From Leptolyngbya sp. BC1307 (GTDB taxonomy: Bacteria > Cyanobacteriota > Cyanobacteriia > Phormidesmidales > Phormidesmidaceae): a stretch of 64,000 nucleotides of DNA. Location of the stretch: assembly GCF_002286735.1 (NCBI RefSeq), contig NZ_NRTA01000019.1, positions 1-64,000 on the forward strand. Direction: 5' to 3'. The position numbers and the translations under genes are program-made. The notes under the pieces are model-generated. The model was not told where the DNA came from. It did not search any database and was given only the letters and a program-made list of their open reading frames with translations. Below, in pieces: positions 1 to 64,000 of this stretch; the stretch's first letter is position 1; each line of letters starts with the position of its first letter.

Positions 1-157
1 GCTCACGCAGTAAAAACCGATTGATGCTGTCGTGGCTTACCTCTGCCAAGATTTCTGAGAGCCGTACACAACTGACGTATTTAGGCTCAGCTAGTAGAAA
101 TAAGGTGTAGAGAGGGCTATTACACTGGGCTGTAGATGGTTTTGATCGCTGGCGCAT
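1..157 (-). mobile_element. Transposase gene, N-terminal part, cut by the window edge
   Basis: An open frame runs leftward from an ATG at 157 to the window edge and gives 52 residues without a stop. It reads LYTLFLLAEPKYVSCVRLSE and then SHDSINRFLLRE. This resembles the start of the IS4/IS701-like DDE transposases common in cyanobacteria, where a short N-terminal region precedes the catalytic domain. The catalytic residues would lie outside the window, so completeness cannot be judged. The end of the insertion sequence should lie between 158 and about 220, but I cannot define its terminal repeat. The family call rests on pattern memory. Confidence 0.6.
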
Positions 158-180
158 GCTGACCAGAAGGCTAAGAGGAT

Positions 181-540
181 GTGATTTATTCTACCACCCA
201 TAATCTGCCTGCTCTGTCAATGCGTAAGTCCTATCTCTCTCAAAACGTTACTGCCGAAGCGCAGGTTGCTCTGTGTCAGCCGGAGGGATTTTCCGAATGG
301 TTAGGCAAAATAGGCGAGGCGTTGAGCGGGGTGTGTCAGGAGGCGATCGCCGGGGGGCAAGTTCTCTCAGCTGCTGAAACGCAAGAAATTATTGTAGAGA
401 ATACCGAATATAAGAATCGCATTTTCTTGAGCACTTATAAGACCGAAACCCCGTTTGGTAGCTACAAAGCCATTGGCATTTTCAACAGATTTTTTCTACA
501 AAAAGTCAACACTGGTATAGACAGCCCTGATCTTTCATGA
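181..540 (+). CDS. Hypothetical protein upstream of a cysteine desulfurase
   Basis: Function not recognised. The frame encodes 119 residues from a GTG at 181; an ATG at 220 would give 106 residues (MRKSYLSQNV...) and is an equally plausible start. An in-frame stop at 172-174 rules out a longer form. No signal peptide or membrane segment is evident, and the protein looks small and soluble. Its last codon overlaps the start of the next gene as ATGA (537-540), so the two are probably translationally coupled. This suggests, without proving, a link to cysteine or Fe-S metabolism. The transposase end lies just upstream, so the native promoter may have been displaced. Confidence 0.6.
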   Translation: MIYSTTHNLPALSMRKSYLSQNVTAEAQVALCQPEGFSEWLGKIGEALSGVCQEAIAGGQVLSAAETQEIIVENTEYKNRIFLSTYKTETPFGSYKAIGIFNRFFLQKVNTGIDSPDLS

Positions 541-1691
541 GCCCCCAACGCCCAATTTATCTAGACTGCAATGCCACGACGCCAGTAGACACGCAGGTGC
601 TTGCTGCCATGCTGCCCTTTTTTACAGACTACTTTGGCAACCCTAGCAGCTTGAACCATGCCTACGGGTGGGAAGCGGAGGCAGGTGTGAAGCGAGCGAG
701 AGAGATTGTGGCAGCGGCTATTAACGCTGATCCGGTTGAGATTGTGTTTACTAGCGGTGCGACTGAAGCCAATAACCTGGCTATTAAAGGCGTCGCCGAA
801 GCTTACATGGCAGGCGGCAAGCATATCATCACGGTACAAACTGAGCATAGCGCCGTGCTCGATCCCTGCCGGTATCTAGAATCTCTGGGATTTAGCGTGA
901 CCTATTTGCCTGTAGGGGCAGATGGGCTGATTAGCCTATCGCAGCTAGCGCAGGCTTTTCGCCCGGATACCATTTTAGTGTCGGTGATGGCGGCGAATAA
1001 TGAGATTGGGGTGCTGCAACCGATCTCGGAGATTGGGCAGATGTGCCGCGATCGCCAAGTCATCTTCCATACAGACGCAGCTCAAGCACTGGGTAAAGTC
1101 CCTTTAGACGTGCAGGCGATGAAGATTGATCTGCTGTCGATGACGGCGCATAAGCTCTACGGGCCCAAGGGCATTGGCGCTCTGTACGTGCGGCGGCGCA
1201 ATCCTCGGGTGCAGGTAGCTCCCCAATTGCACGGGGGCGGACAGGAGAGAGGGCTGCGGTCGGGCACTTTGTATACGCCGCAGATTGTCGGATTGGGTGA
1301 GGCGGTGAAGCTGGCCGTAGAAGAACGCGCTGATATGGCCGAGAAGTTAGGCGGATTGCGCGATCGTCTCTGGCATCATCTCTCTGGGCTCTCAGGTATC
1401 TATCTCAATGGACACCCCACTCAGCGGTTGCCTAACAATCTCAACGTCAGTATTGAAGGGATTAATGGCGCAGACTTGCTTTCTCAGCTGCGCTCTGAAG
1501 TAGCGCTCTCTTCGGGGTCAGCCTGTAGCTCTGCTAACCCTGCCCCTTCTCATGTGATCAAAGCTTTGGGTCGCAGCGATCAGTTGGCAAGGGCGACTTT
1601 GCGGTTTGGATTAGGGCGCAGTACGTCGGCAGCAGAGATTGACCAGGTCGGGAAAGCTGTCAGTGAGGGGGTGCGATCGCTTCGTAGTTAG
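537..1691 (+). CDS. Cysteine desulfurase, NifS/IscS family
   Basis: PLP-dependent enzyme that removes sulfur from L-cysteine as an enzyme-bound persulfide and releases alanine, supplying sulfur for Fe-S clusters and other thio-cofactors. At 384 residues it has the normal family length. Visible landmarks are the cofactor-stacking His104 (TEHSAV), Asp180 (FHTDAAQALGK), the Schiff-base Lys206 (MTAHKLYGPKG) and the mobile-loop catalytic Cys330 (SSGSACSS). The HGGGQERGLRSGT segment near 232-244 is also typical. The start overlaps the preceding small gene by ATGA. I give no symbol because cyanobacteria carry several NifS/IscS paralogues. Confidence 0.95.
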   Translation: MSPQRPIYLDCNATTPVDTQVLAAMLPFFTDYFGNPSSLNHAYGWEAEAGVKRAREIVAAAINADPVEIVFTSGATEANNLAIKGVAEAYMAGGKHIITVQTEHSAVLDPCRYLESLGFSVTYLPVGADGLISLSQLAQAFRPDTILVSVMAANNEIGVLQPISEIGQMCRDRQVIFHTDAAQALGKVPLDVQAMKIDLLSMTAHKLYGPKGIGALYVRRRNPRVQVAPQLHGGGQERGLRSGTLYTPQIVGLGEAVKLAVEERADMAEKLGGLRDRLWHHLSGLSGIYLNGHPTQRLPNNLNVSIEGINGADLLSQLRSEVALSSGSACSSANPAPSHVIKALGRSDQLARATLRFGLGRSTSAAEIDQVGKAVSEGVRSLRS

Positions 1692-1779
1692 CCAGCTAAG
1701 CCAGCGCTTTCCCTTTCTACCATCATCGTTCTCTTCTCCATACAGGTCGGGAATACTTCAGTAAACCCCCGATGCGTCT

Positions 1780-3207
1780 ATGTCTGAGCTGTCAGCTTCG
1801 CCCCCTGCCCACGGTCAACCGGCCATTAGCGTTTTGGTCGTAGACGACCAGCCGATTGCCGCTAAAGCGATTCGTCGGCTGCTGGCTTCAGCCCCTGATA
1901 TAGCAGTCCATTACTGTCAGGAGCCGACACAGGCGCTGGCGATCGCCACAGAGATCAGGCCAAGCGTGATTTTGCAAGATCTGGTCATGCCCAATGTAGA
2001 CGGGCTGATACTGGTCAAATTCTTTCGGGCGCATCCAACCACGAGAAATACGCCCATTATTGTGCTCTCGTCCAAAGGTGACCCCGAAGTGAAAGCCGCC
2101 GCTTTTTCTGCCGGTGCCAACGATTACCTGGTCAAGCTGCCCGATCCGATTGAGCTGATTGCGCGGTTGCGATACCACGCAGCGGCCTATCAAAATCTGC
2201 TGAAGCGATACGAAGCCGAGCAGACCCGGGCCTACAGCAAAACGTTAGAAAACCAGGTAGAAGTGCGCACCGCCGAACTCAAACAGGCGCTAGATACGCT
2301 CAAGCAGGCCCAGGCCCAGCTAATCCATACCGAAAAGATGAGCAGCATGGGGCAGCTCGTGGCGGGTATCGCTCACGAGGTGAATAACCCGATCAACTTT
2401 ATCTACGGCAATCTCAACTACATCAACGGCTATGTAGAAGATTTGCTAGCGCTGATTCAAGCCTATCAGCAGCACTATCCCTCGCCGCCGCTGCCGATTT
2501 GTGAAAAGCTAGAAGACCTTGATCTCGAATTTACTTCGCCTGATCTGTTGCGAAGCTTTACCTCTTTGCGCAGCGGTGCCAAACGCATTCGCGACCTGGT
2601 ACTTAACCTGCGTAACTTTTCTCGCTTTGACCAGGCGGCTATTAAAACTGTAGACCTGCACGAAGGCATTGACAGCACTCTGGCAATGTTAGCGCCTGAT
2701 CTAGCAGGGGTTATCGTAGAAAAAGAGTATAGCGAGCTACCCCTAGTGGAGTGCTACGCCGGTCAGCTAAATCAGGTTTTTATGCACTTGATTCGCAATG
2801 CGCTAGATGCGCTTAAGCTGTCTGCAGACGCTAATGCGGATAAATCTCCTTTACTGCATATCTCTACGGCGATCGCTCAAAATAATCGGGTCGCAGTGTG
2901 GATTGCAGACAATGGCCCAGGCATTTTGCCAGAGATTCAAGAGCGCATTTTTGACCCTTTCTTCACAACCAGGGCGGTGGGTCAAGGCACGGGGCTGGGC
3001 CTGTCGATTAGCTATCAAATAGTCACCGGGCAGCATCAGGGCAGGCTAAAGTGCTACTCGATGCCGGGGCAGGGAGCCAAATTTTTGATTGAGCTGCCGG
3101 TTTGCTTGGCGGCGGCTGAGCCTCCGGATGAGCCACCTGAGATTAAGCATGAGGCTAAACGCAAGGTGCTACAGGGCCTGACGAGCGGCGCGGGTGACCT
3201 GACCTAG
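1780..3207 (+). CDS. Hybrid sensor protein: receiver domain followed by histidine kinase
   Basis: A 475-residue soluble signalling protein. A receiver domain (about 17-135) has acidic pocket Asp22/Asp23, phospho-acceptor Asp67 (ILQDLVMP) and conserved Lys119. A coiled linker (145-185) leads to a HisKA dimerisation domain with His199 in GIAHEVNNP. A HATPase domain follows with an N-box (IRNALDAL), a G1 box (ADNGPGI) and a G2 box (GQGTGLGLS). With the receiver at the N-terminus and no sensor or membrane segment, its input is probably phosphotransfer from another kinase. No cognate regulator is adjacent. Its 3' end overlaps the convergent tlyA gene by 39 bases. Confidence 0.92.
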   Translation: MSELSASPPAHGQPAISVLVVDDQPIAAKAIRRLLASAPDIAVHYCQEPTQALAIATEIRPSVILQDLVMPNVDGLILVKFFRAHPTTRNTPIIVLSSKGDPEVKAAAFSAGANDYLVKLPDPIELIARLRYHAAAYQNLLKRYEAEQTRAYSKTLENQVEVRTAELKQALDTLKQAQAQLIHTEKMSSMGQLVAGIAHEVNNPINFIYGNLNYINGYVEDLLALIQAYQQHYPSPPLPICEKLEDLDLEFTSPDLLRSFTSLRSGAKRIRDLVLNLRNFSRFDQAAIKTVDLHEGIDSTLAMLAPDLAGVIVEKEYSELPLVECYAGQLNQVFMHLIRNALDALKLSADANADKSPLLHISTAIAQNNRVAVWIADNGPGILPEIQERIFDPFFTTRAVGQGTGLGLSISYQIVTGQHQGRLKCYSMPGQGAKFLIELPVCLAAAEPPDEPPEIKHEAKRKVLQGLTSGAGDLT

Positions 3208-3978
3208 TTCGTTCAGACTGGGCCAGGGCTGGATCGCCTGATCAGATCGCAGCCATAGCAGATATTCAATATTGCCAGCCGGACCCACTAGCGCCGACCA
3301 CGTCAGCCCCCGGTAGTGCCAGCCCAGGCTAGCTGCAGCCTGCGTAACTTGCAGAATCGCCCCGGCCTGATCTTGGGCATCGCGCACTACGCCTTTTTTG
3401 CCAACTTTCTCGCGGCCTACCTCAAACTGCGGCTTGACTAAGAGAATAGCTTCACGAGGCGGGGCCAGTAAATCCCAAAAGGCGGGCAGTACTTTGGTTA
3501 AGGAGATAAACGACACGTCCATCACGCCTAGCGTGGCAGGTACTTGCCCGTCATAAAGCTCTGCTGCACTCAGGTGGCGAATGTTAGTGCGCTCTTTAAG
3601 GATGACACGAGGGTCTTGCCGAATTTTCCAGGCGACCTGGCCATAGCCCACATCGACGCCGTAGACCTGCTGAGCGTTGGCCTGTAGCAGACAGTCGGTA
3701 AAGCCCCCGGTAGAAATGCCGCCGTCTAAGCAGATTTGTCCGCTGGGCTGAACGTCAAAGACAGCTAGGGCCTTCGCTAGCTTTTCGCCACCTCGGGAGA
3801 CATAGGGGGGCTTTTGCTTGAGTTCAATCACCGCATCAGGCGCAATCAGGGTGCCAGGTTTGTCAATGATTTGCTGAGCAATTTTCACTTCGCCTGCTCT
3901 AATCAGCCTTTGGGCCTGCTGCCGGGAAGGGCACAGTCCTTGTTCTACCAGAAGAGTATCGAGTCGCTGCTTGGCCAA
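3169..3978 (-). CDS. tlyA: TlyA family rRNA 2'-O-methyltransferase / hemolysin-like protein
   Basis: A 269-residue protein with an S4 RNA-binding domain at the N-terminus (LDTLLVEQGLCPSRQQAQRL) and an FtsJ-like Rossmann methyltransferase domain. The SAM motif reads LDGGISTGGFTDCLL around residues 84-98, and LGVMDVSFISL and LLVKPQFEVG follow. TlyA enzymes methylate cytidine ribose in rRNA in characterised bacteria; this assignment is by family. The gene runs convergent to the histidine kinase and overlaps its 3' end. pgsA lies just upstream on the same strand with about 50 bases between, so the two may share a transcript. Confidence 0.9.
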   Translation of the reverse strand: MAKQRLDTLLVEQGLCPSRQQAQRLIRAGEVKIAQQIIDKPGTLIAPDAVIELKQKPPYVSRGGEKLAKALAVFDVQPSGQICLDGGISTGGFTDCLLQANAQQVYGVDVGYGQVAWKIRQDPRVILKERTNIRHLSAAELYDGQVPATLGVMDVSFISLTKVLPAFWDLLAPPREAILLVKPQFEVGREKVGKKGVVRDAQDQAGAILQVTQAAASLGWHYRGLTWSALVGPAGNIEYLLWLRSDQAIQPWPSLNELGQVTRAARQAL

Positions 3979-4027
3979 CAGAAGGCACCTGGGAAAGGCA
4001 CGGATGAAAGAGGTAGCTTTGATTGTA

Positions 4028-4561
4028 TCAAACTGTCTCCTGTGAGGTTCTGGCAGGCAGCAGGTAGATCAGACCTGAAATCCAGGTAAGGGCGACGGCG
4101 ACCCAGAAGAGAACAATGCCCGCTATCTGCCAGATGCCTGAGAGCGGTGCGAGCAGGATAGAAATAGCCACGATTTGCACGACTGTCTTCGCTTTACCCC
4201 AGATGCCTGCGCCCGGTACCTGACCCTGCTGAAAAGTTGGATTCACCCGCCAGCCCGAAATGGTTAGCTCTCTTGCCAAAATTAGAAAGACGCCCCAGGC
4301 AGGTATCTCGCCTAGCCCTACCAGTGCCATTAGCGGGGCTAGCACCAGCAGCTTATCGACTAGCGGATCTAAGAACTTGCCTAGATCGGTGACCTGATTG
4401 AGACGGCGGGCCAGGTAGCCATCGAGCCAGTCTGTACCCGCGAAGATGACAAAAGCAACCACGCTCACCCAGCGGTGAATATCGGTTGGGTCGAGCAGCG
4501 CTATAAGGACGATGGGCACGCCTAGCAATCGGGAGACCGTAATCCAGGTGGGTAAATTCAT
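4028..4561 (-). CDS. pgsA: CDP-diacylglycerol-glycerol-3-phosphate 3-phosphatidyltransferase
   Basis: An inner-membrane enzyme that makes phosphatidylglycerol phosphate from CDP-diacylglycerol, the committed step to phosphatidylglycerol, an essential thylakoid lipid. At 177 residues it has the usual length. The CDP-alcohol phosphotransferase signature is complete: DWLDGYLAR, then GKFLDPLVDK, matching D-G-x2-A-R-x8-G-x3-D-x3-D. Several hydrophobic helices follow. Only eight bases separate its start from the end of the upstream CDF transporter gene on the same strand, which suggests co-transcription with that gene and perhaps with tlyA. Confidence 0.95.
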   Translation of the reverse strand: MNLPTWITVSRLLGVPIVLIALLDPTDIHRWVSVVAFVIFAGTDWLDGYLARRLNQVTDLGKFLDPLVDKLLVLAPLMALVGLGEIPAWGVFLILARELTISGWRVNPTFQQGQVPGAGIWGKAKTVVQIVAISILLAPLSGIWQIAGIVLFWVAVALTWISGLIYLLPARTSQETV

Positions 4562-4569
4562 CGCGGTTA

Positions 4570-5634
4570 CTACTGGTGGTGGCCGTCTGATGGGCCGTAG
4601 GTCAGTTCTCCAGAGACGTAGCTATGGGGCTCTACGTGAATGGTGGCTCGTGTGGGGCCAAATTCGGCTATGAGCTGCTGCTCTACCTGCTCGGTGATGT
4701 TGTGAGCGCTCAGTACGTCTTTGGGTTCTACAATCAGGTGCATGTCGATAAAGACCTGGCGGCCCAGCAAACCGCGTGAGGCGATACTGTGGCAGTTGAG
4801 CACGCCGGGTACCTGCATGACGGCGGCGTGAATAGCTTCGGGAGCGATCGCCATCTCATCGACCAGCCAGGGCAAATTAGCTGACAGCACAACCCAGCCG
4901 CTGCGAATGACCAAAATCGCCACCGGAAACGTCAGCACCACATCTAGCCACTGCACCCCTACCCAGACGCCAATCAGCCCGCCAATGACGGCAATGGTGA
5001 TCCAGATATCGCTCATAGTGTGCTGCGCATCGGCAATCAGGATATTGCTACCCAAGCGAGTGCCGACCCGCCGCTCATAGAAAGCGACAAAAATATTGAT
5101 GCCCAGTACGCCCAGCAAAAACCACAGCGAGAGTGCCCCCATCGTCACGGGCTCACCGCCCACCAGCAGCTGCTCTCCAGCCCCTTTCAAAATCTCAAAA
5201 CAGGCAATTCCTAAGAATGCGGCAATGCCCAGTGCGCCGACCGCCTCAAACTTTTGATGGCCGTAGGGATGGTCGCGATCAGGTTCAGGAGAGGCTAGCT
5301 GATTGGTCACCAGCCCCAGCACGTTATTGGCGCTGTCAGTGATGCTATGCAGCGCGTCGGCCAGCAGACTCAAAGAGCCTGTCCACGAGCCGACCAAGAT
5401 CTTGAGCACCACGACAGCCAGATTGAGCACCAGGGTAATTAGCAAGACCCGACGAACTTCTGCCCGGTAGGCACGAGGAATCTGGTGGGAATGGCCGTGC
5501 TCGTGTCCGTGTGCGTGGTCGTGACTGTGGCGATCGCGTCTCCCCTCAGGTTGGTGACCCCGATGGCGCGGATCATCGTGAGCAGGTGACTCTCCGTTAG
5601 CGCGTTCTTGCTGGTGCGCATCAGTCTTAGACAT
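4570..5634 (-). CDS. Cation diffusion facilitator family metal efflux transporter
   Basis: A 354-residue membrane transporter of the CDF/ZnT family, which exchanges divalent metals (Zn2+, Co2+, Fe2+ or similar) for protons. The hydrophilic N-terminus (about 1-52) is rich in histidine (HSHDHAHGHEHGHSH) and probably binds metal. Six membrane segments follow. Two membrane metal-site motifs are present: LADALHSITD in the second helix and IADAQHTMSD in the fifth. The C-terminal cytoplasmic domain contains MHLIVEP and IHVEPH. Metal specificity cannot be read with confidence. It lies directly upstream of pgsA on the same strand. Confidence 0.92.
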   Translation of the reverse strand: MSKTDAHQQERANGESPAHDDPRHRGHQPEGRRDRHSHDHAHGHEHGHSHQIPRAYRAEVRRVLLITLVLNLAVVVLKILVGSWTGSLSLLADALHSITDSANNVLGLVTNQLASPEPDRDHPYGHQKFEAVGALGIAAFLGIACFEILKGAGEQLLVGGEPVTMGALSLWFLLGVLGINIFVAFYERRVGTRLGSNILIADAQHTMSDIWITIAVIGGLIGVWVGVQWLDVVLTFPVAILVIRSGWVVLSANLPWLVDEMAIAPEAIHAAVMQVPGVLNCHSIASRGLLGRQVFIDMHLIVEPKDVLSAHNITEQVEQQLIAEFGPTRATIHVEPHSYVSGELTYGPSDGHHQ

Positions 5635-5741
5635 ATGCGGCCTCCTGAATACCCCTGCTGTATCTGCTAGCCTATCGCGTTCTTGAACGGTTCGGCAGTT
5701 TCTCGCAGGGTTCTATGTCTACAGATTTATAGTCATGGCTA

Positions 5742-6077
5742 TTAGCTCGCTATGCTTTGGGCGTTGGCTTCGGTGATCGCCTCGTTGACCCGAATAAAAA
5801 TCTCTCGGCAGTGGTTCTGCGTGCGCAGCGGCAGTTCTTCATTTTTGACCACTAGATCTATCTTGGCTCCGCTGTTATCAGCCTTGGGTTGGCTAATTAG
5901 CAGCTCTACAGTCGCCAGCTGAGCAAAGGAGACCTGACCAGGCTTTTCTTTGGCGACTATGCAGATCGGATCTTGATATATTAAGTAGAGATCACACGCT
6001 TCTAACGCGCCGATGAGCGCCCGGTTGATATTGTCCTGGGAAAAGCCGGTTACCAAAAAGTTAGTATAGCGAGCCAT
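5742..6077 (-). CDS. Conserved hypothetical protein, 111 residues
   Basis: Function not recognised. It begins MARYTNFLVTGFSQDNINRA and has mixed alpha/beta character with no membrane segment or signal peptide. It looks like a small cytoplasmic cyanobacterial protein, with patches such as LEACDLYLIYQDP and VELLISQP that would suit beta strands in a compact fold. It is transcribed away from tmk, and the intervening 169 bases (6078-6246) should hold divergent promoters. The ATG start gives a sensible hydrophilic N-terminus and codon use matches its neighbours, so I consider it a real gene. Confidence 0.75.
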   Translation of the reverse strand: MARYTNFLVTGFSQDNINRALIGALEACDLYLIYQDPICIVAKEKPGQVSFAQLATVELLISQPKADNSGAKIDLVVKNEELPLRTQNHCREIFIRVNEAITEANAQSIAS

Positions 6078-6246
6078 AGAAAGTTACAGGATGACTGAAC
6101 AAACGAAGTTGCGACTCCGAGCCTGTTATCTTAACGAGGATCATTGACAGGATACCGCTGTTTTACTGAATAGGGAATAGGGTTACCTCCGTGCCGGTAT
6201 AAACTGAACGCGATGCACTCAGGGAAATCTTGGAGCCGAGCCAGAC

Positions 6247-6993
6247 ATGCGCGGGAAATTAATTGTCTTTGAGGGAGGTGAGGGTAGCGGCAAAACCACT
6301 CAAATTAAGCGTTTGCACGATTGGCTAAAGCGCAGTGAGGCGTTGAGCAGGCTGCAAGAGAAAAACGCTGTTGTCGGTGTAAAACTCACCCGCGAGCCGG
6401 GCGGAACGGCACTCGGACAACAGATTCGCCGTTTGCTGCTCGCTCAGCACTCACCGACAGAAGCCTCTCCAGAGGTTCCAATTGTCAGTAGAGCCGAGCT
6501 TCTATTATACGCGGCAGATCGGGCTCAGCATGTAGAAGCCACGCTGGTTCCCTGGCTGGAGCAGGGATATTGGGTGCTGTGCGATCGCTACACCGATTCA
6601 ACGGTAGCCTATCAGGGCTATGGCCGTCAGCTCGACTTGGCGCTGATTGACCAGCTCAACCAGATGGCGACAGGCGGACTTAAGAGCGACCTGACGCTGT
6701 GGCTGCGGGTACCGCCAGATGTGGGGCTTGCTAGAATGCAGCAGCGCGGTCAGGCGGACCGAATTGAGCAGGCAAGCGGGGCGTTCCATCGGCGGGTGAG
6801 CGAGGGGTTTGCGGCGCTAGCGGCAGAGCATGCGGGAAAGGGAGAGAAAGAAAAAGGGGGAGAGGGCTTCCTGAGCAGTGGGCCGATGGTCGAGATTGAG
6901 GGCGATCGCGCTGTTGAGACAGTGGCCGCTCAGATTCAGCAGATAGTTCAGCAGCAGATAGCTCAGTGGTATCCTCTCCTTTCTCTAGATTAA
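6247..6993 (+). CDS. tmk: Thymidylate kinase
   Basis: Phosphorylates dTMP to dTDP for DNA synthesis. It is 248 residues, longer than the usual 205-215. The P-loop is FEGGEGSGKTTQ (about 8-19), the substrate-binding DR motif is CDRYTDSTVAYQGYGR (about 114-129), and a lid-like region lies near RMQQRGQADRIE. The extra length includes a Gly/Lys/Glu-rich stretch near residues 196-208, encoded by a purine-rich tract at about 6834-6867, just before the C-terminal helix; it looks like a low-complexity insertion. The 3' end overlaps holB by 28 bases, consistent with a tmk-holB-nudC operon. Confidence 0.95.
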   Translation: MRGKLIVFEGGEGSGKTTQIKRLHDWLKRSEALSRLQEKNAVVGVKLTREPGGTALGQQIRRLLLAQHSPTEASPEVPIVSRAELLLYAADRAQHVEATLVPWLEQGYWVLCDRYTDSTVAYQGYGRQLDLALIDQLNQMATGGLKSDLTLWLRVPPDVGLARMQQRGQADRIEQASGAFHRRVSEGFAALAAEHAGKGEKEKGGEGFLSSGPMVEIEGDRAVETVAAQIQQIVQQQIAQWYPLLSLD

Positions 6994-7970
6994 TTGGCCA
7001 GGTTCAGGCGGTAGCGCTGTTAGAGCGAGCAGTTAGCTTGCAGCGGGTGGCACCGGGCTATCTGTTGGCGGGGCCAGACGGCACGGGTAAGTCTTTAGCG
7101 GCGGCGGGGTTTGCTGAGCTGCTGCTGCGGAGGCAATCGGCTAGTCCGACTGAGCCGACGGAGGCTGCGCTGGCGCGGCGGATTGGCGATCGCAATCATC
7201 CCGATTTACTTTGGGTAGAGCCCACCTATCTGCATCAGGGCCAGCTACTGACCGCTAGCCAGGCTGCTGAGTCTGGGCTCAAACGCAAGAGTCCGCCGCG
7301 CATTCGCTTGCTCCAAATTCGTGAAATTGCTCGGTTTCTCAGTCGGCCAGCGCTAGAGTCGCCCCGGGCCGTGGTGGTGATTGAGCAGGCAGAGCGAATG
7401 GCTGAGGCGGCGGCCAATGCGCTGCTCAAAACCTTAGAAGAGCCCGGCCAGGCGACCGTCATTCTACTTGCGCCCGATCAGCAGGTCTTGTTACCCACCT
7501 TAATTTCGCGCTGCCAGGTGATTCCCTTTCGGCGGCTGAACGGTGAGCAGATGGCGCAGGTGCTAGGCCGAACCGGGCATGATGAAATTTTGCGCTCGGC
7601 TGAAGTGCTGGCGATCGCCCAGGGCTCTCCGGGTCATGCGATCGCTAGCTGGCAGCAGTTGCAGGCACTGCCCGCCGACCTGCTCACTCAGCTGACAGCG
7701 CCTCCAAGGACGCTGCGAGATGCTCTCACTACCGCCCGCGAGATCAATCAATCGCTAGATACCGAGGCTCAGCTTTGGCTGGTTGACTACTTGCAGCAGA
7801 GCTACTGGCAGCAGGGGCTGAGCAATGCAATTCAGCTGGCCGCGTTAGAGAAGGCCCGCACCTATTTACTGAGCTACGTCCAGCCTCGGCTAGTGTGGGA
7901 AGTGACCCTTACTCAGCTAATGAACGTCCATCCCCACCGCCCACCCGTCCGCTCATCCGACTATGCCTAA
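6966..7970 (+). CDS. holB: DNA polymerase III delta-prime subunit
   Basis: A clamp-loader AAA+ subunit, 334 residues, starting at a GTG inside the end of tmk. The Walker A motif is GPDGTGKS (about 38-45), followed by sensor-like segments AANALLKTLEEPG and ISRCQVIPFRRL, which are hallmarks of the delta-prime/gamma family. The four-cysteine zinc module of the Escherichia coli protein is absent; the corresponding stretch carries Arg, Ser and Glu instead. Its association with tmk is a common bacterial arrangement. The last eight bases overlap nudC, supporting translational coupling through all three genes. Confidence 0.9.
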   Translation: MVSSPFSRLIGQVQAVALLERAVSLQRVAPGYLLAGPDGTGKSLAAAGFAELLLRRQSASPTEPTEAALARRIGDRNHPDLLWVEPTYLHQGQLLTASQAAESGLKRKSPPRIRLLQIREIARFLSRPALESPRAVVVIEQAERMAEAAANALLKTLEEPGQATVILLAPDQQVLLPTLISRCQVIPFRRLNGEQMAQVLGRTGHDEILRSAEVLAIAQGSPGHAIASWQQLQALPADLLTQLTAPPRTLRDALTTAREINQSLDTEAQLWLVDYLQQSYWQQGLSNAIQLAALEKARTYLLSYVQPRLVWEVTLTQLMNVHPHRPPVRSSDYA

Positions 7971-8871
7971 CTCTGCTGCCGACCTGCCCCAGCCGCTCAA
8001 CCGGCTGCAGCCTTTCGCCATTCCTAACGGCTTTTTGCCCGCGACCGCGCCTACAGAGGGCGCTATGGACACCTCATCACCTGCCTGGTGGTTTGTCTGT
8101 ACGGGCTCTCGCCTGCTGACGATAGCCGCGTCGGGCAAGGTCGATGGGCCAGAGCGCACCGATACGCTAATCCGGGCACATCAGTTAGAAGACTGGGGAA
8201 TTGTGCCAGTGAGAACCCAGTTTTTGGGCTATCTACATAATCGCCCCTGTATTGCCGCTGAGCTGCCCCAGTCGGTCGCGCTACCCAAAGTACTGACCCT
8301 GTGTCACTTGAGAGAACTGTACGGCAGGCTGAGTGAGGATTTGTTTGCGATCGCTGCCCGCGCCGTTCAACTGATCGAATGGGATCGCACCCACCAATAC
8401 TGCGGCCACTGCGCCACCCCCACAATTCAGCTGCCGACCGAGCGGGCCAAACGCTGCCCTCAGTGCCAGCTGCGTCAATATCCTCGGCTCTCTCCAGCGG
8501 TGATTATGCTGATCTACCGAGATGAAGAGATTTTACTGGCGCGCGCGCCTCGCTTTCGTGATGGCATGTACAGCGTACTGGCGGGCTTTGTAGAGCCGGG
8601 TGAATCACTAGAAGAGACGGTTGCGCGTGAAGTTAGAGAAGAGGTAGGGGTTGAAATTAAAAACATTCGCTACTTTGGTTCGCAGCCGTGGCCTTTCCCA
8701 AACTCTCTCATGGTCGGGTTTATTGCCGAGTACGCGAGCGGTACGCTCACCCTCGAACCAACCGAAATTGAGGCCGCTGCCTGGTTTCATAAAACAGACC
8801 TGCCGCCTGTCCCTGGCAAATTCAGCATCGCTCGAAAGCTCATCGACTGGTTTGTGACCTCTGCAATTTGA
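7963..8871 (+). CDS. nudC: NAD(H) pyrophosphatase, Nudix family
   Basis: Hydrolyses NADH to NMNH and AMP, and in characterised bacteria also removes NAD caps from RNA. The 302-residue protein has the expected three parts: an N-terminal domain, a zinc ribbon with CGHC and CPQC around residues 146-167, and a Nudix domain. The Nudix box GFVEPGESLEETVAREVREE follows the consensus exactly. The family SQPWPFPNSLM motif follows it and is typical of NudC rather than other Nudix enzymes. The start overlaps holB by eight bases. Confidence 0.94.
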   Translation: MPNSAADLPQPLNRLQPFAIPNGFLPATAPTEGAMDTSSPAWWFVCTGSRLLTIAASGKVDGPERTDTLIRAHQLEDWGIVPVRTQFLGYLHNRPCIAAELPQSVALPKVLTLCHLRELYGRLSEDLFAIAARAVQLIEWDRTHQYCGHCATPTIQLPTERAKRCPQCQLRQYPRLSPAVIMLIYRDEEILLARAPRFRDGMYSVLAGFVEPGESLEETVAREVREEVGVEIKNIRYFGSQPWPFPNSLMVGFIAEYASGTLTLEPTEIEAAAWFHKTDLPPVPGKFSIARKLIDWFVTSAI

Positions 8872-9028
8872 TAATGCTCAGGGCCAGCCCCGTACCTGGA
8901 TAAGGGTGACCCTGTCAGCCGAGAGGAGAGATTTCGCAACCAACAAGGTTGTTGGAGAGGCGCAACAGAATCCAACATATCGAAACCTCCTTCTCCTGCG
9001 TGCGCTCCCCTAGCAGCCGCCATGAGGA

Positions 9029-9451
9029 CTACTTCGGTTTACCGCCAAAGAGCCCTTTTAACCCTTTCAGCGCGCCCTGCAATCCGCGATCGCTCCGACT
9101 GCGCGGCGCTACGGCCAATTCAATATCATCATCCTTTTCACCCTTCAAGCGATAGCCATACTCCAGATTGTCTCGTTTTTTTTTCAACATCGGAAACGCT
9201 CGAAACCCGCCCTGTAGCAAATCGGCCTGACTGCTATAAATCGCCTGGTGAATTTGGCTGGAGCGACGAACGGCGATCGCTCCCACCGGGAACCACTGCT
9301 TAGTTCCCTTAGCCCGCATGTACACCTCATACTCCGGCAAGCCATCGGTCTTCATTTTGTCGTACTGCTTCGACGCCTTTGTCCGCTCCTTTGTCCGCTT
9401 CGACACCTTCTTCTCAGACGGCTTTCCCCCAAATCCTTTCGGCTCAGACAT
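9029..9451 (-). CDS. HHL1-like protein (high-light tolerance family)
   Basis: A 140-residue soluble, strongly basic protein. The N-terminus is rich in Lys and Ser (about 1-35). A core with WFPVGAIAVRRSSQIHQAIY near 53-72 and LEYGYRLKG near 96-104 matches my recollection of the cyanobacterial and plastid HHL1-like family. The plant HHL1 protein helps protect or repair photosystem II in high light; a similar role here is inference. The Gly-rich C-terminus reads LKGLFGGKPK. It lies upstream of and convergent with nudC, and trmB is 38 bases away on the same strand. Confidence 0.75.
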   Translation of the reverse strand: MSEPKGFGGKPSEKKVSKRTKERTKASKQYDKMKTDGLPEYEVYMRAKGTKQWFPVGAIAVRRSSQIHQAIYSSQADLLQGGFRAFPMLKKKRDNLEYGYRLKGEKDDDIELAVAPRSRSDRGLQGALKGLKGLFGGKPK

Positions 9452-9489
9452 ACTGCTTACTCATTAATGCTTTATAAAAGTTTACAGCT

Positions 9490-10164
9490 TTATTGGCGAA
9501 CGTACTTTGCCCGGTAAATTGGCAGCCCTTTCTCTGCTGTGACAGCTTCCCGATCAGTCTTCGCCGGAAACGGACTTGCCGCCAGCCAACCATCGCCCTC
9601 TCGGACAAAAGCCGGATTTTCTTGGAAGCGATCGCACATCTCCACACACACCTCCTCAATATCTGACTGCAGCCATACCCAGCCTCCCACCGGCATCAGC
9701 GCCGCTAGTTCCGCCACCAGCCCCGGCTGCACCACCCGCCGCTTTTGATGACGCTTCTTAAACCAGGGGTCAGGGAACTGAATGCTCACTCGTTGCAGCG
9801 GGCAACCGCCCGGCCAGTCTGCCAGCAGCGGCTTCAGCGAGTTATTGACATTGCAAAAAACAAAGTGCAGGTTGCGCGCCGTCGCTTCTATCGCACTATC
9901 TCGCCGGATGAGTGCTCGTTCTACCAGCGGCTCGCGAATCTCCAGCCCCAAAAAATTCCACTCAGGTAATTGCGCCGCCATCGCCCGCACAAAATCCCCC
10001 TTGCCGCAGCCAATATCTACATGCAGCGGCTGCTGAGGATGGGTAAAGACTTGAGACCAGTTTGGGGCAGCGGCTGGATCCGCGTACTTATGGCTGAGCG
10101 GATTAACATGCTGGCGGACACGGCGGATAGGCGGCATTGAGACAATAGCAGTAGGTGAACTCAA
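9490..10164 (-). CDS. trmB: tRNA (guanine-N7-)-methyltransferase
   Basis: Forms 7-methylguanosine at position 46 of tRNA using SAM. It is 224 residues, the normal size. SAM motif I is VDIGCGKGDFVRAMA (about 50-64), and the family signature is IQFPDPWFKKRHQKRRVV (about 129-146). An EIREPLVERA segment sits where the SAM ribose is usually bound. Its start overlaps the end of the upstream CPBP protease gene as ATGA (10161-10164), so the two are translationally coupled. This pairing is probably one of convenience. Confidence 0.95.
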   Translation of the reverse strand: MSSPTAIVSMPPIRRVRQHVNPLSHKYADPAAAPNWSQVFTHPQQPLHVDIGCGKGDFVRAMAAQLPEWNFLGLEIREPLVERALIRRDSAIEATARNLHFVFCNVNNSLKPLLADWPGGCPLQRVSIQFPDPWFKKRHQKRRVVQPGLVAELAALMPVGGWVWLQSDIEEVCVEMCDRFQENPAFVREGDGWLAASPFPAKTDREAVTAEKGLPIYRAKYVRQ

Positions 10165-11114
10165 CCCACCTTATCGCTATGAACCTGCCTAACGTTAATC
10201 AGATAAGGAATTTCATCGGCCTTGCTGGGCCAGCTCCGCCGGATAAATCGCCAAACGAACGGCGCAGAAATTGCCACTAAGATCAGCCCCACCCACCACG
10301 AAGACTGCACATCTTCGACGGTATAGGTTTGCTCGCCCGCCGTTGTCCGAGAGATCCAGTCAATGCCCACCGCCGTCAAATTATTTAAGCTGTGGCAGGC
10401 GACAGGCACCCACAGGCTACGCGTTTGCACATACAGCAGACCCATCACCAGGCCAAACAGCGTCAGCCCCAGCGGATTATTCACATGCAGCAGGCCAAAC
10501 AGCAGCGAAGAGGCTACTAGCCCCCAGCGTAGCCCCCACTTCGTACTCCAGCGCTGGAGCAAAATTCCTCTAAACACCAGTTCTTCTACCAGCGGCGCAT
10601 ATACCACGAGCAAAAACAGCATCAGCGCGTCATAGAGCTGGGGGTAGCCGCTACTGCCGCCGCCTAGCATCATATTGGTCTCTAGTGTCTGCGCCGCATA
10701 GCCCGGAAAACCCAAAGACACTAAGTAAAAAACGACTGAAAAGCTGCCCAGAGAGAAGACCAACAGACTAACGACTAACAGCCCAGCGTAGCGCAGAGAA
10801 AACTGGGGCGAATGCTGCCCAAATAAGGGGCCGATATTCAGTCCCTGCCGCCGCCCTGCCCACAAAACAATGCCGCCCAGCACCGTCCAAACCGAAATCG
10901 AAAGAATGGGCATCGAAATCGGGTCGTCCTTTAGCCACGGCAGCAGCGCTCGCTCGCCTAGCTGAGCGTATGCTATGCCGATCGCAATGCTGGCGATTAA
11001 GTATGTGCCTAATATCAGGTAGCGGCTCTTGAGGCGTAAAAACGGGTTTAAAGGGGAAATTGGCCTGTCCATAGGCGAAGCGATCGCAGCTCCTGCAGTC
11101 TTCATAGAGTTCAA
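10161..11114 (-). CDS. CPBP family intramembrane glutamic endopeptidase (CAAX-like protease)
   Basis: A 317-residue polytopic membrane protein of the Abi/CPBP family. The catalytic motifs are the double glutamate with arginine EELVFRG (about 177-183), FGLLHVNN with His210, and the third conserved helix with His241 (VACHSLNNL). Around eight hydrophobic helices are visible. Roles in cyanobacteria are mostly unknown; family members range from prenyl-protein proteases to bacteriocin self-immunity proteins, and no bacteriocin gene lies nearby. The first ATG could be 11114 or the Met at residue 4. The gene shares a four-base overlap with trmB. Confidence 0.9.
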   Translation of the reverse strand: MNSMKTAGAAIASPMDRPISPLNPFLRLKSRYLILGTYLIASIAIGIAYAQLGERALLPWLKDDPISMPILSISVWTVLGGIVLWAGRRQGLNIGPLFGQHSPQFSLRYAGLLVVSLLVFSLGSFSVVFYLVSLGFPGYAAQTLETNMMLGGGSSGYPQLYDALMLFLLVVYAPLVEELVFRGILLQRWSTKWGLRWGLVASSLLFGLLHVNNPLGLTLFGLVMGLLYVQTRSLWVPVACHSLNNLTAVGIDWISRTTAGEQTYTVEDVQSSWWVGLILVAISAPFVWRFIRRSWPSKADEIPYLINVRQVHSDKVG

Positions 11115-11393
11115 GGCCAGCCGAGATAGGCCAGTTTAGAAAGGCGTAGAGCAGCCAGAGAGACCCTTGAAAGCGGTCATCTCCTACTCGCTTTTGTTTC
11201 ATGCCGTTCATTATAGAAAGCTTTGGCCAATACTCGCAGATGGGTAGGGCAAGGCGAATTGCTTTTAGCTTTTGTGCCTTTACAAGGGCTTTTTGATCGA
11301 TGTTGCGATCGCTAACGAAAGTGCCACATCGCTATTAAAACCCCATACAAAGTTGCTAAAGTATCTGGGTAACTAGGTCTGAGTCATCTTATA

Positions 11394-14300
11394 GTGCCGC
11401 CCACCCCCGATGATAGTCCTTCGCCATTGCCGCCTTCTTCGCCTAATGATCGGCGCTTTTCCTGGTTTTGGTTAGGCATCCTGACCGGCAGCGTTTTGGG
11501 TGCGGCTGGTCTCGGACTAGCGGCTTGGGCGTGGATGTTTATCTACGACGATCTTGCCCCTCTGCTCTCAAAAACTCTAACCGAGTCTTTAGATCGCCCG
11601 GTTGAGCTAGGCGATGTCGAAAAAGTTACGCTCGGTAGCCTGCGAGTGGGCCCCTCTGAGATGGGGCCATCTGATACGGATCCCACTACGCTTAGCGTCG
11701 AGACAGTAACCGTCAAATTTGATCTGCTCGACACCCTGCTAACCCGAAAGCTTGGGCTAGATCTAATTTTGGTGGGAGCAGAGGGCTACGTAGAGCAAGA
11801 CAAAGAAAAAGGCTGGCTGAACTTTTCAGGCTTTGAACGAGATGAAGATCAGCCGCAGCGATTTAAAGTCAGCGTTAACGATGTTCGCATTCGAGATTCT
11901 GAGCTGACGCTGGTGCCATTGCCTGCTGCTGCCGGTCAGCCCCGGCCAATTCCCATCGATCAGGTCAGAGGAAATATCAACCTCGAAGAGGTGATGGTGG
12001 CCGGTGAAGAGGCTCGCCACACCCGGTTTGAAATTCAGGGCGAACCGGCGGCAGGTGGCGAAATTACCGTCAAGGGAGAGGTGCAGCCGGTAGTCGTCAG
12101 CGCGGCACTGCTCGAAGAGACCGCTGAAGATACTGAGACGAATGGCCCTGACGATGCGATTGACAGCCCTAGCGGCGCTGATCTAAACGGGGGCGACAGA
12201 ATTGGCAACGCCACCAATCTACTCATTAGTGGTGACAAAGCGCCGCTGGCCGATATCTTAAGCTTTACGCTCTCTACCATCGGCATTCCGACTAATGATG
12301 TGACGGTAGCCGCAGGTCAGGTCAGCGGCACCTTAGATATGAAGTTTCGCCCAGGGCAACCGCTGGACTATTCGGGCGCACTGATCGCCGATAATGCCGA
12401 GATTAAAACCACGCTCTTGCCCCTCCCCCTAAAAGATATGTCGGGTCAAACCCGCTTTCAGGGCAATGAATGGACGATTGATCGGCTCAGCGCTGACTAT
12501 GGAAAGATTGAGGCTGTCGCCGAAGGCTTAGTCGATTTTGACGAGGGTTACGACCTCACCGTGGTGGCGAAAGATGTCTCTGTCGAAGACTTTACCGAAA
12601 CGGTCAAACTCAAACTGCCCGTGCCTACCGCAGGCCGCTTCGACGCGATTGCGCAAGTCGGTGGCCCCCTCAGACAGCCAGAATTTTCGGGCACTGTCAC
12701 GGCGATCACCCCCATAGAGGTAGACAAGCTCACCTTTACCAGCGCCTCTAGCGACTTTTTCCTGGAAGGCAGACAGCTCTTGCTCGACGATATTGCCGCG
12801 ACGCCCAACACCGGCGGGGCACTGCGCGGCTCGGGGCAGGTTCGGCTAGGTGAGGGCTCTCCCTTTACCTTTCAGCTAGCTGGCCGCAGTTTGCCCGCCC
12901 GCGAACTGGCCAAGCTCTATGGCGTGGAGACCCCTTTCAAAATTGGGCTGGTGTCTGCCGATGCGGTCGTGACCGGTGGCAACGATGGCCCGGTGAATAC
13001 GACCGTCCAGCTAGACGCGCCATCGGCGCAATACCCTGCCTCAGGCGTGGTCGAAATCAGCGGTAGAACGGTCGCCTTTCGCAATACGACTTTGCAGGTG
13101 GGCGGCGGTACGGTCAGCGGCTCGGGCCAGCTGGTTAACGGCCAGTGGAATAGCGATGTGACGCTAGCAGGGGTGCAGCTCAGCACGCTTTCAGACAACC
13201 TGCGCGGCGATATCAGTGGCCAGTTTGCGCTCAGTGGCAATACGGCTGATAACCGACTAGCCGCGATCGCCGCCCGAGGCAATGTCGCTTTCTCTGACGG
13301 CCTAGCCACCTTTGCTCCTCAGTTCAGTGAGTTTGACGACCCGCTTACCGCCCGAGTTGCCTGGAATGGTGAGCAGATCACTGTTGATCAGGCGACGACC
13401 GACCGGGTGACGGCGAGCGGTACCCTCACCCCTGAGTTCTCTGACAGCGGCTTTACTGGCTTAGAACGCTTGGATCTCGAGGTGACTGCTCGCGACTATG
13501 CGATCGCCGAAATTCCCTTTGTCAGTTTGCCAGATGCGATCGCGCTGACTGGCCGTACCGATTTTACTGGCACCATCAGCGGCAACCCGACGGCCCCGAC
13601 GATCAGCGGCAATGTTCAACTGGCCAATTTAGTCATTAACCGCCTACCGTTCAATCCTTTGCTGACCGGCAGCGTGGCCTATTCTTCAGATAGCGGTCTC
13701 GCTCTAGATGTCGCTGGCGGCAGCGATCGCATCGCGCTCAATCTCCGTCCGTCTGGCCCTCAAGGGACGCTCGCCAGCACTGGCTCTACGCCCAACCTCG
13801 ACTTTGACATTGACTGGCGCGACACCTTTGCACGCGGCCAAACCCAAGGCGAACTGCTCAACGTCCAGGCCGGTAATTTTCCGCTCTCTGTGCTCAACTT
13901 TCCGGCAGGGGGCGCAGCCGATATTGGCCAGCTGCGCGGCACCCTGACATCCGCTGATCTGGCGATTAACCTGGGTAATCAAACCCTCGAAGGCGACTTT
14001 GCGATTGATCAGCTGGGTCTGGGCTATATTAACGCCGGACAGTTGACCGGGCAGATCCGCTACGCCGACAGTCTAGCGACCCTCACCAGCGGCGCACTCA
14101 CGATTGGTGACAATCTCTATGACCTAAGCGGGCGGCTGGCGCTCGGCGGCGGCGCACCCGTCTACAGCGCTAATATCACTACTCAGCAGGGCGATGTGCA
14201 AAATCTCCTCACTGCCCTCTCAATCTATCAACTAGAAGACCTTCGCCGGGGGCTAACGCCGCCTGACTGGATTGAAAACCCGCTCTCTCAAACGGAGCTA

Positions 14301-16721
14301 GAAACGCTGCTGGCCACCAGTCAGACTGGCCGCGCCGATGCCGCCCTGCTCAATCAACTGCGCCGCCTGGCTGAGATTGAAGCTATTCAGTCAGAGATTG
14401 CGATCGCCGAGGCCGCCGCGCCGCTACCCCCCCTAAAAGAACTCAGCGGCCCCTTCGCTGGAGAAATTCAGCTCAATGGCCAGGGCAGCGATTTTCAGCT
14501 CGACTTCGACCTAGCCGGGGCCAACTGGCAGTGGGGACAAGACTACAGCGCAGATCAGGTAATTGCTCAGGGCAGCCTGACGCCCAATGTCCTAACGCTG
14601 GCACCGGTTCGCTTTGCCTCGACGATTCTCGTGCCGATTGATCCAACCGCAGCGCCAGCGGCAGCCGAGACTGAGCTAGCCGCTACGATGCCTGAATCGC
14701 CCGCTAATAGCGAAGGTACGCCTCTCTCTGATCTGGCAGTCCGCCCGGTAGAAGCGGCTGTTAATTTTGCTGGTCAGCTGGTATTTGGCCAGAATACCGA
14801 GCTGACCTCCAACTTGCAGGCCACCGCTCAAAATTTGAACGTAGATACGCTGAGTGATGTGCTCGAACTACCCATTAATATTGATGGGTTTGCCAATGCG
14901 AGTGCGACCCTAGGCGGCACGCTGAACAATCCGCAGCTGCGGGGAAGAGCAGACCTGGCGAATGCTGCTATTAACGACACGCCCATTCAATCTGCCAGCG
15001 CTCAGTTTCTCTATCAAAATGCGCGTCTCAGCCTCGATAGTGCCCTGGTTGCCACTACGCCAGAAGAGCCGCTAACGCTCCGGGCGCAGATTCCCTATGC
15101 CTTTAATTTCATGACCGTTGAGCCAGAGAGTGACGATATCGCTGTCGAAATTGATGTCAGAGATGAGGGGTTGGCGCTACTAAATATCTTTACCCAGCAG
15201 GTCGCCTGGGAATCGGGCAAAGGCCAGGTCAATCTCAAGATCGGCGGCACGCTGTCTAACCCTGAAATTGCCGGATTTGCCACCCTAGATGAGGCTGTAC
15301 TCAGTGCCAAAATCTTGCCGGAGCCGCTGACTAACGTCAATGGTCGGGCTACGTTTGTAGGCGATCGCATCATTGTAGAAACCCTGCAGGGCAGCTTTAG
15401 CGACGGCCAGCTCACGGCTGCTGGCACCTTCCCGCTACTGTCTCCCATTATTAGCGGCGCTCAGCTCACCGCCCTGACAGCAGCGCCTAATCTGCCGCCT
15501 GAGTCACCTACCGATGCCGCCGAACCCGCGCCAAACGCAGATCCGAGCCGCGAATTCGACCCGCTCTTTCCGCAGCCGCTAGCGCCTAGCCGTCCCCTCA
15601 CCGTCAATTTTGAAAACATCGCCCTATCGCTGCAAGATCTTTATGAGGGCGGGGTGAATGGTCAGGTAATCGTCGGCGGCAGTGCCTTGGTGGTAGGGCC
15701 TCAAATTGCGGGTGAAGTCGTCCTTTCTAACGGTCAGGTGCTGCTGCCTGATGGCAATGGCAGCGGAGGGACGACCACGCTAGCGTCTACGCCGACAACT
15801 GGCACGACTGGCACAACTAGCACAACCACTGGCGGCCTTACGCCCGATTTTCGCGACCTGCGGCTAACCTTAGGCAACTCCGTTCGGATTATTCAGGGCA
15901 ACCTGCTTAATTTTGTCGCCGATGGAACGCTGCTGCTAAACGGGCCACCTAATGATTTAGAGCCTGCGGGTGTGATTAACCTTAGATCTGGGCGAGTCAG
16001 CTTGTTTACGACTCTCTTCCGACTGAGAGGTGGCAACAACACAGCCGAATTTAGACCGGAGCTAGGATTGCAAAACCCGCTGCTAGATGTATCGTTGCGA
16101 GCCTCCGTCCCCGAGGTCAACAGCGCTGGTCCGATTGCCAGTACGCCCTTTGCCTCTTCTGAAGTCGCCGACACCTCGAATAATGGCTTTGATAATCCTG
16201 GATCTTTGCGAACGATCCGCGTCCGCGCCGATGTCGATGGCCCAGCTAACGCCATTTTTGAAAATTTGGAGCTGTCTAGCTCTCCTTCTCGCTCTGAAGC
16301 CGAACTGATTGGACTGATCGGGGGCGGCTTTATCACGGCTTTAGAATCAACTGTCGGCAGCCTATCCGGCAGCGGCGACGGCTTCCAAGGATTAATTAAC
16401 CTGGTCAGTGGCACCGTCTTAACCAGTGTCCAAGACCTAATTGGCACGACGCTTAGTCTCAGTGAATTCCGTCTGTTTCCGGTTACCGCCGCTAGCCGCA
16501 CCGTCACCGAAGGAACCAAGGACACCGGCCTCGACATTGGCGCAGAAATTGGGTTTGACGTGACCGATACCACTTCTCTATCGGTTTCAAAAATCCTGAC
16601 CGATAACACCAATCCCGAATTTGGGATCAACTACCGCCTAAGTGACCAGTTTACCGTCAGAGGCACGACAGACTTAGATGAGATTAACCAGGTGCTGCTG
16701 GAATATGAGATCCGGTTTTAG
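11394..16721 (+). CDS. TamB/DUF490-type translocation and assembly module protein
   Basis: A very large envelope protein (1775 residues). An N-terminal membrane anchor lies at about 23-52 (WFWLGILTGSVLGAAGLGLA). A long repetitive beta-rich body follows, with recurring NPxxxGxxxL and LxGxxxxNPQLRG units typical of AsmA/TamB beta-taco bridges. The C-terminal TamB domain (about 1400-1775) includes PDFRDLRLTLGNSVRI, LRSGRVSLF and SLSEFRLFPV and ends LLEYEIRF. Such proteins connect inner and outer membranes and move lipids or assist outer-membrane assembly. The GTG start at 11394 is the only good choice. A Thr/Gly-rich linker is encoded near 15780-15836. The secreted TPR gene follows after 134 bases. 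Confidence 0.9.
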   Translation: MPPTPDDSPSPLPPSSPNDRRFSWFWLGILTGSVLGAAGLGLAAWAWMFIYDDLAPLLSKTLTESLDRPVELGDVEKVTLGSLRVGPSEMGPSDTDPTTLSVETVTVKFDLLDTLLTRKLGLDLILVGAEGYVEQDKEKGWLNFSGFERDEDQPQRFKVSVNDVRIRDSELTLVPLPAAAGQPRPIPIDQVRGNINLEEVMVAGEEARHTRFEIQGEPAAGGEITVKGEVQPVVVSAALLEETAEDTETNGPDDAIDSPSGADLNGGDRIGNATNLLISGDKAPLADILSFTLSTIGIPTNDVTVAAGQVSGTLDMKFRPGQPLDYSGALIADNAEIKTTLLPLPLKDMSGQTRFQGNEWTIDRLSADYGKIEAVAEGLVDFDEGYDLTVVAKDVSVEDFTETVKLKLPVPTAGRFDAIAQVGGPLRQPEFSGTVTAITPIEVDKLTFTSASSDFFLEGRQLLLDDIAATPNTGGALRGSGQVRLGEGSPFTFQLAGRSLPARELAKLYGVETPFKIGLVSADAVVTGGNDGPVNTTVQLDAPSAQYPASGVVEISGRTVAFRNTTLQVGGGTVSGSGQLVNGQWNSDVTLAGVQLSTLSDNLRGDISGQFALSGNTADNRLAAIAARGNVAFSDGLATFAPQFSEFDDPLTARVAWNGEQITVDQATTDRVTASGTLTPEFSDSGFTGLERLDLEVTARDYAIAEIPFVSLPDAIALTGRTDFTGTISGNPTAPTISGNVQLANLVINRLPFNPLLTGSVAYSSDSGLALDVAGGSDRIALNLRPSGPQGTLASTGSTPNLDFDIDWRDTFARGQTQGELLNVQAGNFPLSVLNFPAGGAADIGQLRGTLTSADLAINLGNQTLEGDFAIDQLGLGYINAGQLTGQIRYADSLATLTSGALTIGDNLYDLSGRLALGGGAPVYSANITTQQGDVQNLLTALSIYQLEDLRRGLTPPDWIENPLSQTELETLLATSQTGRADAALLNQLRRLAEIEAIQSEIAIAEAAAPLPPLKELSGPFAGEIQLNGQGSDFQLDFDLAGANWQWGQDYSADQVIAQGSLTPNVLTLAPVRFASTILVPIDPTAAPAAAETELAATMPESPANSEGTPLSDLAVRPVEAAVNFAGQLVFGQNTELTSNLQATAQNLNVDTLSDVLELPINIDGFANASATLGGTLNNPQLRGRADLANAAINDTPIQSASAQFLYQNARLSLDSALVATTPEEPLTLRAQIPYAFNFMTVEPESDDIAVEIDVRDEGLALLNIFTQQVAWESGKGQVNLKIGGTLSNPEIAGFATLDEAVLSAKILPEPLTNVNGRATFVGDRIIVETLQGSFSDGQLTAAGTFPLLSPIISGAQLTALTAAPNLPPESPTDAAEPAPNADPSREFDPLFPQPLAPSRPLTVNFENIALSLQDLYEGGVNGQVIVGGSALVVGPQIAGEVVLSNGQVLLPDGNGSGGTTTLASTPTTGTTGTTSTTTGGLTPDFRDLRLTLGNSVRIIQGNLLNFVADGTLLLNGPPNDLEPAGVINLRSGRVSLFTTLFRLRGGNNTAEFRPELGLQNPLLDVSLRASVPEVNSAGPIASTPFASSEVADTSNNGFDNPGSLRTIRVRADVDGPANAIFENLELSSSPSRSEAELIGLIGGGFITALESTVGSLSGSGDGFQGLINLVSGTVLTSVQDLIGTTLSLSEFRLFPVTAASRTVTEGTKDTGLDIGAEIGFDVTDTTSLSVSKILTDNTNPEFGINYRLSDQFTVRGTTDLDEINQVLLEYEIRF

Positions 16722-16855
16722 CCTAGCGGGTTACTATTGCCAAGCATCCTCGGCTAAAATCGACTGAGCTTTCCCTGAAAAAGGGTCATACTAGCTGAAA
16801 GTACTTCTATCGCTTTTTCCCAGCTTGCTTTCTACCTAAATTTCTATCTTTTTCG

Positions 16856-17770
16856 GTGAGACGACGCTTTTTATCGTTTTACAATCGCTGTTTCTTTACC
16901 TTCAACCAACCCGTGCTCAAACGAATTACCTTTTCGCTACTCCTTTTACTGGGGGCGTGGAGTCAGGCTAAGCCAGCTGTCGCTCAAGCGCTATTACCCT
17001 ATACTTTGCCCCTCGATCAGGAGCGTTTGCAGGCAGACGGTGAGAGCTTGGCGCGAGATGCCGCGCAATTAGCTCAGTTTCAACAATATGATGAGGCGCT
17101 CGCTCGGGCACAGTTGTCCGCGCAGCTGCTGCCTGGAAATGCTGATGTTCTGGCGCTGCTAGGTAGTCTCTATCTGCAGGTGAGCAACCCCCAACCGGCT
17201 GAGGCGATCGCCGTACTAGAAAAGGCCAAGGCGCTCCAGCCCGAAAACCCGCTGGTCATGTTTGCCTTGGGCAGCGCCTACTTTAGCCAGGCAGACTACA
17301 TGCAGGCCGCTCAGTCTATTGAGTCTGGCCTCAAACTAGAGCCTGACAATGCCAACGCTCTATTTGACCTGGGCAACGCTTACTACAAGCTCACTCGCTA
17401 CGATCAGGCGATCGCCCAATATGAAAAAGCCATCGCTAATGACGCTAGCTTCTGGCCAGCGGTGAACAACATCGGCCTGGTGATGTACGAGTCGGGAGAT
17501 GTAGATGGTGCGATCGCTCAGTGGCAAAAAGCGCTTGACATTGCCGCTAGCGAAGAAACCGAGCCGCTGCTGGCAATCTCCGTGGCTAACTACAGCCGGG
17601 GCGCTCAGGTCGCTGACAGCAGCAACACCGCCGTCGCTGCCTTAGAGCGTGACCCCCGCTATGCCGACATCGACTTCCTCAAAGAAAATCTCTGGGGCGA
17701 ACAGCTAATTGCAGCGACTGAGCAGTTCTTCAGTACGCCCACTCTGCAAGATCTATTAGCTCAGCTGTAG
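16856..17770 (+). CDS. Secreted tetratricopeptide repeat protein
   Basis: A 304-residue protein starting at GTG. A basic, hydrophobic leader (FSLLLLLGAWSQAKPAVAQA, about 26-45) has a likely signal peptidase site after AVAQA, so it is probably periplasmic. Three to five TPR motifs occupy about 85-245, for example NPLVMFALGSAYFSQADYMQ, NANALFDLGNAYYKLTRYDQ and WPAVNNIGLVMYESGDVDGA. The C-terminus (FFSTPTLQDLLAQL) is unassigned. TPR arrays bind partner proteins. Its place after the TamB-type gene suggests a role in envelope assembly, but this is inference. Confidence 0.85.
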   Translation: MRRRFLSFYNRCFFTFNQPVLKRITFSLLLLLGAWSQAKPAVAQALLPYTLPLDQERLQADGESLARDAAQLAQFQQYDEALARAQLSAQLLPGNADVLALLGSLYLQVSNPQPAEAIAVLEKAKALQPENPLVMFALGSAYFSQADYMQAAQSIESGLKLEPDNANALFDLGNAYYKLTRYDQAIAQYEKAIANDASFWPAVNNIGLVMYESGDVDGAIAQWQKALDIAASEETEPLLAISVANYSRGAQVADSSNTAVAALERDPRYADIDFLKENLWGEQLIAATEQFFSTPTLQDLLAQL

Positions 17771-17793
17771 TCAGCGGCAGTCAGCACTTGCAA

Positions 17794-17824
17794 CCAGCGA
17801 CGGGCTTGAGCGGCCTATCGCTGG
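17794..17824. other. Stem-loop between convergent genes
   Basis: Seven complementary bases (CCAGCGA and TCGCTGG) enclose a 17-base GC-rich loop just after the TPR gene and before the convergent response regulator. No T-run follows on either strand, so it may be a weak terminator or simply chance pairing. Confidence 0.3.
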
Positions 17825-17941
17825 TCAGCTATGCCTGGCTGGGCCTTAAGCGTGGGCGCGACGACAACAAAGGCGTCTGATTCACTCAGTCCGGCACAAA
17901 AATGGTACAAATGAACTGTATTTAACACAGCGCCACTTTTT

Positions 17942-18337
17942 CTATTCAGGAATCAGGGCCGATATGTCATCTACAAACTTTTGGTGATCGACGACTGGCT
18001 TGGAGATGTAGCCATCGGCACCGCTCTGAGTCAAGAAGTTTTCGCGATCGCCATCCATCGCATGAGCCGTTACCAAAATTACAGGCACTGCCGACGTTTG
18101 CGGGTCGGCTTTAAGCATCTGCGTAATGGCGATGCCGTCCACCGGCTTACCCTCATAAACGCTATGAGAGAGTGAAACATCCATCAAGATGACATCGGCC
18201 TCTTTGTGCCGAGCGATATTGATGACCTCGTCAACATTTTCCGTATGTTTGACGTTTAACCCCCCTCGCTTCGTCAAAATCTTTGAGAAAACGCGGGCGT
18301 TTACCATGTCGTCTTCCACAATTAAAACGGTCTTCAT
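17942..18337 (-). CDS. Single-domain response regulator
   Basis: A 131-residue protein consisting only of a CheY-like receiver domain. The acidic pocket is VEDDMVNARVF (residues 7-17), the phospho-acceptor Asp lies in VILMDVSLS near residue 52, the switch Thr is in ILVTAHAMDG, and the conserved Lys is in GYISKPV. With no output domain it probably acts in a phosphorelay or by binding a partner. The loop after the phosphorylation site (SHSVYEGKPVDG) is a few residues longer than usual. No kinase is adjacent; the receiver-kinase at 1780 is too far away to infer pairing. Confidence 0.9.
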   Translation of the reverse strand: MKTVLIVEDDMVNARVFSKILTKRGGLNVKHTENVDEVINIARHKEADVILMDVSLSHSVYEGKPVDGIAITQMLKADPQTSAVPVILVTAHAMDGDRENFLTQSGADGYISKPVVDHQKFVDDISALIPE

Positions 18338-18803
18338 GACTTTTCTTAAGGGAGAATGGGCTAACTGGGCGCAAAAGAAATCTAAAACCTGACGCTATGC
18401 TGAATCTTGAGCTTGGCTGATGTGCGTTTGACGGAAGCTGCACTAAGCGCCTATACAAACGGTAGAGCTTTTAATCCGCACGGCTTTGCTAACAATTAAG
18501 TTTAGCTATAGCGAGCTTTGAAACGTTTAGAGACTACAGTTTAGGAACACATTTTAGAGTATTGCAGTTTTTCGGCGCTTCCGTGTAACGTACACCATTG
18601 TCAGGTTCAGTGGTTGGGTTCGATGGCTATCTGCTTTCACAGTAGCTTCTCTTTGAGAGATATTGGCTCCCTTCAAACGCTCGCTGAGCTGTCTTCACAA
18701 CTCGGCAGCTGATCTGACCCTAATCTAGCGCGCTGCCGTCCCCGGTAATCGTCTTTTCGCTAGCCCACCTTACTTATCGCTCCTCTCTATCAGGACCTAA
18801 TTC
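18338..18803. other. Intergenic region between response regulator and gyrA-family gene
   Basis: This 466-base region separates divergent genes and should contain both promoters. I see no convincing short coding frame, tRNA or strong hairpin. An AT-rich stretch lies around 18490-18575. The base composition is otherwise ordinary. Confidence 0.5.
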
Positions 18804-21308
18804 ATGGCAAAACAGCTTAACTTTTCCAATGAGCAGATCGTACCCACCGCTCTTCATACCGAGGTGCAGCGATCATATTTGGAATACGCCATGAGCGTCA
18901 TTGTCGGGCGCGCCCTGCCTGACGTTCGCGACGGGCTAAAGCCTGTTCACCGGCGCATTCTATATGCGATGCATGAACTGGGGCTAACCCCTGATCGCCC
19001 GTTTCGCAAGTGTGCCCGCGTCGTTGGCGATGTACTGGGTAAATATCATCCACACGGCGACCAGGCGGTATACGACGCGCTGGTGCGGATGGTGCAAGAT
19101 TTTTCGAGCCGATATCCGCTGCTGGCTGGCCATGGCAACTTTGGCTCGGTCGATAACGATCCGCCAGCGGCGATGCGCTACACCGAAACCCGGCTTGCCG
19201 CAATTGGTCACAGCGCCCTGCTGGCTGAAGTTGGCGAAGCAACGGTCGATTTTATTGACAATTTTGACAGCTCTCAGCAAGAACCAGTCGTGCTACCTGC
19301 ACAGCTGCCGAACCTTCTGCTCAACGGCAGTTCGGGCATTGCGGTGGGGATGGCGACCAATATTCCGCCGCATAATTTAGGAGAAGTCATAGACGGTCTG
19401 ATCGCCTTGATTGATCGGCCCAATCTCTCAAACGAAAAGCTATTTGACCTGATTCCGGGGCCAGATTTTCCGACCGGCGCAGAAATCATCGATACCCAGG
19501 GCATTCACGATGCCTACCGCACCGGTCGCGGCGGTATCCCCATTCGCGGGATTGCCAGTTTTGAAGAGATTCAGCCTGGGCGGGGGAAGCGATCGCGCCA
19601 GGCCATTGTCGTCACCGAGCTGCCCTACCAGGTAAATAAGGCGAGCTGGATTACCAAAATTGCCAGCCTGGTCAACCAGGGGCGAATCGACGGTATTTCC
19701 GACATTCGCGATGAGAGCGACAGAGACGGTATGCGCGTGGTGATTGAGCTGAAGCGGGAGGCTCAGCCCCAGCTTATTCTGAACGACCTCTACAAAATGA
19801 CGCCGCTGCAAACCAACTTCGGGGCGCTGATGCTCGCAATTGAAGACGGTCAGCCCCGGCAGCTCTCTCTACGAGAAATTTTAGAGGCGTTTCTCACCTT
19901 TCGCGAAGAGACGCTGATTCGCCAGTACAGCCACGAGCTGGCGCAAAAGCAGGCCAGAGCCCACATCGTGGCCGGGCAGATTGTCGCCCTTAATCATCTG
20001 GATGCGGTGATTGAAATTTTGCGCCGTGCGCCCGACGGCACCACCGCTCGCGTCAGCCTGCAAGAGCGCTTTGAGCTGAGCGACCAGCAGGCCGACAGCA
20101 TTTTGTCGATGCCCCTACGCCGACTGACCAGCCTGGAGCAACAAAAGCTGCGCGACGAAGCCGAAGAACTCGCAGCCCGAATTGGCGATCTGCAAACCCT
20201 GGTAGAAGATCGCTCGGTGCTAATGAAGTCCTTAAAAAAGGAGCTTAGAGCGCTCAAAAAGAAATTTGACGACCCCCGCCGCACCCGCATTCAAACCTCT
20301 GCCGAACGCCGCCGCGAGCAGCAGGTACTTGCCGAGATTGCTGCCGAAGAAAGCGAAGAGACGTTCATCGTAGAATTTACCCGCAAAGGCTATGTGCGCC
20401 GATCCTCGCCCAAAGCCTACAGCCGCCGTCAGTCAAGAGTTGAATCTAGCGCGCAGCTCGACGAATTTGACGATATTACTATTCAAACTGAGCTGACTAA
20501 CCCCACTGAAGAGATTTTAGTCTTAACCCGCGATGGTAAAGCGTATACCGTGAGCGTAGGCGATATTCCCATCGGGCAGCGGCAGCAGAAGGGTGTCCCT
20601 CTCATCGGTTTGCTGCCCAACGCTGCTGGCAGTACCCCAGACGACGTGGCCGCCCAGATCGTCTTGAACGAAGCGCGGCTAGGCCAGCAGCTGATCTTGA
20701 TTACCACTAAAGGCAGAGTGAAACGCCTGCCTGCTCAAGAGCTGAGCAACCTCACTGGCCGGGGGCTGACTGCGGTCAAGCTCAAAACAGAAGATACCTT
20801 GCAATATGCGCTGATTACGCCCCTGGGCAGCGATCTGGTGCTGGCTTCGTCGGGCGGTAGGCTGCTGCGCTTTCGGGTCAACGACGAACAACTGCCAGAG
20901 CTGAGCCGCACTGCTCAGGGGCCGCAGGGCATCCGTCTACCCAAGAGCGAGCGTCTGGTCGGCTGCGTGCCGGTACAGTCCAAAGACGCTCTGCTGCTGG
21001 TCTCGACGAAAGGGTTTGCCAAAAAGATGCTGGTCAGCAACTTCAAAACGGCTAACCGGGGTGGGATTGGCTCTCAGTCCTTTAAGTTCAGCTTGAAAAA
21101 TGACTCGCTAGCGTCGATGATATTGGCGGTTCCGGAAACGACCTTCACCGTCGTGACGAATGAAGATCGATGCGCTAGCCTGATGCCCGACGAGGTGCCT
21201 TTGCAGGGCAGAAGCCAGCCGTGCGATCGCTTATTCACCACCCGGCGCACTGAAGCTGTCACCGATACCCTAATCAGCGGTCTCCCTGATGAAGCACTCA
21301 AAGCCTGA
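18804..21308 (+). CDS. gyrA: DNA gyrase/topoisomerase IV subunit A family protein
   Basis: The DNA-cutting subunit of a type IIA topoisomerase, 834 residues. The breakage-reunion domain is complete, with active-site Tyr126 in [13 protein letters not shown] coiled region (about 440-500) and a six-blade beta-pinwheel C-terminal domain (about 525-825) follow. Two features deviate from E. coli GyrA. The residue aligned with Ser83 is Gln87 ([10 protein letters not shown]). The GyrA-box position, normally QRRGGKG, reads RRQSRVE after KAYS, so the box needed for DNA wrapping is not recognisable. It may be the main cyanobacterial gyrase A, a lineage variant, or a ParC-like paralogue; gyrB/parE is not in the window. 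Confidence 0.88.
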
Positions 21309-21334
21309 AAATTCTCTTCTCCCTTTAATTTGCC

Positions 21335-22657
21335 TTGGCCCAAGTCGTTCTCAAAGATATTTATAAGACCTTTCCGAGCAGCCCGCGTGAGGCGGTTCAG
21401 GCTACCAGTGCCGATGCCCAAAGAGAGGCCCAAAAAAATGCCCGAGAAGATGTCCGAAAAGATGCCCGAAAAGGTGCCCAGATTGACTTACCGGCAGGCT
21501 CCGTCCTTCGTCAAATTAACCTGACGGTAGACGACGGTGAATTCATGGTGCTGGTGGGGCCATCGGGCTGTGGAAAGAGCACTCTGCTGCGCCTGATCTC
21601 TGGGCTGGAGAGCCTGACGAGCGGCGATATCTGGGTGGGCGATCGCCAGGTCAACCGCCTGCCCCCCAAGCAGCGCGACATCGCCATGGTGTTTCAAAGC
21701 TACGCGCTCTACCCTCACCTCAGCGTTTACGACAATTTGGCTTTTGGGCTGAGGCGAACCCGGCTAACAGCCACCGATCCATCTACCAGCAAACCCGCGC
21801 CGCGCCGACCGGCCTGGCTCGAAAGTGTCTTCACAAGCCTGACCCGTCCGCTACCGCATCCTTTCCGCTACCGGTCTGCCACCGAAGATCAAATTGCTCA
21901 GCGGGTTCGCAGCGTTGCCCAAATGCTGCAAATTGAAGCATTGCTCTCCCGTTTGCCCAAACAGCTATCTGGCGGCCAAAAGCAGCGCGTTGCCTTAGGC
22001 CGAGCGATGGCCCGCAATCCTCAGGTGTTTCTGATGGATGAACCGCTCTCTAATCTCGATGCCAAACTGCGCACCGAGACGCGCGCCCAAATTGTCAACC
22101 TGCAGCGTCAGCTAGGTACGACCACTATTTACGTCACTCATGATCAAACTGAAGCGATGACGATGGGCGATCGCATTGCCGTAATGAATCAAGGTGAAAT
22201 CCAGCAGGTAGCCCCACCGCTAGAGCTTTACCGCCGACCGGCCAACCGCTTTGTCGCCGCCTTCATTGGCTCCCCGCCGATGAACTTTCTTCCCGTGACT
22301 GTCAAGGCAGGCCAGCTCGTACACCCTGCTTTTACCCTGCCATTACCGAGTGGCTGGCAGCAGGCATTAGCGCCCTATCAAGACCAGCCGGTTACCCTGG
22401 GAATGCGCCCAGAGCACATGACGACTGGTCAGCAACCTGGCTCAGTACCGATCACCGTCACCCAGTTTGAAGCGCTAGGCAGCGAAACTTTTGTCATGGC
22501 CACCTTTGCAAGTGACCCCACTGCTCAGCCTTCCCTACAGATCCGCGTCTCGGCTGAGCAACCTGTCCAAATCGGCAGCACGCTACAGGTTAGCTTCCCC
22601 GCCGAGCAGATTCACCTATTCGATACCCTCACAGAGATTGCCATTCGACCTGAGTAG
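21335..22657 (+). CDS. ABC transporter ATP-binding protein, UgpC/MalK type
   Basis: The ATPase subunit of an importer for sugars or similar osmolytes, 440 residues, starting at a TTG. It has Walker A GPSGCGKS (75-82), Q-loop Gln121, signature LSGGQ (211-215), Walker B LMDEP (233-237), H-loop His269, and a C-terminal TOBE/OB domain from about 290. Two insertions stand out. Residues 18-50 form a charged Ala/Arg/Lys segment between the first strand and the core, encoded partly by 12-base repeats. Residues 141-185 form an extra loop before the signature, ending PHPFRYRSA. No permease or binding-protein gene is nearby, so the partner is unknown. Confidence 0.9.
   Translation: MAQVVLKDIYKTFPSSPREAVQATSADAQREAQKNAREDVRKDARKGAQIDLPAGSVLRQINLTVDDGEFMVLVGPSGCGKSTLLRLISGLESLTSGDIWVGDRQVNRLPPKQRDIAMVFQSYALYPHLSVYDNLAFGLRRTRLTATDPSTSKPAPRRPAWLESVFTSLTRPLPHPFRYRSATEDQIAQRVRSVAQMLQIEALLSRLPKQLSGGQKQRVALGRAMARNPQVFLMDEPLSNLDAKLRTETRAQIVNLQRQLGTTTIYVTHDQTEAMTMGDRIAVMNQGEIQQVAPPLELYRRPANRFVAAFIGSPPMNFLPVTVKAGQLVHPAFTLPLPSGWQQALAPYQDQPVTLGMRPEHMTTGQQPGSVPITVTQFEALGSETFVMATFASDPTAQPSLQIRVSAEQPVQIGSTLQVSFPAEQIHLFDTLTEIAIRPE
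21435..21482 (+). repeat. Four tandem 12-base units inside the ABC ATPase gene
   Basis: Four consecutive units close to AAGATGCCCGAA (21435-21446, 21447-21458, 21459-21470 and 21471-21482) differ by one to three bases each. They encode the charged insert near residues 34-49. The period is a multiple of three, so copy-number changes keep the reading frame. Confidence 0.75.
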
Positions 22658-22674
22658 CCCTGATTAAACCACTA

Positions 22675-23097
22675 TCAATCGGTTTCTTCGTCTACCATAT
22701 TGGGGCTGATCAGCGTAATATCAAATTCATCCGGCGCTACGCCCGAAAACGTATCTCGCTCTAATTGGTAAAAAATAGCGCGGGCCTGCGGACCAAATAC
22801 AATCTCATCTTCATTGATCAAGTCGTGAGCCTGAAGCTTGTCCCCGTTGATCAACATACCGTTGGCACTGGGTTTACCCTTCAAATTACCATCTACGATG
22901 CGATAGTAGTCTGACTGATTGTCTCGCGGTAGCTGTACCAGCGTGGCATGATGGCGCGAGACAAACTGTGACGCTAGCCGAATATCGCACTTCGGGTCGC
23001 GGCCAATAGAGTAGACCGAGCTATCTAGCGCAATCTCGCGCCTTCCCTGGCTATCTTCAACGATCAAAATGCTGGTGAGCTTAGAATCTGAAGACAT
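22675..23097 (-). CDS. FHA domain protein
   Basis: A 140-residue protein that is essentially one forkhead-associated domain, a phosphothreonine-binding module. The conserved core residues are present: GRDPKCDIRL (Gly-Arg), SRHHATL (Ser-His) and SANGMLINGDKL (Asn-Gly). A short acidic tail follows (PNMVDEETD). No other domain is fused to it. FHA proteins act with Ser/Thr kinases; none is encoded in this window. It ends 17 bases from the convergent ABC ATPase gene. Confidence 0.9.
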   Translation of the reverse strand: MSSDSKLTSILIVEDSQGRREIALDSSVYSIGRDPKCDIRLASQFVSRHHATLVQLPRDNQSDYYRIVDGNLKGKPSANGMLINGDKLQAHDLINEDEIVFGPQARAIFYQLERDTFSGVAPDEFDITLISPNMVDEETD

Positions 23098-23418
23098 AGC
23101 TAAAGCCGAGGTTTACGTAAATAAGCGAGCTAGAAGACGGCATAGCGACAGGGCTATCGGCTCTAATTTAGACTTTGAGTCAGTTAAACTGAATCGGCCT
23201 AAAATCAGAAATCCTTTTTGCCAGAGCCAAGTTACCAAGCCAGCCTGATGATGCCCACCTAATCAAGAATACTCTATAACTTTTACAGAGATCGGTCAGC
23301 CCTTCAAGGCCGCTATCACCATAGAAAGCTAGAAATCGAACCTGAAGGAAGAGGCAGCAACCAGGGCTACCTCTTTAGAATTTAGCGCTTCCAGTCAAGC
23401 TCGAAAGCACTGCGGCTG
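23098..23418. other. Intergenic region between FHA gene and prk
   Basis: This 321-base region lies upstream of the FHA gene and downstream of prk on the same strand. It contains a strong hairpin at 23349-23375, described separately. The remainder is AT-rich (about 23160-23285) and should contain the FHA promoter. No tRNA or plausible small gene was found. Confidence 0.5.
23349..23375 (-). terminator. Candidate prk transcription terminator hairpin
   Basis: AAGAGGCAGC and GCTACCTCTT pair over ten bases with one G-U wobble around a seven-base loop, 44 bases after the prk stop codon. No T-run follows on the minus strand, so termination would not be of the classical intrinsic type. The stem could alternatively stabilise the 3' end of the mRNA. 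Confidence 0.45.
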
Positions 23419-24423
23419 CTAAGCCATAGACTCGGCAGGTATCCGGTTCGCCGTTAGCGCTTCGTAGGTCTCTCTCATCTTCAGGCCGACTAGCACCTGA
23501 AACAGACCGCTGCCGTTCTTAGAGCCCGGATAGTTACGGTGCTTGAGCAGTAGCTCGGTCATTTCGCCGTACTGCTTGGTAGAGGTATTGCTGAGATGGC
23601 TCTCAATGTAGATGACCTCTTCTAGCCGGTCAAACTCGCCGTCTAGCTCTAGCACAGAGACCTCATTGCCAAAGTAGCTGTCAGGGCCGTAATACATCCG
23701 CAAGCCCGGGTAAGAGCAGGTAAGCTTACGTCCGCACGGAATCCAGTCGATGGTTGAACCCTGGTCAAACAGGTAGACCGGATCAAAGTTTTTGATGCCT
23801 TCCCGCTGAATCAGGCGTACCCGTAGGATTTTGTTTTCCTTATCGTCTGGAATGAGATTGGTTGGCAAAATCTGAATGACGACATCGGCATACTGCTTTT
23901 GCACATCAATGTAGGCTTCAAAGTCTGGCTTGCGGGAGTTGATCGCCGCCAGTACGTCTTCGTAAGTATGGCCGCGTTCTGCCATGTCCCGCTGAATTTT
24001 CCAGTTGATTTTTACCTCATCACTGATATCGAGGTACACGCTGAAGTCCAGCAGGCCGCGTACCCGCTCGTCATACAGCGGATGCAGCCCTTCGATCACG
24101 ACAATCTTGTTTGGCTCAACCTTTTCGGGCGGATCGAGTTCACCGGTTTCGTGATTGTAAATCGGCTTGTCAATCGTATTGCCTGCCTTCAGCGCTTTGA
24201 TCTGCTCGTACATCAGATCAAAATTATTTGCCTTGGGGTTAAGCGCCGTTACTTTCTGCTGCTTGCGCTGCTTACGGTCCAAACTGTGATAGTCATCCAA
24301 ACAGATGACCGTCATAAACTCCTCACCAAAGAGATCGCTTAAGCGGCGCAAAAAAGTGGATTTGCCACATCCTGAGTCTCCCGCTACCCCAATCAAAACT
24401 ACTTGGCCTTCTTTACTGGTCAT
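23419..24423 (-). CDS. prk: Phosphoribulokinase
   Basis: Calvin-cycle enzyme that phosphorylates ribulose 5-phosphate to ribulose 1,5-bisphosphate. I choose the ATG at 24423 (334 residues) rather than an in-frame start at 24528. An AGAGGA ribosome-binding site lies a few bases upstream, and this start puts the redox cysteines at Cys19 (GDSGCGKST) and Cys41 (ICLDDYH), the standard cyanobacterial numbering. The C-terminal Cys pair is in WIPCGRKLTCSYPG. These cysteines allow thioredoxin and CP12 control. The P-loop is GVAGDSGCGKST. It is probably monocistronic, with a hairpin after the stop. Confidence 0.97.
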   Translation of the reverse strand: MTSKEGQVVLIGVAGDSGCGKSTFLRRLSDLFGEEFMTVICLDDYHSLDRKQRKQQKVTALNPKANNFDLMYEQIKALKAGNTIDKPIYNHETGELDPPEKVEPNKIVVIEGLHPLYDERVRGLLDFSVYLDISDEVKINWKIQRDMAERGHTYEDVLAAINSRKPDFEAYIDVQKQYADVVIQILPTNLIPDDKENKILRVRLIQREGIKNFDPVYLFDQGSTIDWIPCGRKLTCSYPGLRMYYGPDSYFGNEVSVLELDGEFDRLEEVIYIESHLSNTSTKQYGEMTELLLKHRNYPGSKNGSGLFQVLVGLKMRETYEALTANRIPAESMA

Positions 24424-26383
<1,960 letters not shown>

Positions 26384-26423
26384 CGCTTGCTTGCTTTCGA
26401 TCAAACCATTCGACAAAACCTGG

Positions 26424-26455
26424 AGGAGGGGCATTCTACGGAGCGCCCCTCCTTT
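26424..26455 (+). terminator. Intrinsic terminator after petH
   Basis: A nine-base perfect stem (AGGAGGGGC with GCCCCTCCT) with a 12-base loop is followed by TTT, 40 bases after the petH stop. It lies between petH and the preferred start of the homoserine dehydrogenase gene, which argues against the longer in-frame start of that gene at 26387. Confidence 0.75.
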
Positions 26456-26491
26456 ACAATTGAAAAGTTATTTGCGAAAGGTTTAGAGACA

Positions 26492-27784
26492 TTGGCTTTA
26501 AAAGTGGGGCTCCTGGGATTAGGTACGGTCGGTACAGGCGTCGCCAAAATTTTACTCGATGCTAAAGGTCGCCATCCTTTACTGAGTTCGCTTGAGCTGG
26601 GTAAGGTGGGCGTGCGATCACATCCCAAACCCCGCGCCATTGATCTGCCTGATGCTCTCTTTACTATCGACCTTAATACCATTGTTACCGATCCCAATAT
26701 TGACATCGTCGTCGAAGTAATGGGTGGTCTAGAACCAGCGCGTACGCTGATCTTGCAGGCGATTGACCAAGGCAAGCATGTGGTCACAGCTAATAAGGCC
26801 GTTATTTCCCGCTATGGTGAAGAAATCTACGAGGCGGCCACGGCAGCGGGCGTCTATGTGATGATTGAAGCCGCCGTGGGGGGCGGCATTCCGGTGATTG
26901 CGCCGCTGAAGCAGGCATTGAGCGTTAACCGCATTCAGGCTGTGATGGGCATTGTCAATGGCACGACTAATTACATCCTCACCCGTATGCAAGATGAGGG
27001 GGGCGATTTTGAGAATATTCTCACTGATGCTCAGCAGCTTGGTTATGCCGAGGCCGATCCGACTGCTGATGTCGATGGTCTCGATGCTGCCGACAAAATT
27101 GCCATTCTCGCCGCGCTTGCCTTTGGTGGCCGGATTGATCGTGAGGCGGTTTACTGTGAGGGCATTCGTAACGTCAGCGCGGCTGATATTTCCTACGCTG
27201 AGAAGCTAGGGTTTGTGATTAAGCTGCTGGCGATCGCCAAACTGCCTACCGCTGACAATAGCGCCGACAATATTCAGGTGCGCGTTCACCCGACCTTAGT
27301 GCCGACTGGGCATCCGCTCGCTAGCGTCAACGGGGTTAATAATGCCGTTCTAGTCGAAGGCGATCCGATTGGTCAGGTGATGTTTTACGGGCCGGGTGCG
27401 GGAGAGGGGCCGACTGCTAGCGCCGTCGTTTCAGATTTGCTGAGCATTGCCGCTAGTCTTTCTACCGGGCAAAATCCCAACCCGCTGCTGGCCTGCAATC
27501 ACGATCACACTATCAGCGTCATGCCGAATGCTGAAGTCGTCACTCGTCTGTATGTCCGCCTCCTGGTCAAAGATACTTCCGGTGTGATCGGCAAGCTGGG
27601 CACCTGCTTTGGCAATCACGATGTCAGCTTAGAATCGATTGTGCAAATTAGCGTCCAAAACAATGAAGTAGAGCTGGTCGTGGTCACTCATGCCGTGCAA
27701 GAAGGTGCTTTTCAAAAAGCCCTTGCCGAAATTCGTCAGTTCCCAGAAGTCACTGATGTTCCTAGCTTGCTTCACGTTTTGTAG
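26492..27784 (+). CDS. hom: Homoserine dehydrogenase
   Basis: Reduces aspartate semialdehyde to homoserine on the route to threonine, methionine and isoleucine. I choose the TTG at 26492, giving 430 residues starting MALKVGLLGLGTVG. The frame is open back to 26387, but that stretch contains the petH terminator and the NAD-binding strand should be near the N-terminus. Landmarks are GLGTVGTGVA, the substrate region GGGIPVIAPLKQAL and GIVNGTTNYILTRM, AEADPTADVDGLDAADK, and a C-terminal ACT domain (about 350-430) for feedback control, typically by threonine. prmC begins 15 bases later. Confidence 0.93.
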   Translation: MALKVGLLGLGTVGTGVAKILLDAKGRHPLLSSLELGKVGVRSHPKPRAIDLPDALFTIDLNTIVTDPNIDIVVEVMGGLEPARTLILQAIDQGKHVVTANKAVISRYGEEIYEAATAAGVYVMIEAAVGGGIPVIAPLKQALSVNRIQAVMGIVNGTTNYILTRMQDEGGDFENILTDAQQLGYAEADPTADVDGLDAADKIAILAALAFGGRIDREAVYCEGIRNVSAADISYAEKLGFVIKLLAIAKLPTADNSADNIQVRVHPTLVPTGHPLASVNGVNNAVLVEGDPIGQVMFYGPGAGEGPTASAVVSDLLSIAASLSTGQNPNPLLACNHDHTISVMPNAEVVTRLYVRLLVKDTSGVIGKLGTCFGNHDVSLESIVQISVQNNEVELVVVTHAVQEGAFQKALAEIRQFPEVTDVPSLLHVL

Positions 27785-27799
27785 AGACTTGCGCAATCG

Positions 27800-28705
27800 A
27801 TGTTCCATACAGTATCTGGACAGGATCTCTATCAGTGGCGGCAGTGGGCGATCGCCGCAGCCCATTCACACAAAATTGACCCGGGCGAAGTCGATTGGTT
27901 TCTAAGAGGCTTGAGCGATCTCAGCAGCCTTTCCCTTCAGTTGGGTAGCTACCGCGATCAGGGTAATTTGCCGCTGGCAATCTCTCTGGCTGACTGCACC
28001 AGCAAATGGCAGCAGCGCATAGAGAAACGCACACCTGTGCAATATCTTACTGGCGAGACGCCGTGGCGAAATTTCTCACTTACGGTCTCGCCTGATGTTC
28101 TCATTCCTCGGCCTGAGACGGAGCTTATCATCGACATTGCTTGTGCCCTATCTGAAAAAAGCCCAATTGCGAAACAGCTAGCAACAGGGAAATGGGCTGA
28201 TTTGGGGACGGGTAGCGGGGCGATCGCACTGGGCTTAGCAGATAGTTTTCCGAATGCTACTGTCTATGCCACTGACATCAGTGAAGCTGCTCTGGCGATC
28301 GCTCAAAAAAACGCCCGGCGACACCATCTTGATCACCGGATTACTTTCTACCTGGGTAGCTGGCTTTCTCCGCTGACACCGCTTAAAGGTCAGCTAGCGG
28401 GCATTGTCTCTAATCCACCTTACATTCCCAGCCAAACCATTTCCACTCTCCAGCCCGAAGTTGCCGATCACGAACCGCATCTGGCATTGGATGGTGGTTC
28501 CGATGGGTTAGTCAGTCTTAAGACGCTGATTATCGAGAGTGCTATCTATTTACAGCCGGGCGGCATTTATCTGACAGAGCTGATGGATGGGCAGGCTCAG
28601 ACCGTCGCTAGTTTGCTGGAAGATCAAGGTAGCTACGCCCATATTTCTATCCACCCAGACCTGGCAGGCATCCAAAGGTTCGTCTCTGCTCGCAAAGCTT
28701 TATAA
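27800..28705 (+). CDS. prmC: Release factor glutamine methyltransferase
   Basis: Methylates the glutamine of the GGQ motif in peptide chain release factors. The protein is 301 residues, with the helical N-terminal domain typical of PrmC (about 1-80) and a Rossmann methyltransferase domain. The SAM motif is DLGTGSGAIALGLA (about 135-148) and the catalytic motif is SNPPYIPS (about 211-218). PRPETELI, the substrate-side signature, lies before motif I. The gene closely follows hom and is probably in the same transcript. Confidence 0.93.
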   Translation: MFHTVSGQDLYQWRQWAIAAAHSHKIDPGEVDWFLRGLSDLSSLSLQLGSYRDQGNLPLAISLADCTSKWQQRIEKRTPVQYLTGETPWRNFSLTVSPDVLIPRPETELIIDIACALSEKSPIAKQLATGKWADLGTGSGAIALGLADSFPNATVYATDISEAALAIAQKNARRHHLDHRITFYLGSWLSPLTPLKGQLAGIVSNPPYIPSQTISTLQPEVADHEPHLALDGGSDGLVSLKTLIIESAIYLQPGGIYLTELMDGQAQTVASLLEDQGSYAHISIHPDLAGIQRFVSARKAL

Positions 28706-28735
28706 TCGCTGTATGGCCCGCCTCTACTGAGACTT

Positions 28736-28843
28736 ATGGAAAGCACAGCTTCGTACGATTGGATTTTGGGGGTGCTGGCGATCGCCATCTTCCTCGGCGG
28801 TCTCTTCCTCCTCTTCGACGGCATTAACGGCTCAAATGACTAA
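28736..28843 (+). CDS. 35-residue single-span membrane peptide (intact copy)
   Basis: A short frame begins MESTASYDWILGVLAIAIFL and continues GGLFLLFDGINGSND. Residues 10-27 form one hydrophobic membrane helix with a polar N-terminus and an acidic C-terminus. It does not match the small photosystem, cytochrome b6f or NDH subunits that I know. Evidence that it is coding is that a diverged second copy at 29762-29874 preserves the hydrophobic core mainly through synonymous changes. It starts 30 bases after prmC and lies just before the RHH-HNH gene pair. Function unknown. Confidence 0.65.
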   Translation: MESTASYDWILGVLAIAIFLGGLFLLFDGINGSND

Positions 28844-28918
28844 GCACGTAGCAGAGCACAGATGTAAGGGAACTGCCCTAATGACATAATGCATAATAAT
28901 TGAACTGCTTAAAAAATT

Positions 28919-29320
28919 ATGTTCGAAACGGTTACCCTCAAACTACCTGAACGATTGCATCAAAGATTAATCAATACGGCCCAAGCCACTCACCGACCCT
29001 TAGAAGCCGTGATTTTACACGCTCTAACCGTTGGCAGTCCACCTGACTGGACTGATGTTCCCGAAGAATATCAATCAGACCTAGCGGCCTTAGACCGTTT
29101 GGAGGATGAGGCTCTATGGCAGATTGCTCGCGCTCGAAAATCCCGCGCAGACATGATTCGTTACGATGAACTGTTAGACAAAAATCAAGAACACGTCTTA
29201 GATGAATCTGAGCAAGTAGAACTTCTTAATCTTCGCAAAGAGTCTGAGCGGTTTATGCTACGAAAGGCTCATGCAGCTTCTATTTTACAATGGCGAGGAA
29301 ATCGGGTGTCTGTTGCCTAA
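28919..29320 (+). CDS. Ribbon-helix-helix-like protein paired with HNH nuclease
   Basis: A 133-residue protein. The N-terminus (FETVTLKLPERLHQRLI, then HRPLEAVILHALTVG; about 1-38) has the strand-helix-helix pattern of an RHH or CopG-type DNA-binding domain. A charged helical region follows (about 60-125), rich in Glu, Arg and Leu. The ATG at 28919 is directly preceded by an A/T-rich stretch. Only six bases separate it from the HNH gene, so the two form an operon. An autoregulator or antitoxin-like partner is a reasonable guess, not shown. Conserved pairs of this kind occur in cyanobacteria to my recollection; their role is undetermined. Confidence 0.75.
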   Translation: MFETVTLKLPERLHQRLINTAQATHRPLEAVILHALTVGSPPDWTDVPEEYQSDLAALDRLEDEALWQIARARKSRADMIRYDELLDKNQEHVLDESEQVELLNLRKESERFMLRKAHAASILQWRGNRVSVA

Positions 29321-29326
29321 CCCAAC

Positions 29327-29749
29327 ATGTCTTCATACATTCCAACCCGCTTGCGCGAGCAGATAGAACAGGCTGATTGTGGTCAATGCGGCTACTGCCA
29401 AACACAGGAAGCCAACAGTGGTATTCCGTTATCTTTCGAGCACATATTGCCCCGATCAAAAGGCGGCGGCACGATATTTGAAAACGTTTGTCTTGCTTGT
29501 CGTTCTTGCAATGAATTTAAGTCTGCTTCTACAGATGGAATAGATTCATTAACAGGAAAAAAAGTTGCTCTGTTTAATCCTCGCTTGCACGTATGGGCGA
29601 ACCACTTCTCTTGGAGTGAAGACGGCACAAAAGTAGAAGGTATCACGGCTACAGGCCGAGTTACCGTGGTAGTGCTGCGTATGAATCATGCATCAATCGT
29701 CGTGGCAAGGAGACGTTGGGTATCTAGCGGTTGGCACCCACCAGTTTAA
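29327..29749 (+). CDS. HNH endonuclease
   Basis: A 140-residue protein with a clear HNH nuclease core. A first zinc pair is CGYC near residues 21-24, the catalytic region is FEHILPRSKGGG (about 36-47) with the invariant His, and NVCLACRSCNEFKS supplies the central Asn and the second CxxC pair. The C-terminal part (WANHFSWSEDGTKVEGI, about 93-109) resembles the tail of small HNH proteins found with RHH-type partners. It is likely a metal-dependent DNA nuclease; the target is unknown. It could serve as a toxin, a defence component, or a selfish nuclease that promotes its own spread. Confidence 0.85.
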   Translation: MSSYIPTRLREQIEQADCGQCGYCQTQEANSGIPLSFEHILPRSKGGGTIFENVCLACRSCNEFKSASTDGIDSLTGKKVALFNPRLHVWANHFSWSEDGTKVEGITATGRVTVVVLRMNHASIVVARRRWVSSGWHPPV

Positions 29750-29761
29750 TACTCGTTCTGC

Positions 29762-29874
29762 ATGGAAAGTACAGCATCCTCTACAACTACAGCCTCGGCA
29801 TCCCCGCGATCGCCATCTTCCTCGGCGGTCTCTTCCTTCTTTTTGATGGTATCAGCGGCACTAACGACAAATAG
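29762..29874 (+). pseudogene. Frameshifted second copy of the 35-residue membrane peptide
   Basis: The start ATGGAAAGTACAGCATCC matches the copy at 28736. An extra two bases (TC at about 29780-29781) then shift the frame. Reading past them gives YNYSLGIPAIAIFLGGLFLL and then FDGISGTNDK. A 32-base block around GCGATCGCCATCTTCCTCGG is identical in both copies, and differences beyond it are mostly at third codon positions, so this copy was once coding. An alternative intact reading is a 47-codon frame from a TTG at 29731 that overlaps the HNH gene end, but it discards the conserved N-terminus. Confidence 0.65.
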
Positions 29875-29880
29875 AGAAGC

Positions 29881-30396
29881 TCAGTAACACATCTTGCCGT
29901 CTCGGGGCGTTGCCTGCTCCTTAGACTTACGGGTCGCGCCAATCATCGTAGAGACAATTACGCAGCGTTTTAGCCTAGGTATGCGCCTGCTAGAGAGCGT
30001 TACGCGCCCTATTCGACGTGTTACGTTACCATTCATATCGAACTGAACATAGTACACACTTCCCGACGTAGCGAAAGTAGTCTCCCCATCTATCTGCAGG
30101 GTGCGTGACTCTAGCGTCTCCCATCGCGCTGCGAAGGGGGATACAGACTTGGGATGAGAGGCCCACTCTAGTGAGCCATCGCGTTCTCTCAGGCTAAACT
30201 GCCAATTAGTCTTTTGATAGTGCGCCTTTGTCTGTGCGTCGCGAATGCCCAGAAACAGCTCATCTCTAGCGACTGTCAATCTATTGCCTTCTACAAAGCT
30301 GAGCCATGAGGGGGCAGCGATCGCCGCGACAATCCCGACTCCAATCATGACGACGAGCGTCTCTAGCAACGTAAATCCTTTCTGAGTCGCGATCAT
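29881..30396 (-). CDS. GspH/FimT-type minor pseudopilin
   Basis: A 171-residue prepilin-like protein. The class III leader is very short (MIATQKG) before the cleavage site G/FTLLETLVVM, with Glu at mature position 5 or 6, and a hydrophobic N-terminal helix continues to about residue 30. The globular part is a GspH/FimT-like domain. The protein probably sits at the tip of a type II secretion or type IV pilus-like fibre. It is the last gene of the minus-strand hps cluster and lies 76 bases after the preceding pseudopilin gene, with which it shares the motif AAIAAPSW. Confidence 0.88.
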   Translation of the reverse strand: MIATQKGFTLLETLVVMIGVGIVAAIAAPSWLSFVEGNRLTVARDELFLGIRDAQTKAHYQKTNWQFSLRERDGSLEWASHPKSVSPFAARWETLESRTLQIDGETTFATSGSVYYVQFDMNGNVTRRIGRVTLSSRRIPRLKRCVIVSTMIGATRKSKEQATPRDGKMCY

Positions 30397-30472
30397 GGTC
30401 CTTTCTAAAAATCCTGAAGATCATCGAAATTAGCTCACACTTTTCCAGCTATGAGCTTTCACCAAATTCTAT

Positions 30473-31006
30473 CTATTCGGTTAAATCGCGGAAATTCGGG
30501 TTGAAGGTATTGCACATCTCATTGTTAGCTGGTTTCAGCCCGCCCAGCAAAGTGGTCACAATCACACAGCTCTGCGCTGATGAGCTAGGGTTGTCAGCAT
30601 GGGTAATTTTGATGGTAAAGGGAGGCGTAACATTAACGCGACCACTAGGGTCGAACACTAGAGAGGTTGATGCTGCTGTCATCCTCAGCTTGCCGGTATT
30701 GCCACTTCCTAGTGACGTGGTGATTCCACCTGGAGTACTCGCAGATCCGTTTTGTACGGTTACCGAGAGATTGGTCGAAGATAGTGACACTCGCCGGCTT
30801 TGCTGCCGAGCCTCTGCATCATCTTGCGCATTCCTTAAAACGCCTATTAAGTCATTGCGTACCGTATTCATCCGCTGTCGGTTTAAGAAACTTGCCCAGC
30901 TAGGAGCGGCAATAGCGGCAACCACGCCTATCATAACGATCACTACCAGCAACTCAATTAGAGTAAAACCGGCGTCTGCGTGAGACCTATAATTTTGCCT
31001 AAGCAT
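30473..31006 (-). CDS. GspH/FimT-type minor pseudopilin (HpsD-like position)
   Basis: A 177-residue prepilin-like protein. A hydrophilic leader (about 1-13) ends with the prepilin peptidase site G/FTLIELLVVI, followed by a membrane helix and the conserved AAIAAPSWASFLNRQRM. The C-terminal domain has a Cys pair (QSCVIV and EMCNTF) that could form a disulfide. The second pseudopilin downstream has the related segments KRCVIVST and KMCY, so the two are likely paralogues. In Nostoc punctiforme the hps locus includes three pseudopilin genes after hpsA; this gene occupies the third such position. Confidence 0.87.
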   Translation of the reverse strand: MLRQNYRSHADAGFTLIELLVVIVMIGVVAAIAAPSWASFLNRQRMNTVRNDLIGVLRNAQDDAEARQQSRRVSLSSTNLSVTVQNGSASTPGGITTSLGSGNTGKLRMTAASTSLVFDPSGRVNVTPPFTIKITHADNPSSSAQSCVIVTTLLGGLKPANNEMCNTFNPNFRDLTE

Positions 31007-31059
31007 AATTTTCTACACTTCTAACTTCCAAAACATCTCTGAGAGCGCAAATACCATCG

Positions 31060-32112
31060 CTAAGAACCATCATCAGCTAAATCTTTGTTAATGACGCCCT
31101 TAACCAGTACCCGCGTCTCTAAGATAGGTAGGGAGCTTGCCTGGCTGAAGAAATTCACCCCGCCCGATGTACCTTGTACGCTGCCTCTGAGAAAAACATA
31201 GATGTCTTGGTTAGTCCGAGTTGTTGTGTTCGGATCGTTGTCTGGGTCAGGATTGCGTACGCAGGCAAAGAAACTGTTGTTTTTCGTAGTGGTGGCAGTA
31301 GAGGGCAACACGGTATAAAGTGGGCGCGCGGGAACGCCGCCTGTCCCATATCGAAAACAAGGTGCAGATACGCCAGCGCCATCTGCGTCAGATAGAGGGG
31401 CGCGGCTAAAAGCAATCGGCGAATCTGGCGTCTGCACATAGTCAACCAGCACAGCCGAAAACCCCTCTGGTGCGCCATTGGTATTGACCTGCCACCGCTC
31501 AAAGGGTGCCAGTGGATCGGTTGAGTTAGTAGGGTCTCGGTAGCCTCGTCTGGCTTCTAGCGTGGACACGTTTTTGTACTGAGAAAGCTCATAACGAACA
31601 ATTCGAGATTGACCAGGCCAGTTTCTATTCGCATTATTTACTTTTTGGGAGTAAACAACTAGCGTGTAAGAAGCCTGCCGAATTTTCAGTGCATTGCACT
31701 GCCCTTGGCGCTCAGTTGTAGGATTAGGAATGTCTCCGCAGGAAGGGAAACCATCTTCAATCGGATCAATTCGCCAGAAGGCCAGTATTGGCACCTCTCC
31801 AGAGCGACCTGGGAAACTAGGATCTGAGGCTAGCTCAGTAGCTATCCGCTCTGGATTTGGGTAAACATAAACCGCCTCTTGTAAATCGTCAGTAATGTAC
31901 TCCATGGCGCGTTTCATATCGCGCTGTATTTGGTCGAGGATGGCTTCTCTTTTGTCTATTTTTGCTAGCTCTACAACCATGTACAGCAGCGTAGAAACGA
32001 CAATGCTGGCAACCACCAAAGATATCAACAGCTCTAAAAGCGTGAAACCCTTTGAATGCTGACGCGCTTTAGCAACAAACAGCCACCGGTAGAGAAAAGT
32101 TAGAGACGACAT
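31060..32112 (-). CDS. hpsC: HpsC-like pseudopilin
   Basis: A PulJ/GspJ-type pseudopilin of 350 residues from the ATG at 32112 (MSSLTFLYRW). The frame stays open to 32289, but that extension overlaps the hpsB end and gives an unnatural leader. The prepilin site is KG/FTLLELLISLVV, with the helix continuing to about residue 50. The C-terminal body is long, with RESERVED-like family features absent but a clear segment VILAFWRIDP-type core (PILAFWRIDPIEDG). Proteins of this kind accompany HpsA in hormogonium polysaccharide secretion. Position between hpsB and the GspH-type genes supports the call. Confidence 0.8.
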   Translation of the reverse strand: MSSLTFLYRWLFVAKARQHSKGFTLLELLISLVVASIVVSTLLYMVVELAKIDKREAILDQIQRDMKRAMEYITDDLQEAVYVYPNPERIATELASDPSFPGRSGEVPILAFWRIDPIEDGFPSCGDIPNPTTERQGQCNALKIRQASYTLVVYSQKVNNANRNWPGQSRIVRYELSQYKNVSTLEARRGYRDPTNSTDPLAPFERWQVNTNGAPEGFSAVLVDYVQTPDSPIAFSRAPLSDADGAGVSAPCFRYGTGGVPARPLYTVLPSTATTTKNNSFFACVRNPDPDNDPNTTTRTNQDIYVFLRGSVQGTSGGVNFFSQASSLPILETRVLVKGVINKDLADDGS

Positions 32113-32206
32113 AGCTTTAAGAGGAAACTGAATGTTAGTAGAAGATAAACAAGCTAGCCATGCGTCATGCCAGCTACACTTAACTGCTTTGGTAGAGCAG
32201 CCTAAA

Positions 32207-32923
32207 TCAATTGCACACCAGGCCGGTTGGGGCAGAGCCGGCAAACCGAAAATACTCACAGAGAGCCCCATTGCGATCGCCCTGAGCAATCTGGCTATAT
32301 AAAACAGCTAAAGGACGCCTGCCCCGCTCACCTTCGCCGCTGGTAAACGCGAGCCCGGCTTCTTCGCGTTCTAATCCTGGTGTTGTCACCTGTCTCCCAG
32401 CAGCGCGAGCATCGTAAACCCTCACACCTATCTGGAAAACGACAGGCGTACTAACACTGCCAGTTATAGGCGCTACCTCTCTTCCTGTAGTTCTAAACAG
32501 TTGAATGGCAAAGTCAGGAGCGCCATCGCCATCGATGTCTACCATCCTGGCTTGTCTAATCGCCACTGATGAGTCAGTCGCTACGCTGGCTGTACTCGCT
32601 AAGAATTCGATGGGTACGGGCACGTTGGCGGCAACAGAGATAGCCGGGTTAGCAGCGTAAAGTGAGAGATTGCGCAGTCGCTGACCATAGTCACCTCCCT
32701 GTTCGACCGTCAGCCGCACTTTGTCAATTTCGGCTTGCGCTAGCTGCAAAGCCTGCTCTACTTTTTGATTTTGTACTCTCGTCGCTACCGAAAATACCAT
32801 CATCGGCCCGATTGAAGCCGTTGTGATCGCAATGACAGCGATCGCCACCAGACACTCAATCAGCGTTAATCCTGCCTCAGAAGAGTGCGGATTATTCGGT
32901 TTATTTTTTGAAAATATCATCAT
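32207..32923 (-). CDS. hpsB: HpsB-like pseudopilin
   Basis: A GspI-like pseudopilin of 238 residues from the ATG at 32923 (an adjacent ATG at 32920 is also possible). The frame extends back to 33004 inside hpsA, but the shorter start gives a normal leader. The prepilin site is AG/LTLIECLVAIAVI (Leu instead of the usual Phe after the cleavage Gly). A calcium-loop-like DIDGDGAPDF lies near the middle. Its place directly after hpsA and before hpsC matches the hpsABC order known from filamentous cyanobacteria, where it supports gliding and polysaccharide secretion. Confidence 0.82.
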   Translation of the reverse strand: MMIFSKNKPNNPHSSEAGLTLIECLVAIAVIAITTASIGPMMVFSVATRVQNQKVEQALQLAQAEIDKVRLTVEQGGDYGQRLRNLSLYAANPAISVAANVPVPIEFLASTASVATDSSVAIRQARMVDIDGDGAPDFAIQLFRTTGREVAPITGSVSTPVVFQIGVRVYDARAAGRQVTTPGLEREEAGLAFTSGEGERGRRPLAVLYSQIAQGDRNGALCEYFRFAGSAPTGLVCN

Positions 32924-32987
32924 CTTCCCAATCCCAATGTCATCCGCACTTTTTTGTCTGCTAATGGGTGCAATCCTTGAATGCTGT

Positions 32988-35900
32988 TTAAGGACAGCTC
33001 TCACCAGGAAATTGCGGAGTCCCGCTGGCTAGCTTCGAGCAGCGCAAGTTAGCCACATAGGGGTCTTCAATCGATAGCTCTCTGTAGTGTTCGCTACGCG
33101 GCCTATCGACCTGCACAAAGCGCTGTGCGATCGGCCCAGCAGGTGTGTACTGCAGCCCGACATCGTATCCCCAGCGTCGGTTTGGTGGTCTGTAGTAGTT
33201 GATGCGCTCGGCGCTGATAGGAGTCTCACCAGGTTGCCAGGCATCTAGATCCCAGGGTCCTGTCCCAGCCGTACTGAAGTTAAGCTGCAAGAAAGCACCT
33301 TGTATAAACAAGTTTCTATTATTCCAGTCCTCTAAAAATCTGGGGAAGTTGTGTAGGCCCCCATAGCTCTGTTGATTTCGAGAGGGGATCAGTCCGGCAA
33401 TAATAGTCGCATTTATCCGTTCTGTCGCAGGAGGAACAATTAAATCGTCTTGATGGCGTTCGTCAGGCAGCTCGAATCTGTTGCCATCTGTAGCGTTGTT
33501 AAATTCTGTACCGTCACTTAGCTTTGATTCTCCATTGTTGCCTACCCATATAGGGACTGCGGTATTGCTGTAGCTCCCATCTACTCTTAGCCAACTGGTA
33601 GCACCGCCCCAAGCGTTGTGGTTATTGTCTAAGGGTCTTTGCTGGTTGTGAAACGAGGTTTTGGAGTTGCTGTTGGCTATGTTTTTGAAATCTGTAGAAA
33701 CCTGATTGCGATTTCTAATAAATCCCTCCTGAACAGCTCCATCAACAAAGTTGTTTGATACGATATAGACCGCATCTGCCAAAACTTCAGCGACCCGCCA
33801 GCGATCACCCGTCTTTGTCGCAAATATGTCGGTGTTCAAGTTTGTGCGATTGTCATAAAAGGGGGCTCCGAAGCCTACAGCGCCGTCGAATAGAGTTTCT
33901 TTAAATTCCTCTAAAGTGTTTGTCCCGTTGGAAGTGTGTGGATTGAACTGGCCTTTGATGTATGCGGCATTGTCGGTGACAAAAGTGAGTCCCCAAGTGC
34001 GTCCGTTAGCGTTACTCAAATCACCGTTGTTACCATTGAGGTTGGCATTAAGTCGAAAACCATGAGGACGCCGGTCTGGATCTGGCGCAAAGTCAACAGG
34101 CTTTACACTGATACCGGTCAAGCTGCCGTCCTCTCGATGGCTTAGAGGCGGGTCTGTTGGCACACCACTGGCAACGGGACGGGTCGGACGCATCCAGCAG
34201 CGTCTAGCTGTCTCATTGCTATTGCTGCCGAGCAGCTTAGTCAATGTGTCGCAGTTGCTCCAGGTAGTTGCAGACCCAGCAATAACAGAAGCAGGTCGGA
34301 CAATAGCATCTTCTCGTAAAGCATCCTCGCGAGCTGCATAGAAGATACCGCTGGTGGTATCTTGGCCATCCGAAATCCAGTAGTCGCCGCTAGAACCACC
34401 GGTTCGGGTTTTAGTCAGCCGTCCTAAATCTACATCGAGCACTCGTACAGCCATCTCTTCACGACCGTTATACGTTACTTTCTCAAGCAGCGAGAGATTT
34501 GCTAAGCGATAATTGGGTGACCCTAGTATCTGGTACCTGATGGTCATAGATTCAGGATCTAAAGTGCCATCAGCACGAGGGCTCCTTGGCAACGCCCAGT
34601 TAGTCAGGTTCTGGTTTTGTAAACGAGGTACGAACGAGATAGCACTGATGCCTGTATCGGTTAAGTCTTCAACATTTGGAGTCGAACCGTCATCCCCGAC
34701 AACTCTATACGCAACACTGAGGTTTACACCATCTGCGTCAGTCAGATATAGCTGGTTTATATATTCTTCATCCGGGGGTTGAGCATACGGACCGGTACCT
34801 ACTTGACCATGATTCGCTTTGGGGAAAAGATAGTACAGCGATGGATACTTAGGCACTGTTGGAGCGCACATCAAAGCGAATGCAGCTTTGCTATCTGTTA
34901 TTCCATTGCCACTACCCTCAAATAGCTTAGCGAAAACGCTGTTAGGGTCGTCAGGGTTACACTCAGCGGGGAAGCGAAACAGGTACTCTTTACTACCCCT
35001 TTTCCCGATGTAGTTGATGAAGGTGGTATCACTGGGCGCTCTAAATCCGTAGAGGCGATCACGATTAATCTGCTCAAGGCTTCCAACCAGCTTTACAGCA
35101 GTTTGTCGAGTTGGCGAAATCCCAGTAGCGGCAATTGCTGCCTCTTTATCGATTTGTATGCCAGTGCAGTCATAGTCATAAGGAAGCCCTGTTGCAGCGG
35201 TGGTACAACCAGTTGCAGCGCTGCCTTCCGGACCACTACCAGTGACACCAATAGCATTCATTAATAAGCCTCCTATGGTATTTGCGGTTCCCCAGTTAGG
35301 AATAGCATTCAACAGAAGAGCCTTGTCTTCGGCCTGCTGAGAAGAAAGGTTATAGGCCAACATGCCTAAAGTACAAGCAGCTGAGTGTAAGGATGATTTA
35401 TCTGCGGGGCTCAGGGCATCGTAGCGACCAGACATGGTTGTCAGCGATGGTGGATTCGAAGAAGACCGCCAATTTATATTGTTGTCTAGCTCATCTGTGA
35501 AAATTCGCCTCAAGGCAGAGTAGTCACCCCACATTGCCTGTTGGGGAAAGGGATGGACAAAAGCATCTTGGACAGGTACAAACGATGGAGTTCCACCCCT
35601 GGGATCACCTGCAAAGTAGGCCAGGTTCCGCAAAGCAATACCCAGTGGCTTAGTATTCGCTAGCTCAGTGCCAAACTTTGCCTCGGTATCGAAGGTTGAA
35701 GGAAAAGAAAACTCCCAGCCATTGGTGCCTTCCCCTGTTAAAAAGCTTGCCCTCAGCGTCCCCGTCCTAGCGTTATTGGTAAAAGTACGACTGGCTCTCA
35801 AGGTTTCTATTGTGCCGGGGTGAGCTGTATTAGCAATACAAGCTAAGGGAAAGCTGCCGTTGTTTCTTTCGTATTGATACACCACCATACCCTGCACAGC

Positions 35901-37721
35901 GGCTAAATTATCTCGCAGTGTGACTCGCTGCCTTTGCTTGTTTGCCATGTTGATAAGATCAGGCGGGTATAGCGGATCTTTGGGGCCGCCACCGGCATTG
36001 AAGTTCCAACCGAGGGGGTTGCCTAACTCCAAACGCTGACCAACGACAACGCGCATCCCTCTGCCGATAGCCTGCCGCTCCCAATACCCATCCAAGCCGG
36101 CAGCCACGTTGATGAGGTTGTCGCCACTCTCATCGGTTGGCAAAATCTCATCGCCAGTCTGTTTATCGTAGCTAGGGCTGCTGCGAGTCGTGTTGACTGT
36201 GCCATCATCAGTCTTGGTTACCCAGTTAGTTTTGTCGTAGCTAGGTCTGGGGCCATAGCGATTGTCAGCTCGGTAAAAGTCGTCTAGATACGGTGCTGCT
36301 AAGGTCTGGTTGATGACCCGCCCACCTTTCGCATAAGCATTGTTCGTCCAGTTCGTTGCCCGCTGCCAGCCGGTTCCCCGATGTCTCGAAACATTTTTTG
36401 TAAATAGCTCTACCGGATCTAGCGCGATCGACAGCAAATCATTGTAGTCATTACCCTGCACAGAGTCATTGCCTGATGTCAGCTTTGTGTCACCGTCATC
36501 AATTTTAGGCTTAGTCGCTAAGTTCGTGAAGATATGTAAACGTGGCGTGCCCCGACTGTTCAGGTTGCCATAGCTAGGAGCACCCGCAATCAGCTGTCCC
36601 TGAAAGTCTCTATTGTTGATATTAATGACGCCATCGCCGTCGTAATCATTCTGAGCCATAGTAATGGCAGAGCCCTGCTGTCCATAGAGACAAGAGTTAT
36701 GCGAGCTGATCATATGGGCCTGGAGATTGTTCGTAACCAGCATGTTGCCATCGGTATGAATAGCTCCATTCCAGTTGAAATCAGGGCCCGGATGGATCTC
36801 CATATCGTATTTAAACCAGGCTCCCCAGCGGTTCCCCTGGAGCGCGCGGCGAACCTGCTGAAACTCTAGAGCGCTGTTGGCACGCCCCATATTCTTATTG
36901 TTACTAACAAATACTGTGATCTGAAAGTTTTTTTCTAAAGTAGCCGTGTTAACCGCAAACCAGCCTTGTTGAGGCTCGCGTGAGCCGCCACAGTTCGCTA
37001 GAGAGGCAGCTGTATCGACCGGTCCGTTGCGCGTTACCAGATTATTAGCCTTGACCCTATTTGCAGCTGCTCCGGTATCTTCTATCTTGATATCGTCAGC
37101 CCTGTTGTTGGGTGTGCCAGCAGTGTCTACAGCATCATCCATCAATACTGAGTAAGCTATTGTCTCTCCTTGCTGTATGGTTCCATCTCCATTGAGGTCA
37201 AAACCAAAAGACCAAGCGTTGTCTACTGCGCCACCGTTTAAGGTGCCATTGATATTAAGGCGCTTTTCATCCGGCAGGGTATAGGGGTCACGGCTCAATT
37301 TAGTGATGCCCAAGCCACCTGCACCCGTACTATCCACATTAAGCATGAGAGTGGCTAGTACGTCGCTTGGCGGCGTTCCTGTTCCGGGTAAGCGAGTGTC
37401 CCGCGTGAAGAGATACTCCAGCTTAGCCTTGGCCCGGTCAACCGCAGGCGCTGCGATGTTGTCAATCACCTGCTGTTCGCGAGCCATAGAGACAGACTGC
37501 GTGCGGCTAAACGACCGGAAGCTTAGCGCCCCTACCGTCAGCGTCATCACCAGTAGCAGCAGTACCGTAGTTGGCAGCACAAAACCTGCTCGACTATGGC
37601 GAGTAGAGCTATTAATAAAAAATAGGCTTCTCAAAAGACCGCTCATAAAGCGACGCTGGAGTCGCCGAAAATCTGAGCGTGATTGAGACTTACTACCGCG
37701 AGTCGGCTTGTCGGCTGACAT
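32988..37721 (-). CDS. hpsA: HpsA-like hormogonium polysaccharide secretion protein
   Basis: A giant secreted or surface protein of 1577 residues. After a basic N-terminal stretch (about 1-44) comes a pilin-like helix AGFVLPTTVLLLLVMTLTVG (about 45-64), then REQQVIDNIAAPAVDRAKAK, which is typical of HpsA. The body is Asn- and Asp-rich with calcium-loop-like motifs DLNGDGTIQQGE (about 174-185) and DYDGDGVININNRD (about 357-370). HpsA is reported to be needed for polysaccharide secretion and motility of hormogonia in Nostoc punctiforme; here the role is by homology. It is the first gene of a five-gene minus-strand cluster. Confidence 0.85.
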   Translation of the reverse strand: MSADKPTRGSKSQSRSDFRRLQRRFMSGLLRSLFFINSSTRHSRAGFVLPTTVLLLLVMTLTVGALSFRSFSRTQSVSMAREQQVIDNIAAPAVDRAKAKLEYLFTRDTRLPGTGTPPSDVLATLMLNVDSTGAGGLGITKLSRDPYTLPDEKRLNINGTLNGGAVDNAWSFGFDLNGDGTIQQGETIAYSVLMDDAVDTAGTPNNRADDIKIEDTGAAANRVKANNLVTRNGPVDTAASLANCGGSREPQQGWFAVNTATLEKNFQITVFVSNNKNMGRANSALEFQQVRRALQGNRWGAWFKYDMEIHPGPDFNWNGAIHTDGNMLVTNNLQAHMISSHNSCLYGQQGSAITMAQNDYDGDGVININNRDFQGQLIAGAPSYGNLNSRGTPRLHIFTNLATKPKIDDGDTKLTSGNDSVQGNDYNDLLSIALDPVELFTKNVSRHRGTGWQRATNWTNNAYAKGGRVINQTLAAPYLDDFYRADNRYGPRPSYDKTNWVTKTDDGTVNTTRSSPSYDKQTGDEILPTDESGDNLINVAAGLDGYWERQAIGRGMRVVVGQRLELGNPLGWNFNAGGGPKDPLYPPDLINMANKQRQRVTLRDNLAAVQGMVVYQYERNNGSFPLACIANTAHPGTIETLRASRTFTNNARTGTLRASFLTGEGTNGWEFSFPSTFDTEAKFGTELANTKPLGIALRNLAYFAGDPRGGTPSFVPVQDAFVHPFPQQAMWGDYSALRRIFTDELDNNINWRSSSNPPSLTTMSGRYDALSPADKSSLHSAACTLGMLAYNLSSQQAEDKALLLNAIPNWGTANTIGGLLMNAIGVTGSGPEGSAATGCTTAATGLPYDYDCTGIQIDKEAAIAATGISPTRQTAVKLVGSLEQINRDRLYGFRAPSDTTFINYIGKRGSKEYLFRFPAECNPDDPNSVFAKLFEGSGNGITDSKAAFALMCAPTVPKYPSLYYLFPKANHGQVGTGPYAQPPDEEYINQLYLTDADGVNLSVAYRVVGDDGSTPNVEDLTDTGISAISFVPRLQNQNLTNWALPRSPRADGTLDPESMTIRYQILGSPNYRLANLSLLEKVTYNGREEMAVRVLDVDLGRLTKTRTGGSSGDYWISDGQDTTSGIFYAAREDALREDAIVRPASVIAGSATTWSNCDTLTKLLGSNSNETARRCWMRPTRPVASGVPTDPPLSHREDGSLTGISVKPVDFAPDPDRRPHGFRLNANLNGNNGDLSNANGRTWGLTFVTDNAAYIKGQFNPHTSNGTNTLEEFKETLFDGAVGFGAPFYDNRTNLNTDIFATKTGDRWRVAEVLADAVYIVSNNFVDGAVQEGFIRNRNQVSTDFKNIANSNSKTSFHNQQRPLDNNHNAWGGATSWLRVDGSYSNTAVPIWVGNNGESKLSDGTEFNNATDGNRFELPDERHQDDLIVPPATERINATIIAGLIPSRNQQSYGGLHNFPRFLEDWNNRNLFIQGAFLQLNFSTAGTGPWDLDAWQPGETPISAERINYYRPPNRRWGYDVGLQYTPAGPIAQRFVQVDRPRSEHYRELSIEDPYVANLRCSKLASGTPQFPGESCP

Positions 37722-37751
37722 AGCTAGCTTCCTAATCCTAAGTGGAGATGC

Positions 37752-37842
37752 AAACTATCGGAAGCTGTTCGATGAGTTGGGCAGACATCAGTTTTCAGGG
37801 TCTGCTCATTTCGACTGAAACGAGATTGCTTCCGGATAGTTT
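37752..37842. repeat. Large imperfect inverted repeat just upstream of hpsA
   Basis: The outer arms AAACTATCGGAAGC (37752-37765) and GCTTCCGGATAGTTT (37828-37842) pair over 14 bases with one bulge. Inside them, GCAGAC (37781-37786) pairs with GTCTGC (37800-37805). The result is a long two-part stem-loop starting 31 bases upstream of the hpsA ATG. It could be a structured mRNA leader of the hps operon or a small miniature inverted-repeat element. Confidence 0.65.
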
Positions 37843-38108
37843 TTGCTTTATTACCAGTCAAGATTACCCGCTCATCTCAAGGAGTTAACCAGTGGGTATA
37901 CCCATCTCATACAAAGGAGAACAGGCGATATTTAAGTGCAGCCGTAACTACAGACTAAGGATATTTTCGGAGAGAAAAACAAACTTTAGCTAAAGGAATC
38001 GGGGAGAAGAGCAGAGATTACGTGGTTTACTCTGTTGCTATCTGTCGGATGCCGGTTTGAGTCGCTGATACTACCCAGTATGCAGCGTAAATTTACTGAA
38101 AATGGACA

Positions 38109-38138
38109 GCAAAAAACCCTCTGTAAAATTACAAAGGG
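38109..38138 (-). terminator. Intrinsic terminator after rpmB
   Basis: CCCTCTGTAA and TTACAAAGGG pair over ten positions with one mismatch around a two-base loop. On the minus strand the hairpin is followed by six T residues, so it is a standard intrinsic terminator for rpmB, ending 78 bases past its stop codon. Confidence 0.8.
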
Positions 38139-38215
38139 CTTGCTGAAATAGAGGGCTATCTCTCAGAAACTATGTCTTGGGCATCAGGCTGAAAATGGGT
38201 CTTTGAAAACTGAGC

Positions 38216-38452
38216 TTAATATTTGTTGAGGTCAATGCCTGCTGCACGAGCCATCGCTTCGACACCTTTTTTCTCTAGAGTTTTGAGAGCCTTTGTTGAT
38301 ACACGTAGCTTAACGAAACGCTTGCCTTGGGGCCACCAGATGCGTTTGTCTTGCAGGTTGGCTTCTTGAAGTCGCTTGGTACGGCGATGAGAGTGGGAAA
38401 CGGCAAAGGCGTTGTTGGCCTTTTTGCCGGTGAGGTCGCAGATTTTGGACAT
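38216..38452 (-). CDS. rpmB: 50S ribosomal protein L28
   Basis: A small basic ribosomal protein of 78 residues, the normal length for cyanobacterial L28. The N-terminus is [20 protein letters not shown], followed by [13 protein letters not shown] and [12 protein letters not shown], matching the family throughout. It lies 79 bases after htpG on the same strand and is followed by an intrinsic terminator. The two could be co-transcribed, though rpmB genes often have their own promoter. Confidence 0.97.
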
Positions 38453-38531
38453 GGGTTTTACGCTAACGGAGTTATCTATTATAGACAGCTATGGTCATAA
38501 GGACAAAAAGCAGATTTTTTATCGCTCAACT

Positions 38532-40505
38532 CTATCGTTCAGTCAACTGAGTCAGCAAGTTCGTCGAGCGCTCGGTGAAGGCTTTCATACCGTCAGCGTC
38601 GAAGCCTTTTTGAGCCATCAGGGCAAGATCGTACACCTGCTCACAGATCATCGTGGCTAGCTGAGCAGAAGGCGACTGGCCACCATCCGCTTGAATGACT
38701 GCGCCCTGACCAAGCTTGGCGACATTTTTAATCAGGGGGTGAGAGGTATTGACTAGCAGCGTGTGTGAATCAGGAAATTCTACGCCTTGCTGCTGCAAAA
38801 AGGCGCTCATTTCCTGCATTCGTCGCAGCTCTTCGGGCACTAGCACCATTGCCGGTGGGGCTGAATTATCGGCTGACTTGAGGGCTTCAGTACGAATTTT
38901 GATGCTGGGTCGGTTGAGCGCTTTTTCAAAGACCTCTTTGATTTGCTCACTGCGCGTTTTATTGGTGGTGGCATCGACGATTTCGTTTTCCTGCTCGCTG
39001 TCGATCAGGGTGTTGTCGAGATCGGCATCGACTCTTGAGAATTTTACGTCTGAGTATTCTTGCTCTAGAAAAGAGACGAAGTGAGTATCAATGAATGAAT
39101 CCATAAATAGCACTTCGAGCCCCTGATTCTTGAGCAGGCTAATGTAGGTGGCTTGAGCTACTTCATCGGTGGCGTAGTAGATGCGGTTTTCGTGCTTGGC
39201 CTGATTGCGCTCTAGATATTCTTTAATGGTGGTGTAAAAATTACCTTTGGCATCGACTGCTTGTTTTTCGCTGACTTCTGACCAAGCATCGTCGCCTTCG
39301 GCTCCTTCGACTTCAACTTTGGGTTTGTCTGGTTCGGCTAAATCGGCTGTAGAACGGAAGACAACGTAGTCTTGAACTTGCTTTTTGAACTTTTCATCGT
39401 TGAGGGAGCCAAATTTGGCGAAGGTGCCGAGATCTTGCCAAATCCGGACGTATTCAGAGATGTCGTCGCGGTAGAGTTCTTTGAGGCGATCGCCCACCTT
39501 TTTTGCCACATAGTCAGCAATCCGCCTTACCGTCCGGTCAGCCTGCAAAAAGCTACGTGACACGTTCAGCGGAATATCGGTACTGTCAATCACCCCGCGC
39601 AGCGGCGTCAGGAACTTGGGAATAATTTCTTCGCAATTATCGCTGACAAAGACCTGATTGCAGAAAAGCTTGATCTGGCCTTTGTTTAGCTCAACATCCG
39701 GCTTGAGCTTAGGGAAGTAGAGAATGCCGTTAACGACAAAGGGATAGTCGGTATTAAGGTGAACCCACAGTAGAGGCTCTTCTTCAAAGGGGTAGAGGTA
39801 GCGGTAAAGATTGAGATAGTCTTCGTCGGTGAGGTCGCCGGGTGATTTTTTCCAGAGCGCCTCCTGCTTATTAATGACTTCATCGCCGAGTTTGATCGGC
39901 ACTGGCATGAAGTCGCAGTAGGTTTTTACTAGCTGCTTGATCCGAGGCTCTTCTGCATATTCGGCTTCGTCGTCATTGAGGTACAGCGTAATGGTGGTCC
40001 CGCGCTGGGTGCGATCGCTCTCACTCAGCTCAAAAGAAGTGCTGCCATCGCAAGACCAATGAACCGCCTGCGCCCCTTCCTGCCAGGAAAGGGTATCAAT
40101 ATCTACCCGGTCGGCCACCATGAACGAAGAGTAAAAGCCCAGACCAAAGTGACCGATGATCTGCTGATCGGTATTTTCTTTATACTTGCTGATGAATTCT
40201 TCAGCGCTGGAGAAAGCTACCTGATTGATGTACTGCTTAATTTCATCTGCTGTCATGCCGATGCCGTTATCAGTAATGCTGAGCGTCTTTGCCTCTTTAT
40301 CTAGGGCAATGCTGATTTCTGGATCGACTTCACCTTGATATTCACCGGAGCGAGAGAGCATTCCCAGCTTATTAAGTGCGTCAACGCCGTTAGAGATCAG
40401 CTCACGAATGAAGATCTCATGGTCGGAGTACAGCCACTTTTTGATGATGGGAAAGATATTTTCGGTATGGATACTGATGTTTCCCTGTTCCAAAACCGTC
40501 GTCAT
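38532..40505 (-). CDS. htpG: Molecular chaperone HtpG (Hsp90 family)
   Basis: A dimeric ATP-dependent chaperone of 657 residues, as usual for cyanobacterial HtpG. The GHKL ATPase domain has LISNGVDALNKL (ATP/Mg-binding Asn), ITDNGIGMTADEI and GHFGLGFYSSFMVADRV. The middle domain includes LNVSRSFLQADRTVRRI with the catalytic-loop Arg. The C-terminal dimerisation domain (about 520-657) ends LLTQLTER. Cyanobacterial HtpG supports tolerance of heat and light stress and assists phycobilisome and tetrapyrrole proteins. No CIRCE-type operator is evident upstream. Confidence 0.97.
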   Translation of the reverse strand: MTTVLEQGNISIHTENIFPIIKKWLYSDHEIFIRELISNGVDALNKLGMLSRSGEYQGEVDPEISIALDKEAKTLSITDNGIGMTADEIKQYINQVAFSSAEEFISKYKENTDQQIIGHFGLGFYSSFMVADRVDIDTLSWQEGAQAVHWSCDGSTSFELSESDRTQRGTTITLYLNDDEAEYAEEPRIKQLVKTYCDFMPVPIKLGDEVINKQEALWKKSPGDLTDEDYLNLYRYLYPFEEEPLLWVHLNTDYPFVVNGILYFPKLKPDVELNKGQIKLFCNQVFVSDNCEEIIPKFLTPLRGVIDSTDIPLNVSRSFLQADRTVRRIADYVAKKVGDRLKELYRDDISEYVRIWQDLGTFAKFGSLNDEKFKKQVQDYVVFRSTADLAEPDKPKVEVEGAEGDDAWSEVSEKQAVDAKGNFYTTIKEYLERNQAKHENRIYYATDEVAQATYISLLKNQGLEVLFMDSFIDTHFVSFLEQEYSDVKFSRVDADLDNTLIDSEQENEIVDATTNKTRSEQIKEVFEKALNRPSIKIRTEALKSADNSAPPAMVLVPEELRRMQEMSAFLQQQGVEFPDSHTLLVNTSHPLIKNVAKLGQGAVIQADGGQSPSAQLATMICEQVYDLALMAQKGFDADGMKAFTERSTNLLTQLTER

Positions 40506-40746
40506 GATAAGACTCTGCCTCTTTGTGATGCGTAAAACTTCTACTCCTTATTGTCTAAAAAATGAGTGAAATGACAAGGGCAATGGCTGTCGCTTAAGAG
40601 TGCGGGTTTCCCTACCTGCTGCTATTTTAACTAGTTTGGCGACGGGAGAATTGGGCCAGCGGAGCCCTCGTGAATGGGCTTGTGAATGGATCTAGGCCAG
40701 TGAGTTTGGGTAGATTAAGGAAACGACTCTATCAAAGCTACTTAAT

Positions 40747-41802
40747 ATGAAGGTGCTTGCCTGGCCAGCCTTTAAAACTCGCTATAAAAATCCCTACGGC
40801 TGGCTGCTGTATTCGCACATGCCGCCAGCGGTAACGGTGACAGAATTTTCATCAAAGCAACTGCTGCTGGGACAGTTCGATATTTTTCACCTGCACTGGC
40901 CAGTAGAAACGCTGGTGCGCCATCCTAATATCTGGGTGGCCCGGCTGCGAGTTTTGCTGTTTTGGCTGCTGCTAAAGCTGAGCAAATGGCGCGGTACTCA
41001 AGTGATCTGGACGATTCACGATCAAAATCCTCACGTTGTACTGCATCAGTCGCTGGCAGACTGGTTTCAACGGCGGCTGATTGCGAATACTGACGGCTAT
41101 ATCAACCTGTGCGCAGCTGGCCAGACGGCTGTGAGGCGATCCCTACCTGGTCTAGTCGAGAAGCCGGGCTTTGTCATTCCTCATGGGCACTATCGCGGCT
41201 GCTATCCTGACGACCTGACGGATGAAGACGCGCGATCACGGCTAAATCTAGCGCCAGACACTACCGTTCTACTCTACCTGGGCTACATCAGCCCGTATAA
41301 GAACGTTCCTCACTTAGCCAAAGTCTTCTGCCAGCTGTCAAACGAGGTGAAAAGCAATGTCACGCTGCTGATCGCGGGTCAGCCCGATAGTGAGCAGATA
41401 GCCCAGGCTGTGCGCTCAGCGGCTGATAGCGCTCCAAATATTCAACTGCATCTGCGGTTTGTCAGAGACGAAGAGCTACAGATATTTTTTAAAGCCGCTG
41501 ACCTAGTGGTGCTGCCATTCAAAGAGATTCTCAACTCAGGTAGCCTGCTGCTGGCGCTTTCCTTTAATCGACCAGTGCTCGCACCTGACCTCGGTGCCGT
41601 CTCAGACTGGCAGGCTCAGATCGGTTCAGACTGGATCAAAACCTACTCAGGCGCGCTAACGCCAGCGGTGCTTCAAGAGGCAATTGACGAACTTTTTCCA
41701 CTGGGTATTGCGCCACTGGAGTCGCTGAATTGGGAAGCGATCGCTCAGCAAACCCTCGTTGCCTATCAGGCTCTCCAGACTTCACCGTCTAAAAGCACAT
41801 GA
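40747..41802 (+). CDS. Glycosyltransferase, GT4-like (GT-B fold)
   Basis: A 351-residue putative sugar transferase. The N-terminal half contains IFHLHWPVETL and WTIHDQNPHVVLHQ. The C-terminal GT-B half has TVLLYLGYISPYKNVPHLAK (about 178-197), ADLVVLPFKEILNSGSLLLA (about 255-274) and APDLGAVSDW, which form a nucleotide-sugar site resembling GT4 enzymes. It has no membrane helix beyond a hydrophobic patch near residue 76. The stop overlaps the next glycosyltransferase start as ATGA. Donor and acceptor are unknown; extracellular polysaccharide synthesis is likely given the nearby hps cluster. Confidence 0.85.
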   Translation: MKVLAWPAFKTRYKNPYGWLLYSHMPPAVTVTEFSSKQLLLGQFDIFHLHWPVETLVRHPNIWVARLRVLLFWLLLKLSKWRGTQVIWTIHDQNPHVVLHQSLADWFQRRLIANTDGYINLCAAGQTAVRRSLPGLVEKPGFVIPHGHYRGCYPDDLTDEDARSRLNLAPDTTVLLYLGYISPYKNVPHLAKVFCQLSNEVKSNVTLLIAGQPDSEQIAQAVRSAADSAPNIQLHLRFVRDEELQIFFKAADLVVLPFKEILNSGSLLLALSFNRPVLAPDLGAVSDWQAQIGSDWIKTYSGALTPAVLQEAIDELFPLGIAPLESLNWEAIAQQTLVAYQALQTSPSKST

Positions 41803-42962
41803 AAATTGCTTGCGTCACCACCTTCGACCTCACGAACCCGGCTAGCTGGCCTAAGCGACACCTGGGCTTGTATGGGGCGAGCGCTCAGATTACTCGAACG
41901 CTTCAGAACGAAGAGACTGCTATCGAATATCTAGGGGCGCTGAGTCGCAAACGCAGCCCGCTCACCCGGCTCAAATGGCTGACTTACCGAAATTTTCATC
42001 AGGATTTTTATAGCTGGGCAGACCCGGCGGTTTCGAGGCACTATGCCCACCAGATTGAGGATAGGCTATCTCACTCTGATGCAGACATCTTGCTGTGTCA
42101 GGAGAATGCGATTCCCCTAGCGATGGTTCGACCGGATCGCCCGATGGTGCTATGGACTGATGCAACTTTGGGCAGCTTGATTGATTTCTATCCTTATCTA
42201 AGCAATCTTTGCTGGGAGACTCGCCACAATTTGCTCAAGCTAGAGCAAAGGGTGTTAGAGCGATGTAGCTTGATAGTCTTAACGTCGCAATGGGCGGCGC
42301 GAAGGGCGCATGACCTCTACGGGACTCCGCTCTCTAAGATTGAGATTATTCCTCGGGGGTCTAATCAAGCTCGCAATCTGCCTTCCGAGACAATTGGAGC
42401 GGCTATTGAGCAGCGGGCCAGCCGTCCCTGCAAGCTGCTGTTTGTTGGGGTAGAGTGGCAGCGAAAGGGAGGGGATGTGGCGCTTAGGGTGGCAGCAGAA
42501 CTTAACCGTCAGGGCATAGAAACTGAGCTGCATGTGGTTGGCTGTGTGCCACCCGTTGATTCTCAGAGCTTCGTTAAGGTTCACGGCTTTATTGACCGAA
42601 CGACACCCGCAGGCCAGGCAGAGATAGCTGCACTGTTTCAGTCAGCGCATTTTTTGATATTCCCAACAAAGGCAGATACTTTCGGCGTGGTCATTAGCGA
42701 GGCCGCCTCGTTCGGGGTGCCTGCTTTAGCGACCGAGGTCGGTGGGATTACCAGTGTTGTCAAAGCCGACGTTACTGGTAAAACATTTGCTCTAGAGAGC
42801 GACCCTAGTGAATACTGCCGGTTTGTCGCGGGGTACATGGCAGATATAAAGCGCTACCAATCTCTGGCTTACAGCACCTTGGAGCATTACCAGAAATACA
42901 TGAGCTGGTCAGCCATCGGAGATCAGGCGAGAGTTGCCTTTCGAAACCTGCTCGCTGAATGA
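41799..42962 (+). CDS. Glycosyltransferase family 4 protein
   Basis: A 387-residue GT-B enzyme. The C-terminal Rossmann half has KLLFVGVEWQRKGGDVALRV (about 203-222), ETELHVVGCVPP, and the acceptor/donor region FLIFPTKADTFGVVISEAAS (about 287-306). The GVVISEA segment contains the conserved Glu of the GT4 E-x7-E motif. It is translationally coupled to the preceding glycosyltransferase by a four-base overlap, so both probably add successive sugars to the same glycan. The pathway is not determined; polysaccharide for motility or the cell envelope is a guess from context. Confidence 0.9.
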   Translation: MKIACVTTFDLTNPASWPKRHLGLYGASAQITRTLQNEETAIEYLGALSRKRSPLTRLKWLTYRNFHQDFYSWADPAVSRHYAHQIEDRLSHSDADILLCQENAIPLAMVRPDRPMVLWTDATLGSLIDFYPYLSNLCWETRHNLLKLEQRVLERCSLIVLTSQWAARRAHDLYGTPLSKIEIIPRGSNQARNLPSETIGAAIEQRASRPCKLLFVGVEWQRKGGDVALRVAAELNRQGIETELHVVGCVPPVDSQSFVKVHGFIDRTTPAGQAEIAALFQSAHFLIFPTKADTFGVVISEAASFGVPALATEVGGITSVVKADVTGKTFALESDPSEYCRFVAGYMADIKRYQSLAYSTLEHYQKYMSWSAIGDQARVAFRNLLAE

Positions 42963-43100
42963 GGGTCGGCTGAGATTTGAGCAGCGATAAATAGATACTT
43001 TATCCACATATAGCGTCTGAGGCTTTCTCAAAACGCTAGAAGGTGCTATTCTCTATTTTTAATAAATAGCTATACCTAGCTGAATTCTCCGGCAATTACC

Positions 43101-46100
43101 ATGGTTCAAGAGCTTGATCGTACCCGGTCTAAGAGTCCTTTCCCGGAAGCAGCGCCTGCGGCCTATCCGGTGTTTTACCGTACCTATAGCCGTCGGTCGG
43201 AAGAAGGCAGGCGAGAGACCTGGCAGGAAGTGTGCGATCGCACCCTCAAAGGCTTAGTCGAACTCGGTCAGCTCACCGATGAAGAGCGCGACCTGGTGGC
43301 GAAAATGCAGCAGACTTTAAAAGCCATGCCCTCTGGCCGCTGGCTGTGGGTAGGCGGCACCGACTGGAGCAAAAATCCCAAAAATTTTTCAGGTGCTTAC
43401 AACTGCACCAGCACCAACGTCGTCGATTGGCGCGCCTTTGGCCTGATGATGGACTTGGCAATGATGGGCTGCGGTACGGGCGCGGTACTGGAGCCCAAAT
43501 ACATCAACCAACTCCCCAAAATACGCAACAAAATTACTGTAACCATGCGCGGTGGCGTCGGCCAGACCCCTGCCGCTCAGCGCCGGGAAGAGGCAGAAAT
43601 TAAGGTAGACGAGGCCAATAACCGCGTCGAAATCATCGCAGGCGACAGCCGTCAGGGCTGGGTGAAGTCTTACCAAACCCTGCTAGAGCTTTCGACCGAT
43701 GAGCGCTTTGATGGCGAAGTGGAAGCGATTGTTGACCTGAGCGATATCCGTCCGGCAGGGGAGCGGCTTAAGGGATTTGGCGGTATGGCCAATCCGGTAA
43801 AGCTACCTGAGCTGTACGAGCACTGCGTCAAAATTTTGAATGCGGCTATCGGTCGTCAGCTCAACTCGATTGAATGCTGTCTGCTAATCGATGAAGCTGC
43901 AGCCTGCGTGGTCGCCGGTAACATTCGGCGCTGCCTCCCGGAAGATGCACTCGTGCATACAGAAAAAGGGTTGGTTCCGATCAAAGATGTCCAGATTGGC
44001 GATCGCGTCCAAACACCGCTTGGCTACCGCCGGGTGACTAACAAATTCGACCAGGGCCAGCAGGACGTTTATGAGATAGAGACCAACGGCCCTCATCCTC
44101 GGGCAACACTGAATCATCGGATTGCAGTGTTCGCAAATGCTAGCGGCCAGATTGAATGGAAGCTGTTATCTGAGCTAGCTGAGGGCGATCGCCTGATGCA
44201 CAGCCATCAGATTCTGACTGGGACGGTCACTCACCTACCCGCTGACACAACATCTGAGCGACCAGAACCAAGTCGAACGGCTAAGGATATTCGTATTCCT
44301 GAGCTAACGCCGACCGTAGCCTGGCTGATTGGATTCACCCACGGAGATGGTTATGTCGCACTAGGTCGTAACAAGCACGACAAGCCGTATGGTCGGGTGG
44401 AATGGGCTATGAATGAGCGCGATCAAGGCGCAAGCTTACTGCCTCAGTTGCGCTCCAAGATAGATGATGCACTGTCTGAGTTTGGACTTAGTGCTACACA
44501 TGGCAGCGTTAAAGGAGAAAATACGGCTAAGTCAGTCTGCTCTAGCATTCGACTAGCTGAATATTTTCATGCCCATATTAAACAAGCTCAGCAGCCGCTT
44601 GAAGTACCCAGTTTCATCTTGCAGGGTTCTGTAGATGTCAGGGCGGCTTACCTAGCTGGTCTGATGGATGGCGATGGCGCAGCTAACAATCGTCCACCGC
44701 ACTTGTTGACCAGCGTTTATCGTAATTTCGTTCGTCAGGTTGCAGCCGTTCTCTCTAGCCTGGGCATTGCTGGACGCATTTCGACTATCGTCCCTGACAA
44801 TGTACGCTGGCAACCCAAGTACAATCTCATGCTGCCTGCTCTAAAGCAGCAATATAGTGCGCTGATTGCGCCGCATTCTGCGAAAGGGCAGATCCGTATC
44901 GGGCTCAAGATGTATGGCTTTACGTTGAGTGGTGCAATGATGCGCGCAGCCTATTCTTACAGCGAAATGCGGGAGATGGGTTTTCAAGGTAGCCATAGTG
45001 TTGATTCCAACTACGAGCGCTATATTGCCGAAGCTGACCTGGATTTAGACGTACCTATCACAGCAAAAGGATTGGGTAGCTATGATCATGTGCAAACTTA
45101 CGATATAGAAGTTGAAGAAGCCCACTGCTTTTATTGCGATGGCTACCTAACTCACAACAGCGCGGGGATGAGGCAGTTCGACAGCAACGATGATGTCGCC
45201 ACTGGCGCAAAAGAAAACCTCTGGCAGCAGGATGAAAGCGGCAACTGGCGAATTGACCCTACTCGCGATGCGCTGCGAATGGCGAACCATACTCGGGTAT
45301 TTCATGAAAAGCCCTCGAAAGCAGAAGTCTTGACGGCTGTACAAAAGCAGTTTCAGTCAGGCGAAGGGGCTATTCAGTGGGCGGGTGAAGCTGAGCGTAG
45401 GGCGCAGGGTAAAGGACGATACGGTCTGAATCCTTGTGTGACTGCTGATACGTGGGTACATACCGGTGATGGCCCCAGGCAGGTAAAAGATCTGATCGGT
45501 CAGCAGCATGGAACTTATATAAACGGAGAGCTATTTAGCACGACAGTAGAGGGGTTCTTCTTTTCAGGCGAAAAGCCGGTTGTGAAGCTGGTGACGCAAG
45601 AAGGGTTTGAGCTGCGGCTGACTGAGAACCATCGCGTTTTGAAAGTAACCGCGCAGACTCAGAAGAAGCAGTACACCGAGTGGGTGAATGCGGGCGAACT
45701 TTGCTCAGGCGATTATATAGTGCTGCACGACCATCGCGAGCTTCAGGCTTGGGAGGGCGCTGGTAGCCATGATGAAGGCTGGTTGCTGGGTAGCCTGGTG
45801 GGAGATGGTAGCTTGACAAAGACTCAGTGGAATGACGTTGGGCTGCTGCGCTACTGGGAAGATTCTTCAGATGAGATGAGTCGATATGCTGTTCAGCTTT
45901 TGGAGACGGCAGTTGGTTACGCCCGGAGAACATCAGAAGTTCACTATCACAAGCAGCTCAAGCATCGCGTCATCAACTCTACGGGCTTAGCAAAGTTAGC
46001 CGCTACCTTCGAGATCACTCAGGGCAGTAAGAATATTGGTCAAGCAGTCGAACAGGGCAGCTACGACTTCTACTGCGGTTTTCTAAAAGGATTGTTTGAT

Positions 46101-47618
46101 GCAGATGGCAGCGTACAGGGAACGCAGCTTAAAGGCATTAGCGTTCGGCTGGCACAGAGCAATTTGCCTAACTTGCAGGCTGTTCAGAGAATGCTGGCCC
46201 GATTGGGAATCATTTCTAAAATTTATCAGGAGCGACGACCTGAAGGATATCGGATGCTGCCGGATACTCAGCGACAACCTGCTGAGTACCTGTGCAAAGC
46301 TCAGCACGAACTAGTGATTAGCAAGGATAACCTCTATCATTTCCAGCAAATCGTTGGCTTCCGAGAGCCGCAAAAGTCAGCAAAGCTAGACGAACTGCTC
46401 GGCGGTTACAAGCGCAGATTAAACAGAGAGCGCTTTACGGCAACTGTAGAATCTGTTGAGGCTGACGGGGTTGAGAAAGTCTACGACTGTACTGTGCCTG
46501 GGCCATCGTGCTTCGATGCAAATGGTCTGGTCGCTCATAATTGTGGAGAAATTATTGGGCAGGATTTTCACTGTAATTTGGCCGAAATTCACCTGAACCA
46601 GCTTCATCCGAAAGATGAGCAGGCACAGGCAGAGGCGTTTAAGGCGGGGGCGATCGCCGTTGCTGCCCTTCTCAACCACCAATTCCAGGAATCGCGCTAC
46701 CAGGTGTCCCGCGAAGAAGATCCGATTGTCGGCGTTTCCTTTACGGGTTTCTTTGACTTCTGCGTCAAGGCGTTTGGAGTCGAATGGCTGAACTGGTGGG
46801 AAGACGGCAGGCCCGATACTATGCAGGGAGTAGACTTTAAGAGCCGTGAGCAGGCGTACCTCAGTCGCTGGAAGCAAATTGTGCATGAGACGGTTTGGGA
46901 GTATTGCGATCGCCATCAAATCCGTCGCCCCAACCGCTGCACCACCGTTCAACCGGCGGGCACCAAAAGCCTGCTCACGGGTGCTTCCTCAGGCTGGCAT
47001 CCGCCCAAGGCGCAGCGATTTATCCGCCGGATTACCTTTCGCAAAGATGATCCAGTAGCGCTGGCTTGTTTGGCCTATGGCTATTCGGTGATTCCCTCTC
47101 AGTCTGACAAAGATGAGAACGGCAACTTGCTGAACGATCCGTTTGATCCGCGCTGTACTGAGTGGTTGGTAGAGCTGCCGGTGGAAGTTGACTGGGCGAA
47201 TTTGCCCGGTGCGGATGAAGTCGCGATTGAGAAGTTCTCAGCCCTGGCGCAGTTCGACTTTTATATGCAGGTGCAAAAGCACTATACCGCTCACAATACC
47301 TCCGCCACTGTAGAGCTGAGAGAGCATGAGGTAGAACCTTTGGCTGACCGCATTTATGAGGCGATCGCCAATGACGAAGGCTATATCTCAGCGGCGCTGC
47401 TAGCCCGGTTTGATGACGTGCAGACCTTTCCGCGTTTGCCCTTCGAGCCGATTAGTAAGGAGCGGTATGAGGAAATGTTGGGTGAAGTGCGATCGCGCCG
47501 AACCACCGAAGATTTCCATACTGCGCTAGAAGAACACGATGCGGGCGAGCTTCAGGAAGCCGGCCCCGCAGGCTGTGACTCCGATAAGTGCCTGATGCCA
47601 GAAGCTAAGCCTAGTTAA
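43101..47618 (+). CDS. nrdJ: Adenosylcobalamin-dependent ribonucleoside-triphosphate reductase with two inteins
   Basis: A class II ribonucleotide reductase that makes dNTPs from NTPs using adenosylcobalamin. The precursor is 1505 residues; removing inteins at 278-686 and 779-1147 leaves 727, the normal length. Extein landmarks are Cys102 in SGAYNCTSTNV (redox cysteine), MMDLAMMGCGTGAVLEPKY, AGNIRR/SAGMRQFD, NP/CGEIIGQDFHCNL with the thiyl-radical Cys and its redox partner Cys, TVQPAGTKSLLTGAS, and the C-terminal shuttle pair CDSDKC. The gene stands alone with a terminator after it. I saw no cobalamin riboswitch in its 138-base upstream gap. Activity requires both splicing events. Confidence 0.96.
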   Translation: MVQELDRTRSKSPFPEAAPAAYPVFYRTYSRRSEEGRRETWQEVCDRTLKGLVELGQLTDEERDLVAKMQQTLKAMPSGRWLWVGGTDWSKNPKNFSGAYNCTSTNVVDWRAFGLMMDLAMMGCGTGAVLEPKYINQLPKIRNKITVTMRGGVGQTPAAQRREEAEIKVDEANNRVEIIAGDSRQGWVKSYQTLLELSTDERFDGEVEAIVDLSDIRPAGERLKGFGGMANPVKLPELYEHCVKILNAAIGRQLNSIECCLLIDEAAACVVAGNIRRCLPEDALVHTEKGLVPIKDVQIGDRVQTPLGYRRVTNKFDQGQQDVYEIETNGPHPRATLNHRIAVFANASGQIEWKLLSELAEGDRLMHSHQILTGTVTHLPADTTSERPEPSRTAKDIRIPELTPTVAWLIGFTHGDGYVALGRNKHDKPYGRVEWAMNERDQGASLLPQLRSKIDDALSEFGLSATHGSVKGENTAKSVCSSIRLAEYFHAHIKQAQQPLEVPSFILQGSVDVRAAYLAGLMDGDGAANNRPPHLLTSVYRNFVRQVAAVLSSLGIAGRISTIVPDNVRWQPKYNLMLPALKQQYSALIAPHSAKGQIRIGLKMYGFTLSGAMMRAAYSYSEMREMGFQGSHSVDSNYERYIAEADLDLDVPITAKGLGSYDHVQTYDIEVEEAHCFYCDGYLTHNSAGMRQFDSNDDVATGAKENLWQQDESGNWRIDPTRDALRMANHTRVFHEKPSKAEVLTAVQKQFQSGEGAIQWAGEAERRAQGKGRYGLNPCVTADTWVHTGDGPRQVKDLIGQQHGTYINGELFSTTVEGFFFSGEKPVVKLVTQEGFELRLTENHRVLKVTAQTQKKQYTEWVNAGELCSGDYIVLHDHRELQAWEGAGSHDEGWLLGSLVGDGSLTKTQWNDVGLLRYWEDSSDEMSRYAVQLLETAVGYARRTSEVHYHKQLKHRVINSTGLAKLAATFEITQGSKNIGQAVEQGSYDFYCGFLKGLFDADGSVQGTQLKGISVRLAQSNLPNLQAVQRMLARLGIISKIYQERRPEGYRMLPDTQRQPAEYLCKAQHELVISKDNLYHFQQIVGFREPQKSAKLDELLGGYKRRLNRERFTATVESVEADGVEKVYDCTVPGPSCFDANGLVAHNCGEIIGQDFHCNLAEIHLNQLHPKDEQAQAEAFKAGAIAVAALLNHQFQESRYQVSREEDPIVGVSFTGFFDFCVKAFGVEWLNWWEDGRPDTMQGVDFKSREQAYLSRWKQIVHETVWEYCDRHQIRRPNRCTTVQPAGTKSLLTGASSGWHPPKAQRFIRRITFRKDDPVALACLAYGYSVIPSQSDKDENGNLLNDPFDPRCTEWLVELPVEVDWANLPGADEVAIEKFSALAQFDFYMQVQKHYTAHNTSATVELREHEVEPLADRIYEAIANDEGYISAALLARFDDVQTFPRLPFEPISKERYEEMLGEVRSRRTTEDFHTALEEHDAGELQEAGPAGCDSDKCLMPEAKPS
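43932..45158 (+). other. Intein 1 in NrdJ (409 residues, LAGLIDADG type)
   Basis: Spans precursor residues 278-686. Block A begins Cys278 (CLPEDALVHTEKG), and the Hint-like segment GDRVQTPLGYRRV follows. Block B is ATLNHRIAVF. The homing endonuclease has two LAGLIDADG motifs, WLIGFTHGDGYVAL and AYLAGLMDGDGAANN, with acidic residues present. The C-terminus has YDIEVEEAHCFYCDGYLTHN, ending His-Asn, and the next extein residue is Ser. All residues needed for splicing (Cys1, block B His, terminal His-Asn, +1 Ser) are visible. The insertion site AGNIRR/SA is a conserved RNR position. Confidence 0.92.
45435..46541 (+). other. Intein 2 in NrdJ (369 residues, LAGLIDADG type)
   Basis: Spans precursor residues 779-1147. 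It begins Cys779 (CVTADTWVHTGDGPRQVKDL). Block B is LTENHRVLKVT. The endonuclease motifs are WLLGSLVGDGSLTK and FYCGFLKGLFDADGSVQG. It ends VYDCTVPGPSCFDANGLVAH then Asn, with penultimate His and +1 Cys. The insertion is between Pro and Cys of NPCGEI, so the +1 splicing nucleophile is itself the predicted catalytic thiyl-radical cysteine. It shows little obvious similarity to intein 1 outside the shared fold, suggesting separate acquisitions. Confidence 0.92.
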
Positions 47619-47653
47619 CCTAGCTCAACTAACAGCTTAATTTGATAGACAAT

Positions 47654-47690
47654 GAGGGGCATGCTCTGAAAAGGGTACTCCCCTTTTTTT
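47654..47690 (+). terminator. Intrinsic terminator after nrdJ
   Basis: AGGGG (47655-47659) pairs with CCCCT (47680-47684), with partly paired inner bases, and is followed by a run of seven T residues. It lies 36 bases after the nrdJ stop and fits an intrinsic terminator, with a rather short stem. Confidence 0.65.
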
Positions 47691-47791
47691 GTGAAGAATT
47701 TAGGTAGTTAGGCCAACATTTGAGGTATCTACCGACAGGATAGAGTTGGCTGGTTGAAAACTTCCGTTGTTCATCTCCAAGGACAGATCCT

Positions 47792-48478
47792 GTGCAGTCG
47801 ATCTACTGGTTTTGCTTTGTCATTGGCGGTGCCTTTGTCGCCCTCGGGGTGGTCGGCGGCGGCGAACTTTTCGATGACTTTGATGCAGATACTGACTTTG
47901 ATATTGATGCCGATGCTGATCTAGACGCCGATGCTGACTTTGATGCCGATGCCGACAGCGATACAGACCTTCAGGTAGACACTGACGTTGACCTGATGCG
48001 GTCTGCCCACAGACGGCGGCGTTTGCCTGGTTGGCTATCTATTTTTATCAGCTTCAAGTTTTGGACGTTTGGCGGCTGCTTTTTTGGCCTGACCGGTTTG
48101 CTGCTGAGCGCTGTAGACCCGACGCCGTCTCCGACTGCTGTGTTTGCGATCGCCCTGGCAATGGGCCTTGTGTGCGGTGTGGCGCTGGTAAGTGCTTTAC
48201 GCAGTCTGAAAAGTCGCAAGGTCGATAGCCTGGTGCGCAATGAAGACTTTGCTGGGCTGATTGGCACGGTAGAGCTGCCGTTTGATGCTAAAACCAAAGG
48301 CAAAGTGATTTTGGAAGTGGGCGGGAGCACGCTGCATCTGGTGGCGCAGACTGATGAAGAGAGAGACTTTCGGCCAGGGGAGCCGATTTTAGTAGTTGGT
48401 CGCAGCCAGAACCGACTGTGGGTTGTCTCGGCAGAAAATCACCTGGAACCCGCTGATAGTTCTAACAGCGCAGGCTGA
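47792..48478 (+). CDS. NfeD-like membrane protein with acidic Asp-repeat segment
   Basis: A 228-residue protein from a GTG start. An N-terminal hydrophobic helix (about 4-22) is followed by an Asp/Ala repeat (about 28-67), then two membrane helices (about 84-110 and 117-135) and a C-terminal OB-like NfeD domain (GLIGTVELPFDAKTKGKVIL near 159-178). NfeD proteins pair with flotillin/stomatin proteins, and two flotillin-like genes follow 74 bases downstream, which strongly supports the call. The acidic segment could bind Ca2+ or other cations; this is inference from composition. Confidence 0.82.
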   Translation: MQSIYWFCFVIGGAFVALGVVGGGELFDDFDADTDFDIDADADLDADADFDADADSDTDLQVDTDVDLMRSAHRRRRLPGWLSIFISFKFWTFGGCFFGLTGLLLSAVDPTPSPTAVFAIALAMGLVCGVALVSALRSLKSRKVDSLVRNEDFAGLIGTVELPFDAKTKGKVILEVGGSTLHLVAQTDEERDFRPGEPILVVGRSQNRLWVVSAENHLEPADSSNSAG

Positions 48479-48552
48479 ACAAGCGACACCGCAAAAGCCG
48501 ACTTCTCTATTTACCCAATCTACGGATTACCTAATCTACGGAGCTAACTATC

Positions 48553-49914
48553 GTGAGTGAATCGACTTTTTCAGAGGCTGAGCAGCCCGTTCTACTGGCT
48601 CAAGTTAGCCAGCCTGGGCAACTGGCCGCGCAGCCTTTGAATACTAGCGGCATCCTGGGCGCTGGGGCGGTTACGATTGGGCTGGTGGGGATAGTGGCGG
48701 CGATCGCCCTGCTCAAAGCCTCCCTCAAAATTTGTAAGCCCAACGAAATCTTGATTATTTCAGGGCGCAAATACAAGCAGGCAGGCAGCAAGGCCGTAGG
48801 CTACCGGGTGATATTCGGCGGTAGGGCGTTTGTGCTGCCAATTATCGAGCGGGTGGAGCGGATGGATATGACTACCATGCCGATCCCGGTAGAGGTGAAT
48901 AACTCGTACGCAAAAGGGGGGACGCCGCTGAATATTCAGGCGATCGCCAACGTCAAAGTCTCCAGCCAGCCCAACATTGCCGGTAATGCGATTGAGCGAT
49001 TTTTAGGCCGCAATCAGTCCGAAATTCGCCGGGTCGTGCGCGAAACCTTAGAAGGTAATCTGCGCGGCGTGGTCGCCAACCTCACTCCCCAGCAGGTAAA
49101 CGAAGATCGGCTCAACTTTGCCGAGCGCATTGCCGACGATGTAGACCGCGACCTGAACAAACTGGGACTGCACCTGGACACGCTCAAAGTGCAAAGCGTC
49201 ACCGACGACGTGGGCTACCTTAGCTCCATCGGTCGCCGCCAGATTGCCAAGATTATTCGCGATGCCGAAATTGCTGAAGCGGTTGCCCTTGGTGAAGCTG
49301 AGCGCATAGAAGCCGACTGCCAAAAGCGAGCAGAGATGTTTCAGTCGCAGGCACTGACCATTATTCAAAGCAAGCAAAACGAGCTGCGCAAAATTAAAGC
49401 AGAGCTGGATCAGCGCTCCAAATCTGAAGAAGAGCGTACCGCCGCCGCTGCCAAAGAAGCGCGGGCCAGGGCTGAGCAGCAATTGCAGTCAGTCCGAGCC
49501 AGGCTAGAACGACTGCGTCTGCAAGCCGATCAGGTTTTACCGGCTGAAGCGCATAAAGAGGCTCAGTTTTTACAGGCTAAAGGAGACGCCGCTGAATTTG
49601 CTGAAAACGCTAAGGCTGCGGCTTTGGTGAATGAAATGCTGGCTCAGGTATGGCAGGAAACGGGAGCCGACACTACCCAGATTTTCTTACTTCAGCAAAT
49701 TGACACCATCCTCAAAGAAGCAGCGACCGTTCCCCACCGCTTAAAGCTAGAAAATATCAACGTGATTGATAACGGCGACGGTAAAGCGATCGCCAGCCTG
49801 GCCAACGTTTATCCCGAAGTCATCAAGCAGTTTTTGGCTCAGGTAGAGCAAACCCTTGGCATTGATGTAATCGGTACGCTCAGTCATCGCCAGCCAACTG
49901 CCACTAAGTCATAG
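48553..49914 (+). CDS. Flotillin-like SPFH domain protein (first of two)
   Basis: A 453-residue protein starting at GTG. A hydrophobic helix (about 32-55, GAVTIGLVGIVAAIALLKAS) anchors an SPFH domain (about 65-230), with CKPNEILIISGRKYK and VNEDRLNFAERIADDVDRDL. A long Ala/Glu/Arg-rich coiled coil (about 230-360) drives oligomerisation. The C-terminus (ETGADTTQIFLLQQID) matches flotillins. Such proteins organise membrane microdomains and fluidity. It lies between the NfeD-like gene and a second flotillin-like gene in the same direction, indicating an operon. Confidence 0.9.
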   Translation: MSESTFSEAEQPVLLAQVSQPGQLAAQPLNTSGILGAGAVTIGLVGIVAAIALLKASLKICKPNEILIISGRKYKQAGSKAVGYRVIFGGRAFVLPIIERVERMDMTTMPIPVEVNNSYAKGGTPLNIQAIANVKVSSQPNIAGNAIERFLGRNQSEIRRVVRETLEGNLRGVVANLTPQQVNEDRLNFAERIADDVDRDLNKLGLHLDTLKVQSVTDDVGYLSSIGRRQIAKIIRDAEIAEAVALGEAERIEADCQKRAEMFQSQALTIIQSKQNELRKIKAELDQRSKSEEERTAAAAKEARARAEQQLQSVRARLERLRLQADQVLPAEAHKEAQFLQAKGDAAEFAENAKAAALVNEMLAQVWQETGADTTQIFLLQQIDTILKEAATVPHRLKLENINVIDNGDGKAIASLANVYPEVIKQFLAQVEQTLGIDVIGTLSHRQPTATKS

Positions 49915-49976
49915 CGCGCCCCTATTGATTGCACGCAGATAGATCCCTTCAAAATCCCTATCAGGAGAATTTAACG

Positions 49977-51257
49977 ATGACCAGCTTTATTCTTTTAATT
50001 ATGGCTCTGGCCTCGGGCTCTGGCTTTTTGATGATTAAAAATCTCTACTACATTTGCCAGCCGAACGAGGTTTTGATCTTTGCAGGGGGGAGTCAGCGGT
50101 CGGGCGATCGCAAAGTCGGCTATCGCCTGGTCAAAGGCGGCAGCAGCATTCGCACCCCGCTGCTAGAAAAGGTGATGCGCATGAACCTCACCAATATGAT
50201 CATTGAGCTGAAGGTCTCTAATGCCTACTCCAAAGGCGGCATTCCGCTACAGGTAGATGGGGTGGCTAACATCAAAATCGCTGGGGAAGAGCCGACGATT
50301 CATAACGCCATCGAAAGGCTGCTAGGCAAGCCGCGCCAAGAGATTGAAAAAATTGCCAAGGAAACCTTAGAAGGCAATCTGCGAGGCGTATTAGCTAGCC
50401 TCACGCCTGAGCAGGTGAACGAAGACAAAATCGCCTTTGCCAAAAGCCTGCTCGATGAAGCGGAAGAAGATCTCGAAAAGCTGGGCCTGGTGCTCGATAC
50501 GCTGCAAATCCAAAATATTTCTGACGATGTCCGCTATCTCGACTCGATTGGCCGCAAGCAGCAGGCCGACCTTCAGCGCGATGCCCGCATTGCCGAAGCC
50601 GAAGCCAAAGCTGAGTCTGCTGTACAAACTGCCGAAAACAAAAAAATCACTGCCGTTCGTCGTTTGGAGCGCGACATCGGCATTTCTCAGGCTGCTGCTG
50701 AGCAAAGAACGCAGGATGCCCTGACCATGCGCGCTGCGGTCGTCGCTGAGGCCGAAGCTGAGATTGCCGCTGAGCTGGCCCGAATTCAGGCGGACGTGCC
50801 GGTGCAGGAGGAGCGGATTAAGCAAGTGATAGAGCAGCTCAAAGCCGATGTGATTGCGCCTGCAGAAGCTGACTGTCAGCGAGCGATCGCCCAAGCCAAA
50901 GGTAACGCTGCCACCATTATCGAAGCAGGCAAAGCCCAGGCTGAAGGCACGCAGCGACTCGCTGAATCTTGGGTCGCCGCTGGAGACAATGCTCGCGACA
51001 TCTTTTTGCTCCAGAAGCTGGAAGGACTGCTCAATACCCTTTCGACGACGGTACCTGACATATCGGTTAAGAATGTGACGGTAATTGATACGCAGTCAGG
51101 CAACCTGGCGACTCAAGCGGCTGCCTTTATGACTCAGCTGAAGCAAACCTCGGGAGTAGATGTCGCCAGCGCAATTAACGGACTCTCTCGGTCTAGCGAC
51201 CACAACGGCGGGTTGCCTAACCTGCCTGCTGCTAGTGAAGAATCAGCGACATCGTAA
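49977..51257 (+). CDS. Flotillin-like SPFH domain protein (second of two)
   Basis: A 426-residue protein from the ATG at 49977, chosen because AGGAG lies at about -15 to -11 and the membrane helix (FILLIMALASGSGFLMI) then starts at residue 4; the frame is open back to 49929. The SPFH domain has CQPNEVLIFAGG and ETLEGNLRGVLASLTPEQVN, closely resembling the first flotillin. The coiled-coil region is rich in AEAEA-type repeats. Two diverged flotillin paralogues in tandem suggest a hetero-oligomeric scaffold together with the NfeD-like protein. Confidence 0.9.
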   Translation: MTSFILLIMALASGSGFLMIKNLYYICQPNEVLIFAGGSQRSGDRKVGYRLVKGGSSIRTPLLEKVMRMNLTNMIIELKVSNAYSKGGIPLQVDGVANIKIAGEEPTIHNAIERLLGKPRQEIEKIAKETLEGNLRGVLASLTPEQVNEDKIAFAKSLLDEAEEDLEKLGLVLDTLQIQNISDDVRYLDSIGRKQQADLQRDARIAEAEAKAESAVQTAENKKITAVRRLERDIGISQAAAEQRTQDALTMRAAVVAEAEAEIAAELARIQADVPVQEERIKQVIEQLKADVIAPAEADCQRAIAQAKGNAATIIEAGKAQAEGTQRLAESWVAAGDNARDIFLLQKLEGLLNTLSTTVPDISVKNVTVIDTQSGNLATQAAAFMTQLKQTSGVDVASAINGLSRSSDHNGGLPNLPAASEESATS

Positions 51258-51263
51258 GCATCT

Positions 51264-52133
51264 GTGCAGTCGATGTCATCGGGATACAATAAAGCAGCCC
51301 TATCAGATCCGCCCGTATCTATGAGACTTTCCCCCGCCGGTCAGCGCTTTTACCAAGCGGTTCAAAAAGCTGACGGGCGCATTAACCTGGCTGTCGCCGC
51401 GCTCTATATCGCTCAGGAAGACTATTGGGATATGGATCCCACTGTTTATCTAGAAGCTTTAGACGATATGGCTGGTGAAGTGCGATCGCGCTTACCGGTA
51501 GGCCGCTATCCGCTCAAAGTCATTCAGGTGATTAACACCTACCTCTTTGAGGAGCTGAAGTTTTCGGGCAACCGGCTAGACTATTACAACCCTGATAACA
51601 GCTGCCTTAACTGCGTGATCGACCGGCGACTGGGCATCCCGATTACCCTCTCGCTGCTCTATTTAGAAATCGCTCATCGCATTGGCTTTCCGATGGTGGG
51701 CGTCGGGATGCCCGGCCACTTTTTAGTGCGACCTGTGGTGGATGAGATGGCAGTGTTTGTCGATCCGTTTAATCAGGGTGAGGTGATGTTTGCCATCGAC
51801 TGTCAGCAGAAGTTTCATCAGCTATACGGGGAGCAAGCTCAATGGCAGCCAGAATTTTTGAGCGGCGTATTGCCTAAGCCTTTTCTAGCGCGGATACTCA
51901 ATAACCTGAAGATGATTTACCTGCAGCTAGAAGCCTACGATCAGGCGATCGCTACTCTCGATAAGCTGCTGATTTTGATGCCCGGGCAGGTGCAGCAAGT
52001 GCGCGATCGCGGTTTGCTGCACTATCAGCTCGAAAACTACGACATGGCCAAGCAAGATCTGGAAGGGTATCTGCGATCGCACCCTAGAGCCTCCGACGGT
52101 CAAGAAATTCAGCGGATCTTAGACAGAATTTGA
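51264..52133 (+). CDS. SirB1-like protein with transglutaminase-like and TPR domains
   Basis: A 289-residue cytoplasmic protein. The N-terminal transglutaminase-like domain has NSCLNCVIDRRLGIPITLSL (about 112-131) with the catalytic-type Cys, VGVGMPGHFLVRP with a conserved His, and FVDPFNQG with an Asp. A C-terminal TPR pair follows (LEAYDQAIATLDKLLILMPG, LENYDMAKQDLEGYL). SirB1 proteins are widespread but without an established reaction. GTG at 51264 is the longest start; ATGs at 51273 and 51321 are alternatives. It is only six bases after the flotillin gene, so it may share the transcript; a terminator follows at 52175. Confidence 0.85.
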   Translation: MQSMSSGYNKAALSDPPVSMRLSPAGQRFYQAVQKADGRINLAVAALYIAQEDYWDMDPTVYLEALDDMAGEVRSRLPVGRYPLKVIQVINTYLFEELKFSGNRLDYYNPDNSCLNCVIDRRLGIPITLSLLYLEIAHRIGFPMVGVGMPGHFLVRPVVDEMAVFVDPFNQGEVMFAIDCQQKFHQLYGEQAQWQPEFLSGVLPKPFLARILNNLKMIYLQLEAYDQAIATLDKLLILMPGQVQQVRDRGLLHYQLENYDMAKQDLEGYLRSHPRASDGQEIQRILDRI

Positions 52134-52174
52134 CCCCACTGCAGCGCAAGCAAGGCACCCGAATATACGTTTCC

Positions 52175-52207
52175 AAAGACCTGCGCATTCAGCCGGGTCT
52201 TTTTTTA
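52175..52207 (+). terminator. Intrinsic terminator after the SirB1-like gene
   Basis: AAAGACC (52175-52181) pairs with GGTCTTT (52196-52202) around a 14-base loop and leads straight into a T-run. It lies 42 bases after the preceding stop codon and ends the NfeD-flotillin-SirB1 transcript before hisA. Confidence 0.75.
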
Positions 52208-52254
52208 TTGGTACAATCGAAGCCAATCGAAGCTCTATTTGATGGACTGAATGA

Positions 52255-53028
52255 ATGGATGTAATTCCGGCTATTGACCTGCTAGAAGGGCGCTGTGTGC
52301 GGCTGTTTCAAGGAGACTATAACCAGTCTCAAGTTTTTAATGACAATCCGGTAGAAGTAGCCCGGCAGTGGGAGGCCGAGGGTGCGACTCGCCTGCATCT
52401 GGTCGATTTGGATGGGGCTAAGGCAGGAAAGCCAGAAAACTGGCAGGCGATTGAGGCGATCGCTCAGGCCGTCGATCTACCTATCCAGGTCGGTGGCGGT
52501 CTGCGAGATGCCGACCGGGTACGTGCCCTATTCGATTTGGGCGTGCAGTTTGCCATTTTAGGGACTGCCGCCGTTGAAAACCCAGAACTGGTCAGTCAGC
52601 TCAGTAAAGAATTTCCTGGTCAGATTATCGTTGGGATTGATGCCCGTGACGGCAAAGTCGCTACCCGGGGCTGGCTAGAGACCTCTGAAGTGATGGCGGT
52701 CGATCTGGCCAGACAAATGAGCGATCGCGGCGCGGCGGCTATTGTCTACACCGACATTAAGCGTGATGGCACCCTCAAAGGACCGAACCTGACGGCGCTT
52801 AGAGAACTCGCCAGCGCCATTGACACCCCCGTCATCGCCTCTGGCGGTGTCAGCTCTATTTCAGACCTGCTCAGCCTGCTAGGACTGGTGCCTGCTGGTG
52901 TCTCCGGCGTGATTATTGGCAAAGCGCTTTACACAGGCGATGTTTCTCTGAAGCAGGCCATTCGCGCTGTAGGGCCAGGTCGCTGGCAGGATGTACCGCC
53001 TGAAGGCGGAACTTCGGCGATCGCCTGA
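52255..53028 (+). CDS. hisA: Phosphoribosylformimino-5-aminoimidazole carboxamide ribotide isomerase
   Basis: Catalyses the Amadori rearrangement in histidine biosynthesis. At 257 residues it is the normal beta/alpha-barrel length. The two catalytic acids are visible: Asp8 ([17 protein letters not shown]) and Asp near residue 130 ([16 protein letters not shown]). [15 protein letters not shown] supplies the second phosphate-side loop, and [10 protein letters not shown] and GVIIGKALY complete the phosphate-binding sites. The gene stands alone between two minus-strand and plus-strand neighbours. The ATG at 52255 places the first barrel strand immediately at the N-terminus, as usual. Confidence 0.96.
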
Positions 53029-53080
53029 GCAAAGCCCTAACGCCTAGCGTTCCGGCCCGAGGGCTGAGCGCAGCCGCAGC

Positions 53081-53485
53081 CTAGTTGTTCTGCTGGCGCA
53101 GCTCCTCAATTTCTTTGCGAATTGCAATCAGCTCGGTGGTTAGTGACTCTACTTCAGCTTGAAGCTCAGTATCAATCACGGGTGTTGCCACAGTGGTAAC
53201 CGTTGTAGGGGCCGGAGGCGCGGCCTGAGAAAAGCTAGAAGATACGCTGCGAAAAGGTTCAGGCATCTGGCTGACGACGCCCTCAACAAAATCACGCGCC
53301 TCTTTCTCAGTGAGCGCGCCCCGGACTTCTAGCTTGTCTGCCAGGCGATAAAAGTCCGTGCCGACCTCAGAAAAGTCATCGGCAGCTCGCTGGGGGTCTT
53401 GCACCGCTTCAACGGCAGAAGACGCCGCACCGAGGGTGACGCGATAGCCTTTTTGCAATAGTTCGATCAATGTATCGGTATTCAT
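53081..53485 (-). CDS. Conserved hypothetical protein, phasin-like helical
   Basis: A 134-residue protein without a recognised function. The N-terminal half (LIELLQKGYRVTLGAASSAV, then ALTEKEARDFVEGVV) looks helical and resembles small phasin-like or PHA granule-associated proteins in pattern. A Pro/Ala/Thr/Val-rich linker (about 88-105) separates it from a C-terminal coiled coil (ELQAEVESLTTELIAIRKEI). No membrane segment or signal is present. It lies on the opposite strand to hisA, which ends 52 bases away. The role is unknown; oligomerisation through the coiled coil is likely. Confidence 0.75.
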   Translation of the reverse strand: MNTDTLIELLQKGYRVTLGAASSAVEAVQDPQRAADDFSEVGTDFYRLADKLEVRGALTEKEARDFVEGVVSQMPEPFRSVSSSFSQAAPPAPTTVTTVATPVIDTELQAEVESLTTELIAIRKEIEELRQQNN

Positions 53486-53574
53486 GGTGCTACAGGTATG
53501 CCGTCCAGCTTCTATTGTGCCGCAAACTCAGAGCTGTGGCTATCAACTATAGACAGAACGTTTCTACCCAGCGG

Positions 53575-55218
53575 CTACTCCCACTCAATCGTCCCCGGCG
53601 GCTTAGAGGTGATGTCATACACCACCCGGTTAACACCCTCTACCTCATTAACCACGCGATTAGAAATGCTCTCTAGCAGCTCATAGGGGGCGCGTGACCA
53701 GTCGGCAGTCATGCCATCTTCGCTGCTGACCAGTCGCAGCACAATGGGGTAAGCATAGGTACGCTGATCGCCCATAACGCCCACGCTGCGCACCGGAAGG
53801 AGGACGCCAAACGCCTGCCAGAAGTCGTGATAGCTGTCGCTACGGCGAATTTCTTGACGAATGATGTAGTCAGCTTCGCGTAAAATGTGCAGCCGCTCGG
53901 TGGTCACTTCACCCAAGATACGAATAGCCAGACCTGGGCCAGGAAAGGGATGACGGCGCACAATATCATCAGGCAGGTTAACCGCTCTACCGACCTTGCG
54001 AACTTCGTCCTTAAAGAGCTTACGCAAAGGCTCAATCAGCTTAAATCGCAGATCTTTTGGCAGACCACCGACATTGTGGTGGCTTTTGATTTTGACGGCG
54101 ACACGCTCACCGGTTTGCGGATCGACGTTGGTATCAGCCGATTCGATCACATCGGGGTAGAGGGTGCCCTGAGCTAGATAGTCGAAGGGGCCAAGACGAG
54201 CGGACTCTTCTTCGAAAACGCGGATGAATTCGTGGCCGATGATCTTACGCTTCTCTTCGGGATCGGTAACGCCCTTGATCTTCGTGAGAAATCGCTCTTC
54301 AGCGTTGATATACTCCACGTTGATGTGGAACCGCTTATCGAAAACCTCAATCAGGCGTTCGGGCTCGCGTTTGCGCATGAAGCCTTGATCGATAAACATG
54401 CAGGTGAGCTGATCGCCGATTGCCCGGTGCAGCAAAAAGGCCAGCGTAGAGGAATCGACCCCGCCCGAAAGCGCCAGCAGTACCCGCTGATCGCCGACTT
54501 TGGCACGAACCTCACGAATGGCTTCTTCGACAAAGGCCTCGGTAGTCCAGGTGGGTTCGCACTGACAAATCTGGTAGACGAAATTACGAATCAGGGCGTT
54601 GCCTTCTGTAGAGTGCACCACCTCGGGGTGAAACTGGACGCCGTAAAAGCGCTTTGAGGGATGGGCGATCGCCGCCTGCGGCGTATTTTCCGTATGGGCC
54701 AATACTTCAAACCCCTCGGGTAGCTGCGTGACCGAATCACCGTGACTCATCCACATTGTCGAGGCATCAGTCACCTCAGCCAGTAGCTCAGTGGGCTGAT
54801 CAATGAGCAGTGCTGCTTTACCGTACTCACCGCGATCAGCCCGTTCAACCTGTCCGCCGAGCTGCTGCACCATCAGCTGCATGCCGTAGCACACGCCTAA
54901 AATGGGAATGCCTAAGTTCCAAATCTCGGGATCGCAGATGGGAGCGCCCGGATCGTAAACCGATTTTGGCCCACCGGAGAGAATAATTCCCTTCGGATTG
55001 AGTTGGCGCAGTTGCTCAGCAGAGGTGCGATAGGAGAGCACCTCTGAGTAGACTTCTGTCTCTCGAATGCGGCGGGCAATGAGTTCAGAATATTGAGAGC
55101 CAAAATCTAAAATGGCCAGCATTTGGCGGTCTAAACCAGCAGATGCGATCGCCGCTTCGGAGATTTTGGGTTGAGCTGGTGAGGTTGGTGTTTGAGAGGT
55201 TGGTGTTTGAGAGGTCAC
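53575..55218 (-). CDS. guaA: GMP synthase (glutamine-hydrolysing)
   Basis: Converts XMP to GMP using glutamine and ATP. The protein is 547 residues, with three domains. The class I amidotransferase has the nucleophile in GVCYGMQ and the His/Glu pair in [10 protein letters not shown]. The ATP-pyrophosphatase has the P-loop LSGGVDSS (about 250-257). The dimerisation domain ends PPGTIEWE. The N-terminus has a Thr/Ser/Pro repeat ([12 protein letters not shown]) that looks like a slippage-prone low-complexity leader, so the true start may be a few codons internal. It is preceded by a long upstream region (55219-55700). Confidence 0.96.
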
Positions 55219-55700
55219 AATCAGTCCCTTTGTTCAGGTTTTCATGCCTTGCAGCGTGGGTGACATTACCTGAAGTACCTAATCGAATTCGAGAAAAAGT
55301 CCGATTAGCGAGACAGCAGTGAGACAGCATAGTCAAGCATTATTAGCTTTTAAGGAAAGCGTCTACGCAGGCTCATACATCAGGTAATGCCTTGGTAAAA
55401 CGGTCTGCTCGAAGTACCGCTGGGTAGCCAAAAGCAAGCTTTTGAATGATTATCTCAAAAGCGACTTATTCATAGAAGAGGCTTTATAGCGAGCGATAGG
55501 GGGCTTTAAGAAGTTGTCGAGGCCAGTGTAGAACTGCTGAACAGATAGCGTAATCTACTGCGCATCTGTCATCCATCTGTGCAATTTCCCGAATCTACTG
55601 AAATCAGCTATCAGTAACTTTTTGAGCGCTGTCAAAAAGCGGGCACTGATCGATATCACGAAAATAAACCCTGGCCGAATTTGCTTTACTAATTTGCTAT
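55219..55700. other. Region between guaA and cbiD
   Basis: This 482-base region lies upstream of guaA and downstream of cbiD, both on the minus strand. It contains a perfect 8-base hairpin at 55618-55639, listed separately. No G-rich xpt/purine riboswitch core, tRNA or plausible small gene was found. The guaA promoter should lie within about 55240-55480; I could not fix the elements. Confidence 0.5.
55618..55639 (-). terminator. Candidate terminator hairpin after cbiD
   Basis: CTTTTTGA and TCAAAAAG are perfect complements around a six-base loop, about 60 bases past the cbiD stop. On the minus strand the stem ends in AAAAAG followed by TT only, so it is a moderate rather than classical intrinsic terminator. 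Confidence 0.5.
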
Positions 55701-56837
55701 CTAACTACAGTAGCAAACCTGGGGCAGCAAAACTTCGCCAACTTTGCTGACAATAATAATCTGCCGCTGCCGGTCAAATAGCACACTGCCGACCTGCACG
55801 CTTTGTTCGGCATGGGTTTGGATGTATTGGTGTGATCGCCTATCCACCCGCTCAGCCACAGCGCCATATACCTGAGCTACCCGATTACACCGATCTTGAT
55901 GATCCAACTTTCTCAAGATTTCTAGGGCCGCCTCTGTCGTCGGGCTGGCCAAAACTTGCTGAATAATCGGGGTCTCTAACCCGACTTCAGCGCAGCAGGC
56001 CGCCATAATTTCCTGCCGCGCATCGGCGACGTGGTGGTGCGTGTGAAAGATGCCGCCCGCCAGCTTAATCAGCTTGCCGTGATAGCCAAATAGCAAAATT
56101 GAGCGTACGCCTAGCAGCCCGGCTTCTGCCAGCAGTGGCCCGATCCAGTTGGCCGTTTTTAACCGGCGGTCTGGCTCAATGCCCAGCTTAATCGCCAAAT
56201 CAAGTCCGTTTTCTCCCAGGCAAAACACCAGGTCACGATACTCAGCCGCCTTTTGCCGCAGCGCTTGGCGGTAGGCTTCTAGCTGGCCGGGCGCACTCAG
56301 CGGCTGAGCAATCCCGCTAGTGCCGAGCAGCGACAGCCCATCGACGACGCCAAAAGCCGCGTTGGACGTGCGCAGCGCTAGCCGTTTGCCCTCTGGCAGG
56401 ATGATCGTGACCTGAATTTTTCCCCCCAGCTGGAGTTTTTCTGACAGGTTGGCCTGCAAGAGCTGACGAGCATAGGTGTAGATGGCGGCGTCGGCTCCCT
56501 GGCGACCGATGCCTGCTCCGCCCTGTAGTTCAATGGGCGCTGACTGGGCGTCGTCGGCCCAGCGGACGACCGACCAGATCGGCGTGTGACGAGTCAAATC
56601 TAAGTTATCGCCAGGATCGCTGCGGGTGATGGCGAGCGCTGAAGTTTTTGACAGTAGGGCGAGCTGCTCGATTGAGATATCGGCGGTTTCGGCAGGCGTG
56701 ACCAAATCCAGCGTGACGGTTGCTGGCGTATCTGTATGGTCTTGCAGATGTTGGAGAGCGGCGATCGCTCCCGCGCAGGCAAACACCGGCAGCGTGTAGC
56801 CACTTCTCGGCTCGTTCGTAGGCGCTGGCTGTGTCAT
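55701..56837 (-). CDS. cbiD: Cobalt-precorrin-5B (C1)-methyltransferase
   Basis: An enzyme of the anaerobic (early cobalt insertion) cobalamin pathway, 378 residues. Typical features are the N-terminal SGYTLPVFACAGAIAAL, GGAGIGRQGADAAIYTYA (normally GxGIGxVTxPGL-like in the family), and the C-terminal half with LLFGYHGKLIKLAGGIFHTH (about 246-265), a CbiD hallmark. LSLLGTSGIAQPLS lies at about 168-181. The enzyme is divergently transcribed from moaA, whose start is 47 bases away. It provides a metabolic link to the B12-dependent NrdJ encoded in this window. Confidence 0.92.
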   Translation of the reverse strand: MTQPAPTNEPRSGYTLPVFACAGAIAALQHLQDHTDTPATVTLDLVTPAETADISIEQLALLSKTSALAITRSDPGDNLDLTRHTPIWSVVRWADDAQSAPIELQGGAGIGRQGADAAIYTYARQLLQANLSEKLQLGGKIQVTIILPEGKRLALRTSNAAFGVVDGLSLLGTSGIAQPLSAPGQLEAYRQALRQKAAEYRDLVFCLGENGLDLAIKLGIEPDRRLKTANWIGPLLAEAGLLGVRSILLFGYHGKLIKLAGGIFHTHHHVADARQEIMAACCAEVGLETPIIQQVLASPTTEAALEILRKLDHQDRCNRVAQVYGAVAERVDRRSHQYIQTHAEQSVQVGSVLFDRQRQIIIVSKVGEVLLPQVCYCS

Positions 56838-56884
56838 TTATCTATTGATAGTGGACTATGGAGGAAAGGAGTTTCATACGACTT

Positions 56885-57904
56885 ATGTCCCCTCAAACTG
56901 CCAATCCTATTGACTACCTGCGCATCAGCCTGATTGATCGCTGCAATTTTCAGTGCGTCTATTGTATGCCGGAAGGCGCTGACCTTCAGTATGCTTTGAA
57001 GGAAAACTGGCTTTCTCACGATGAGATTTTGCAGCTATTGAGCGAGGTGTTTATTCCTTTGGGGTTTACGCGCTTTCGGCTGACGGGGGGTGAACCGCTG
57101 CTGAGACCGGGAGTTGTGGAATTGGTGGAGGCGATCGCCCATCTCCCTCAAACCCAAGATTTGGCGATGACGACCAATGGCTTCCTTCTAGAAAAGCTTG
57201 CTCAGCCCCTGTACGATGCGGGACTGCGGCGCATTAATATCAGCCTGGATTCTCTCAATGCGGAGACCTTTCAGAAAATTATTGGGGGGCGAGTTTCCGG
57301 TGGAAAGGCTACGCCAACGCGCTGGCAAGAAGTTTGGCAAGGAATACAGGCTGCCCATCGGGTCGGATTTTCACCGCTAAAGCTAAACGTTGTGGTGATC
57401 CCCGGCATCAACGACGATGAGGTCTTAGACCTGGCGGCTCTGACGCTCGATCAGGAATGGCATGTCCGCTTCATTGAGTTTATGCCGATTGGCAATGACA
57501 GCCTGTTTGGGCAAAAGGGCTGGATTGACAGCGAGGCAATTCGGGCTCAGATTGCACAGCGCTGGGGATTAGAAGCAGGCGCTGTAAAAGGCAACGGCCC
57601 CGCTGATGTGTTTCAAATTCCGGGCGCGAAAGGAACGTTGGGATTTATCAGTCAGATGTCGGAGTGTTTTTGCGATAGGTGCAATCGGATGCGCCTCTCT
57701 GCCGACGGCCTGCTGCGCCCCTGCCTGCTTAACGAAAGCGGCCAAATAGATCTGCGGACGAGCCTGCGTGCTGGCGTTCCCCTTTCTGATCTGCGTGCAC
57801 AGGTTGGCGCGTTAGTCGGCCAAAAACCCGACATCAATTTCAAGATGCGCGAATCGGGCGTGACTGGAGCCTACAGTCGCACCATGTCTCAGATTGGTGG
57901 CTAA
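56885..57904 (+). CDS. moaA: GTP 3',8-cyclase (molybdenum cofactor biosynthesis)
   Basis: A radical SAM enzyme that starts molybdopterin synthesis from GTP. From the ATG at 56885 it has 339 residues; an upstream ATG at 56858 would add nine, but the strong purine-rich site GGAGGAAAGGAG lies between them. The N-terminal radical SAM cluster is [12 protein letters not shown]. The second cluster is in [16 protein letters not shown] and LRPCLLNE. The protein ends in Gly-Gly (SQIGG), required for activity in this family. It is divergent from cbiD, sharing a 47-base promoter region. Confidence 0.95.
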
Positions 57905-58009
57905 TCATGGCCCTGGGGCCTGCTGGTTAGTGAAGGAGGGTAGCGGTGCCTGAGATCATCAATCTATCACCTTGGATAGAGTCACCTATGAATATGACTG
58001 ACTAGGTTG

Positions 58010-59821
58010 ATGTTCGACATTATTATTGAGAAGGCAATGCGAAAATGGTCATTCAGAGGTATAGTTTCACACCGTCAACGGCCTAAGAAGCTGCGGCATA
58101 GTGCTAGCAGAGGCATCGATCAATCTCCGCTGCGCCTACATTTGTCTTTTTGGCTCCGGCTGCTGAGCGTGATGGCGCTCAGTGTGAGCTTATTGTGGGG
58201 CTCAGCCGCGATGGGTGTCACACTGCCCGGGGTCGAATCGGTGGTTTCGTCACCCGCCAATCAGTCGGATGCCCCCATCGATCCGGAGTCCTCTATAGGC
58301 GAAGCTCTGCTGACTGTCGGTCTCGATACGGTTGAAGCAGCGCCTGTTTATTTGGATGGTCGCACTGTCTTTTCGGTAGCTGCTGTGGACGGTATCTCTG
58401 CATCGGCCCGGGCCAAAGTTATTTCTCAGCGCCTGAAAGCCGTTGCCGAGCGGATTCAGAAAGAACAACCCCAGGTCAACTGGGAACCAGAATCTAACAG
58501 TCAGTCGCCGATCATATCGGTTAACGGCGATCCGCTGATGACGGTGACTGATGTAGATGCTCGCATCGCAGACTTTTCTCAGCCTAGCCTGCTGGCCGAG
58601 GAACTAAAACCTACTATTGAGCTTGCTCTCCAGCGTTATCAGCAGGAGCGTCAGCCCGAATATATCCGCCAGCAGGGACGTAGGGCTGTCATTGGCTTTG
58701 TACTGCTGGTGATCGCCAGTTTTGGCCTATCGCGGCTGCGAGCGTCGCTGGCAAGGAGATACCGGAAAATTCAAGGGGTGGATATTGTTGTCGAAGAGAA
58801 AGGACGGGCTGTAGCCCAGAAGGACTTACTTCAGCGCATTCTCCACAAGCAGTCTCGTAACCTGATTGCTTTCAGGCTTTGGTTTTGCTTTATTGGGCAG
58901 TGGCTGCTGTGGGGAATCGGCTGCCTGCTACTGCTGGGGCTGTTTTCCTACACCCGGCAGTGGCGACCGGGTCTGCTGAATATATTGGGAGTACCTCTGA
59001 AAATCGGCGCTATTTTTTTGGTGATCTACGGTCTGATTCGGTTTGGCCATGTTCTAGTGGATCGTCTGTTTTTCTTGGTGCAGGGCGGCGTTTCTACTCG
59101 AAAGCGATCGCAGCGCCTCGCTCTGCGGTTTTCGACCATTTCTCGCGTTAGTAAAAATGGGATAGCGACTCTCCTGATCGCCATCGGTGCACTTGCTAGC
59201 CTGTATCTGCTAGGGCTCAATCTAGCGCCGCTGCTAGCTGGGGCAGGCATCATTGGTCTGGCAATCTCTTTTGCCTCGCAGAACGTCATTAGAGACATGA
59301 TCAACGGCTTCTTAATACTGCTAGAAGATCAGTTCGGCGTTGGCGATGTCATTGTCGTTGGCGGCGTTGCTGGCTTTGTCGAAAATATGAACCTGCGCAT
59401 TACACAACTGCGTAACGAAGAAGGCCGATTGATTACGATCCCTAACGGTCAGATTGCTGTAGTCGAGAACCTCTCTAAGGAATGGTCCAGGGTAGACCTG
59501 ATGATTTCAGTCTCACTCAGTGCTGATATCAACGAGGCACTGGCTCTGATTGAATCGGTCGCTAACGATATGCACCAAAGCGATGAATGGTCGGAGATAA
59601 TTTTAGAATCTCCGCTTTTACTCGGCGTGGATCATCTCGATCACGTCGGGGCGACGGTGCGCCTGTGGATTACAACATTGCCGCTGAAGCAGTGGGATGT
59701 TGCCCGTGAGTATCGCCGCCGCCTAAAAATTGCGTTTGACCAAGCCAATATCGATATCGGCATTCCTCAACAGTCTTTACGGGTTCACCAAAACCGTCCT
59801 GTAGAAAAGGTACCTGCCTAA
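58010..59821 (+). CDS. Mechanosensitive ion channel, MscS family
   Basis: A 603-residue membrane protein. After a basic start there is a likely signal or first helix (WLRLLSVMALSVSLLWGSAA, about 48-67), then a periplasmic domain (about 70-215) and several membrane helices. The pore helix lies near LAPLLAGAGIIGLAISFASQ (about 405-424), followed by the MscS signature NVIRDMINGFLILLEDQFGV and the beta domain (about 440-505) with VVGGVAGFVENMNLRITQL. The preceding TTG at 58007 is also in frame, but the ATG is preferred. It probably releases solutes during hypo-osmotic shock. Confidence 0.9.
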   Translation: MFDIIIEKAMRKWSFRGIVSHRQRPKKLRHSASRGIDQSPLRLHLSFWLRLLSVMALSVSLLWGSAAMGVTLPGVESVVSSPANQSDAPIDPESSIGEALLTVGLDTVEAAPVYLDGRTVFSVAAVDGISASARAKVISQRLKAVAERIQKEQPQVNWEPESNSQSPIISVNGDPLMTVTDVDARIADFSQPSLLAEELKPTIELALQRYQQERQPEYIRQQGRRAVIGFVLLVIASFGLSRLRASLARRYRKIQGVDIVVEEKGRAVAQKDLLQRILHKQSRNLIAFRLWFCFIGQWLLWGIGCLLLLGLFSYTRQWRPGLLNILGVPLKIGAIFLVIYGLIRFGHVLVDRLFFLVQGGVSTRKRSQRLALRFSTISRVSKNGIATLLIAIGALASLYLLGLNLAPLLAGAGIIGLAISFASQNVIRDMINGFLILLEDQFGVGDVIVVGGVAGFVENMNLRITQLRNEEGRLITIPNGQIAVVENLSKEWSRVDLMISVSLSADINEALALIESVANDMHQSDEWSEIILESPLLLGVDHLDHVGATVRLWITTLPLKQWDVAREYRRRLKIAFDQANIDIGIPQQSLRVHQNRPVEKVPA

Positions 59822-59883
59822 CTTCTAGGGAACAGAAACGCATAGGCTAGCTGAGCTACCCTATGCTCTAAGCAATATCGAGG

Positions 59884-62280
59884 ATGCCTAAGATGAAGAA
59901 CGCCGAGCGCATTGTCTGGCTAGCGGCAGTCACCAACCAGGATGTTGAACGAGTGGGCGGGAAAAACGCTTCGCTAGGTGAGCTGATGGGGGCGCTGAAA
60001 CAAGCTGGCATTCGGGTGCCCGATGGATTTGCGATTACGGCTAGTGCCTACCGGGAGTTTGTCGCAGCCAATCAGCTGACGCCTCAGATCAAGTCTCAGC
60101 TTTTAGCCTGGGAAGAAGGTAAACAACCGCTGGAAGCAACGGGTAAAGCGATTCGACAACTACTGAGAAGGGCTGCGTTTTCGGAGGCGCTAGCGGGTGA
60201 GATTCGGCAGGCTTATCGAGACTTGGGCGATCGCTACGGCGTTAGCGAAGTTGATGTTGCCGTCCGCAGCAGTGCCACCGCAGAAGATTTGCCCGACGCG
60301 AGCTTTGCCGGGCAGCAGGAAACGTTTCTCAATATCAGCGGCGAAGACGAACTGTTGGAAGCTTGCCGCAAGTGCTTTGCTTCGCTCTTTACTAACCGGG
60401 CCATCAGCTACCGGCAGGAAAAAGGCTTCGATCATATGGGCGTATCGCTGTCGGTTGGCATCCAAAAGATGGTGCGTTCTGACAAAGCCTGTGCGGGCGT
60501 CATGTTTTCTATCGATACGGAGACAGGTTTCCCGGACGCAGTGCTGCTAACAGGTGCTTGGGGCCTGGGTGAAACGGTTGTTCAAGGGAGCGTCACGCCC
60601 GACCAGTTTACGGTTTTTAAGCCGCTGCTAGAGAACAACGCTTTGCGTCCTATCATCGAAAAGAAAAAGGGTACGAAAGCCAAAAAGATGATCTACGCCA
60701 CCGATGGTAATAAAACAACGGTGACGACGATCAACGCCAGCGGCAAAGAGCGAGAAGCGTTTGTTCTGAGCGATGAAGAGATTTTACAGCTAGCGCGTTG
60801 GGCGGTGCTGATTGAACAACACTACGGCTGCCCGATGGATATGGAATGGGCCAAGGATGGTGATACGGGAGAGCTATATATTGTTCAAGCTCGGCCAGAG
60901 ACGGTTCAATCTCAGCGGCAGAGCGGACTGCTCAAAACCTACAAGCTCAAAGCGTCGGGAACGGTGCTGGCTACAGGGTTGAGTATTGGGGGGGCGATCG
61001 CCGCTGGAAAAGTCTGCCGGGTTCTCAGCGCTAAAGACATTGACAAAGTAGAAGCCGGCAGCATTCTGGTCACCGAAATGACCGATCCTGACTGGGTCCC
61101 GGTCATGAAAAAAGTCGCCGGTATCGTCACCGACTACGGCGGACGGACCTGTCATGCGGCCATCGTCAGCAGAGAGCTTGGCATACCGGCTGTCATTGGC
61201 ACGGGCGATGCGAGCCGGGTACTGAAACCTGGACAAGAAGTTACGCTTTCTTGCGCGGAGGGTGACCAGGGCTATATCTACGACGGACTGCTCGCCTTTG
61301 AATCTGCTGATGTAGACCTTAGCGACATTCCTGAAACCAGCACCAAAATCATGTTGAATATTGCCAGCCCAGGAGTCGCCTTCGACTGGTGGCAGCTCCC
61401 GGCGGAAGGGATTGGTTTAGCGCGCATGGAATTTATTATCAACAACTTGATCAAGATTCATCCGATGGCGCTGATTAACTACGACGGGCTAGAAGACCGA
61501 GATGCCTGGCAGACCATACGCGATATGACTCACGGCTACGACGATAAACGCGATTACTTTGTTGACAAGCTCTCCCAGGGCATCGGTAAAATTGCCGCTT
61601 CTCAGTATCCTCACCCTGTGATTGTGCGGCTGAGTGACTTTAAGACCAATGAGTATGCCGATCTCATTGGCGGCAGAGACTTTGAGCCCGAAGAAGCGAA
61701 CCCCATGCTGGGGTTTCGGGGGGCAGCGAGGTATTATAGCGATCGCTATAAAGCCGGTTTTCTCTTAGAATGCCAGGCCTTGAAGAAAGTCCGAGAAAAC
61801 ATGGGTTTCAACAATGTCGTGATTATGGTGCCCTTTTGTCGGCGGCTAGAAGAAGCCGATAAAGTGCTAGATATTTTAAAAGAACAAGGATTAGAAAGAG
61901 GCCAAAACGGCTTAGAAATCTATGTCATGTGCGAGATTCCGTCTAATGTACTGCTCGCTGATAAGTTTGCCGAACGCTTCGACGGGTTCTCTATCGGCAG
62001 TAACGATCTTACTCAGCTAGTGCTAGGCGTAGATCGCGACTCCGCAGCGCTCGCCGACCTCTTTGATGAACAGGATGAAGCGGTAAAAATCGCCATTCGT
62101 CATGTCATTAAGGAGGCTCATAAAGCCGGTCGAAAAGTCGGTATCTGCGGCCAAGCGCCCAGCGACTATCCCGAGTTTGCTCAGTTTTTGGTAAAAGCGG
62201 GCATCGATTCGATTTCATTGAATCCCGATAGTGTGATGCAGGTGAAGCGGCGGGTCGCTGAGCAAGAGGCTCAGAAGTAG
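59884..62280 (+). CDS. ppsA: Phosphoenolpyruvate synthase
   Basis: Makes phosphoenolpyruvate from pyruvate and ATP (pyruvate, water dikinase). It is 798 residues, the normal length. The ATP-grasp domain has GGKNASLGELMGAL and VAVRSSATAEDLPDASFAGQ. The swivelling phosphohistidine is His424 in GGRTCHAAIVSRELGIPAV. The PEP-binding barrel has LGFRGAARYY, MCEIPSNVLLADKF and a final GSNDLTQLVLGVDRDS with GICGQAPSDYP (catalytic Cys). It stands alone 62 bases after the channel gene. Its own start is the ATG at 59884; a second Met lies three codons later. Confidence 0.96.
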   Translation: MPKMKNAERIVWLAAVTNQDVERVGGKNASLGELMGALKQAGIRVPDGFAITASAYREFVAANQLTPQIKSQLLAWEEGKQPLEATGKAIRQLLRRAAFSEALAGEIRQAYRDLGDRYGVSEVDVAVRSSATAEDLPDASFAGQQETFLNISGEDELLEACRKCFASLFTNRAISYRQEKGFDHMGVSLSVGIQKMVRSDKACAGVMFSIDTETGFPDAVLLTGAWGLGETVVQGSVTPDQFTVFKPLLENNALRPIIEKKKGTKAKKMIYATDGNKTTVTTINASGKEREAFVLSDEEILQLARWAVLIEQHYGCPMDMEWAKDGDTGELYIVQARPETVQSQRQSGLLKTYKLKASGTVLATGLSIGGAIAAGKVCRVLSAKDIDKVEAGSILVTEMTDPDWVPVMKKVAGIVTDYGGRTCHAAIVSRELGIPAVIGTGDASRVLKPGQEVTLSCAEGDQGYIYDGLLAFESADVDLSDIPETSTKIMLNIASPGVAFDWWQLPAEGIGLARMEFIINNLIKIHPMALINYDGLEDRDAWQTIRDMTHGYDDKRDYFVDKLSQGIGKIAASQYPHPVIVRLSDFKTNEYADLIGGRDFEPEEANPMLGFRGAARYYSDRYKAGFLLECQALKKVRENMGFNNVVIMVPFCRRLEEADKVLDILKEQGLERGQNGLEIYVMCEIPSNVLLADKFAERFDGFSIGSNDLTQLVLGVDRDSAALADLFDEQDEAVKIAIRHVIKEAHKAGRKVGICGQAPSDYPEFAQFLVKAGIDSISLNPDSVMQVKRRVAEQEAQK

Positions 62281-62345
62281 GCTACTCAGGGGGCGATCGC
62301 ACCAAATCTCAAAAGCCTTCTCTGAGAATCGCCTGCCTCTAAGCG

Positions 62346-63179
62346 TCAGTGCATCTCTAGCGGAATAGTATGAGCAGGGGCCGGAAAAGCCGTCTCTAGC
62401 GTCGCCAGTTCTTCGGCACTCAAAGCCAGGTTTAGGGCCGCGTAGTTTTGCTTTACATGCTCAATGCGACTGGACTTGGGAATGACGATCACATCGTCTT
62501 GGTGAAGTAACCAGGCGATCGCGATTTGAGCCGCAGTCACGTCCCGCTCCCGCGCCATTTTTTTGAGCGCCTGATTGTTGAGCAACCGGCCCTGCTCAAT
62601 CGGAGAGTACGCCATAATTGGAATTTTCTGTTGCCGACACCAGGGCAGTAAGTTTCGCTCAATGCCGCGCCGCGTCAGGTTGTAAAGCACCTGGTTAGTG
62701 GCGATCGCCTTTCCTCCCTCTAAGCGAACTGCTTCCGCCATATCTTCGGTGTCAAAGTTGCTCACTCCATAGCTGCGAATCTTGCCTGCTGCTTTTAAAG
62801 ATTGGAAGGCTTCTAAAGTTTCCGATAGCGGCACAGAGCCCCGCCAGTGCAAGAGGTAAAGATCGAGATAGTCTGTATTCAGCCGTTTGAGAGAGCGATC
62901 GCAGGCCGAAACCACCCCTGTTTTAGAAGCGTTGTGCGGATACACTTTGCTGACCAAAAAGACCTCTGAGCGGCGACCGGCGATGACTTGAGCAACGACT
63001 TCTTCCGCCCCGCCTTCCCCATACATCTCAGCTGTATCAATCAGCGTCAGCCCGAGTTCTAACCCATAGCGCAGCGCCTCTACCTCGCGCTGAAAATTTC
63101 GATTGCTTTCGCCCATTTTCCAGGTACCCAACCCTAGCGCCGGAATAGGTTGCCCAGAGGGCAGTTCAATTGTTCGCAT
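62346..63179 (-). CDS. Aldo/keto reductase
   Basis: An NADPH-dependent oxidoreductase with the TIM-barrel AKR fold, 277 residues. The catalytic tetrad is Asp48 and Tyr53 (LIDTAEMYGEGG), Lys78 (FLVSKVYPHN) and His111 (DLYLLHWRG). The cofactor region includes IPKSSRIEHVKQN near the C-terminus, typical of the 2,5-diketogluconate reductase-like branch. The natural substrate cannot be told from sequence. It is convergent with ppsA and transcribed in the same direction as the small peptide gene 53 bases upstream. Confidence 0.93.
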   Translation of the reverse strand: MRTIELPSGQPIPALGLGTWKMGESNRNFQREVEALRYGLELGLTLIDTAEMYGEGGAEEVVAQVIAGRRSEVFLVSKVYPHNASKTGVVSACDRSLKRLNTDYLDLYLLHWRGSVPLSETLEAFQSLKAAGKIRSYGVSNFDTEDMAEAVRLEGGKAIATNQVLYNLTRRGIERNLLPWCRQQKIPIMAYSPIEQGRLLNNQALKKMARERDVTAAQIAIAWLLHQDDVIVIPKSSRIEHVKQNYAALNLALSAEELATLETAFPAPAHTIPLEMH

Positions 63180-63232
63180 GGTTGTTTTACCTATCAGAGC
63201 TGATGATTAAGCCGCGATTACTCGGGCTGTGA

Positions 63233-63412
63233 TTACTCTGTGCATCCATCCACACAGGTGCCATTCTCGTTGAGTGACAGCGTTCTGCCGCTGAGCGGAA
63301 CATGGACAGGCGCTTGAGTCGCCTCGATAAAGGTGGCTTTTGTGCCGGGCTGAACTTCGCTGTTGCTACTCACATTTGCCTGAGGTTTCTTGATTGAGGG
63401 CTTTTTCATCAT
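63233..63412 (-). CDS. Small 59-residue protein with C-terminal Cys pair
   Basis: A short frame from the ATG at 63412 (a second ATG at 63409). The N-terminus is strongly basic (MMKKPSIKKPQ), the middle is polar (SSNSEVQPGTKATFIEATQ), and the protein ends LSLNENGTCVDGCTE. The final Cys-x3-Cys resembles the core of a modified peptide or a metal or disulfide site, but I recognise no family and see no maturation enzyme beside it apart from the aldo/keto reductase. The base composition matches coding DNA moderately. It may be a real small gene or a chance frame. Confidence 0.45.
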   Translation of the reverse strand: MMKKPSIKKPQANVSSNSEVQPGTKATFIEATQAPVHVPLSGRTLSLNENGTCVDGCTE

Positions 63413-63505
63413 AATGGTCGGCTTAACGCTATGGGCTGGTTAGTGTTCAATTTCACGGCTGTTTGCGCGTGATGGAGGTGGCGATCGCGAGCTAAATCAA
63501 TAGAA

Positions 63506-63527
63506 ATATCTGCCACATATCTGCCAC
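63506..63527 (+). repeat. Tandem 11-base direct repeat in an intergenic region
   Basis: ATATCTGCCAC occurs twice in perfect tandem (63506-63516 and 63517-63527), about 100 bases upstream of the last gene. Spacing of one helical turn suits a pair of binding sites for a response regulator or similar dimer, but chance duplication is possible. Confidence 0.6.
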
Positions 63528-63628
63528 TTGAAAGTTAACAAAACTTTATAACTTGCCTACCTTGGAAACTGTCTACCGGTGAGCTGCCAGCGGGCGGTCG
63601 CTTTTCGGATCTTGCGTTTTCAGAGAAT

Positions 63629-64000
63629 ATGCTCTTTCAAACTGTCTACAGTCAGCTTCTTGCCAATCGATCAAACGAACTCTATCGAAGACTTTTGCAG
63701 ATTTTTGTGTATCCCAGCATATGGGTAGCCGGGGCGATCGCATCCCTGACCTTTTTTGTACAAGATACGCTGGCATTACCCCCTGACTGGCGACCGGCGG
63801 CGCTGATTTTCTGCGCGGCGCTGCTGCCCTACAATCTAGATCGAGTACTGGATACGTTTATTCAAAAGATTCCAGACAGCAAAACCCAGGCTTTTTTTCA
63901 AAGACCTGCCGTGCTGCTGATTCTCCTCGGCGCAGCGGTGAGTACGGGCACTTTAATCTATCAGGCACCCCCATCAGTCCGCTGGGTGAGCTTAGGCGGG
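63629..64000 (+). CDS. Multi-pass membrane protein, 5' part, cut by the window edge
   Basis: An open frame of 124 codons from the ATG at 63629 to the right edge. It begins MLFQTVYSQLLANRSNELYR and has hydrophobic segments at about 28-46 (VYPSIWVAGAIASLTFFVQ), 56-67 and 93-110 (AVLLILLGAAVSTGTLIYQ). The loop LLPYNLDRVLDTFIQKIPDS resembles the Asp-containing loop in UbiA-like prenyltransferase membrane proteins (NLDRxxD), but the second catalytic motif would be beyond the edge. UbiA-like is a guess; that it is a real membrane protein is fairly safe. Confidence 0.65.
   Translation, partial: MLFQTVYSQLLANRSNELYRRLLQIFVYPSIWVAGAIASLTFFVQDTLALPPDWRPAALIFCAALLPYNLDRVLDTFIQKIPDSKTQAFFQRPAVLLILLGAAVSTGTLIYQAPPSVRWVSLGG

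Follow-up and report, generated by a model that had tools for sequence, protein, structure and literature searches.

Two LAGLIDADG inteins at fixed sites in the B12-dependent ribonucleotide reductase gene of Leptolyngbya sp. BC1307

The ribonucleotide reductase (RNR) gene of Anabaena PCC 7120 reportedly carries an intein that splices in Escherichia coli; the enzyme is the same as that considered here, with one intein against two in the present gene. For Trichodesmium RNR, PMC1635734 gives four inteins, and a 2003 paper on these inteins is cited in PMC4649490. The study of the B12-dependent Anabaena PCC 7120 enzyme (Gleason and Olszewski 2002) is cited in PMC12702839. For the R2 protein of Aquifex, PMC8772380 reports that an active-site intein went with a raised iron content and a doubling of activity. 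The gene analysed here, nrdJ in a 64,000-nucleotide stretch of Leptolyngbya sp. BC1307 (the window), resembles that of Trichodesmium in being a cyanobacterial RNR gene with several inteins; it has two and no intron, whereas the Trichodesmium RNR has four inteins (PMC1635734). Because a multi-intein cyanobacterial RNR has been published there, the two-intein arrangement is one already known, and the initial annotation overrated its novelty: several inteins in one such gene were already in print in the 2003 paper, as far as the citing text indicates.

The window nrdJ encodes an adenosylcobalamin-dependent ribonucleoside-triphosphate reductase (RTPR, the monomeric class II RNR) with two in-frame inteins (Table 1). 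The initial annotation had proposed two inteins in one B12-dependent RNR gene, and its coordinates and lengths proved exact to the residue. Model TIGR02505 (curated cut-off 340.05 bits) matches the precursor at 704.6 bits in three stretches. After excision of both inteins the extein (727 amino acids, 82.0 kDa) gives a single match of 749.2 bits that spans residues 13-721. Since excision turns three RTPR stretches into one, the junctions are exact, and the extein reads smoothly across them, as had been claimed. The dimeric-type model NrdJ_Z fits far worse (32.9 bits against a cut-off of 399.95).

The solved structure used for comparison was that of Lactobacillus leichmannii RTPR (PDB 1L1L). On this structure, the insertion point of intein 1 falls between Arg319 and Ser320, and the Cys+1 of intein 2 aligns with Cys408, which we take to be the thiyl-radical cysteine. 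The catalytic cysteines of RTPR are presumably 119, 408, 419 and a C-terminal pair (L. leichmannii numbering); in the window enzyme the equivalents of Cys408 and Cys419 are aligned and a C-terminal CDSDKC is present, while the Cys119 region is not cleanly aligned. Both inteins are lower in G+C (0.506 and 0.508) than the extein parts are (0.546-0.561).

Table 1. Features of the nrdJ precursor gene, in window coordinates
Feature	Coordinates	Strand	Evidence
nrdJ precursor gene, 1505 aa, ATG start	43101..47618	+	TIGR02505 E 1.3e-211; PDB 1L1L E 9.6e-29
N-extein, 277 aa, ending ...VVAGNIRR	43101..43931	+	residues, TIGR02505 match
Intein 1 (site a, Arg/Ser bond), 409 aa, aa 278-686, LAGLIDADG endonuclease	43932..45158	+	residues, HMMs, fold
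Intein 1 block B, T59-L-N-H62	44106..44117	+	T59 and H62 invariant in 11/11 and 16/16 site-a inteins (two alignments)
Intein 1 first LAGLIDADG motif, LIGFTHGDG (Asp139)	44325..44351	+	D139 invariant in 11/11 and 16/16
Intein 1 second LAGLIDADG motif, LAGLMDGDG (Asp248)	44652..44678	+	D248 invariant in 11/11 and 16/16
Middle extein, 92 aa, Ser+1 ... NP	45159..45434	+	residues, TIGR02505 match
Intein 2 (site b, Pro/Cys bond), 369 aa, aa 779-1147, LAGLIDADG endonuclease	45435..46541	+	residues, HMMs, fold
Intein 2 block B, T63-E-N-H66	45621..45632	+	T63 and H66 invariant in 12/12 and 18/18 site-b inteins
Intein 2 first LAGLIDADG motif, LLGSLVGDG (Asp124)	45783..45809	+	D124 invariant in 12/12 and 18/18
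Intein 2 second LAGLIDADG motif, LKGLFDADG (Asp224)	46083..46109	+	D224 invariant in 12/12; at least 90% in 18
C-extein, 358 aa, first residue Cys+1 of intein 2, aligned with RTPR Cys408	46542..47618	+	1L1L alignment

Intein 1 runs from Cys1 to His408-Asn409 and is followed by Ser+1; intein 2 runs from Cys1 to His368-Asn369 and is followed by Cys+1. The Cys start, block B His, two LAGLIDADG motifs and His-Asn end listed in the initial annotation were all found in both, and every recognised splicing residue is present. An aspartate occupies the eighth position of each LAGLIDADG motif (four of four intact). Across the 11 site-a and 12 site-b inteins of the family there is no variation at Cys1, at the block B Thr and His, at the terminal Asn or at the LAGLIDADG aspartates. 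The penultimate His is replaced by Ser in two of the 11 site-a inteins; intein 1 of the window keeps it.

The resemblance of the two segments to inteins is not a chance one: LAGLIDADG_3 exceeds its Pfam cut-off in both inteins (E 1.1e-9 for intein 1 and 7.2e-24 for intein 2), as does NCBIfam intein_Cterm (15.9 and 19.6 respectively, cut-off 15.6). NCBIfam intein_Nterm is above cut-off only in intein 2, and Pfam Intein_splicing (cut-off 35.8 bits) is passed by intein 2 at 44.9 and not by intein 1, at 23.8. AlphaFold models have a mean pLDDT of 85.6 for intein 1 (from 16 aligned sequences) and 90.3 for intein 2 (from 18). Their best Foldseek matches in the PDB are the TliVMA intein 7qss (intein 1, E 4.1e-19) and 7qsu (intein 2, E 1.1e-17); PI-PfuI is among the top three for both, and PI-SceI is also among the neighbours. 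Inteins of the TliVMA, PI-PfuI and PI-SceI type share the predicted fold of both window inteins, LAGLIDADG endonuclease included, at a sequence identity of just 11-17% in the structural alignments. Both segments are thus predicted to adopt the intein (Hint) fold with a homing endonuclease, and this predicted fold supports the intein status of intein 1, whose Intein_splicing score falls below the cut-off.

Two other observations concern the surroundings and the genome. At 47792-51257 of the window (+ strand), an NfeD-like frame that contains a long repeat rich in Asp (DADADFDADADSD...) lies directly 5' of two adjacent flotillin-like frames, both names being provisional. A dnaB-like gene of the same genome (named by eye; L023 1975-6084, G000:C26) also has two inteins, after ...AMGK and ...MSDLRE, both with a His-Asn end.

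The genome, a draft of 222 contigs rated 99.99% complete, contains one RTPR gene. Searches of it with PF02867 (class I and dimeric class II RNR; 11 of 14 control genomes positive) and PF13597 (class III RNR; six of 14 positive) gave no match. PF02867 does not recognise RTPR itself (none of one here, and Synechococcus elongatus also falls outside its positive controls), so a very divergent RNR might escape the search. The dependence of dNTP supply on splicing, as initially claimed, is supported, short of proof, by the lack of any other RNR in these searches, and the RTPR with its two inteins is probably an essential enzyme.

The genus (seven genomes) includes states of the gene from empty to double. 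Both inteins are present in the window genome (G000) and G001, intein 1 only in G004 and G006, and none in G003 and G005; G002 has neither intein and carries an intron-like insert 6 nt past site b. The separately assembled G001 has the same two-intein gene (intein 1 81% and intein 2 82% identical). A matching sequence, nrdJ of Leptolyngbya foveolarum ULC129bin1 (QBMC01000096.1; L069, which matches G001:C295), has both inteins at the same bonds and differs from the window gene only by sequence divergence (inteins 81-82%, extein 88% identical).

An RTPR match was found in 58 of the 63 genomes of the family. The gene was read in 47 of these, and the other 11 were judged by match and frame (10 single-piece frames of 731-732 amino acids, and G012, which is partial). 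In 34 of the 58 the RTPR gene is uninterrupted, of full length and free of both segments; 24 of these were read and 10 judged by frame, and two belong to the genus of the window genome. Intein-free relatives are collinear with the extein. We rejected the reading of the window gene as one large uninterrupted enzyme, since such intein-free relatives exist. At least one intein is present in 18 of the 58 genomes, two or more in eight, and three in G047 alone; site a is filled in 11, site b in 13 (G057 ends at a contig end) and site c in three. Sites a and b are both filled in six genes, that of the window included. The remaining six genomes without inteins have a partial gene (G012, G030), a broken frame (G036, G061) or an intron-like insert (G002, G045). 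All 12 complete copies of intein b are 369 amino acids long. The site-a inteins of G033 and G047 are of a different lineage, sharing 37-38% identity with that of the window and ending in Ser-Asn.

The third site, c, lies 10 codons after site b (inteins at L036:2807-3814, L038:1661-2668 and L040:1603-2610), so that just 10 extein residues separate two inteins. The site-c intein ends in Gln rather than Asn (TGQ/C), and its +1 Cys aligns with RTPR Cys419. In the genes of G036 (L037 ~1972-1985) and G061 (L048 ~2119-2130), one base is missing relative to relatives, directly after a GCGATCGC (HIP1) site; this frameshift may be a recurrent mutation, recoding or a sequencing error.

An alignment scan of genome contigs with intein 2 matched at least 589 stretches, at least 541 of them encoding relatives. 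Among the 80 matches listed, we examined 69 and set aside 11 non-cyanobacterial ones. The 69 relatives (47-82% identity) all occupy an NP/C site, before CGEI (58), CGEQ (six) or CAEQ (five); judged by this motif, their position corresponds to the radical cysteine in RTPR as well as in other types of RNR, some of them proteobacterial. Among the 57 cyanobacterial loci in this set, a site-a intein was present in the same frame in 16, site a was empty in 31 and was not found in 10. Since a site-a intein accompanies intein b in 16 of 57 of the cyanobacterial loci examined, two inteins per gene are common.

We are confident, on the strength of these sequence comparisons, that the sole RNR gene found in this genome is an RTPR gene with two LAGLIDADG inteins at fixed bonds, which would yield a self-splicing precursor and whose inteins would spread by means of their endonucleases. 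Two rounds of self-splicing most likely convert the 169 kDa precursor into the 82 kDa enzyme, with inteins of 45 and 41 kDa as the predicted excised products. Class 1 inteins use a standard chemistry in which Cys1 attacks, the +1 residue receives the chain and the terminal Asn cyclises. Here, the attack at each N-junction would come from Cys1, the chain would pass to Ser+1 for intein 1 and to Cys+1 for intein 2, and the C-terminal Asn would cyclise with the aid of the neighbouring His. The RTPR should stay inactive until intein 2 is excised, because Cys+1 is the thiyl-radical cysteine and, in the precursor, 369 residues separate it from the Pro that is its neighbour after splicing. By cutting empty nrdJ alleles, the endonuclease domains would spread the inteins. 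Splicing and cleavage, like the essentiality of the enzyme, are what we infer from the sequence.

It could be argued that the inteins splice and that one or both endonucleases are dead, the inteins persisting by descent until they are precisely lost. The tree of intein 1 does not conflict with that of the extein (AU p 0.23 and 0.12, eight carriers), which suggests that intein 1 may be mostly inherited, and in 113 of 114 pairwise comparisons the intein is not significantly more alike than its extein; the reverse, an intein less alike than the extein, was seen in 38 of the 114 at an uncorrected p below 0.05, the pairs being non-independent. Against dead endonucleases, all four catalytic-position aspartates are intact, and the endonuclease parts are under purifying selection (12 genome pairs were run; dN/dS was 0.035-0.084 in the six comparisons where dS stayed under 2, and in the others dS exceeded 2 or was saturated). 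Empty and filled alleles also occur side by side within one genus. The one significant comparison, that of the sister pair G004 and G006, is a clear recent transfer: 101 of 133 fourfold sites are identical in intein 1, whereas the extein has 98 of 216 (p 1.9e-8), and intein 1 has thus probably moved at least once. In this pair no clear co-conversion tract was found beside site a, and the step in similarity is sharp at the intein borders. The trees of intein 2 and the extein reject each other (AU p 0.0004 and 0.0002, 12 carriers), and intein 2 has therefore probably moved between lineages; all these trees were made without G057, the two divergent site-a carriers (G033, G047) and G014, whose extein is interrupted. 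Conservation of the insertion-site DNA is moderate, at percentiles 53, 74 and 54 for a, b and c (2158 windows, 40 genomes). On balance we regard dead endonucleases as unlikely. The initial annotation considered both inteins fully active in splicing and homing; purifying selection and the signals of transfer back this, and we infer that both activities may be retained.

An even less probable reading is that intein 2 serves the host as a conditional switch, with redox state or a metal gating RNR activity. Such gating is conceivable since excision of the intein would expose the radical cysteine in its proper position. The alignment of Cys+1 with Cys408 and the use of the same bond in 69 of 69 relatives examined are in keeping with it, and the Aquifex R2 report (PMC8772380) provides an example of an RNR intein with consequences for the host. 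However, close relatives lack intein 2, and a fixed site is already predicted by homing alone. There is hardly any chance that the gene is an artefact of assembly or gene calling, or a pseudogene. The genome is admittedly a draft, but the 1505 codons are open, with no stops, the extein is conserved throughout and six family genes have this arrangement. Since G001, assembled separately, has the same architecture, an assembly artefact was rejected, as was a pseudogene, on the basis of the relatives that share it. Self-splicing inteins that spread by homing remain our preferred reading.

Several unlike mobile elements occur around the radical cysteine of cyanobacterial RTPR genes: intein b, an intron of group I-like type that starts 6 nt beyond it, and intein c at the Cys419 codon. 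Intron-like inserts follow NPCG in G002, G014 and G045 (L018:5000-5337, L030:3131-4311 and L039:1936-2683; 338, 1181 and 748 nt respectively), with borders GGT/...G/GA, 6 nt downstream of the intein 2 site. The longest (L030) contains a 311-amino-acid frame with a Phage_endo_I match below cut-off; the L039 insert is shorter, and that of L018 lacks the frame entirely. In these three inserts all Rfam matches stayed below the gathering score, and none was to a group I intron model, even with the threshold relaxed to E 5. In the predicted fold, four of 40 pairs are changed on both sides across the three sequences and some others are broken in one. The core resembles that of T4 td, and on the basis of this likeness, the T/...G/ borders and the predicted fold we call the inserts group I-like.

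In the same three genomes the RTPR is in two frames (G002, L018 3592-6405; G014, L030 505-5382; G045, L039 524-3754). The first stops shortly after ...AYLK(E/Q)(R/L)L..., and the second opens with an ATG 37, 37 and 47 nt after the stop, 18-22 residues before YGLNPCG and preceded by a purine-rich, ribosome-site-like stretch (judged by eye). This looks like an enzyme split through its catalytic domain. In a Gloeomargarita-type genus (g29) the halves are unlinked in six of six genomes (G401, G402, G106, G077, G094, G146): they lie at least 85 kb apart on one contig in three and on different contigs in three. In G118 (= G401), whose chromosome measures 3.16 Mb, one half is near 3.00 Mb and the other near 0.58 Mb. 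Both halves were read in three of the six (G401, G402, G106; L120, L125, L154, L156, L158, L159). In these, the N-halves have a ...YLRELL... tail with no split-intein piece, and the C-halves begin MTQAPER...ELDHRMSRYGLNP. Intein b follows in G401 and G402, both found through this intein. The absence of any mobile element at the site in G106 is evidence against the idea that the split requires an element to be there now. The split lies 24-32 codons upstream of the radical cysteine, within the catalytic domain. G069 was rejected as a clean split; its overlapping frames correspond to a frameshift in the same loop.

A split nrdJ is mentioned for a Thermus phage (PMC3653736); in the partial literature collection available, no title or abstract opening concerned a split cyanobacterial RNR. 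That mobile elements caused the RTPR split is speculation. We put forward only tentatively, and with more doubt than belief, that the radical-cysteine stretch is a landing zone whose pressure goes with RTPR splitting, the window gene being an unsplit stage.

On its own, the window nrdJ contributes a clean and undamaged two-intein allele of an enzyme that is probably essential. Because one genus holds the states from empty to double, it serves as a natural experiment in which one can trace and test how inteins enter, leave and home to the only RNR gene. In RTPR the inteins recruit active-site cysteines of the host enzyme as nucleophiles for splicing: the equivalent of Cys408 at site b and that of Cys419 at site c.
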